From Candidatus Coproplasma avistercoris (lineage in GTDB: Bacteria; Bacillota; Clostridia; Christensenellales; Borkfalkiaceae), in contig DVIK01000003.1 of NCBI GenBank assembly GCA_018711385.1, positions 1 through 37,774 of the forward strand: DNA of 37,774 nucleotides. Direction: 5' to 3'. Position 1 is the first letter of the stretch. Each line of letters starts with the position of its first letter. Under the pieces are notes generated by a model. That model was not told where the DNA came from. It saw only the letters and a list, made by a program, of their open reading frames with translations, and made no database searches. Of this stretch, positions 1-37,774 are shown in pieces. Position numbers and translations under genes: made by a program.

Positions 1-28
1 GCGCGCCGCTTGGTTTTGTTTTAAGCCG

Positions 29-808
29 TTAAAATTCGTTGTTGAGCTTGTGTGCGTAGTGGTATATGAATTCCGTTATGGTGGGTATGCCCTTCGACGA
101 CTTGATCCTGGCGGTATAGTTTGCGGCAAGCTCTTCGCTGTCTGTGCTTGTCCATGCGCGGTTGATGGCGTTCTGCATCGCGCGCTCCACGCTGTTTTCC
201 GTTTTGCCGTGCTGCATGCCTATCATTCTGCATACATGCTGGACGGGCTGATCCATTATTATGCCTATCGCCTCGATAAGATACCTGTACCCTATGCACT
301 TGGAGCTTATTCCCAGCTTGTCCAGCTCGGAAGATATGCGTCGCTGTATCCGCTTTTCTTCTATCTCTTCCGCGGATGCGTGTCCCTCTTTCGCGTCGGC
401 AGACCTTCGTGCACAGATCACCGCGCGTGCCACTTTAAGGAATTCCGCAACGCTCTGTGCGGAAAAATCTTCCGCGTCGCTGTTCATTATAAAGTCTGCG
501 CCCGATTGGCGCGCAAGCCTGTACGCGTTTTCGTCCCTGCTGTCTGCAATGACAAGTATGTAAGGGAGGGGCAGGTCTGCGCCTTTCAGTTCATTAAGGA
601 AGTTCAGTCCGTCACTCCTCTCGCCGGCTCTTATGCCTAAAACAACGACGTCGGGAGAAAATTCCCGTATGCACTGCATTGCCCGCGTAGAGCTGTTTGT
701 CACTCCCACAATGGCAAAGTTGTTTGCGGCAGAAGTTAGCGCCGCTGCCATTTTGCCACAGGCGAGCGGGTCGTCCTCCACAAGCAGGAGTGTAATTTTT
801 TCATCCAT
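29..808 (-). CDS. Spo0A-like response regulator with degenerate receiver domain
   Basis: C-terminal SELDKLGISSKCIGYRYLIEAIGIIMDQP...NSVERAMQNAINRAW...PTITEFIYHYAHKL matches the Spo0A effector domain; N-terminal receiver-like LLLVEDDPL with VVVLGIRAG where VLDIIMP is expected. Confidence 0.85.
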   Translation of the reverse strand: MDEKITLLLVEDDPLACGKMAAALTSAANNFAIVGVTNSSTRAMQCIREFSPDVVVLGIRAGERSDGLNFLNELKGADLPLPYILVIADSRDENAYRLARQSGADFIMNSDAEDFSAQSVAEFLKVARAVICARRSADAKEGHASAEEIEEKRIQRRISSELDKLGISSKCIGYRYLIEAIGIIMDQPVQHVCRMIGMQHGKTENSVERAMQNAINRAWTSTDSEELAANYTARIKSSKGIPTITEFIYHYAHKLNNEF

Positions 809-944
809 AGTAATGCCTCTTAAATTATTGCTGTTTATATAATAACATGAATTTTCCTCTTTAATCCAAAAATTACAATAATAATCAAAAATTTGCCGTA
901 TATATCAAAAAAAGGCCTTAAAACGCCAATATTTTATGGGTTTA

Positions 945-966
945 ATAGTACTATGTGTGATATAAT
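945..966 (+). repeat. 22-nt intergenic repeat, copy 1
   Basis: ATAGTACTATGTGTGATATAAT, identical to 17261-17282. Confidence 0.85.
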
Positions 967-1056
967 ATAGCATACAAATTTATATTCTGCTAAAAAATTG
1001 TGTCTTTTTTTGCGAAAGTACTTTGATTTGCGCTTAATTTGTGGTATTATTTTTAT

Positions 1057-1752
1057 ATGAACGTATATGCCATAAGCGACCTTCACCTTTCGGGTATGAA
1101 TCCCAAGCCGATGGATATCTTCGGCAGCGGATGGGAGGGTCATTTCGAAAAGATATGCGCCGACTGGAACGAAAAGGTGAAGGACGACGACGTGGTGCTC
1201 GTCTGCGGCGACATCAGCTGGGGGATCTCCCTTGAAGAGGGACTGTACGACCTTGAAAGGCTTAAACCGCTCAGGGGCAGGAAAGTCTTTATAAGGGGCA
1301 ACCACGACTACTGGTGGAACGGCATTACCAAGCTCCGCGACCGCGCGCCCGACGGGACGTTTTATTTTCTTCAGAACGACGGCATAAGGTTCGAAGGCGT
1401 CGTCATCTGCGGTTCGCGTGGCTGGACGTGTCCGGGAAGCCCCGATTTTACCGAACGCGACGAAAGGCTGTATCTGCGCGAAGCCGAGCGTTTCAAGCTG
1501 TGTTTTCAGAGTGCGGAAAAGCTGAGGCGGGAGGGCGACAGGCTGATAGCCATGATCCACTATCCGCCTTACAGCTTAAAGAACTCCGACACGCTGTTCA
1601 CGGAACTTTTCGAAGGCAACGGCGTGGACTTCGCGGTGTTCGGCCACTTGCACGGCGATGCCTATTTCCCCTTCCGCAGCAAGCGCAACGGTGTGGAGTA
1701 CGTGCTCACTTCGTGCGATAAAGTCGGCTTTAAGCTGCAGAAAATACTTTGA
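1057..1752 (+). CDS. Calcineurin-like metallophosphoesterase
   Basis: Motifs SDLHLS, CGDISWG, GNHDYWW, MIHYPP, FGHLHG; start taken as ATG 1057 within ORF 1039-1752. Confidence 0.9.
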   Translation: MNVYAISDLHLSGMNPKPMDIFGSGWEGHFEKICADWNEKVKDDDVVLVCGDISWGISLEEGLYDLERLKPLRGRKVFIRGNHDYWWNGITKLRDRAPDGTFYFLQNDGIRFEGVVICGSRGWTCPGSPDFTERDERLYLREAERFKLCFQSAEKLRREGDRLIAMIHYPPYSLKNSDTLFTELFEGNGVDFAVFGHLHGDAYFPFRSKRNGVEYVLTSCDKVGFKLQKIL

Positions 1753-1783
1753 TAAAATTAAGTCGCCAAATTTTATAATTTGC

Positions 1784-1812
1784 TTTACTTTGGCGGCGCG
1801 TTATGTTATAAT
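1784..1812 (+). promoter_or_regulatory. Candidate promoter of the pyr operon (TTTACT-N17-TATAAT)
   Basis: TTTACT 1784-1789, 17-nt spacer, TATAAT 1807-1812. Confidence 0.6.
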
Positions 1813-1831
1813 TTCAGTCGACTAAATGTGT

Positions 1832-2011
1832 CGCCGCGCGTCGCAGCACGCGCTGTCCGGCGCGGCGCTTTCAAGAGATGGATATGGCGGCGTTGTTTGC
1901 AGGCGCGGCGGGCATTCGCCCGCGGGGCAAAACGTAATATGCATTGCGATCAAGGCGGATGGACGTTCGCCCGGAGTTTCTGTTTTCGGGCGTGTTTCAG
2001 ACGCTTTTTTT
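1832..2011 (+). promoter_or_regulatory. Structured pyrB leader with candidate attenuator
   Basis: Stems 1832-1839/1860-1867, 1908-1913/1918-1923, 1968-1973/1987-1992; alternative stem 1990-1993/2001-2004 followed by T7. Confidence 0.45.
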
Positions 2012-2050
2012 GTGTGCGGGCCGTTATAAATGGAATTACGAGAGGAAGTT

Positions 2051-2980
2051 ATGCTAAGATCTAAGGACCTGACGGGGCTTTACGACGCCTCGGCTGAAGA
2101 AATCGTTGAGATCCTCGACCGTGCGGCGGAGATGAAGGCGCTGCTTGCAAAGGGGAGAAAGAGCGAAAAAACGCTGGCGGGCACGGCGCTCGTTACTTTG
2201 TTCTATGAAAACAGCACGCGCACTCGCACGTCGTTCGAGTTGGCGGGCAAATATCTGGGCGCGCACGAAGTCAACATCGCCTCGGCGTCAAGCTCGGTGC
2301 AGAAGGGCGAAACGCTCATCGACACGGGCAGAACACTCGACGCTATGAAGATAGATTTCATCGCCATACGCCATCCGCTCGCGGGAGCGCCCGCTCTGCT
2401 TGCCCGAAATGTGTCCGCGTCGGTGATAAATGCGGGCGACGGCATGAACGAGCATCCCACTCAGGCGCTTCTGGACATGTTCACCATGCGCGAAAAATTC
2501 GGGAAGATAGAGGGGCTGAAGGTGGCTATTCTCGGCGACATCAAGCACAGCCGCGTCGCAAAGTCCAACCTCTTCGGCCTTAAAAAACTGGGCGCGGAAG
2601 TGTACATGTATGCCCCGCGCACGCTCATGCCCATGGGAATAGACGAGCTGGGCGCGCACGTCTGCAATTCTATGGAGGAGGCTGTGGCGGGTGCGCACTG
2701 CGTAATGGGGCTCAGGATCCAGCTCGAAAGGCAGAAGGGAGGGCTGTTTCCCTCTCTTTCGGAATACAGCAGGTTCTACGGCGTAAAGGACGACATTCTC
2801 TCGCTTGCCGACAAGGACGCGATAATCATGCATCCCGGCCCCGTCAACAGGGGCATAGAGCTTACGCCTTCGCTGATAGACGGCGATCGCAGCGTGATAG
2901 AGGAGCAGGTGACAAACGGCCTTGTCACGCGCATGGCGGTGCTCTCGCTGCTCAGGGAATACAGGGAGAAGAATTTATGA
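2051..2980 (+). CDS. pyrB: Aspartate carbamoyltransferase catalytic subunit
   Basis: FYENSTRTRTSFE, HPTQALLD, MHPGPVNRG motifs; start at ATG 2051 preferred over 2030 because of GAGGAAG just upstream. Confidence 0.95.
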   Translation: MLRSKDLTGLYDASAEEIVEILDRAAEMKALLAKGRKSEKTLAGTALVTLFYENSTRTRTSFELAGKYLGAHEVNIASASSSVQKGETLIDTGRTLDAMKIDFIAIRHPLAGAPALLARNVSASVINAGDGMNEHPTQALLDMFTMREKFGKIEGLKVAILGDIKHSRVAKSNLFGLKKLGAEVYMYAPRTLMPMGIDELGAHVCNSMEEAVAGAHCVMGLRIQLERQKGGLFPSLSEYSRFYGVKDDILSLADKDAIIMHPGPVNRGIELTPSLIDGDRSVIEEQVTNGLVTRMAVLSLLREYREKNL

Positions 2981-4245
2981 GATATGTTATAAAGAACGGC
3001 TCGGTCGTATTCAAAGACGGGGTAAGAAATTGCGACATACTTGTCGAGGACGGCAGAATAGCCGCCGTCGGCGAAGGTCTCGACGCCGAAAAAGCGATAG
3101 ATGCCGAGGGGCTGCATGTATTCCCCGGACTGATAGACATGCACGTTCATCTCCGCGAACCGGGGTTCGAGGGCAAGGAGGACATCGAAAGCGGCAGCCG
3201 CGCCGCGGTAGCGGGCGGCTTCACCCAGGTGTGCTGCATGCCCAACACCAACCCCGTCTGCGACAATGCGGTGGTGGTGACTTACATTTTAAGCCGCGCG
3301 AAAGAGGTCAACCTTTGCAAGGTGCGCCCGATAGGCAGCATCACCAAGGGCGAAAAGGGCGAAGAGCTCGCCGAGATAGGCAAGATGGCGGCCGCGGGCG
3401 CCGTGGCGATAAGCGACGACGGCAGGTCGGTGATGGACTCAAAGATAATGCGCCTCGCCATGGAATACGCCGACGGGTTCGGGCTTAAATGTCTCGCTCA
3501 CTGCGAGGACGAGAACCTCGTCGACGGCGGCGTGGTGAACGAGGGGCTCAGCTCCACCATAACAGGGCTCAAGGGCAGCATACGCGCGGCCGAGGACATT
3601 ATGATCGCCCGCGAGATAGCTCTCTCCGAGAGCCTTGGAATCCCCGTGCACATCTGTCACGTCTCAACTTACAGCGGTATAGAGCTGATACGCAGCGCCA
3701 AGGCGCGCGGCGTAAAGGTCACGGCGGAGAGCTGCCCGCACTACTTCTGGCTGACCGACGACGTTGTGCGCGGCTTCGATACCGACACCAAGGTAAATCC
3801 CCCCATAAGGGAGGAACGCGACAGGCAGGCTGTCGCAGCCGCCCTTTCGGACGGCACGCTCGACTGCATAGTCACCGACCACGCCCCGCACAGCAAAAAG
3901 GACAAGCAGGTGGAATACCCGCTTGCGGCGTTCGGCATCAGCGGGATAGAGACGAGCTTTTCCCTCTCCTATACCAAGCTGGTCAAGGAGGGCGAAATGG
4001 ACCTTCCGCAGCTCGCCGAAAGAATGAGCGCCGCGCCCGCCCGCATACTGGGCATAGGGGGCGGCGAAATAAAGGAGGGCGCCGTTGCCGACATAACGAT
4101 AGCCGACCTTGCGGCCAAGTATGTGATCGACGGCGAAAAATTCATCTCCAAGGGCAAGAACACGCCGTTCACGGGTACGGAAGTTTACGGCAGGATAGTC
4201 TATACGATAGTCGACGGCCAAATAAAGTACGCCGCCGGGCGGTAA
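2977..4245 (+). CDS. pyrC: Dihydroorotase
   Basis: DMHVHLREPG, CMPNTNPVCD, TDHAPH motifs; start overlaps pyrB stop. Confidence 0.96.
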   Translation: MRYVIKNGSVVFKDGVRNCDILVEDGRIAAVGEGLDAEKAIDAEGLHVFPGLIDMHVHLREPGFEGKEDIESGSRAAVAGGFTQVCCMPNTNPVCDNAVVVTYILSRAKEVNLCKVRPIGSITKGEKGEELAEIGKMAAAGAVAISDDGRSVMDSKIMRLAMEYADGFGLKCLAHCEDENLVDGGVVNEGLSSTITGLKGSIRAAEDIMIAREIALSESLGIPVHICHVSTYSGIELIRSAKARGVKVTAESCPHYFWLTDDVVRGFDTDTKVNPPIREERDRQAVAAALSDGTLDCIVTDHAPHSKKDKQVEYPLAAFGISGIETSFSLSYTKLVKEGEMDLPQLAERMSAAPARILGIGGGEIKEGAVADITIADLAAKYVIDGEKFISKGKNTPFTGTEVYGRIVYTIVDGQIKYAAGR

Positions 4246-4285
4246 TAAGTTGTAAAGAGAGAATAAATTCAGTGTGAGGAATATT

Positions 4286-5200
4286 ATGATAGACAGACTG
4301 ATCAAAAGGATAATAGCTATGCAGAATCCCACCTGCGTGGGGCTGGACACGAGTTTCGATTATCTGCCCGACGACATGCGCGAGGACATCGCCACGTTCG
4401 AGGGCGCGGCCGAGGCCATCACCGAGTTCAACATGAACATCGTCGATAAGATAAGCGACATCGTGCCTGCCATCAAAGTGCAGGTAGCCTATTACGAAAT
4501 GTACGGCTACGAGGGGCTCAAGGCGTTCAACTACACCATAAATTACGCTATGGGCAGGGGGATGATAGTAATCGCCGACTGCAAGCGCAACGACATAGGC
4601 TCCACCGCGGGCTGCTACGCCACAGCCTACCTCGGCGGCACTAAAATAAACGAAAACACCCTTCACGCCTTTCCGGCAGACATGCTCACGGTAAACGGCT
4701 ACCTCGGCACCGACGGCATAAAGCCGTTTGCGGACGAGTGCAGGGCGAGCGGCAAGGGCGCGTTCGTGCTGGTAAAGACCTCCAACCCTTCGAGCGGCGA
4801 GATCCAGGACCTCGAGCTTGCGAACGGCAAAAAGGTGTACGAGCACATGGGTGACCTCGTGGCGGAGTGGGGCAAGGATCTTATCGGCAAATACGGCTAC
4901 TCCGACATAGGCGCCGTGGTGGGCGCCACCTATCCCGAACAGGGCGCACAGCTGCGCAAACGTCTTCCCGGCGTGTTCTTTCTCATCCCCGGTTACGGCG
5001 CGCAGGGCGGTTCTGCGGAGTCCATAAAGGGTTGCTTCGACGAGCGCGGCCTCGGCGGCATAGTCAACAATTCCCGCGGCATAATCTGCGCATACAAAAA
5101 GCCCCGCTACAGCGGTATGTCTTATTACGAAGCCGCGCGCGCGGCCTGCATCGACATGAGGGAAGACCTCGCGAAGGCGCTCGGCAAAATGGGCAGATAA
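4286..5200 (+). CDS. pyrF: Orotidine 5'-phosphate decarboxylase (type 2)
   Basis: CVGLDTSFDYLP, DCKRNDIGSTA, VKTSNPSSGEIQD; operon context; ATG 4286 preferred, with upstream GTGAGGA. Confidence 0.95.
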   Translation: MIDRLIKRIIAMQNPTCVGLDTSFDYLPDDMREDIATFEGAAEAITEFNMNIVDKISDIVPAIKVQVAYYEMYGYEGLKAFNYTINYAMGRGMIVIADCKRNDIGSTAGCYATAYLGGTKINENTLHAFPADMLTVNGYLGTDGIKPFADECRASGKGAFVLVKTSNPSSGEIQDLELANGKKVYEHMGDLVAEWGKDLIGKYGYSDIGAVVGATYPEQGAQLRKRLPGVFFLIPGYGAQGGSAESIKGCFDERGLGGIVNNSRGIICAYKKPRYSGMSYYEAARAACIDMREDLAKALGKMGR

Positions 5201-5220
5201 AAAGAATATACGGATAAAAG

Positions 5221-5982
5221 ATGAAAGAACTTCTTGCAACGGTAAAAGAGAACAGGCAGATAGCAGAGGGCATATGGGCGATAACGCTCGCGCTGCCCGA
5301 ACCGGTCGGCAGAATAAGGGGAGGGCAGTTTGCCAACCTCTCCGTCGGCGACGGTTCGTTCCCTCTCAAACGTCCGCTCGGCGTGTGCTCGGTGAGGGGC
5401 GACGATATAACGCTGTGCTATCAGCTCAAGGGCGAGGGCACGCACATGATCGCGCAGGCCAAGGCGGGCGACAGGCTCTCCGTCCTGCTTCCTCTCGGCA
5501 ACGGCTTCGATCTGGGCGATGCCGAAAAGGTCGCCGTGATCGGCGGCGGCGTTGGTATATTTCCGCTTGCCGCCGTCGTTGAAGAGCATGCGGGCAAGGT
5601 GCAGTTTTACTCTTACATAGGTTTCCGCGGCCGGCAGTACGCCTGCCTCACGGACGTGTTCGAAAGCGGCGGCAGGCTCACCGTCGCCACCGACGACGGC
5701 AGTATCGGCTTCAAGGGCAACGCCGTGCAGGCGTTTTTGCGCGACGGCAAAGAGATCGCGCCCGACCTCATTATCTCCTGCGGTCCTCCCGTGATGCTCC
5801 GTGCCCTGAAAGCCGCTCTCAAAGATAACGGCATAACTACAAAGTGTCTCGTCTCGCTCGAAGAGCGGATGGGCTGCGGCATAGGCGCCTGCCTTGTGTG
5901 CGCCTGCAAAAAGAGCAACGGCCATAACGCGCGCGTGTGCAAGGACGGGCCCGTGTTCGACATTGACGAGGTGGAGCTGTAA
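5221..5982 (+). CDS. pyrK: Dihydroorotate dehydrogenase electron-transfer subunit
   Basis: FAD/NAD-binding reductase fold with C-terminal EERMGCGIGACLVCACK [2Fe-2S] motif; adjacent to pyrD. Confidence 0.93.
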   Translation: MKELLATVKENRQIAEGIWAITLALPEPVGRIRGGQFANLSVGDGSFPLKRPLGVCSVRGDDITLCYQLKGEGTHMIAQAKAGDRLSVLLPLGNGFDLGDAEKVAVIGGGVGIFPLAAVVEEHAGKVQFYSYIGFRGRQYACLTDVFESGGRLTVATDDGSIGFKGNAVQAFLRDGKEIAPDLIISCGPPVMLRALKAALKDNGITTKCLVSLEERMGCGIGACLVCACKKSNGHNARVCKDGPVFDIDEVEL

Positions 5983-6458
5983 TGGAGCGCAAGGTCATCG
6001 CGGTGCGCAACAAGAGCGCCATGATAATGAATTTCGTGTTCGCGGGCATAGGCATAGTCGCGCTTGCCGTGCTTATATGGCTCACGACCACCTCGGATGA
6101 CGCTTCCTATATCTCTCTGGGCGTGTTCGCCTGCGCCGTGGCGCTCGGAATGGCGCTGTGGTACGGCATACCCGCCGCGCTCATGCTCGGCGCTCCCGAA
6201 GAGCTCATCGTAAAACAGGGCGAAAATTTCATAATCAACGGCAAGAAGGTTCCGCTCACGCAGATCTCCGAAGGTCAGCTCAAAGAGCACAGGAAGAACG
6301 GCGGCGAATATTCCTACGGCGACATTTACGTCTATCTCAAGAGCGGCAGCAAGCTGATCTGCCGCGGCGTAAGCAACCCCAAGGACAGCTACTCCGCCTT
6401 TTGCGCAGAGGTCACGGGCGGATACAAAAAGCGGGAGCAGGCGGAAAAGAACGGATGA
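5982..6458 (+). CDS. Small two-TM membrane protein, PH-like C-terminal region
   Basis: Two hydrophobic helices then soluble beta-rich tail; overlaps pyrK stop. Confidence 0.7.
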   Translation: MERKVIAVRNKSAMIMNFVFAGIGIVALAVLIWLTTTSDDASYISLGVFACAVALGMALWYGIPAALMLGAPEELIVKQGENFIINGKKVPLTQISEGQLKEHRKNGGEYSYGDIYVYLKSGSKLICRGVSNPKDSYSAFCAEVTGGYKKREQAEKNG

Positions 6459-6961
6459 ACGAAGATGCGGAAGTGATCGCCCGCAAGGCAGGCATGAAGG
6501 GCTGGGGCATCTTTATGCTCGTCCTCGGCAGCCTATGCGCGGTGTTCCTGATAGTCGCCGAAGTGCTTAAAATGCAGGGCGATGAAGACTACCCCGCCGT
6601 GTTTGCCGCGCTCTACATTATTCTGGCGCTCGCGCTGCTTGCGATAAGCGCAGGCTATGCCGTGTGGGTGTTCTTTATCCACGGCAGACTGCCGGACGAC
6701 ATCCTCGTCCGCCGCGGGCGGCAGATAACTTTCAAAGGGGTAACTTTCCCGATCGAAGAAATTGCAAGCGTTAATTACAGGCGCTTCGGTGTGGGCAATT
6801 CGGAATTTCTGATGTACAGGTCGGGTATACTCACTATTATACTCAAAAGCGGCGTAAAACTGAGATGCGTCGGCGTTAAGGGGGTGGAGGCGGCCCACGA
6901 CAGGCTGATCGCCCTCATGCGCGGAGACGTCAAGGAAGATTCAGATGAAACTATCGGTTGA
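6455..6961 (+). CDS. Small two-TM membrane protein, paralogous to the preceding gene
   Basis: ATGA overlap with preceding CDS; two TM segments; shares LKSG.KL.C.GV pattern with the 5982 gene; overlaps pyrD start. Confidence 0.7.
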   Translation: MNEDAEVIARKAGMKGWGIFMLVLGSLCAVFLIVAEVLKMQGDEDYPAVFAALYIILALALLAISAGYAVWVFFIHGRLPDDILVRRGRQITFKGVTFPIEEIASVNYRRFGVGNSEFLMYRSGILTIILKSGVKLRCVGVKGVEAAHDRLIALMRGDVKEDSDETIG

Positions 6962-7850
6962 AATATGCGGAGTAAAATTCAATAACCCCGTGATAGCGGC
7001 AAGCGGCACTTTCGGCTTCGGCAGGGAGTACGACGAGCTCTACGATATCTCCGCCGCGGGCGGGGTAAGCACCAAGGGGCTCACCCCCGAACGGCGCGAA
7101 GGCAATCCCGTGCCGAGGATAGCCGAGGGCAAGAGCGTTATCCTCAACGCGGTGGGGCTTCAGAACCCGGGCGTGGAGGAGTTCATAAAGAACGACCTCG
7201 GATGGCTGAGCGGCAAGACGCGCGTAATTGCCAACGTTGCGGGCAGGACGCTCGAAGATTACGAGGGCATGTGCACCCGCCTCGACGGGCTTGTGGACAT
7301 GATAGAGCTGAACATCTCCTGCCCCAACGTGCGCGCGGGCGGCATGGCTCTCGGCATAAAGCCGGAGAACGTCGAAGAGGTCACGAGGCTGTGCAGGGGC
7401 GCGCTCAGAAAGACGCCGCTCATAGTCAAGCTCTCCCCCAATGTGGAGAGCATTGCGGCAAACGCGCAGGCGGCGCAGCGCGGCGGCGCGGACTGCATAT
7501 CGCTGATAAACACTCTCACGGGCATGGTGATAGATATCGAAAGGCGCAGGCCGGTGCTCGCCAACAACACGGGCGGCGTCTCTGGCGCGGGCATAATGCC
7601 GATCGCGCTCAGAATGGTCTTCGAGGCGGCGCATGCCGTAAGCATACCCGTCATAGGCATGGGTGGCATAACCTGCGGCCGCGACGCCATAGCGTTCATG
7701 ATGGCGGGCGCGCGCGCCGTTCAGGTGGGTACCGCCAATTTCACCGACAGTTACGCCATTCCCCGCATCGTCCGCGAAACGGAGGAGTGGCTGGAGGCTC
7801 ACGGCATATCCGACGTAAACGAAATAGTCGATACTCTGCAATTAAACTGA
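6945..7850 (+). CDS. pyrD: Dihydroorotate dehydrogenase, class 1B catalytic subunit
   Basis: NPVIAASGTFGFGREY, ELNISCPNV, VKLSPNV, NTGGVSGAGI, IGMGGI motifs; adjacent pyrK. Confidence 0.95.
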   Translation: MKLSVEICGVKFNNPVIAASGTFGFGREYDELYDISAAGGVSTKGLTPERREGNPVPRIAEGKSVILNAVGLQNPGVEEFIKNDLGWLSGKTRVIANVAGRTLEDYEGMCTRLDGLVDMIELNISCPNVRAGGMALGIKPENVEEVTRLCRGALRKTPLIVKLSPNVESIAANAQAAQRGGADCISLINTLTGMVIDIERRRPVLANNTGGVSGAGIMPIALRMVFEAAHAVSIPVIGMGGITCGRDAIAFMMAGARAVQVGTANFTDSYAIPRIVRETEEWLEAHGISDVNEIVDTLQLN

Positions 7851-7860
7851 GGAGGAAATC

Positions 7861-8520
7861 ATGGAACTTAACTACAAACAGCGCTTCATTAAATTCATGG
7901 TGGAAAACGGCGTGCTCACTTTCGGCGAGTTCACCTTAAAGAGCGGCAGAAAGGCGCCCTACTTCATAAATACGGGCAACTATAAAACGGGTGCGCAGCT
8001 CGCCCGCCTCGGCGAATACTATGCCGAGTGCATAGCGGGCAACAACATCGAGGGGGAAACGCTCGTCGGCCCCGCATATAAGGGCATACCGCTTGCTGTT
8101 ACCACGGCGGTGGCGCTTTGGAACAACCACGGCAAAGATCTCAATTACTGCTTCGACCGCAAGGAGGCAAAGGACCACGGCGAGGGCGGACTGTTTGTGG
8201 GCAAGCAGCTCACCGACGGCGAAAAGGTCATCATAATCGAGGATGTAATGACCTCCGGCAAGGCGCTGCGCGAAATGCTCCCCAAGCTCGCCGCGGCGGC
8301 AAAGGTCGAAGTTGCGGGCATGGTGATAAGCGTGGACAGGCAGGAAAAGGCGCTCGATTCAGACCTCTCCGCCGTTCAGTCAGCCTATAAGGAATTCGGC
8401 GTAAAGGTATATCCCATCGTCACCATGCAGGACATTATCGAAGCCATCGAACAGGGGGTAATTCCCGGCAGGGAATACCTTGAAAGGATGAAGGAATATC
8501 GCGCCGTCTATGGCGCATAA
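7861..8520 (+). CDS. pyrE: Orotate phosphoribosyltransferase
   Basis: FTLKSGRKAPYFINTGNY; PRPP motif VIIIEDVMTSGKA; GAGGAGG RBS. Confidence 0.95.
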   Translation: MELNYKQRFIKFMVENGVLTFGEFTLKSGRKAPYFINTGNYKTGAQLARLGEYYAECIAGNNIEGETLVGPAYKGIPLAVTTAVALWNNHGKDLNYCFDRKEAKDHGEGGLFVGKQLTDGEKVIIIEDVMTSGKALREMLPKLAAAAKVEVAGMVISVDRQEKALDSDLSAVQSAYKEFGVKVYPIVTMQDIIEAIEQGVIPGREYLERMKEYRAVYGA

Positions 8521-8558
8521 ATATTGACGGGCGGCGCTGCGCGCCGCCCTTGCGCTTT

Positions 8559-8976
8559 ATGTGGATAGTTGCAGCGATCTTATCTGCCGTATTTGCCGGC
8601 ATTACGGCAATATTTTCAAAGTGCGGGGAAAGGGGGCCGATTCAGACGTAGCCACCGCGGTGCCACCTCCGTCGTGCTCGTTCTTGCGTGGCTGATAGTC
8701 CTTCTTACGGGTGCGGGCGCGCGGCTCGGTGCCATAGGCCTGCGTTCGTGGATATTTCTCGTCCTTTCCGGTATTGCCACCGGTGCGTCGTGGCTATGTT
8801 ATTACTATGCCATAGGGCATGGCCAGGTGAGCGTAGTGGTGCCGATAGACAGGCTCAGCATACTCGTTACGGTGTTCTTTTCGCTGATAGTATTCAAAGA
8901 AAAACTCTCGGCAAAGGCATGGGCAGGACTTGCGCTGCTGACTGCCGGCGCCGTGCTCATGGCGGTGTTTACCTAA
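8559..8976 (+). pseudogene. EamA/DMT-family transporter remnant with two apparent single-base frameshifts
   Basis: MWIVAAILSAVFAGITAIFSKCGE in frame from 8559, ADSDVATAV in a second frame, TSVVLVLAWLIVLL...MAVFT in a third frame to 8976. Confidence 0.7.
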
Positions 8977-8997
8977 ATGCCTCACAGAGCAATTGCA

Positions 8998-9037
8998 AAG
9001 CCCCTCTCGGCGGCATATCTGCCGCCGAGAGGGGCTT
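8998..9037. terminator. Strong hairpin terminator (possibly bidirectional)
   Basis: AAGCCCCTCTCGGCGGCA / TGCCGCCGAGAGGGGCTT 18-bp stem followed by T-rich tract. Confidence 0.85.
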
Positions 9038-9048
9038 GGATTTTTATT

Positions 9049-9744
9049 TTACAACACGTCGAACGTATATCCGTTTTCTCTGTAATACCTTATAAGCCTG
9101 CGCGTGGCCTCGGGCGTGCTCGTCTTATATGTTGAATCGTGCGAAAGCAGCACTACGCGGTCCAGCCCCGCAGAAGTCGCTACGGCGGAGTCGAAAAGTT
9201 GTCCTGCGCCTCCGGGGCACTCCGCGTCGCGCGTGCTTGCGTTCCAGTCAACATACCTCATTCCGTGCCCTGCCGCCGCGGCTATCAGTTCTTCGCGCAG
9301 TCCGTAAGATCCTCCCGGGAAGCGGTACAGGTCTGAACGCTTGCCCGTAATACTTTCTATGACGTCGTTGCATCTGTCTATGTCGGCTATAAGGCTGCGC
9401 GGCGAGCTGTAAATTTCACTGTAATTGTGTGTGTAAGAGTGAACCGCCACGGTGTGCCCGCTCTCCGCTTCACGTTTTATAAGATAGTCGCGCCGCTCCG
9501 CCTGCTGTCCGATGATGAAGAACGTGGCTTTTACATTCTCTTCGTCGAGCACGTCCAGGATTTTGGGCGTCACCCTGTCGCTCGGGCCGTCGTCGAATGT
9601 AAGATACACCGTTTTTGGCGTCTGCGCCGATGCGGAGGCAAGCGAAAAGGCCTCGGTCGAGTTGTTTCGGCCGTAAGCTATCCACAGCACGGCAAATGCC
9701 ACCGCGAGTATCGCCGCCGCGGCGGCAAAGTACTTTCTGTTCAT
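9049..9744 (-). CDS. Polysaccharide deacetylase (NodB-like)
   Basis: VYLTFDDGPSD, VAVHSYTH, RFPGGSYG, LLSHDS motifs; start uncertain (ORF open to 9816). Confidence 0.9.
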   Translation of the reverse strand: MNRKYFAAAAAILAVAFAVLWIAYGRNNSTEAFSLASASAQTPKTVYLTFDDGPSDRVTPKILDVLDEENVKATFFIIGQQAERRDYLIKREAESGHTVAVHSYTHNYSEIYSSPRSLIADIDRCNDVIESITGKRSDLYRFPGGSYGLREELIAAAAGHGMRYVDWNASTRDAECPGGAGQLFDSAVATSAGLDRVVLLSHDSTYKTSTPEATRRLIRYYRENGYTFDVL

Positions 9745-9870
9745 ACAATAAGGTTGCGCGCTTTGCGTAAAATTACAGCAGCTCAAAAAATTTTTTACGC
9801 AAAATTTACTTTTCATGTTTATTTGGTCGTTTGCCGCACATACTGCTTTTAGCTTTCAAGGAGGTTTATT

Positions 9871-10026
9871 ATGAGATTGAACAGCGGCGATTACGCGCCC
9901 CGCAGCGGCTCTTACAAGGTAGTTGACAGCCAGGGCAAAACGGTGAACACCATCTATATCGCGGAGGGCGAAACCTTGCCTCCCACGCAGACCAGCGGCT
10001 GCCACTACGAATTTACCGAAGAATAA
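9871..10026 (+). CDS. Small YjzC-like protein (51 aa)
   Basis: Strong AAGGAGG RBS; MRLNSGDYAPRSGSYKVVDSQGKTVNTIYIAEGETLPPTQTSGCHYEFTEE; resembles the YjzC family; absent from the supplied ORF track. Confidence 0.7.
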   Translation: MRLNSGDYAPRSGSYKVVDSQGKTVNTIYIAEGETLPPTQTSGCHYEFTEE

Positions 10027-10045
10027 AAGCTACACTTAAAGAAGA

Positions 10046-10070
10046 AGGGCGGAGGGAATTCCTCCGCCCT
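10046..10070 (+). terminator. Intrinsic terminator
   Basis: AGGGCGGAGG-GAATT-CCTCCGCCCT followed by GAGTTTTTT. Confidence 0.85.
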
Positions 10071-10100
10071 GAGTTTTTTATGTAAATGTAAATATCGGCT

Positions 10101-10544
10101 TTACGGCAGGTATTCAATAATTTTCTTTCTTTGCCTTGCGTATTCCAAAGTCTGCGCGGCGCCTCCCCATGAGCGGCGTACGCAGGCAAACAGTACGTCA
10201 GCGTTGTCTATCATCCATTCATTGCGGCGGATGATGGCATATTTAAGCGGTACGCGCTCCAATGGCGGATAGAACGTTTCATTGAAATATTCGTTGAGTA
10301 TGTTTATCCGTTCGAGGAATTCGGGGTAGATATACGGGATCACAAGGCAGTTGCGGATATTAGTGAAGCGTTTTTGCAGGTTCTTGACGCACTCTGCGGC
10401 AAAAAGGTCAAAGTTGCCGCTGCCTCCGTTATAGCAAACGAGCCTTTCGTTTCGTTGCGCATAGCCTTCAAGCAGCTCCGATAAAAGTTTCTCCGATGCC
10501 GACGTTTTTCTGAAATCTCTATGTCCGCAGAATGTTACTGTCAT
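10101..10544 (-). CDS. SLOG-family (DUF1273/YpsA-like) protein
   Basis: MTVTFCGHRDF start, VCYNGGSGNFDLFAAECV, NEWMIDNADVLFACVRRSWGGAAQTLEYARQRKKIIEYLP. Confidence 0.75.
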   Translation of the reverse strand: MTVTFCGHRDFRKTSASEKLLSELLEGYAQRNERLVCYNGGSGNFDLFAAECVKNLQKRFTNIRNCLVIPYIYPEFLERINILNEYFNETFYPPLERVPLKYAIIRRNEWMIDNADVLFACVRRSWGGAAQTLEYARQRKKIIEYLP

Positions 10545-10560
10545 AGGGGATACCTTACGG

Positions 10561-10577
10561 GTATTATAACATAATAC
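10561..10577. promoter_or_regulatory. Candidate operator GTATTAT-aac-ATAATAC
   Basis: Perfect 7-bp arms, in the divergent SLOG/XRE intergenic region, overlapping a minus-strand TATAAT. Confidence 0.45.
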
Positions 10578-10690
10578 TTTGTAAATGCAAAGCGAAATCG
10601 AAGTACTGCGGATACGCTCAGTATAAAAATTTCAAATTAGAATATACTGTTACCGACTATTTTCCTGCTAAGGTGAGGAGGTTGGTATAG

Positions 10691-10930
10691 GTGACACTTG
10701 CAGAGGCGCTGTCTTTGCGTATAAATCAGCTCATGGAAGAAAAAAGCCTTACGCAATACAGGCTTGCTCAGCTCAGCGGTCTTGCCGAAACAACCATAGC
10801 CGATATTCGTAAGATGCGTAACAAAGGTACAAATATACAGAACATAAATGCCATTGCGCAGGGACTGGAGATGGATCTGACGGAGTTTTTTAATTCGCCG
10901 CTTTTTTCGCATGAAAATATAACCGATTGA
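10691..10930 (+). CDS. XRE-family HTH regulator
   Basis: INQLMEEKSLTQYRLAQLSGLAETTIADIRKM; GTG start with GAGGAGG upstream. Confidence 0.8.
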   Translation: MTLAEALSLRINQLMEEKSLTQYRLAQLSGLAETTIADIRKMRNKGTNIQNINAIAQGLEMDLTEFFNSPLFSHENITD

Positions 10931-10978
10931 AAGAGATAGAAAAAATATTTTATTGGTGGATTCTTTGTGGAGAGCAGC

Positions 10979-11287
10979 ATGACTGTACAACAGAGGATAG
11001 AAGAGTTATTGAAGCAACGCGGCTGGTCTAAATATAAACTTGCAAAAGAGGCGGGCTTTTATCCCGCAACGGTTTACGATTGGTTTAACGATAAGGGCTA
11101 TACGCCTGACAGAAATTCAATAGAGAGTATTTGCCTTGCGTTTGGTATAACTCAGGCGGAATTTTATAGCGGAGTGGACGAGGGTAACCTCGATACAGAG
11201 CAGACGGCGCTGCTCGAGTTGTTTGCGAAGATCCCGAAAGATAAGCGAAAGATCGTTTTCGAGCTTTTGAAAACATTGGCGGATTAA
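10979..11287 (+). CDS. XRE-family HTH regulator
   Basis: IEELLKQRGWSKYKLAKEAGFYPATVYDWFNDKGYTPDRNSIESICLAFGI; GGAG before ATG 10979 (ORF open from 10967). Confidence 0.8.
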   Translation: MTVQQRIEELLKQRGWSKYKLAKEAGFYPATVYDWFNDKGYTPDRNSIESICLAFGITQAEFYSGVDEGNLDTEQTALLELFAKIPKDKRKIVFELLKTLAD

Positions 11288-11303
11288 AGGAAAGGCTATG
11301 AAA

Positions 11304-11338
11304 AAGCCCTGCAAGATATGCGCTATCTTGCAGGGCTT
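11304..11338 (+). terminator. Intrinsic terminator
   Basis: AAGCCCTGCAAGATA-tgcgc-TATCTTGCAGGGCTT then TTTTTT. Confidence 0.85.
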
Positions 11339-11564
11339 AATGTTTTTTCTGCCGCATACTGCCCCTTTCCGCGAGCGGAACGCCTTCGGCAGGACTTGCC
11401 GCTGCCGCGTCAAAGTCCGAACCGAGCCGTTTCGAGCGACCGACAAGCAACTTAAAAAACCGAGCGGCAGACTGATGTCTGTCCTCTCGATTTGTCTTTA
11501 ATGTACAAAAAGGCTGCGTTTAAAGTGCTTTTGTATGTAAAAAACAGAGGAAAATATCTGTTTT

Positions 11565-13025
11565 TTATGATAGGGTTTTTATTCCTCCAAGTTGATTCAA
11601 TATTTTTTCGCACTCGGGTTTGAAAATGTTTCCTTTATCTACGAGGATAGGCATCAGCTTTCTGATAAGTTCGGCGTTTGCTTCAATAATCTGTTTTGCT
11701 CTTTTGTAGCAATCGTCAATTATTTTATCGAACTCGTCATTAACTTTATTCAGTTTTTCCCGGGTATATTCAATGTCGTCGTTGCGGCCGCTCGTATACC
11801 TTAATTCCAGTCCCATCAGCCCGTCTCTCGACATGCCCAAAAGGATACAATCCACCGTTGTGAGCAGATAATATGTATTATTGTAAAGTTTTTTCAGTAC
11901 TACTTCCTCGGCGATGTAACCTCCCATGATCGCGCAAATAGCATTAAGATAGTCTGATTTTGTGTAGTAGAAGTTGAAATCTTCTTCTTCGTCGTCATAG
12001 TCATATTCGTCATCGTCATCATCATCATCGTCATAGTTTCTGTCGCGGAAGCCTATGCCGCCATTTCCCGAAGTTTCATCGTCGGAATGAATGTTGAAAT
12101 CAATGCCGTCTTCATCGTCGAAATCATCGTCGTATCGGCTTATCGCCGCATTGAAGTACAAGTTGCAGACTGTATCGTTGCCAAGTCTCAACAGGTAATC
12201 ACCGGAATTCAAGCTCCGTGCCACTATAAAGCAACCTATGTTGCGGCAGGCATTTACCATATCGGCCTGTGTGGGCATCTTTCGCGGTAAATCTTCCGAT
12301 TTGCTTTCAAGTATGCGTTCCTTTATCAGTTTTTCCGAAATAAATCCGTTTTCGTCCGATTGTAAAACGCATTCGTTTACCAGAGTCTCGAGCGCCGCAC
12401 ACGAAAAACCGTTGCACAGTTTTGCAAGTTCTTCCATTGTCATCTCAAACGCGCAACTCGTCTTTCCGGCGTAAAACCTGAGTATCTCCACACGCGAGGG
12501 GTAATCCGGATTGCCGATATGTATTTTTTTGTCGATCCTGCCGGGACGGACGAGGGTAGAGGGCAGATTTTCGTAGTTGTTGCAGGTCGCAACAAAAATG
12601 AAATTTTTATTGCTGTTCATGCCGTCGATAAGGGTGAGAAGTTGCGCCAGAATGGCTTTTGAGTGGTCGGAGTAGTATTCTTCGCTTACGTTAGGCAGCA
12701 CTTTGTCCATTTCGTCAAAGAAAATCATCGTCGGCTTGTTGGATTTTCGTGCACTGTCAAAGGCTTTCTTTATCCTTTTAAGAAGCGAACTTTTATCTCC
12801 CGGATTGCCAAGGTCTATGTTTATCATTTCAAGATTGCATAGACTTGCCATTACTTTTGCAAACAATGTTTTGCCCGTTCCCGTTTCGCCGTAAAAAATT
12901 ATGCCTTTGGGTAGTTTTGCTCCGCGCGCCAAGTACATATCTCTGTTATTTATTATTTCGCAAATCCTTTTAAGTTCCTCCTTTTCCTGCGAGTATCCCG
13001 CTATATCCGTTAATTTGTAATTCAT
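11565..13025 (-). CDS. FtsH-like AAA+ ATPase with degenerate M41 peptidase region and acidic insert
   Basis: Walker A GETGTGKT, Walker B MIFFDEMD, SRH RPGRIDKK, AAA lid; C-terminal GGYIAEEV as in FtsH M41 but RNIGC at the HEAGH position; GGAGGTG RBS. Confidence 0.85.
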   Translation of the reverse strand: MNYKLTDIAGYSQEKEELKRICEIINNRDMYLARGAKLPKGIIFYGETGTGKTLFAKVMASLCNLEMINIDLGNPGDKSSLLKRIKKAFDSARKSNKPTMIFFDEMDKVLPNVSEEYYSDHSKAILAQLLTLIDGMNSNKNFIFVATCNNYENLPSTLVRPGRIDKKIHIGNPDYPSRVEILRFYAGKTSCAFEMTMEELAKLCNGFSCAALETLVNECVLQSDENGFISEKLIKERILESKSEDLPRKMPTQADMVNACRNIGCFIVARSLNSGDYLLRLGNDTVCNLYFNAAISRYDDDFDDEDGIDFNIHSDDETSGNGGIGFRDRNYDDDDDDDDEYDYDDEEEDFNFYYTKSDYLNAICAIMGGYIAEEVVLKKLYNNTYYLLTTVDCILLGMSRDGLMGLELRYTSGRNDDIEYTREKLNKVNDEFDKIIDDCYKRAKQIIEANAELIRKLMPILVDKGNIFKPECEKILNQLGGIKTLS

Positions 13026-13146
13026 GTTTTCACCTCCGTAAATTTTGTTTGTAGTTTCATTTTACACCATCTGCATAATAGTGTAATACCGCAAAATGGT
13101 AAATATTTTTGACCCCTTTTTTATGCTCACGTTCAGCTTAATTTGC

Positions 13147-13175
13147 TTGATTTATGACCCCTTTTAGGGTACAAT
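13147..13175 (+). promoter_or_regulatory. Promoter TTGATT-N17-TACAAT of the WYL-like gene, with GACCCCTTTT in the spacer
   Basis: TTGATT 13147-13152, TACAAT 13170-13175; GACCCCTTTT at 13156-13165 and again at 13111-13120. Confidence 0.6.
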
Positions 13176-13196
13176 ACAATAAACGGAGGGAAATTT

Positions 13197-14189
13197 ATGG
13201 ATGAAAAAATAAAGATCAGCGCGCCAAAATCGGTGTACGAACTTTTAAAAAAGGACTGTGAAGATTTCAAAATAACCAAGCCTGACGGTTCTCCTAACAT
13301 GAATGCGTTTCTGAATGGTATAGTTTCTAATTACTATGAGGAATTTGCCGGCGCGGAAGAAAAATTGCGCGACGAGGTAAGCAAAGCCGTTGGAATAGTT
13401 CCGGACCGCTATCGTGAGTCGGTTCTTTTGGATGTGCTGAAGGTATTCACAAAAAAGCAATCGGATAGCGAAAATAAACAGAGCAAGGTCTTTGCTTTCA
13501 AGCCAACCAGGAACGCGGAAAAGGCGGTAATATACATAGAAAATTTACTGTTGCAAAACGAATCGCTCTCTTCGTATTACAGAAGATTGTTTACTGCATA
13601 TTCTCAGAAGACGAAGAACGAACGGGAAAAAATACTTTTCAAGGAGAATTATTTCCTTTTGGTGAAATCGGTTAAAAAGGGAGTAAAGGTGTGTATTTCT
13701 TTTGCGAACGACAATGTTATAAAAGGTGCATCAGTCTATACTGTATGCGCGGCAAAGGAGGAGCTTTTCAATTATGTGCTTTTCTATAACGGCAAACAGA
13801 ATGTTACCGCGAGGCTTGCTGCGGTAAAAACGGTATCGTTACTCGCCGAAAAAAGCGAGATTCCGGAAGGTAATGCAGATCTGTTCAGGCGACAGGCGGA
13901 GTGTGCGCCGCAGTACCCTATGTATAATACAGACAGAGAGCCTATAAAAGTACGGCTTACAGAAAAGGGTAAAGAGCTGTTTAAAAAAATTTATCTGTAT
14001 CGGCCGACGCCCGTCAGTGTAGAGGGGGATATTTATACGTTTAAATGTTCCGCAAACCAGCTTTTATATTACTTTGAACGCTTCGGCGACAGCGCAATCA
14101 TCCTTTCTCCCAAAAAACTTGGTATTTTTATGCGCAACTACTATTATTTTGCTTATAAAAAGTATAAGTCGCTTTACAGCAGAGATTGA
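13197..14189 (+). CDS. Putative RHH/WYL-domain-like transcriptional regulator
   Basis: N-terminal KISAPKSVYELLKKDCEDF...NMNAFLNGIVSNYYEEF resembles RHH; LFNYVLFYNGKQNVTARLAAVKTVSLL and C-terminal YTFKCSANQLLYYFERFGDSAIILSPKKLGIFMRNYYYFAYKKY resemble WYL and its C-terminal extension. Confidence 0.55.
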   Translation: MDEKIKISAPKSVYELLKKDCEDFKITKPDGSPNMNAFLNGIVSNYYEEFAGAEEKLRDEVSKAVGIVPDRYRESVLLDVLKVFTKKQSDSENKQSKVFAFKPTRNAEKAVIYIENLLLQNESLSSYYRRLFTAYSQKTKNEREKILFKENYFLLVKSVKKGVKVCISFANDNVIKGASVYTVCAAKEELFNYVLFYNGKQNVTARLAAVKTVSLLAEKSEIPEGNADLFRRQAECAPQYPMYNTDREPIKVRLTEKGKELFKKIYLYRPTPVSVEGDIYTFKCSANQLLYYFERFGDSAIILSPKKLGIFMRNYYYFAYKKYKSLYSRD

Positions 14190-14276
14190 AAGAGTATCAG
14201 TCGTTGTATGAGTAAGTAATGCTCATAAAATGGCGTTGCTGATATATATCTCATCAGACTCAGTGTTTGACAAGTA

Positions 14277-14313
14277 AAAACCCGAACCGTTTATTTTTAT
14301 CGGTTCGGGTTTT
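14277..14313 (+). terminator. Perfect 13-bp hairpin upstream of the transposase
   Basis: AAAACCCGAACCG - 11 nt - CGGTTCGGGTTTT. Confidence 0.75.
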
Positions 14314-14347
14314 AAAATGTAAAAAATTATTTAAAAGGAGAAAGACA

Positions 14348-15472
14348 ATGAGGACTTTCACAGAAACTGAGCGCAAAAAGATTTTTGAATTATGGCAAAC
14401 AAAGCAGCCAATAAATCGTATTATCGAGCTTACAGGAGCATCGCGCAGTACGGTGTATCGGATAGTTAAAGGTTATGAATGTAATGGGGGAAGCGACGCT
14501 ATTTCACGAAAATACGTTGCAAAACTTGAAACTAAGGTAAGAAGGCTTGAACAAAAGTTAGAAGTTATCAAGAAGGCAGGGTGTTCGCCAAATGCTCCTT
14601 TGCGGGAAAAATTGGTTGCTCTCGAAACTCTGTATGGAAAGTACAGCGTTCATTTGTTGTGCGAAACGATGGGTGTGCCGAGAGGAACGTTTTATAATCA
14701 CATACTACGAAATAAGCGCGACAATACGTGGTACGCAAAACAGCGCGAAATACTCCGTGTAGAAATAAAGAGAGTGTATGATGAAAGTAATCAGGTGTTT
14801 GGTTCAGGCAAAATTACAGCTGTACTTAAAGAGCGCGGTTACAATACGTGCGAGGAAACTGTACGAAGACTTATGAAGGATATGGGACTTGTGAGTATAA
14901 GGCAGAGGGCAAAAGCTCTATATGAACAAGAGAAAAGGAGGGCACCTAAAAATGTGTTGAACCGGCAATTCACTGTCAAAAGACCAAACAGTGTATGGGT
15001 GAGCGATGTTACATGTTATAAGTTCGGAAATAAGATATTCTATATATGCGCAATTCTTGACCTGTATGCTCGAAAGGTTGTAGGATGCAGGGTGGGGTTG
15101 GGTAACAGCACTCAATTTGTAAAAAGAACATTTAAGGAAGCGTATGAGAATAGAAAACCTGAAAAGTTGCTTTTGCATACAGACAGGGGAAGCAATTACG
15201 CCTCCTATACATTCAATTCGTATTTAAAATCTATTGGCGTAACACATTCCTTTTCGCGGGCGTATGTGCCTTATGATAATTCTGTAATGGAGTCTTTCTT
15301 TTCAAATATGAAGAGGGAGGAGTTGTACAGGCGCAAATACCGTTCGGAAAGGGAAATACATAAAGCCATAACCGATTATGTAAACTTTTATAATGATAAG
15401 CGACCGCATATAAGCAACGGGTATAAAACGCCGACTGTGAAAGAAGAGCTGTATTTTAAAAATGTGTCCTGA
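14348..15472 (+). CDS. IS3-family transposase, single ORF (HTH + rve DDE integrase domain)
   Basis: N-terminal HTH; VWVSDVTCYKFG, LLLHTDRGSNYAS, SVMESFFSNMKREEL, YNDKRPH; ATG 14348 with AAAGGAG. Confidence 0.9.
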   Translation: MRTFTETERKKIFELWQTKQPINRIIELTGASRSTVYRIVKGYECNGGSDAISRKYVAKLETKVRRLEQKLEVIKKAGCSPNAPLREKLVALETLYGKYSVHLLCETMGVPRGTFYNHILRNKRDNTWYAKQREILRVEIKRVYDESNQVFGSGKITAVLKERGYNTCEETVRRLMKDMGLVSIRQRAKALYEQEKRRAPKNVLNRQFTVKRPNSVWVSDVTCYKFGNKIFYICAILDLYARKVVGCRVGLGNSTQFVKRTFKEAYENRKPEKLLLHTDRGSNYASYTFNSYLKSIGVTHSFSRAYVPYDNSVMESFFSNMKREELYRRKYRSEREIHKAITDYVNFYNDKRPHISNGYKTPTVKEELYFKNVS

Positions 15473-15477
15473 GACAG

Positions 15478-15495
15478 GGGGTTCAGATTGTAAGG
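15478..15495 (+). repeat. Short direct repeat GGGGTTCAGATTGT(T)AAGG, copy 1
   Basis: Near-identical copy at 15646-15664, within the tRNA-Thr terminator hairpin. Confidence 0.7.
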
Positions 15496-15628
15496 ATTTT
15501 TACTTTTACTTTTCGGTTTAAAACTTTTTTCAAAAGTGCTGTCTCAATGCCTCATTTTGAAAAGTAGAAAAAATGAGGTTAAATCATATAGAACTAGCTC
15601 AAAATTGCATAAAAAAAGAATCACCTTA

Positions 15629-15671
15629 GCAACCGTCCCAACTTAGGGGTTCAGATTGTTAAGGTGATTCA
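15629..15671 (-). terminator. tRNA-Thr terminator
   Basis: GAATCACCTTA / TAAGGTGATTC stem; on the minus strand followed by TTTTTTTATG. Confidence 0.65.
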
Positions 15672-15672
15672 G

Positions 15673-15748
15673 TTGGAGCTACTGGCCGGATTCGAACCGG
15701 CGACCTGCTGATTACGAATCAGCTGCTCTACCAGCTGAGCCACAGTAG
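15673..15748 (-). tRNA. tRNA-Thr (anticodon CGT)
   Basis: Minus strand GCTACTG...GCTGA-TTCGTAA-TCAGC...GGTTCGAATCC...CAGTAGC-T-CCA; acceptor stem pairs fully. Confidence 0.95.
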
Positions 15749-15938
15749 CGTTGACTTTAATATTATACTATATTCAAGGAAAAATGCAAGCATTTTCCCG
15801 CTTGCTTTAATAACTTTTGCAAATCTTTTTGAACGGCGCTTATGGGCTAAAATTTTGCATGGTTCACCGAAAAAAATTCTCTGTTCGCAGATTCTGCTAC
15901 ACCTGCGTGCTATACTGTGAAAAAACGGAGGTGTTACA

Positions 15939-16532
15939 ATGTTCGACAAAAATGACAAAACGTTGTTTGCTATGCGTGCGATATGCATAGTGACAATAAT
16001 CGTGCTCGCCGCGATCAGTACCGCTCTCGGAATACTGCTCATAGTGGCAGGGTATGTGGGCGCGGGCATAATACTGATCGCGCTGTTTCTGTTCTGCTGC
16101 TGGCTGTTCTGGGTATATAACCGCCTGCATATTTCCTACCTGTGCGATATTAAGCTCATACGCAATAAACTCTACGGCGTCGAAAACGGCAGGCTAAGGC
16201 AGCTTTATACCGATGATGAATATTCTGCCGACGAAGAGTTGCGCGATCTGACCAACGACGAGGAACGCGAGGCGCGCAGGAATCGCAGCGATGAAAGAGA
16301 TTTCAAAAATTACGGCGAATCGCTCGAACGGCTGCATGCCGCGGGAGCGATACATGACGGCGAATACGAAAAACTTGCGGAATTGTTCTATTACGGCAAT
16401 GACGACGGCGCTTCGGCGGCGGCCGTGATAAAAGAGATTACCGCCCTTTACGTAAAATTTTATACGCACAAAATGGACAGAGAGCAGTATGAATCGTCCA
16501 AAAGGGAGCTGCTTTCCGGACTTGGCGAATAA
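15939..16532 (+). CDS. Hypothetical two-TM membrane protein
   Basis: GGAGG RBS; two hydrophobic segments followed by charged cytoplasmic region. Confidence 0.7.
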   Translation: MFDKNDKTLFAMRAICIVTIIVLAAISTALGILLIVAGYVGAGIILIALFLFCCWLFWVYNRLHISYLCDIKLIRNKLYGVENGRLRQLYTDDEYSADEELRDLTNDEEREARRNRSDERDFKNYGESLERLHAAGAIHDGEYEKLAELFYYGNDDGASAAAVIKEITALYVKFYTHKMDREQYESSKRELLSGLGE

Positions 16533-16587
16533 AGGTGTGCTGCGGTAACCGCAACATATTTTTCGCGTGCCGCAAGTAAAATACGGT

Positions 16588-17229
16588 ATGCAGCGTTCGT
16601 ATATAAAAAAATTTATACTTATCGCAGCCGTAGTAGCTGTGCTTGTTGCGTTTTTCTGCCTTGCTTCATGCGGCGGCGGAGTTATAAAGCGCAGGGTTCG
16701 CTGGTATGTGGCGTATTGCGAAGGATATGCCCCGCATGACGTAACGGCGATGGGAGGGGCGGGGTATAATCTTAGTTACCGCGGGAATGATTATGTAGCC
16801 GCGGCATGCTTCGAATTTATCGGCGACGCCGAAAATTATGCTGCCGGAATGAGCGACCGCGGGATCGAATGCAGAGTGATAACATGTGAGCGGCTGAATT
16901 TTTCTTTGACCACTTATAATGCTTCGCAAAGTTCGGAACTCTATGGGCCCATACTTGACGATCTGAACGAAGCCTGTAGATCTGCGGGCGAAGCGGCCGC
17001 TCGCGCGGAGGGCGGCGGAGGGGTGGCCGCTGCCAGGGAAGCGGTCGCCGATGTGAACCGCGGGCTGACGGCTTTGTTGTACGTGGCGCCCGGCTGTTTT
17101 ACCGCTCCGCTGGCAAGGTTGTGCTTTCTTGCCGCCGATTGCGCTTACAGCGATGTGTTGTTCATAAGGGAGGTGCGGTTTTTGCAGCTTGCCATAGCCG
17201 ACGTTTTGATGAATATAACCTTGTCTTAG
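16588..17229 (+). CDS. Hypothetical lipoprotein/secreted protein
   Basis: MQRSYIKKFILIAAVVAVLVAFFCLASCGGG lipobox-like signal (ORF open from 16567). Confidence 0.6.
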   Translation: MQRSYIKKFILIAAVVAVLVAFFCLASCGGGVIKRRVRWYVAYCEGYAPHDVTAMGGAGYNLSYRGNDYVAAACFEFIGDAENYAAGMSDRGIECRVITCERLNFSLTTYNASQSSELYGPILDDLNEACRSAGEAAARAEGGGGVAAAREAVADVNRGLTALLYVAPGCFTAPLARLCFLAADCAYSDVLFIREVRFLQLAIADVLMNITLS

Positions 17230-17260
17230 TGCTACAAAAACTGCATATTTACGCGTTTTG

Positions 17261-17282
17261 ATAGTACTATGTGTGATATAAT
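17261..17282 (+). repeat. 22-nt intergenic repeat, copy 2
   Basis: ATAGTACTATGTGTGATATAAT, identical to 945-966. Confidence 0.85.
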
Positions 17283-18334
17283 CAACTATTTTTGCTGTAA
17301 ATTGCCGTTCTTTCAATTTCAAAAACAATTCTGTCGTTTCCGCAGCTCATGCCGCAGCCGATAAGGTTGCGCCTGATATTCTCGTCGGAGGTGAGTTTTG
17401 CTATCTCCACTTTCAGCCTCTCGGGAGTAAGCTCGCGTTCGCGCAGGACGCGGCAGAGACCCGCACGCTCGAAGTAGCGTGCGTTTTTGGGCTGGTCGCC
17501 GCGCGTGCTTCCGTTTTCGAGCGGGATGAACAGCGTGGGGATGCCGTTTATTATCAGCTCGAAGGCGGAGTTCGAGCCCGCCCTCGCCACGGCGTAATCG
17601 GCGCAGGCGTAGATTTCGCCCATATCGTCTGCAAATTCTATCTGGAGGTAGCCGTCTATGTGCGCATCCGCCCGGTTGCCTTTGCCGCACAGGTGCAGTA
17701 TGTTGTATCGCTCGCACAATCCGCGCGCCGCCGCCCTTATCGCGGCGTTTATCTTCTGCGAACCGCTTCCGCCGCCGAACACAAGTATCGTCGGCCGTTC
17801 GTCTATACCGAACTTCTGCTTTGCTCTTGCGCGCGAAGAGCGCAGCGCCTCCTTTCTTACGGGCGGGCCCGAATATCTGCCGTTGCGGAATTTTTCCGCC
17901 GTTTCCGGGAAAGAGGTCAGCGTGACTGCCGAAAAGCGCGAAATTATTTTGTTGGCAAGCCCGGGCGAAAGGTCGGATTCGTGCGCGATCACCGGTATTC
18001 CCAGCTTCTTTGCCGCCAGCGCGGGAGGGAGCGAAACGTAGCCACCCTTGCAGAACAGCAGGCACGGCTCTTCGCGCTGCAGTATCGTGCGTGCCTCTTG
18101 CACGCTCTCTTTCAGTCTGCACGGCAGCGTCAGGTTGGAAAGCAGCCTGCCCCTGTCCAGCTTGGGCGCGCTTATCGTATAAAATTTTATCCCTTCACGG
18201 CGCACCAGCCCGTATTCTATGCCGCTCGTGCCTATGTAGCCGAGTTCGTACCTGCCCGCAAGGGCGCGCATTATGGCGATGTTCGGCACCACGTGCCCTG
18301 CGCTTCCGCCGCCGCAGAAAAATATTTTTTTCAT
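17282..18334 (-). CDS. murG: UDP-N-acetylglucosamine--N-acetylmuramyl-(pentapeptide) pyrophosphoryl-undecaprenol N-acetylglucosamine transferase
   Basis: GGGSAGHVVPNIA, CKGGYVSLPPALAAKKLGIPVIAHESD, VFGGGSGSQKIN, ARAGSNSAFELI. Confidence 0.93.
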   Translation of the reverse strand: MKKIFFCGGGSAGHVVPNIAIMRALAGRYELGYIGTSGIEYGLVRREGIKFYTISAPKLDRGRLLSNLTLPCRLKESVQEARTILQREEPCLLFCKGGYVSLPPALAAKKLGIPVIAHESDLSPGLANKIISRFSAVTLTSFPETAEKFRNGRYSGPPVRKEALRSSRARAKQKFGIDERPTILVFGGGSGSQKINAAIRAAARGLCERYNILHLCGKGNRADAHIDGYLQIEFADDMGEIYACADYAVARAGSNSAFELIINGIPTLFIPLENGSTRGDQPKNARYFERAGLCRVLRERELTPERLKVEIAKLTSDENIRRNLIGCGMSCGNDRIVFEIERTAIYSKNS

Positions 18335-18411
18335 AAAATTAGTTTATTTTACCGCCCGCCGTATTATGCGGCAAACGGCTTCAGTCAAAATATTTTAGTG
18401 CGTTCCTCAGG

Positions 18412-18440
18412 TTGACAGCGCCGCGCGGCGGTGGTAAAAT
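18412..18440 (+). promoter_or_regulatory. Promoter TTGACA-N17-TAAAAT
   Basis: TTGACA 18412-18417 and TAAAAT 18435-18440. Confidence 0.75.
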
Positions 18441-18450
18441 GGTATCAGTT

Positions 18451-18804
18451 ATGGAACCTGTATACATCGTATCTATAGTGATAAGCGCTATCGTGTTCGT
18501 GTTGCTCGTGATCTGTTTTTACGTGATAGCCAGGCGCCGCAGGGAGGAGGATGAGCTGCGCGTCGAGCAGGACGCCGTTTATTCCGACCCCAAACTGGCA
18601 AAAATGGAATATGATATCGCCTTTTATGACGACGACATGCCGCGCCCGGACGGCACCGTCAGGGATAAACAGGTGACTATCGATGACGTGATCTCCGGCA
18701 GGTCCGCCCATTCGGCGGGCGAAAACGCCATCTTTGCCAAGGCGGACGACGGGGTGGAGGAGATTTCCGGCCATTACGAACCGGAAGAGGATTCCGACAA
18801 ATAA
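18451..18804 (+). CDS. Hypothetical single-TM protein with acidic tail
   Basis: MEPVYIVSIVISAIVFVLLVICFYVIARRRREEDE; upstream ATG 18439 overlaps the -10 so 18451 preferred. Confidence 0.65.
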   Translation: MEPVYIVSIVISAIVFVLLVICFYVIARRRREEDELRVEQDAVYSDPKLAKMEYDIAFYDDDMPRPDGTVRDKQVTIDDVISGRSAHSAGENAIFAKADDGVEEISGHYEPEEDSDK

Positions 18805-18823
18805 GGGCGGTATGCGGTAAGGT

Positions 18824-19477
18824 ATGGAGCTTGAAATACTCAATTGGGTGCATGAAACTTTCCACGGCTATGCATGGCTGAACTATACCATGAAGTATCT
18901 CTCCGCGCTTGCCGCGGGCGGGGCTATAAGTATAGCCGTGTGCACTTTGCTGCTCATATTCAGGCCTACGAGAAGGTGCGGGCTTGCGATGGCGGTGGCG
19001 CTCATAATCGATGTGCTCGTCGTCAACGTCATCCTCAAAAATGTTGTCGGCAGGGAGAGGCCGTGGACGCACGGCGAGCTCTCCTGGGCGGAGGGCTTTT
19101 ACGCTCAGTACGGCATAGAGCTTTCGCTCGACTACTGTTTTCCCTCGGGTCATACTGCGGTGACGTTCTGCGCGGCGGCGGTGCTCGTCATATTTTACAG
19201 GGCGAAGGCCGTTCCCGCCGTCGTGCTCGCCTTCCTCATCGGCATTTCCCGCATCTATCTGGGCGAACACTACGTCACGGACGTGGCCGCCGGCATGGTC
19301 ATCGGCACGCTGTGCGGAGTGGCCGGGTATTTTGCGTATGCCGCGCTCGAGCGTGCGGCGAAACGGTATTATGCAAAGCGCCGCTATTACTTCAAAACGC
19401 GTGCGTTCAGGGTGAAACTGCCGCGCGTGAGGGGCCGCAGGACGGGACTTTCTGCGCTGCGCGAACTGTTTATCTGA
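18824..19477 (+). CDS. PAP2-family phosphatase
   Basis: KNVVGRERPW, CFPSGHTA, SRIYLGEHYVTDV. Confidence 0.92.
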   Translation: MELEILNWVHETFHGYAWLNYTMKYLSALAAGGAISIAVCTLLLIFRPTRRCGLAMAVALIIDVLVVNVILKNVVGRERPWTHGELSWAEGFYAQYGIELSLDYCFPSGHTAVTFCAAAVLVIFYRAKAVPAVVLAFLIGISRIYLGEHYVTDVAAGMVIGTLCGVAGYFAYAALERAAKRYYAKRRYYFKTRAFRVKLPRVRGRRTGLSALRELFI

Positions 19478-19488
19478 TAAAATTTCTG

Positions 19489-19517
19489 AGGGACGGCGCC
19501 GTTACGGCGCCGTCCCT
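19489..19517 (+). terminator. Intrinsic terminator
   Basis: AGGGACGGCGCCG-TTA-CGGCGCCGTCCCT. Confidence 0.8.
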
Positions 19518-19922
19518 TTAAGATTTGAATTGCATTATAAGCTGTGTGCCTGCGATGGGCATCGACAGGGTAAATTGTCCGTTTTCCACAACGACGCTTT
19601 CGCGGTGGCTCACGCCGAGCAATCCTATCTCCGCGGTCAGTTCGCCCGTCTTTTCGTCGTAGGTATAGCTGCATTCGCGGCTGTGCGCCTTTCCCCCCTT
19701 TTCTTTGTAGGAAAGCAGCATGGTCTCCTTGTCGGTGAGAGTTATCCTTATATAATCGTATTTTTCAAGCATATCTTGTCCGCCGTATTCCGCGCGGACG
19801 CACTCGTAAGTCGTGATATACGGGTCGCTCAGCTCTTTGAGCGAGCTCTGCACATCGATTTCGCAGGCGGGCATGGAGCAGGCGGCAAGCGCCGCGGCAA
19901 GAGTAAGCGTAATTTTTTTCAT
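19518..19922 (-). CDS. Hypothetical lipoprotein
   Basis: MKKITLTLAAALAACSMPAC signal with lipobox-like Cys. Confidence 0.65.
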   Translation of the reverse strand: MKKITLTLAAALAACSMPACEIDVQSSLKELSDPYITTYECVRAEYGGQDMLEKYDYIRITLTDKETMLLSYKEKGGKAHSRECSYTYDEKTGELTAEIGLLGVSHRESVVVENGQFTLSMPIAGTQLIMQFKS

Positions 19923-19968
19923 ACGCAGAGTATGTGCAGAAACGCCGGTATTAACCGTAAAAAATAAA

Positions 19969-19992
19969 AGCGGCGGGGCTTGCCCCGCCGCT
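19969..19992 (-). terminator. Terminator of fba
   Basis: AGCGGCGGGGC-tt-GCCCCGCCGCT; T-rich on the minus strand. Confidence 0.85.
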
Positions 19993-20012
19993 GCGATATC
20001 TGCATGTGAGAT

Positions 20013-20879
20013 TTACGCCTTGCCTATGCAGCCGAAGATCTCCATCTTTTCCTTTACGGTGTCCTTTATTGCCTGCGCGCCGGGAGCGAGCAGCTTTCTG
20101 GGGTCGAAGCCCTTGCCGACAAGGTCCTTGCCTTCTTCGATATACTTTCTCGTGGCTTCCTGGAATGCGAGCTGGCACTCGGTGTTCACGTTGATCTTGG
20201 CAACGCCGAGCGATATGGCCTTCTTTATCTGGTCGGTGGGTATGCCCGTGCCGCCGTGAAGCACGAGTGGCATGTCGCCTACCTTGGCCTTTACCGCGGC
20301 GAGGGTATCGAACGAAAGTCCGGGCCAGTCTGCGGGGTACTTGCCGTGGATGTTGCCTATGCCTGCGGCGAGCATTGTCACGCCGAGGTCTGCTATTTTT
20401 TTGCATTCTTCGGGATCTGCGCACTCGCCCTTGCCGATAACGCCGTCCTCTTCGCCGCCTATCGCGCCGACTTCAGCCTCTAAGCTGAGGCCCTTTTCAG
20501 CACACACTTTGACGAGTTCCTTGGTCTTTTCGACGTTCTCTTCGATGGGGAAGTGCGAACCGTCGAACATTATCGAAGAGAAGCCTGCCTCGATGCACTT
20601 GTAGCAGCCCTCGTAGGTGCCGTGGTCGAGGTGCAGGGCAACGGGAACGGTGATGTTCATCTCTTCTATCATGGCCTTTACCATCGCCGCGACCGTTTTG
20701 AAGCCGGTCATGTACTTGCCCGCACCCTCGGAAACGCCGAGTATGACGGGAGCATTTAGCTCCTGCGCGGTGGCGAGTATGGACTTTGTCCACTCAAGGT
20801 TGTTGATGTTGAACTGGCCTACTGCATACTTGCCCTTCATTGCCTTTTCAAGCATCTCTTTTGCCGAAACTAATCCCAT
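20013..20879 (-). CDS. fba: Class II fructose-1,6-bisphosphate aldolase
   Basis: GQFNINNLEW, ALHLDHGTYE, MFDGSHFP, VLHGGTGIP, KINVNTE. Confidence 0.96.
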   Translation of the reverse strand: MGLVSAKEMLEKAMKGKYAVGQFNINNLEWTKSILATAQELNAPVILGVSEGAGKYMTGFKTVAAMVKAMIEEMNITVPVALHLDHGTYEGCYKCIEAGFSSIMFDGSHFPIEENVEKTKELVKVCAEKGLSLEAEVGAIGGEEDGVIGKGECADPEECKKIADLGVTMLAAGIGNIHGKYPADWPGLSFDTLAAVKAKVGDMPLVLHGGTGIPTDQIKKAISLGVAKINVNTECQLAFQEATRKYIEEGKDLVGKGFDPRKLLAPGAQAIKDTVKEKMEIFGCIGKA

Positions 20880-20941
20880 TTATAAACCTCCGTAAATGCG
20901 GCGGACGCGGTAGCGTCTGCCTTCTTATTTTAACCATAGCT

Positions 20942-20970
20942 ATTATAATGCATGGCGCGGCAAAATTCAA
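20942..20970 (-). promoter_or_regulatory. fba promoter TTGAAT-N17-TATAAT
   Basis: Minus strand; complement ATTATA 20942-20947 and ATTCAA 20965-20970. Confidence 0.75.
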
Positions 20971-21011
20971 GCGCATTTAACAAATTTATGCCAAATTGAG
21001 TAAAAATCACG

Positions 21012-21040
21012 TTGACGGCGCGCCCGTTTAGGTATATAAT
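21012..21040 (+). promoter_or_regulatory. Promoter TTGACG-N17-TATAAT
   Basis: TTGACG 21012-21017, TATAAT 21035-21040. Confidence 0.8.
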
Positions 21041-21074
21041 GCGCAAGTGAAAGCAATATTACAAGGAGTGACGT

Positions 21075-22193
21075 ATGAGAGACGAAAGACTTAACAGACT
21101 TGCCGAAGGGCTTGTGAATTATTCCGTGCACCTTGAAAAGGGCGAAAAGGTGTTCATCGAGGCGACCGATGTGCCCGAAGAGCTGGTGTGCGCGCTCGTG
21201 GAAAAGGCGTACGCCGCGGGCGGCATACCCTATGTGAAGCTCTGCGCCAACAAGGTGCAGCGCGCCATGCTCATGGGCGCCTCGAAGGAGAGCATAGCCA
21301 AGCTCGCCGACTACGAAAAGTATATAATGAGCGACATGGACGCATACATCGGCGTGCGCGGGTTCAGGAACGAATTCGAGCTTTCGGACGTGCCTGCGGA
21401 GACGACTTCGGAATATCAGCGCGGTTTCTTCTTCCCCGTCCATCACGAAATAAGGGTGAAGAAGACCAAGTGGGTAATCCTTCGCTATCCCACCGACGCG
21501 ATGAGCCAGCTTGCGGAGATGTCCACCGAAAAGTTCGAGGACTTCTACTTCAACGTCTGCACGCTCGACTACGCAAAGATGTCGAAGGCGATGGACGCGC
21601 TCGTGGAGCTTATGAACAGGACGGACAGGGTGCGCCTCGTCGCAAAGAACACCGACCTCACTTTCTCCATCAAGGGCATCCCCGCGGTAAAGTGCGCCGG
21701 TGGCTGCAACATCCCCGACGGCGAGGTGTACACCGCGCCCGTCAAAGAAAGCGTCAACGGCGTCATCACCTACAACGCGCCCACGACCGAAGGGGGCAGG
21801 AAGTACGAAAACATTTCGCTCACCTTTAAGGACGGCAAAATAGTAAACGCCACCTGCTCGGGCGACGACGAGGAGCTCAACAAGATCTTCGACACCGACG
21901 AGGGCGCGCGCTATGTCGGCGAGTTTGCCATAGGCGTCAATCCCTACGTCACCAAGCCCATGCTCGACATCCTGTTCGACGAAAAGATCTCGGGCTCCAT
22001 ACACTTCACTCCCGGCTGCTGTTACGACGACGCGTGGAACGGCAACCAGAGCGGCGTGCACTGGGATCTGGTGCTCATAATGACTCCCGAATACGGCGGC
22101 GGCGAGATATGGTTCGACGACGTGCTCATAAGGAAGGACGGGCTGTTCGTGACCGAGAGCTTAAAGGCGCTCAACCCCGAAAATCTTAAATAA
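21075..22193 (+). CDS. M29-family aminopeptidase
   Basis: LNRLAEGLVNYSVHLEKGEKVFIEA; NIPDGEVYTAPVKESVNG; GEFAIGVNP; HFTPG. Confidence 0.88.
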   Translation: MRDERLNRLAEGLVNYSVHLEKGEKVFIEATDVPEELVCALVEKAYAAGGIPYVKLCANKVQRAMLMGASKESIAKLADYEKYIMSDMDAYIGVRGFRNEFELSDVPAETTSEYQRGFFFPVHHEIRVKKTKWVILRYPTDAMSQLAEMSTEKFEDFYFNVCTLDYAKMSKAMDALVELMNRTDRVRLVAKNTDLTFSIKGIPAVKCAGGCNIPDGEVYTAPVKESVNGVITYNAPTTEGGRKYENISLTFKDGKIVNATCSGDDEELNKIFDTDEGARYVGEFAIGVNPYVTKPMLDILFDEKISGSIHFTPGCCYDDAWNGNQSGVHWDLVLIMTPEYGGGEIWFDDVLIRKDGLFVTESLKALNPENLK

Positions 22194-22197
22194 ACTG

Positions 22198-22226
22198 TTG
22201 ACTTGCATAAAACAATTTGATATAAT
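22198..22226 (+). promoter_or_regulatory. gapA promoter TTGACT-N17-TATAAT
   Basis: TTGACT 22198-22203, TATAAT 22221-22226. Confidence 0.85.
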
Positions 22227-22318
22227 ATTAGCGGATCGGAAGGAGGGGGACAACCTCTCCGCACGGTCTTTCGGATTTCGTTTCAATATCTTATTAAAAT
22301 CGGAGGAATACAAACATT

Positions 22319-23335
22319 ATGGCAAACGTAAAAGTTGCAATCAACGGTTTCGGCCGCATCGGCCGCCTTGCTTTCAGGCAGATGTTCGACGCCGAAGGTT
22401 ACGAGATCGTAGCTATCAACGACCTCACCAGCCCCAAGATGCTGGCTCACCTTCTCAAGTACGATTCCGCTCAGGGCAGATATAAGTATGCCGACAGCGT
22501 GACCGCAGGCGAAGATTCCATCACCGTAAACGGCAAGACCATCAAGATCTATGCCGAAAAGGACGCCGCCAACCTTCCCTGGAAGGAGCTCGACGTAGAC
22601 GTGGTTCTCGAGTGCACCGGCTTCTACACCTCTAAGGAAAAGGCTTCCGCACACATCAAGGCAGGCGCCAAGAAGTGCGTTATCTCCGCTCCCGCGGGCA
22701 ACGACCTTCCCACCGTTGTATTCAGCGTAAACGAAAAGACCTTAAAGGCCACCGATACAGTCATCTCCGCTGCAAGCTGCACCACCAACTGCCTTGCACC
22801 CATGGCAGACACCCTCAACAAGTTCTGCAAGATCAAGAAGGGTTACATGACCACCATCCACGCATACACCGGCGATCAGATGGTTCTCGACGGCCCTCAC
22901 CGTAAGGGCGATTTAAGGCGCGCAAGGGCTGCTGCAGTGAACATCGTTCCCAACAGCACGGGCGCGGCTAAGGCTATCGGCCTCGTTATTCCCGAGCTCA
23001 ACGGCGTGCTCGACGGCTGCGCACAGCGTGTGCCCGTTCCCACCGGTTCGCTCACTCAGCTCATCGCGATCTGCGAAGGCGAAGTTGACGCGAAGAGCGT
23101 TAACGCGGCAATGAAGGCCGCTTCCAGCGCTTCCTTCGGATACACCGAAGAGGAGATCGTTTCCTCCGATATCGTAGGCATGACCTACGGTTCGCTGTTC
23201 GACGCTACCCAGACCAAGTGCATGCCCATGGGCGACGGCACGACCCTCGTAAAGGTCGTTGCATGGTACGACAACGAAAATTCGTACACTTCCCAGATGG
23301 TTCGCACCATCAAGTATTTCGCCGAACTCAAGTAA
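22319..23335 (+). CDS. gapA: Glyceraldehyde-3-phosphate dehydrogenase, type I
   Basis: [36 protein letters not shown]. Confidence 0.97.
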
Positions 23336-23354
23336 TTTATTGATTGCTTAAAGC

Positions 23355-23381
23355 AGGGGCGTCCGTTTTTCGGGCGCCCCT
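23355..23381 (+). terminator. gapA terminator
   Basis: AGGGGCGtCCG-ttttt-CGGgCGCCCCT. Confidence 0.75.
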
Positions 23382-23423
23382 TAATTTAAATTTTGCGCCG
23401 CGTGCGCTGAATGGGGGGAGAAT

Positions 23424-23981
23424 ATGAAAAGAAAGGCGCTCATGTGGATATTCTGCGTGCTTCTTTACGCAATGCAGATACCTTTTATCGGCATAGTTAT
23501 CGGCATTGCGGCAGATCCTGATTTTTCCGATTCCGTCATACGGGCGGTGGAAATCTACTGCGTCGCGATGTGCGCGGTCGTTGTAATGTTGTGTGTGGCT
23601 CAACTGATTGCCGCAGTAAAGGGGGACGCGGCTTGTTGTCCGTTTGCCGTTACAATGGCGGTAAAGTTGGCGCTCATACCGTTTTTTATAATAAATTTTG
23701 TCATATGGCTCATATTGTGGCTGGGCACGTTCAATTTGTTCCTTATATGGTTTGCGCCGGCCGTGTGGCTGATATCTCTCTCATCCACATACATATTCAT
23801 GCTTGGCGGTGGTGCCTGGAACATAGTTTATCTGATACGCCTCTTCATGCGCGAAAAGAAGTGTAGGTATCTGTTGTATGCAGTTATGCATTTTATATAT
23901 GTTGCAGACGTCGTTGCCGCAGTGCTTGCGTATTCAGACGGTAAACATGAACGTATAGAGATGTCCGCCGGAGAGGTCTGA
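23424..23981 (+). CDS. Hypothetical polytopic membrane protein
   Basis: Four or more hydrophobic segments; GGGGGAG upstream of ATG. Confidence 0.65.
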   Translation: MKRKALMWIFCVLLYAMQIPFIGIVIGIAADPDFSDSVIRAVEIYCVAMCAVVVMLCVAQLIAAVKGDAACCPFAVTMAVKLALIPFFIINFVIWLILWLGTFNLFLIWFAPAVWLISLSSTYIFMLGGGAWNIVYLIRLFMREKKCRYLLYAVMHFIYVADVVAAVLAYSDGKHERIEMSAGEV

Positions 23982-24031
23982 AGGTTTTGTTTTACGTATG
24001 GCTCCGGTCATGTTTCATATAATAAAAATCT

Positions 24032-24059
24032 GCCGCCCGCGCAAAATTGCGCGGGCGGC
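24032..24059. terminator. Hairpin terminator, T-rich tract on the minus strand
   Basis: GCCGCCCGCGCAA-aa-TTGCGCGGGCGGC. Confidence 0.75.
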
Positions 24060-24161
24060 TTAACTTATTGTAATTGTCATTTTGAGCGGAGGCGGCAGCC
24101 GCAGCCGAAAAATCTCTGCCGTAAGAACGCCTGCCGCGGGTTTGTTGCCCTAAAAATCATT

Positions 24162-25259
24162 TTACACGTTGAAGCGGAAGAGCACCACGTCGCCGTCCTT
24201 TATGACGTAGTCCTTGCCCTCGCTGCGCACCTTGCCCTTTTCGCGCGCGCCGTTGTAGCCTCCGCACTCCAGAAGGGTCTCCCAGTCCACAACCTCTGCG
24301 CGTATGAAGCCGCGCTCGAAATCGCTGTGTATCTTACCCGCCGCCTGCGGCGCCTTGGTGCCCTTGACTATCGTCCATGCGCGCGTCTCCTTTTCGCCCG
24401 CGGTCAGGTATGAGATGAGGCCTAAAAGCTCATAGCTCTTTTTGATGAGCCTGTTCAGTCCGCTCTCCTTCAGTCCGAGCTCCTCCAGAAACATGGCGCT
24501 GTCCGCAGGATCCATCTGCGAAAGTTCCTCTTCGGTCTTTGCGCAGATGACCAGCACCTCGCTGCCCTCGGCCTTTGCATACTCCTTTACTTTGACTACG
24601 TTTGGTATCTCGTCCTCGGGCCTGCCCATATCCATCTCGGAGATGTTCGCGGCGTAGATGACGGGCTTTGCGGTGAGCAGGAACAGGTTGTCCATGAACG
24701 GCTTTTCCTCTTCCGTACATTCGAACAGCCTTGCGGGCTTCTCTTCGCCGAGGAACTTGTTCAGCCGTTCAAGGAAGGCGTATTCCGCCGCGGCCTCCTT
24801 GTTGCCGCCCCTGGCGGTGTTGCGTATCCTGTCTTCGCGCTTGCTCACTGCCTCTATGTCGGCGAGGATGAGCTCGAGAGTTATCGTCTGAATGTCGGAT
24901 ATGGGGTCGATTTTGTTTGAAACGTGCGTTACGTTGGGGTCTTCGAAGCAGCGCACCACGTGTACTATCGCGTCGCATTCGCGTATGTGCGAAAGGAACT
25001 TGTTGCCCAGTCCCTCGCCCTGCGAAGCGCCCTTCACAAGCCCCGCTATGTCCACGAATTCCACCACGGCGGGCGTAACTTTTTTGCTGTTGTATAGCGC
25101 GGCGAGCTTGTCCAGCCGCTCGTCGGGAACGGCTACAACGCCCACGTTGGGCTCTATGGTGCAGAAGGGGTAATTGGCGGCCTCGGCGCCGGCATGGGTT
25201 ATTGCATTGAATAGTGTGGACTTGCCCACGTTGGGCAATCCTACAACGCCTAATTTCAT
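24162..25259 (-). CDS. ychF: Redox-regulated ATPase/GTP-binding protein YchF
   Basis: MKLGVVGLPNVGKSTLFNAIT, FVDIAGLVKGASQGEGLGNKFL; TGS domain C-terminus; ORF open to 25328. Confidence 0.95.
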   Translation of the reverse strand: MKLGVVGLPNVGKSTLFNAITHAGAEAANYPFCTIEPNVGVVAVPDERLDKLAALYNSKKVTPAVVEFVDIAGLVKGASQGEGLGNKFLSHIRECDAIVHVVRCFEDPNVTHVSNKIDPISDIQTITLELILADIEAVSKREDRIRNTARGGNKEAAAEYAFLERLNKFLGEEKPARLFECTEEEKPFMDNLFLLTAKPVIYAANISEMDMGRPEDEIPNVVKVKEYAKAEGSEVLVICAKTEEELSQMDPADSAMFLEELGLKESGLNRLIKKSYELLGLISYLTAGEKETRAWTIVKGTKAPQAAGKIHSDFERGFIRAEVVDWETLLECGGYNGAREKGKVRSEGKDYVIKDGDVVLFRFNV

Positions 25260-25378
25260 GTCGTTTTCCTTTTGCGCGGCGGTGCTGAAAATTTCTGCGC
25301 TCCGCGGCGATTTTCTTGATAAAATCATAGCTATTATACTCTATTTTCAAAAATAGTCAAAACGCTTTGCGGCTTAAC

Positions 25379-25407
25379 TTGCTAAATTTTGCCGCTTATG
25401 TTAAAAT
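25379..25407 (+). promoter_or_regulatory. argS promoter TTGCTA-N17-TAAAAT
   Basis: TTGCTA 25379-25384, TAAAAT 25402-25407. Confidence 0.6.
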
Positions 25408-25435
25408 TATGCCAGACTATAAAAGCGAGAAAGTT

Positions 25436-27112
25436 ATGGATTACAAAAAGTATATTTCGGAAAAACTCGCGGCGGAGGGCATATCTGCCGAAGAGATATA
25501 TTCCTCGATAGCCCTGCCGCCCGACCCTTCGATGGGCGACTATGCTCTGCCCTGCTTCAAGTTCGCAAAGGTGCTCCGCAAGAGTCCCGCCGTCATAGCG
25601 CAGACGCTCGCGCAAAGTTTCCCCGCCGACGGCGTCATCGAAAGGGCGGAGGCTGTGAACGGCTACCTCAACTTCACGATAAACAAGGGCGCGCTCGCGC
25701 GCGAAACGATAGACGGAGTGCTCGCCGCGGGCGAAAGGTACGGCTCCTCAGCGGAGGGTGCGGGCAGGACGGTGTGCATAGACTACTCCTCGGTGAACAT
25801 AGCCAAGCCCTTCCATATCGGGCATCTGTCCACCACGGCGATAGGCAGCGCGCTCTACAAGATATTCAATTTCCTCGGCTATAAGGCCGTAGGCATAAAC
25901 CACCTCGGCGACTACGGCACCCAGTTCGGCAAGCTCATCTGCGCATACAAGCACTGGGGCGACAGGGAGGAGGTCGAAAAGGGCGGCATACACGCCATAA
26001 ACGACCTGTACGTGCGCTTCAATTCAGAGGCTACCGAGCAGATGGAACAGGAGGCGCGCGAATACTTCCGCCTTATCGAGAGCGGCGACAAAGAGGCGAA
26101 CGAGCTGTTCGATTGGTTCAAGGAACTCACTCTTGAATACGTGAAGGGCATCTACGAAAAGCTCAACGTCACGTTCGACAGCTACGCGGGCGAGCGCTTC
26201 TATACCGACAAGATGGGCCCTGTGGTAGATGAACTGCGCGAAAAAGGGCTGCTGAAAGAGAGCGAAGGCGCGCAGATAGTCGACCTCGAGCCCTACGGAA
26301 TGCCGCCCTGCCTGATACTGCGTTCCGACGGTGCTTCGCTCTACGCCACGCGCGATCTGGCCGCTGCCATCTACCGCAAAAAGACCTACGACTTCTACAA
26401 ATGCCTGTATGTGGTGGCGTATCAGCAGAACCTGCATTTCAGGCAGGTGTTCAAGGTGCTCGAGCTGATGGGCAGGGAGTGGGCAAAGGACCTGGTGCAC
26501 GTGGCATACGGCATGGTGTCGCTCGAAGACGGCGCCATGTCTACCCGCAAGGGCAAGGTGGTGTGGCTGGAGGACGTAATAAACCGTTGCGTGGAAAAGG
26601 CGTACGGCATAATCTCCGAAAAGAACCCCGATCTTGAAAACAAGCGGGAAGTGGCGGAAAAGGTGGGCATAGGCGCAGTTATCTTCGGCGCGCTCTACAA
26701 CAGCAAGATAAAGGACATAGTATTCTCTTACGACAAGGTGCTCTCGTTCGAGGGCGAAACGAGCGTATATGTGCAGTACACGTGCGCGCGCGCCAACTCC
26801 GTCATCGAAAAGGGCGGCGTGCCCGCAAGCTACACAGTCCCCGAGCTTCTGCCGCAGGAGGCGGAGGTTGTCAAGGCCATAGCGGCCTTCCCGCAGGCGG
26901 TAAAGGATGCAGCCGAAAAGTACGAGCCGAGCATCGTAGCCCGTTACGCCGTCGATCTTGCCCAGAAGTTCAACAAGTTCTATTTCGACTGCAAAATACT
27001 CACCGCCGGGGAAGAGCGCAGGGATTTCCGCCTCGCGCTCACCGCCGCCGCGCTCACCGCGCTGAAAAACGCGCTCACTCTGCTCGGCATAGGCGTACCC
27101 GAAAAGATGTAA
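25436..27112 (+). CDS. argS: Arginyl-tRNA synthetase
   Basis: VCIDYSSVNIAKPFHIGHLSTTAIG (HIGH), MSTRKGKV (KMSKS-like), DALR C-terminal domain; ATG 25436 chosen over upstream in-frame starts. Confidence 0.95.
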   Translation: MDYKKYISEKLAAEGISAEEIYSSIALPPDPSMGDYALPCFKFAKVLRKSPAVIAQTLAQSFPADGVIERAEAVNGYLNFTINKGALARETIDGVLAAGERYGSSAEGAGRTVCIDYSSVNIAKPFHIGHLSTTAIGSALYKIFNFLGYKAVGINHLGDYGTQFGKLICAYKHWGDREEVEKGGIHAINDLYVRFNSEATEQMEQEAREYFRLIESGDKEANELFDWFKELTLEYVKGIYEKLNVTFDSYAGERFYTDKMGPVVDELREKGLLKESEGAQIVDLEPYGMPPCLILRSDGASLYATRDLAAAIYRKKTYDFYKCLYVVAYQQNLHFRQVFKVLELMGREWAKDLVHVAYGMVSLEDGAMSTRKGKVVWLEDVINRCVEKAYGIISEKNPDLENKREVAEKVGIGAVIFGALYNSKIKDIVFSYDKVLSFEGETSVYVQYTCARANSVIEKGGVPASYTVPELLPQEAEVVKAIAAFPQAVKDAAEKYEPSIVARYAVDLAQKFNKFYFDCKILTAGEERRDFRLALTAAALTALKNALTLLGIGVPEKM

Positions 27113-27153
27113 AAGCGTTTTGCCGCGTGCGGCGGAGGTTATAAATAAAACAG

Positions 27154-27816
27154 ATGATAAAAGCTATCGTTTTCGATCTCGACGGCACGTTGCTCGATAC
27201 CTCGCGCGATATACGCTTCGTGCTGAATAACAGCCTCGCAAAGTTCGGGCTGCCGCCCGTATCTTCGGGGGCGCTGCGCGCGATGCTGGGCGACGGCGCC
27301 TATAACCTTGTCAGCCGCGCCGTGCCCGCCGGCAGGCGCGACCTCGTGCAGGCCGTCTACGAGGACTACGTCCCCGCATACGCCTCGCACGACAATTCCC
27401 GCACCGTGCTCTACCAGGGTGAGGACGGGGCGCTTAAAAGGCTGAAGGCGGCGGGTGTAAAACTCGCGGTGCTCTCCAACAAACCGCAGGACGCCACGCT
27501 CGCCTGCTGCAGGGACAAGCTCGGGGAATACGGCTTCGACATGGTGGTGGGTCAGGGCAGGTTTCCGCTGAAGCCCGACCCCTCAGCGCTGTACTACATG
27601 ATGGACAGTCTCGGCGTCGGCAAGGACGAGTGCCTGTTCACCGGCGACGGCGAAACGGACATAAACACCGCGCGCAACGCAGGCATTCAGTGCGTCTCCG
27701 TGCTGTGGGGGTTCAGGTCGCGCGAACAGCTCGCCGCTGCGGGCGGTACGTTGTTTGCGGAAAATTACACACAATATTTACAAATTTTACAACAAAAATT
27801 TTTGCTCAACGCTTGA
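27154..27816 (+). CDS. HAD-superfamily hydrolase, phosphoglycolate phosphatase-like
   Basis: VFDLDGTLLDTSRD, LSNKPQ, KPDPSALYYMM, FTGDGETDINTARNAG. Confidence 0.9.
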   Translation: MIKAIVFDLDGTLLDTSRDIRFVLNNSLAKFGLPPVSSGALRAMLGDGAYNLVSRAVPAGRRDLVQAVYEDYVPAYASHDNSRTVLYQGEDGALKRLKAAGVKLAVLSNKPQDATLACCRDKLGEYGFDMVVGQGRFPLKPDPSALYYMMDSLGVGKDECLFTGDGETDINTARNAGIQCVSVLWGFRSREQLAAAGGTLFAENYTQYLQILQQKFLLNA

Positions 27817-27841
27817 TTTTCGGCTCGGGCTGTGATATAAT
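27813..27841 (+). promoter_or_regulatory. Rubrerythrin promoter TTGATT-N17-TATAAT
   Basis: TTGATT 27813-27818, TATAAT 27836-27841. Confidence 0.8.
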
Positions 27842-27890
27842 CTTATTAAGATTGATTTCCAATAAAAAACTTATTTAAGGAGTAATTATA

Positions 27891-28424
27891 ATGAAAAGAT
27901 GTACTGTATGTGGCGAAATCGTAGCCGATGACGTGGAAGTATGCCCCGTATGCAAGGCAAAGACCTTCGTGCCCGTTGAAGAGACCGACGGCCCCAAGTT
28001 TGCCTGCGAGCATCACGTAGGCGACGGCGTAGTTGAAGATGCCGAAGTGATGGAAGGCCTCCGCGCCAACTTCGCCGGCGAGTGCACCGAAGTGGGCATG
28101 TACCTTGCAATGGCAAGGGTGGCCGAAAGGGAGGGCTATCCCGAGATCGCCGAAGCCTACAAGCGCTATGCCTATGAAGAGGCGGACCACGCATCCAAGT
28201 TTGCCGAACTGCTCGGCGAAGTAGTTACCGACAGCACCAAGAAGAATCTCGAGCTTCGCGTTGCGGCCGAAACGGGCGCGTGCGACGGCAAGTTCCAGCT
28301 TGCAAAGCGCGCAAAGCAGCTCGGCTATGACGCCATTCACGACACCGTTCACGAGATGGCTAAGGACGAAGCCCGCCACGGCGCAGGCTTTGCCGGCCTT
28401 CTCAAGAGGTATTTCGGCAAGTAA
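27891..28424 (+). CDS. Reverse rubrerythrin (N-terminal rubredoxin-like domain)
   Basis: [11 protein letters not shown]...CPVCKA at the N-terminus followed by ferritin-like [48 protein letters not shown]. Confidence 0.9.
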
Positions 28425-28455
28425 GCCGTAAAACGGTAAGAAAAAAAGGAAAAGT

Positions 28456-28489
28456 AAAAAGGGACAGGCTCTGCGCCTGCCCCTTTTTT
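28456..28489 (+). terminator. Rubrerythrin terminator
   Basis: AAAAAGGGaCAGGC...GCCTGcCCCTTTTTT. Confidence 0.75.
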
Positions 28490-28662
28490 GTGATATAGCA
28501 ATGCAAAATTATGACACTTTGTGTCAATTATTGTCATTGGGGGGGGGTAATTGAGCGGAAGGATCATTTCAATTTCATCGGAAAAATTTTGTCGCGCGTT
28601 TTCAGTTTCTGCTACAGTCAGACCGTATAATACAGGCAATAAGTTGAATACGGGAGGTAATC

Positions 28663-29289
28663 ATGAAAAAATTTGTATTATCGGTCATTGCGATATGTCT
28701 GAGTGCGGGCGTGCTCGCGGCTTCCGCTTGCGGAAGGGGCAGCAGCGGAATCGAGCAGTCTCTCAAGGATTTGCGCTTTGCCGACAGTTTCTCCGTTGAG
28801 TGCGAAAGTGAAATCATATTCCGCTGCAGCGGAGATGTTTTCTACTGGAAAAATATGTACGGCGACAGCTACCCCGGCGAGTATTGCGAATATTATTTTT
28901 CGCCCGACGGCGACGGGAAATATTGGGTATACGAGCAGGAGTTCAATGCCGACCAATGGACCAGGCAGGCATTGACGGCTCCCGAATACTACAGCTATTA
29001 TTATATGATAAAGTCGGGATTTGGCGCAGAGGAGAGTTTTATGCAGCTTATCGATCTCATCTGCATGGACTTCTCTGCCTTAGTCACTTATGAAGACGGA
29101 AAATATACGCTTATCGACGGCTTATATTACGGAGAACTTTCATTCCGGCAGGACGGCGGCGACATGATCTTTGAAACAGGCTATGACGGCGATACCGTAA
29201 GGTATACCGTGTCCGGCATAAACAGCACCGAGATTCGGCTGCCTGCGTCTTTGTCGCAGGCAGAGACCGGCGAAGTGATGTTGCCGTAA
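28663..29289 (+). CDS. Hypothetical lipoprotein
   Basis: MKKFVLSVIAICLSAGVLAASACGRG lipobox; GGGAGG RBS. Confidence 0.7.
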   Translation: MKKFVLSVIAICLSAGVLAASACGRGSSGIEQSLKDLRFADSFSVECESEIIFRCSGDVFYWKNMYGDSYPGEYCEYYFSPDGDGKYWVYEQEFNADQWTRQALTAPEYYSYYYMIKSGFGAEESFMQLIDLICMDFSALVTYEDGKYTLIDGLYYGELSFRQDGGDMIFETGYDGDTVRYTVSGINSTEIRLPASLSQAETGEVMLP

Positions 29290-29446
29290 ACGGATATCTG
29301 CCGGTTTTTATGGAAAAATATCGTGCGGAAACAGTCTGTCGTGGCAGCAACGAGGCACGGCGAATTTGATCTGAACATATAATGTATTAACGGGCGGGAG
29401 GGAAAACTTCCGCCTGAAGGTACACACAAAAGGAAACGATATATAG

Positions 29447-29770
29447 ATGTGTTCAAATTGTAATTCAAACTGCGGCTGCGGCAGTTCCCGCTCCGGGTGC
29501 TGCGGCAGTTCACGTTCTTCCTGCGGCTGCAATTCGTCGCGCAATTCAGGCTGCGGCTGCAACTGGCCCGGGTTGCTGAACCTTTTCGACTGGTTCAGCG
29601 GCTGCAACAGCTGCAATTGCTGTTGGTTCGACGCCTATTACGCCGCCCAGTACGGCCTTTACGGCAACGCTTCCGACTCCTGCCCCAATTGCAGCTCTTC
29701 GTCCGGCACGGGACGTTCTTCCGGCTGCAACGGCTGCAACAGTTGCTGCGGTTGTTCGTGTAACGGCTGA
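29447..29770 (+). CDS. Cysteine-rich 107-aa protein (22 Cys)
   Basis: MCSNCNSNCGCGSSRSGCCGSSRSSCGC...CNGCNSCCGCSCNG; AGGAAA upstream, terminator downstream. Confidence 0.6.
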   Translation: MCSNCNSNCGCGSSRSGCCGSSRSSCGCNSSRNSGCGCNWPGLLNLFDWFSGCNSCNCCWFDAYYAAQYGLYGNASDSCPNCSSSSGTGRSSGCNGCNSCCGCSCNG

Positions 29771-29808
29771 AGGTAACTTTAACCGCAGGCAATAAGCCCT
29801 CCGTAACG

Positions 29809-29836
29809 CCCGCCCGCGCATACCTGCGCGGGCGGG
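29809..29836 (+). terminator. Intrinsic terminator
   Basis: CCCGCCCGCGCA-tacc-TGCGCGGGCGGG then TATTTTAT. Confidence 0.8.
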
Positions 29837-29906
29837 TATTTTATATGCAGACAGCTTTCTGTCATTATGTTGCGGCCGCGTTTTGCCGCCGCGTGCGCCG
29901 TTAAAT

Positions 29907-29935
29907 TTGACTTAATGCCTGCCCGGTGGTAAAAT
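29907..29935 (+). promoter_or_regulatory. Promoter TTGACT-N17-TAAAAT
   Basis: TTGACT 29907-29912, TAAAAT 29930-29935. Confidence 0.75.
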
Positions 29936-29942
29936 AACATAT

Positions 29943-31118
29943 ATGAAGACCACCATAGCCGTCGTCGGGGCGGCATTCGTAAAAGAGGGAAAGCTGTTTG
30001 CCGCGCGCCGATCCTACGGCAGCCGGTACGTGATACACAAATACGAATTTGTCGGCGGAAAGATCGAAGAGGGCGAAAGCGGCGAACAGGCGATAGTGCG
30101 CGAGTGCCGCGAAGAGCTCGACGCCGACGTGACCGTATGCAGGAAGGTAGGTTTCTCTTCGTACGAATACCCCGATAAAATTGTCGATATAACCGTATAT
30201 CTGTGCGAAATGCCGGGCGGATACACCGTAAAGGAGCACGAAGATTGCCGTTGGATACCCTTTTCCGAGCTTAGTGCCGACGAATGGGCGCCCGCCGACC
30301 GCGGCATACTTGAGGAGCTCAGGGAGCAGTTCGGCGCAAATTACGCGCTTGTGACCGGCGCCACGGGGCATATCGGCAGCGCGTTCTGCAAAGAGCTTGC
30401 TTCCCGCGGGGAAAACCTGTTCATCACGGGCAGGAGCGCCGAAAAACTTGCCGCGCTCGCCTGCGGGATAATGGAAAAATACCCCGCGGTCACGGTCAGG
30501 TACTGCCCCTGCGACCTTGCCGACGAAAAATCGCGCGCCGCGTTCTTTTCCGCAGCGGCCGGCTATACATTTTCAAGGCTGATAAACGTTGCGGGCGCCG
30601 ATATCCAGAAGGCGTTTGGGCGCTACGACGAACAAAAGCTCGTCTTTCAGACGCGCGTGCTCTTCGAGGGTGCCGTTTCGCTTACGCGGTTCTGCCTTAA
30701 ATACCGTGCCGAAAGGCTTTCCGTAATAAATATATCCAGCATGTCGGGGCTTTATCCGATGCCATACTTTGCGGTATACTCTGCGCTGAAAGGCGCGCTC
30801 ACGAATTTTTCCCTCGCGCTAGGCGAAGAGCTCAAAGGCAGCGGCGTCACCGTGACTGCGGTGCTCCCGGGTGCGGTGCGCACGCGGCCCGACGTTATAG
30901 AATACATAAAAAAGCAGGGACTGTGGGGCAGGATCGCGGCAAAATCCCCCGAATTTGTGGCAAAGCGCTCGCTCAAAGCCGCAAGCCGCGGCAGGGCGGT
31001 GTATATCCCCGGGGTCGCAAACAGGCTCCTGCGCGCGTTTACAGCGCCGATACCGCTGAAACTGAAACTGAAATTTATCGCAAAGCGGTGGAGCCGCACG
31101 GAAAAAGACGCATTCTGA
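29943..31118 (+). CDS. NUDIX hydrolase fused to short-chain dehydrogenase/reductase
   Basis: Nudix box GGKIEEGESGEQAIVRECREELDADV; SDR TGATGHIGSAF, NVAG, YSALK in one continuous ORF. Confidence 0.85.
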   Translation: MKTTIAVVGAAFVKEGKLFAARRSYGSRYVIHKYEFVGGKIEEGESGEQAIVRECREELDADVTVCRKVGFSSYEYPDKIVDITVYLCEMPGGYTVKEHEDCRWIPFSELSADEWAPADRGILEELREQFGANYALVTGATGHIGSAFCKELASRGENLFITGRSAEKLAALACGIMEKYPAVTVRYCPCDLADEKSRAAFFSAAAGYTFSRLINVAGADIQKAFGRYDEQKLVFQTRVLFEGAVSLTRFCLKYRAERLSVINISSMSGLYPMPYFAVYSALKGALTNFSLALGEELKGSGVTVTAVLPGAVRTRPDVIEYIKKQGLWGRIAAKSPEFVAKRSLKAASRGRAVYIPGVANRLLRAFTAPIPLKLKLKFIAKRWSRTEKDAF

Positions 31119-31128
31119 GCGTATGCGG

Positions 31129-31157
31129 TTGACGGCGGCGCCGCTAAATGTTAAAAT
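31129..31157 (+). promoter_or_regulatory. thyA promoter TTGACG-N17-TAAAAT
   Basis: TTGACG 31129-31134, TAAAAT 31152-31157. Confidence 0.75.
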
Positions 31158-31184
31158 ATATAAAACGCAACGGAGGAAGATGCT

Positions 31185-32015
31185 TTGAGCCTGGCAGACG
31201 ATATATTTATTTCCAACATGAACGATATTTTAGGCGGCGGAGTGTGGGACACCAACCTTGAAGTGCGACCCAGATGGAGCGACGGCGCCCCCGCGCATAC
31301 CGTAAAAAAATTCGGCATAGTCAACCGCTACGACCTTTCAAAGGAATTTCCCATCCTGACCATAAGGCGCACAGCATTCCGCTCGTGCATAGACGAGATA
31401 CTGTGGATATGGCAGAAGAAGAGCAACAACATCCATGACCTCCATTCCCATATCTGGGACCAGTGGGCGGACGAAAACGGCAGTATAGGCAAAGCGTACG
31501 GCTACCAGCTCGGCGTAAAACACAAGTACCGCGAGGGCGAGTTCGACCAGGTGGACAGGGTGCTCTACGACCTTAAACACAATCCCGCCAGCCGCAGGAT
31601 ACTCACCAACATTTACACTTTTGCCGACCTGCACGAAATGAACCTCTATCCGTGCGCCTATTCCATGACGTTCAACGTCTCGGGCGACACGCTCAACGGC
31701 ATACTCAACCAGCGCTCCAACGACATGCTCACGGCAAACAACTGGAACGTCGTGCAGTACGCGGTCCTGCTCATGATGTTCGCGCAGGTTTCGGGACTGA
31801 AGGCGGGGGAGCTCGTGCATGTGATAGCCGATGCCCATGTCTACGACAGGCACATCCCCATAGTACAGGAGATAATCGGAATGCCCCGTCTGCCCGCTCC
31901 GAAAATAGAGATCGACCCCGACATAAAGGATTTTTATGACTTCACGGTGGACAGTTTCAGGCTCGTCGACTATAAGTGCAACACCAAAAAATACGATATC
32001 CCCGTGGCTGAATAA
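31185..32015 (+). CDS. thyA: Thymidylate synthase
   Basis: LYPCAYSMTFNV active-site Cys, QRSNDMLTANNWNVVQYA, DAHVYDRH; TTG start with GGAGG 8 nt upstream. Confidence 0.92.
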   Translation: MSLADDIFISNMNDILGGGVWDTNLEVRPRWSDGAPAHTVKKFGIVNRYDLSKEFPILTIRRTAFRSCIDEILWIWQKKSNNIHDLHSHIWDQWADENGSIGKAYGYQLGVKHKYREGEFDQVDRVLYDLKHNPASRRILTNIYTFADLHEMNLYPCAYSMTFNVSGDTLNGILNQRSNDMLTANNWNVVQYAVLLMMFAQVSGLKAGELVHVIADAHVYDRHIPIVQEIIGMPRLPAPKIEIDPDIKDFYDFTVDSFRLVDYKCNTKKYDIPVAE

Positions 32016-32097
32016 CTGCTTATCGGATATATTTCAAGTACTATGCGTAACATAACTGCCTGTTTTAGCGGTAAAACCGGCAAAGAGAGGAGATAAT

Positions 32098-32598
32098 ATG
32101 AAGGCTATACTGCATGCGGATAAAAACTGGGGCATAGGCAAGGCCAACGGGCTGATGTTCTCCATTCCGGAGGACATGAAGTTTTTCAGGCAGACCACCA
32201 CGGGCAACGTCGTGGTCATGGGCTCGAACACCCTTAAATCCTTTCCCGGCGGAAGGCCGCTCAAAGACCGCGTAAACATAGTGCTGTGGCCGGGCGGCGA
32301 AGAGAGGCAGGACTGCAAGGTGGTCGGATCGCTCGGCGAGCTGTTTTCAGAAATAAAGAAGTACGACACCGACAGGGTATTCGTTATAGGCGGCGCGATG
32401 ATGTACAGAACGCTGCTGCCCTACTGCGACGAGGTGCTCGTCACCAAGGTGGAGGCCGAGGGCGACGCGGACGCGTTCTTTGAAAACCTGGATGAAAATC
32501 CGGACTTCGAACTTATCCGTGTATCCGACCCCGTCCGGACGAACGGATATACGATAAGGTTCACCGCATATAAAAACAACGATCTCAGACCAATGTAA
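32098..32598 (+). CDS. folA: Dihydrofolate reductase
   Basis: NWGIGKANGLMFSIPEDMKFFRQTTTGNVVVMGSNTLKSFPGGRPLKDR, VIGGAMMY; follows thyA. Confidence 0.93.
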   Translation: MKAILHADKNWGIGKANGLMFSIPEDMKFFRQTTTGNVVVMGSNTLKSFPGGRPLKDRVNIVLWPGGEERQDCKVVGSLGELFSEIKKYDTDRVFVIGGAMMYRTLLPYCDEVLVTKVEAEGDADAFFENLDENPDFELIRVSDPVRTNGYTIRFTAYKNNDLRPM

Positions 32599-32603
32599 TT
32601 TAC

Positions 32604-32633
32604 GGGGGCGCCGCAAAAGCGGCGCCCCCTTTT
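32604..32633 (+). terminator. folA terminator
   Basis: GGGGGCGCCGC-aaaa-GCGGCGCCCCC-TTTT. Confidence 0.9.
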
Positions 32634-32696
32634 CACACTTGCGCGGCGGCGGTGCGTAAAATGGCAGTAAGTACCTTTTTTACGGGAGAAAAAATC

Positions 32697-33464
32697 GTGC
32701 AATGGTTTTACGGACTTGAAAGCTGGCTGCAGGTGCTGATAGCCACTGCGTTCACGTGGGCGATGACCGCAGCGGGCGCGGCGCTGGTGTTCATATATAA
32801 GCGCGTCGGGCGGGGGACGTATTGCTTTATGATGAGCAGCGCGGCGGGCATAATGCTCGCCTCCACATTCTTTTCGCTGCTGCTTCCCGCGCTCGAATAC
32901 GGGCAGAGCTATTCATATCTCATACTTACGGCGGGCTTTGCCTGCGGCGGACTGCTGATAATCCTTACCGACATAGTCATCGGCAGGCTTAACGCCTTTG
33001 CCGAGGCGAAGAAGCGCAGGTGCGCCGTGATGGTGATGGCGGTAACCGCGCACAATGTGCCCGAGGGCCTTGCCATAGGCGTGGCGTTCGGAGCCATCGG
33101 CGCGGGCGGCGCGGCAGGTGTGGCGGCGGTTATGCTCGCCGTGGGTATAGGCATACAGAACTTTCCCGAGGGCATGTGCGTGGCGTTTCCGCTGCGCGCG
33201 AACGGCATGTCGCGGCTGAAAAGTTTTACCATCGGTCAACTCTCCGGGCTCGTGGAGGTAGCGGCGGGAGTGCTCGGCGCGCTTGCCGTATCGTTCATAA
33301 ACAACATCCTGCCGTTCGCGCTCTCCTTTTCGGCGGGCGCCATGCTGGCGGTAGTGTGTTCCGAGCTCATTCCCGAAAGCTTCGAAAGCGGCAAGGTGAG
33401 GGCGACGCTGGGCGTGATCTTCGGCTTTGTGCTTATGATGGCGCTGGATATAGCCTTCGGATGA
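32697..33464 (+). CDS. ZIP-family metal transporter
   Basis: TAHNVPEGLAIGVAFG, GIGIQNFPEGMCVAFPL; GTG start at 32697 with GGGAG preferred (ORF open from 32652). Confidence 0.9.
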   Translation: MQWFYGLESWLQVLIATAFTWAMTAAGAALVFIYKRVGRGTYCFMMSSAAGIMLASTFFSLLLPALEYGQSYSYLILTAGFACGGLLIILTDIVIGRLNAFAEAKKRRCAVMVMAVTAHNVPEGLAIGVAFGAIGAGGAAGVAAVMLAVGIGIQNFPEGMCVAFPLRANGMSRLKSFTIGQLSGLVEVAAGVLGALAVSFINNILPFALSFSAGAMLAVVCSELIPESFESGKVRATLGVIFGFVLMMALDIAFG

Positions 33465-33497
33465 ATATTTTGCCGCAGATGTAGTCAAAATATCGGT

Positions 33498-34313
33498 ATG
33501 AATACCTCCGATGTATCAAAGACGGAGCCGCGCGTGCGCACCGCGGTCGTGGTGGGCGGCAGCTCGGGAATAGGTTGCGAAACTGTCTTCCGGCTGGTGG
33601 GTGCCGGCTGGAATGTATACAACATTTCTCGCACGCCGTGCGTCAACCTTAAAGTTACCAACGTGCTCGCTGACGTAAGCGAGGACTTTGCGTTCGACGC
33701 CATAAGGCAGGTCGGGGCAAAGGAAGGCCTTGACCTGCTGCTTTACAGCGCCGGCTGTTCCATGGCGGCGCCAATTGAATACGCTGCGGAGAGCGATTAC
33801 AGGTATCTGTTCGAAGTCAACTACTTTGGCGCGCTGCGCGCCGTACAGGCAGCGGTGCCCACTATGCGCCGCGGCGGGCGCATAGTGCTCGTCGGTTCGC
33901 TCGGCGGCGACATACCCATCATGTTCGACAGCTTTTACTCGGCTTCGAAGGCTGCGCTCGAGATGCTCGCCCGCGGCGCCAGTCACGAGCTTCGCCCCTA
34001 CGGTATAAATGTGACCGCTGTGCTGCCGGGCGGCACCGCCACGGGATTTACGTTCAAGCGCAAGATCTACGGCGACGAGCGCAGCGGTGCCTATGCAAAA
34101 CGGCTCGACAGGGCGGTGGAACGGCTTGCCCGCATGGAGCAGGGCGGCATGAGTGCTTCGGCCGTGGCCGACGACATGCTGCGCGTGATAAACGCGGACA
34201 GGCCCCCGCTCATCAAGACGTGCGGGGCGGTGAACGGCTTTTACAGGGCGCTCAGCCGCGTTCTGCCCGAAAAACTTACGCTGCGTATGGCGGCAAGGAG
34301 GTACGGACAATGA
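33498..34313 (+). CDS. Short-chain dehydrogenase/reductase
   Basis: VVVGGSSGIGCE, YSAG, VGSLGG, YSASK. Confidence 0.9.
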   Translation: MNTSDVSKTEPRVRTAVVVGGSSGIGCETVFRLVGAGWNVYNISRTPCVNLKVTNVLADVSEDFAFDAIRQVGAKEGLDLLLYSAGCSMAAPIEYAAESDYRYLFEVNYFGALRAVQAAVPTMRRGGRIVLVGSLGGDIPIMFDSFYSASKAALEMLARGASHELRPYGINVTAVLPGGTATGFTFKRKIYGDERSGAYAKRLDRAVERLARMEQGGMSASAVADDMLRVINADRPPLIKTCGAVNGFYRALSRVLPEKLTLRMAARRYGQ

Positions 34314-34417
34314 GAGAGGAAACCGATCTTTCGCGCAGGGACGAGCGCGAGACCTGCTTTAAGGGAGCGGGCAACAGGGACGTGAAGTATGACAGGCAAA
34401 AACGCTCAGAATTATAA
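34310..34417 (+). CDS. Possible 35-aa small protein preceding spoVAC
   Basis: ATGA overlap with SDR stop; overlaps spoVAC start by 29 nt in another frame. Confidence 0.4.
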   Translation: MREETDLSRRDERETCFKGAGNRDVKYDRQKRSEL

Positions 34418-34838
34418 CAGGAATTATCTGAAATATGTGGCGGGGCTGGACCCTCCCACCAAGCATTTCAAAAATTGTCTTGCAGCGTTCGGCGTGGGCG
34501 GACTCATCTGCTCAATAGGCCAGTTTTTCAGGTACATGCTCGAATACGCGGGGCTTTCGGGGGACGAGCTTGCGGCCGCCGTCTCCGTCATTCTGATATT
34601 TTTAGGCTGCCTTTTAACGGGACTGGGGGTATACGACAGGATAGGCCGCCATGCGGGCGCCGGGTCGATAGTGCCCATAACCGGCTTTGCCAACTCGGTG
34701 ACGTCGCCCGCGATAGAGTTCAGGACGGAGGGATATATATACGGCACGGCGGCAAAGATGTTCACCGTTGCGGGCGCGATAATAGTTTACGGCGTATTTT
34801 CGGGCGTGCTGGTCGGCATAATATACTGTCTGCTGTGA
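34389..34838 (+). CDS. spoVAC: Stage V sporulation protein AC
   Basis: PPTKHFKNCLAAFGVGGLICSIGQ...GRHAGAGSIVPITGFANSVTSPAIEFRTEG; followed by spoVAD/spoVAE. Confidence 0.93.
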   Translation: MTGKNAQNYNRNYLKYVAGLDPPTKHFKNCLAAFGVGGLICSIGQFFRYMLEYAGLSGDELAAAVSVILIFLGCLLTGLGVYDRIGRHAGAGSIVPITGFANSVTSPAIEFRTEGYIYGTAAKMFTVAGAIIVYGVFSGVLVGIIYCLL

Positions 34839-34847
34839 TTTTTTTGT

Positions 34848-35852
34848 ATGAAGAGGGGTAACACTATATTTTTCGGCAACGCGCCGCGCGTGCGCTCCTA
34901 TGCCGCTATCTGCGGCTCGAAGGAGCGGGAGGGCGTGGCCGGCAGATATGCCGACATCGCTCTCTCCGACGACATGTACGGCGAGAGCACCTACGAAAAG
35001 GCGGAGTGCAAGATGCTCTCCAATGCCGTGAGCCTTGCGGTGGAGAAGGGCAGGCTTACAGACGGCGACGTGGACGCGCTGCTCTCGGGAGACCTGCTCA
35101 ATCAGATAATTTCCGCCAGCTTTGCCGCGCGCGACTTTCAGTTCCCTTACCTGGGGCTCTACAGTGCCTGCTCGACGATGAGCGAGGGCATGCTGCTTGC
35201 GGCGGCGCTGGTGGACGGCGGCTATGCGCGCAACTGCGTGGCGGCTACGGGCAGCCACTTTGCGTCCGCCGAGCGGCAGTACCGCTATCCGCTGGAGCTC
35301 GGTTGTACCCGTCCGCCGCAGTCGCAGTGGACTGTTACGGGCGCCGGGGCGTGCGTGATCTCGGCGGATTGCGGCCGCATAAAACTACTGAACGCCACGC
35401 TCGGCAGGGTGCGCGACTGGGGAGTGACCGACGTCAACAACATGGGCGCGGCCATGGCTCCCGCCGCGGCCGACACCGTCATGCGCCATTTCAGGGACAC
35501 GGACACTCTGCCCGAGGATTACGATGCGATAATAACAGGCGATCTCGGCGCTCTCGGCAGCCGCATCTTTAAGGATCTGCTGTGGGAAAAGGGTTTCGAC
35601 GTCGCCAATCATGTCGACTGCGGCGAGATGATCTACAAGGTGGTGGAGGACGAATTTCAGGGCGGCAGCGGTGCGGGCTGTTCGGCGGTGATAATGAATT
35701 CCTATGTATTTGCCAAGATGGAGGCGGGACTGTATAACAGAGTACTTTTTGCGGCGACGGGCGCGCTGCTGTCCACCGTGTCGTCCGGGCAGGGCGAGAG
35801 CATTCCCTGCATAAGTCACGCCGTTGAGCTGGAGGCGGGTCATGAGGGCTGA
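34848..35852 (+). CDS. spoVAD: Stage V sporulation protein AD (thiolase-like fold)
   Basis: YGESTYEKAECKM, GLYSACSTMSEGM, ATGSHFASAERQYRYPLELG, TVTGAGACVIS. Confidence 0.95.
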   Translation: MKRGNTIFFGNAPRVRSYAAICGSKEREGVAGRYADIALSDDMYGESTYEKAECKMLSNAVSLAVEKGRLTDGDVDALLSGDLLNQIISASFAARDFQFPYLGLYSACSTMSEGMLLAAALVDGGYARNCVAATGSHFASAERQYRYPLELGCTRPPQSQWTVTGAGACVISADCGRIKLLNATLGRVRDWGVTDVNNMGAAMAPAAADTVMRHFRDTDTLPEDYDAIITGDLGALGSRIFKDLLWEKGFDVANHVDCGEMIYKVVEDEFQGGSGAGCSAVIMNSYVFAKMEAGLYNRVLFAATGALLSTVSSGQGESIPCISHAVELEAGHEG

Positions 35853-36225
35853 AATAATTTCCATACTGCTTATGTACGTCAAGGCGTTCGCCGTCGGCGG
35901 CGCCATATGCACGGTTGCGCAGATAATAATAAACATCACTTCGCTCACTTCGGGCAAGATACTCGTCTACTTCATGCTGGCGGGCGTCGTTCTCACCGCG
36001 CTGGGGCTGTATCAGCCGCTCGTGGAATTTGCGGGCGCGGGCGCCACGGTGCCTATATGCGGTTTCGGTTACCTGCTTGCAAACGGCGCGATAAAGGGAG
36101 CGGAAAAGGGCTTCTTCTATGCGGTCACCGGCCCGCTCACCGCGGCAAGCGCGGGCGTGACGGCGGCGGTGGTGTTCTCCTTTATAATGTCGCTGCTGTT
36201 CCACTCCAAACCAAAGAGGAACTGA
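35842..36225 (+). CDS. spoVAE: Stage V sporulation protein AE
   Basis: KAFAVGGAICTVAQI, GAGATVPICGFGYLLANGAIKGAEKGF; ATG 35842 overlaps spoVAD end. Confidence 0.93.
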   Translation: MRAEIISILLMYVKAFAVGGAICTVAQIIINITSLTSGKILVYFMLAGVVLTALGLYQPLVEFAGAGATVPICGFGYLLANGAIKGAEKGFFYAVTGPLTAASAGVTAAVVFSFIMSLLFHSKPKRN

Positions 36226-36255
36226 GCGTGACTGCCTATCTTTTCTGATTTCCTG

Positions 36256-36277
36256 CCGCCGCGCTTATGCGCGGCGG
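36256..36277 (+). terminator. spoVA operon terminator
   Basis: CCGCCGCGC-ttat-GCGCGGCGG then TTCTTT. Confidence 0.8.
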
Positions 36278-36295
36278 TTCTTTCCGTTCTTTCTG

Positions 36296-36324
36296 TTGAT
36301 AATTTGCCGTCGCGGTGGTATAAT
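36296..36324 (+). promoter_or_regulatory. Promoter TTGATA-N17-TATAAT
   Basis: TTGATA 36296-36301, TATAAT 36319-36324. Confidence 0.8.
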
Positions 36325-36363
36325 ATCACGGCAGACTATATCTGATGAAAAGAGGAGTAAGTG

Positions 36364-37774
36364 TATGAAGGTTGTGATAATCGGAGGCGTTGCCGGCGGG
36401 GCGACGGCCGCCGCTCGCCTGCGCAGGCTGGACGAAAACGCGGAAATTATTATATTTGAACGCAGCGGGTATATTTCATATGCCAACTGCGGGCTGCCGT
36501 ACTATATCGGCGGGGAAATCAAGCGCCGCTCGTCGCTCACGCTGCAGACGCCCGAAAGTTTCGGACGGCGTTTCAATATCGACGTCCGGGTGAACAGCGA
36601 AGTCGTCGGGATTGACCGCGCCGCAAAGCGGGTGACCGTGCTTGCGGGCGGTGAGCGGTATACCGAGAGCTACGACAAGCTGATATACTGCCCCGGCGCA
36701 AGACCCGTCGTGCCTGAGGGCGGCAGGGGAGAGGGATGTTTTACCCTGCGCACCGTCGAGGACGCGTTTGCCATAGACGACTACATAAAGTCGCGCAGGC
36801 CTGCAACGGCGATAGTCGCTGGCGGCGGATTCATAGGATTGGAGGCGGCGGAAAATCTCGCCGCGCGCGGCATAAAGGTAACGCTTGTTCAGGGCGGCAG
36901 ACAGGTGCTGCCGCAGGTCGATTACGACATGGCGTGTTTTCTTCATGCCGAACTGAGGAAAAACGGCGTGGAACTCAGGCTCTCGTCGCGCGTGACTTCG
37001 ATAGAGGGCGGAAAAAAGGTCACGGTGCACACCGCGGGCGGGGACTTCTCCGCAGACATGTGCATAGTCGCTTTGGGCGTGCTGCCCGATACCCGACTTG
37101 CGGAGGAGGCGGGACTCAGACTCGGAATAAAGGGCGCCGTCGTCACCGACTGCCATATGCGCACTTCCGATCCCGACATATACGCCGCGGGCGACGCCGT
37201 GCAGATAGTAAACGCCCTCACGGGGAAGGATGCGCTGTTCGCGCTTGCGGGCCCCGCCAATAAACAGGGCAGGATAGCCGCCGACAATATCTGCGGCATC
37301 GCAAGCCGTTATGCGGGCGGCATGGGCTCCTCGGTGATAAAGGTGTTCGGACTGACCTGCGCGTTTACCGGTCTGAACTTCGCGGCTGCGGAGCGTACAG
37401 GCATGGACTGCGAAAGCGTGACGTTGTTTTCGGCAAATCATGCCACATATTATCCCGGTGCGCGCAACATGACGCTTAGGGTGCTGTTCGAAAGGGGGAG
37501 CGGCGCCATAAAGGGCGCGCAGGCTGTGGGCTTCGACGGCGTGGATAAGCGCATAGACGTGCTTGCTGCGGCGATAAAGGCGGGCATGACGGCGTACGAC
37601 CTGCAGGAACTCGACCTCGCCTACGCGCCGCCTTATTCCTCGGCAAAGGATCCCGTGAACATGGCGGGGTACGTTATCGAGGACGTGCTCGGCGGCGTAA
37701 AGCAGTATCACTGGCAGCAGATCCCGCAGATCGCGGGCGAGCGGTCGGCATTCATGCTCGACGTGCGCACGCCC
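36364..37774 (+). CDS. CoA-disulfide reductase/NADH oxidase-like flavoprotein with C-terminal rhodanese domain (truncated by window end)
   Basis: VVIIGGVAGGATAAARLRRLDE, YISYANCGLPYYIGG, AGGGFIGLEAAENL, YAAGD; continues into HWQQIPQIAGERSAFMLDVRTP; not in the ORF track because no stop lies within the window. Confidence 0.9.

What the first reader, a model, noticed from the sequence alone, without database searches (positions are those of the whole stretch)
11565..13025. FtsH-like AAA+ protein with a destroyed zinc-protease site (pseudo-FtsH)
Seen in translation: intact Walker A (GETGTGKT), Walker B (MIFFDEMD) and SRH (RPGRIDKK), with the FtsH-like spacing into an M41-type C-terminus (GGYIAEEV). 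The expected HEAGH is replaced: NACRNIGCFIVA aligns to AYHEAGHAIVA, and the downstream Asp ligand region (ND-L-x-x-A-T in FtsH) reads YLLTTVD. There is no N-terminal TM segment, the FVG aromatic pore-loop motif is not evident, and an acidic insert (YDDDDDDDDEYDYDDEEEDF) interrupts the M41 region. Inference: a soluble remodelling or regulatory ATPase derived from FtsH that no longer cleaves proteins, in an accessory segment.
Basis: partly seen in the sequence, partly recalled or inferred. Interest (0 to 1): 0.8.

Follow-up and report, generated by a model that had tools for sequence, protein, structure and literature searches.

The report
Protease-dead soluble FtsH paired with WYL regulator
A Clostridia bacterium carries a soluble relative of the FtsH protease that has lost its cutting site but is preserved by selection, always next to a regulator of a nucleic-acid-sensing family; together they look like a small self-controlled two-gene module whose target is unknown.

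Summary
The ORF lies on the minus strand (11565-13025, 486 aa). Its AAA+ core is intact, followed by an M41-fold C-terminus. HEAGH is replaced by RNIGC, the Asp ligand is lost, there is no TM segment, and an acidic, disordered insert sits in the active-site region. It is not a decayed singleton: ten loci encode it, R-N is invariant, and dN/dS is mostly 0.05-0.27. A tree places them in a soluble FtsH-like clade, apart from membrane FtsH. Relatives nested outside read HMLGH, HSVGH and HQVGH, so the catalytic Glu was lost before the zinc ligands. The shared intergenic region carries two TG[AC]CCCCTTTT sites 45 bp apart; all 20 exact copies in 569 kb of collected loci lie just upstream of WYL1-type genes. 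The pair is sporadic, apparently horizontally moved, and absent from a syntenic relative. Best reading: an autoregulated two-gene module in which a WYL1-type regulator controls a protease-dead AAA+ ATPase. Signal and client are unknown; a defence role is possible but unproven.

The parts
11565..13025 (-). Pseudo-FtsH: soluble AAA+ ATPase with a protease-dead M41 C-terminus, 486 aa
12867..12890 (-). Walker A GETGTGKT (residues 46-53)
   Evidence: sequence; G46, G49, G51, K52, T53 invariant in ten homologues
12759..12815 (-). Region replacing FtsH pore loop 1 (residues 71-89, DLGNPGDKSSLLKRIKKAF); no aromatic FVG
   Evidence: alignment
12705..12728 (-). Walker B MIFFDEMD (residues 100-107)
   Evidence: D104, E105, D107 invariant
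12525..12548 (-). SRH / arginine fingers RPGRIDKK (residues 160-167)
   Evidence: R160, G162, R163, D165 invariant
12219..12251 (-). Dead zinc site ACRNIGCFIVA (residues 259-269) in place of AYHEAGHAIVA; R261 and N262 invariant in ten homologues
11970..12131 (-). Acidic, predicted disordered insert (residues 299-352, 28 D/E of 54) in the M41 active-site region
   Evidence: (pLDDT below 50 for residues 290-354)
11604..11972 (-). C-terminal half of the M41 domain (PF01434 profile 55-190)
13026..13196 (.). Divergent intergenic control region shared by the two genes
13110..13120 (+). Candidate operator 1, TGACCCCTTTT, on the pseudo-FtsH side
13155..13165 (+). Candidate operator 2, TGACCCCTTTT, inside the spacer of the WYL1 promoter
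13147..13175 (+). Promoter-like TTGATT-17-TACAAT of the WYL1 gene, enclosing operator 2; found once per genome in five pair-bearing genomes
13197..14189 (+). RHH-WYL-WCX regulator, 330 aa, RspWYL1 family; divergent partner in all ten loci

Best explanation
A self-contained, horizontally mobile two-gene module. Gene 1 makes a soluble AAA+ ATPase built on an FtsH-like chassis (AAA plus M41 fold) that has lost proteolysis; it probably still assembles as an ATP-driven ring and binds or remodels a client instead of degrading it. Gene 2 makes an RHH-WYL-WCX regulator of the RspWYL1 family. It binds two TG[AC]CCCCTTTT operators about 45 bp apart between the divergent genes and so controls both. A ligand of the WYL domain, by analogy single-stranded nucleic acid or a nucleotide, would switch it and set the level of the ATPase. 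Shown by computation: loss of the protease site, intact ATPase motifs, conservation under selection, nested ancestry, constant pairing, operator conservation. Inferred: ring formation, ATP hydrolysis, direct operator binding, the sign of regulation, the ligand, the client.
For: Catalytic loss: ACRNIGC aligned to AYHEAGH; R261/N262 invariant in ten loci together with the ATPase residues. Selection: dN/dS 0.05-0.08 in the AAA part, 0.05-0.11 in the dead-site segment, 0.07-0.27 in the M41 tail, 0.03-0.07 in the partner. Ancestry: the AAA tree, which excludes the catalytic columns, nests HMLGH, then HSVGH and HQVGH outside the RNxGC clade (96/94, 99/97, 100/96), all inside a soluble clade (100/98) separate from membrane FtsH. 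Partner: divergent in all ten loci, homologous to RspWYL1 6oaw over its full length (E=2.7e-16; top fold hit), WYL and WCX Pfam hits in homologues. Operators: 20 of 20 exact TG[AC]CCCCTTTT sites in 569 kb lie within 250 bp upstream of WYL1-type genes and point the same way, including paralogues only about 30% identical (identities); the promoter element is a single match in each of G000, G016, G450, G028 and G142. Mobility: 4 of 94 genus genomes, 6 of 396 order genomes, different neighbours, tree discordant with taxonomy, syntenic relative without the pair.
Against: No biochemistry. The aromatic pore loop is missing, so classic threading is unlikely and the mode of remodelling is unclear. Structure models are only moderate (mean pLDDT 70.7 and 62.5). 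The operator statistic uses related loci, so its nominal P value is inflated; the motif was not found upstream of WYL1-type genes outside the order, and L025 has no copy within two mismatches. The intermediates HMLGH/HSVGH/HQVGH lack the WYL1 partner, so that part of the family works without it.
Confidence: 0.6

Rival explanations
1. It is an anti-phage or anti-mobile-element defence module: the WYL1-type protein senses infection (single-stranded nucleic acid) and releases or activates the pseudo-FtsH ATPase, which blocks the invader or the cell.
For: WYL regulators control defence systems (CapW, PMC9122588; BrxR, PMC9122601; RspWYL1, PMC6547453). Sporadic, mobile distribution. Related active soluble FtsH-like proteases lie beside wHTH-WYL-WCX regulators, two of them with GmrSD or PD-(D/E)XK genes.
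Against: The pair's own neighbours, where they have a Pfam match, are metabolic or transport genes; no PADLOC model fits beyond AAA similarity to IetA; no phage or plasmid record carries the pair.
Confidence: 0.25
2. The pseudo-FtsH acts on its own regulator: the acidic insert mimics nucleic acid and/or the ATPase pulls the basic WYL1-type protein off its operators (anti-repressor).
For: Constant pairing. Charge complementarity: the insert accounts for about -26 charges, partner pI 9.3 and +14.5.
Against: The acidic insert is also present in the intermediates that lack the WYL1 partner, so it did not arise for this partner; the partner's N-terminal 65 residues are themselves acidic (pI 4.85).
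Confidence: 0.12
3. A dominant-negative or structural subunit that co-assembles with the cell's membrane FtsH and tunes it, like FtsHi subunits in the chloroplast.
For: Plant FtsHi pseudo-proteases form hetero-complexes (PMC8197885, PMC9020784); most genomes of the genus also encode an M41 FtsH.
Against: It is soluble, only about 31-35% identical to canonical FtsH in the AAA region, lies in a different clade, and lacks the aromatic pore loop.
Confidence: 0.1
4. A decaying copy of an active protease.
For: The zinc site is lost.
Against: Ten homologues down to about 48% identity, invariant R-N, dN/dS far below 1 in the dead-site segment itself, conserved partner and operators.
Confidence: 0.01

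Closest known systems
FtsH (MEROPS M41) ATP-dependent zinc metalloproteases
   Same: AAA domain with Walker A/B and SRH, then an M41-fold C-terminus with the GG..AEE helix and C-terminal helices
   Different: No HEXXH, no Asp ligand, no TM anchor, no FVG pore loop, acidic insert in the active-site region
Plant FtsHi pseudo-proteases / Ycf2-FtsHi motor (8xku, 8xqw)
   Same: FtsH chassis with a destroyed HEXXH that is nevertheless kept; FtsHi structures are among the fold hits (PMC8197885)
   Different: FtsHi are membrane-bound and chloroplastic; these are soluble, bacterial, carry an acidic insert and are paired with a WYL1-type gene
RspWYL1 (PDB 6oaw), accessory protein of type VI-D CRISPR-Cas13d
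   Same: RHH, WYL and C-terminal domain; full-length homology
   Different: Here it is divergently coupled to a pseudo-FtsH and to TG[AC]CCCCTTTT sites; about 60 aa shorter; no Cas13d gene was noticed beside the pair, though this was not searched for specifically
CapW / BrxR wHTH-WYL-WCX defence regulators
   Same: WYL-WCX switch beside the genes it controls (PMC9122588, PMC9122601)
   Different: N-terminal RHH instead of wHTH; no CBASS or BREX genes noticed beside the pair
IetA AAA ATPase of the IetAS defence system
   Same: AAA domain similarity (PADLOC E=9.5e-22)
   Different: No protease gene beside it; M41-type C-terminus instead

Membership tests
FtsH / M41 protease | AAA domain with Walker A, Walker B and SRH arginine fingers | tested here: met
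FtsH / M41 protease | HEXXH zinc motif with catalytic Glu | tested here: not met
   RNIGC in its place, none elsewhere
FtsH / M41 protease | Third zinc ligand (Asp) downstream | tested here: not met
   Leu at that position in the window protein
FtsH / M41 protease | N-terminal transmembrane anchor | tested here: not met
   the protein starts directly with the AAA domain
FtsH / M41 protease | Aromatic FVG pore loop | tested here: not met
   also missing in the soluble HEAGH relatives
FtsHi-type pseudo-protease (works like) | M41 fold kept, catalytic site lost, conserved under selection | tested here: met
FtsHi-type pseudo-protease (works like) | Membrane-bound | tested here: not met
   no TM-like stretch
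FtsHi-type pseudo-protease (works like) | Subunit of an FtsH hetero-complex | not testable with these tools
   needs co-purification
RspWYL1 family (partner) | Three-part RHH-WYL-CTD architecture with full-length homology | tested here: met
   the RHH assignment by Pfam alone is weak (2 of 22 members, E 0.06)
RspWYL1 family (partner) | ssRNA binding and stimulation of Cas13d | not testable with these tools
   only by experiment
RspWYL1 family (partner) | Encoded with a Cas13d locus | not tested
   no Cas13d model was run; none noticed among the neighbours
IetAS defence system | AAA ATPase next to a subtilisin-like serine protease | tested here: not met
   flanking genes in the window are SLOG-type, HTH, WYL1-type and an IS3-like transposase; no protease

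The most novel reading that the evidence does not exclude
A previously undescribed mobile two-gene immune or stress module in Clostridia: an RHH-WYL, RNA- or DNA-sensing autoregulator plus a soluble AAA+ ATPase that evolved from an FtsH-like protease by losing first the catalytic glutamate and then the zinc ligands, turning a protease into an ATP-driven binding or remodelling machine.
Probability: 0.3. Interest if true: 0.75.

Novelty: new variant of a known kind. Interest (0 to 1): 0.55.

Why it matters
Pseudo-FtsH proteins are described mainly from chloroplasts. A soluble bacterial family with living intermediates shows the order in which the catalytic and zinc residues were lost, and lets one ask what an FtsH-type ring does without its protease. 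It also gives a candidate DNA operator for RspWYL1-type proteins, so far studied as Cas13d helpers, which makes their role as transcription regulators directly testable.

Tried and rejected
Decayed pseudogene: rejected by conservation and dN/dS. Hidden HEXXH elsewhere: none. Direct descent from membrane FtsH: the AAA tree puts it in a soluble clade instead. Acidic insert as a device made for the WYL1 partner: weakened, because partnerless intermediates have it. Phage or plasmid cargo: no pair found. Defence island: the pair's own recognisable neighbours are ordinary. Searches of viral contigs returned no answer or no usable pattern, so carriage by viruses beyond the phage collection is untested. 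The operator motif was looked for upstream of WYL1-type genes outside the order and not found. The promoter scan as such showed no clear excess over chance (16 against 12.4 +/- 3.3); the case rests on conservation, not on consensus scores.

Full report
1. The thing itself. The ORF at 11565-13025 is on the minus strand and encodes 486 aa. Pfam gives AAA (E=3.9e-27) and Peptidase_M41 (E=8.5e-9), the latter only for the part of the domain after HEXXH. NCBIfam FtsH_fam matches, but far below its cut-off (169 against 600 bits). Walker A, Walker B and both SRH arginines are intact. HEAGH is replaced by RNIGC: profile-profile alignment with canonical FtsH sets ACRNIGCFIVA on AYHEAGHAIVA (98.1%, E=6.6e-13). 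The Asp ligand is Leu in the window protein, and no HExxH lies elsewhere. The protein starts with the AAA domain and has no TM-like stretch. The AlphaFold model (mean pLDDT 70.7) finds FtsH 2ce7 as best solved fold and the Ycf2-FtsHi motor among the top hits; residues 290-354, which hold the acidic insert, are of very low confidence.

2. It is a family, not a wreck. Homologues were found in ten loci: window, L022 (the same contig as G450:C15 by length and sequence, L093), L023 (likewise G016:C13, L003), L024, L025, L004/L075 (G028), L057 (G355), L058 (G116), L059 (G218) and L060 (G142); an eleventh is cut by a contig end in G027. In all ten the site reads R-N at the H-E positions, and the Gly follows at its canonical place. 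NG86 dN/dS between close members is 0.05-0.08 in the AAA part, 0.05-0.11 in the 51-residue dead-site segment and 0.07-0.27 in the M41 tail. L059 has lost the M41 tail, which is replaced by hydrophobic sequence in the same frame.

3. Where it came from. Genomes of this genus usually carry a membrane FtsH with HEAGH (PF01434 found in 86 of 94 genomes), and some also carry soluble FtsH-like proteins of about 425-500 aa with HEAGH intact and no TM. A maximum-likelihood tree of the AAA region, which leaves out the catalytic columns, separates membrane FtsH (99/98) from a soluble clade (100/98). Within that, the acidic-insert proteins form one clade (96/94) with, from outside in, HMLGH (L131, L132), HSVGH (L082), HQVGH (L130; its exact position 90/63 is not firm), and the RNxGC clade (100/96). 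The outer ones keep His, His and an Asp near the third-ligand position but not the Glu. L060 and L025, two early-branching RNxGC members, also still show an Asp there. So the catalytic Glu went first, then the histidines, then the Asp. This order is inference from topology; L087 is a long branch and the tool warns that its place is unsure.

4. The partner. In all ten loci a divergent gene of about 330 aa starts some 160-260 bp from the pseudo-FtsH start, although the wider neighbourhood differs. Homologues hit WCX (11 of 22) and WYL (7 of 22) in Pfam and, weakly, RHH_1; the window protein hits a PADLOC WYL model at 2.9e-4. A profile finds one convincing solved relative, WYL1 6oaw, over the whole length (E=2.7e-16), which is also the top fold match of a modest model. 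RspWYL1 is a homodimer with an RHH N-terminus and an Sm-like WYL barrel that binds ssRNA and boosts Cas13d (PMC6547453). The WYL regulator CapW represses a defence operon, and expression rises on infection (PMC9122588).

5. The operators. The intergenic region holds two copies of TG[AC]CCCCTTTT, 44-45 bp apart where both are recognisable, one inside the TTGATT-17-TACAAT promoter-like element of the WYL1 gene and one on the side of the pseudo-FtsH gene. The 29-base element matches once in each of G000, G016, G450, G028 and G142 and not in four genus genomes without the pair; G218, G355 and G116 do not match it within three mismatches, although G218 and G116 keep the 11-base sites. In 569 kb of collected neighbourhoods all 20 exact 11-base sites lie within 250 bp upstream of a WYL1-type gene, in the same direction, including paralogues about 30% identical that have no pseudo-FtsH beside them. 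The loci are related, so the nominal P of 6e-40 is inflated; the point is 20 of 20. Outside the order the motif was not seen. L025 has no copy within two mismatches.

6. Mobility and place. The partner at full strength is in 4 of 94 genomes of the genus and 6 of 396 of the order, with no close copy outside the order in 388 class genomes. L004, from the window's own genus, groups with members from another family (97/87), which points to horizontal transfer. In the window the pair sits between a polysaccharide deacetylase and tRNA-Thr (15674-15749). The same block in G448 (L134) has no pair there but an HTH gene and a small ORF, and in G015 (L135) other genes: a variable spot beside a tRNA gene.

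7. Mechanism. Shown: dead protease site, intact ATPase motifs, constant pairing, shared operators, selection. Inferred: a WYL1-type dimer binds both operators and sets expression of both genes in answer to a nucleic-acid-like ligand, and the ATPase acts on a client by binding or remodelling. The missing aromatic pore loop speaks against ordinary threading. A defence role is plausible because three soluble active relatives sit near wHTH-WYL-WCX regulators, two of them with GmrSD or PD-(D/E)XK genes, but the pair's own recognisable neighbours are ordinary.

8. Literature. Searches for FtsH pseudoproteases, WYL with FtsH-like proteins, and FtsH in conflict systems found plant FtsHi (PMC8197885, which also mentions a presumably inactive Prochlorococcus copy) and MoxR-vWA systems whose FtsH component has one inactive ATPase domain (PMC7159879), but nothing like this pair. 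Only open-licence papers are held, so absence is weak evidence.

Noticed in passing
L083 3477-4790, L084 5318-6586, L089 1628-2905: Soluble FtsH-like proteases with HEAGH intact and no TM, each within a few kb of a wHTH-WYL-WCX regulator; L089 also carries GmrSD genes and L084 a PD-(D/E)XK-type and a DUF2779 gene. Looks like an undescribed protease-WYL association.
   Followed up: partly
L086 5039-8330, L088 40-3605: Tandem pairs of soluble FtsH-like proteases with Asp-rich N-terminal tails.
   Followed up: no
L067, L069-L074 (about 320-345 aa ORFs): Distant RHH-WYL1 paralogues in the genus without a pseudo-FtsH neighbour, several next to very long ORFs that resemble RNA polymerase genes, and many preceded by the same or a similar CCCCTTTT site.
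   Followed up: partly
L059 7519-9090: Pseudo-FtsH of G218 whose M41 tail is replaced in frame by hydrophobic, membrane-protein-like sequence; fusion, deletion or assembly error.
   Followed up: partly
G000 (own genome): No canonical FtsH M41 match in this 85% complete assembly; the only M41 hit is the dead one. Probably missing from the assembly.
   Followed up: partly
L094, L095, L096, L098, L099: A separate clade of large (about 950-1000 aa) FtsH-like proteins; four of five keep HEAGH, L095 reads HETGH.
   Followed up: no
window 10101-10544 (-) and 10967-11287 (+): SLOG-type (YpsA-like) protein and an HTH regulator between the deacetylase and the pseudo-FtsH, absent from L022 and L023; a 61% identical SLOG gene lies near the deacetylase in L138.
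   Followed up: partly
window 14267-15472 (+): IS3-like transposase between the WYL1 gene and tRNA-Thr, also in L023 (90%) but not in L022.
   Followed up: no
window 29447-29770 (+): Small Cys/Gly/Ser-rich ORF (107 aa, MCSNCNSNCGCGSSRSGCC...).
   Followed up: no
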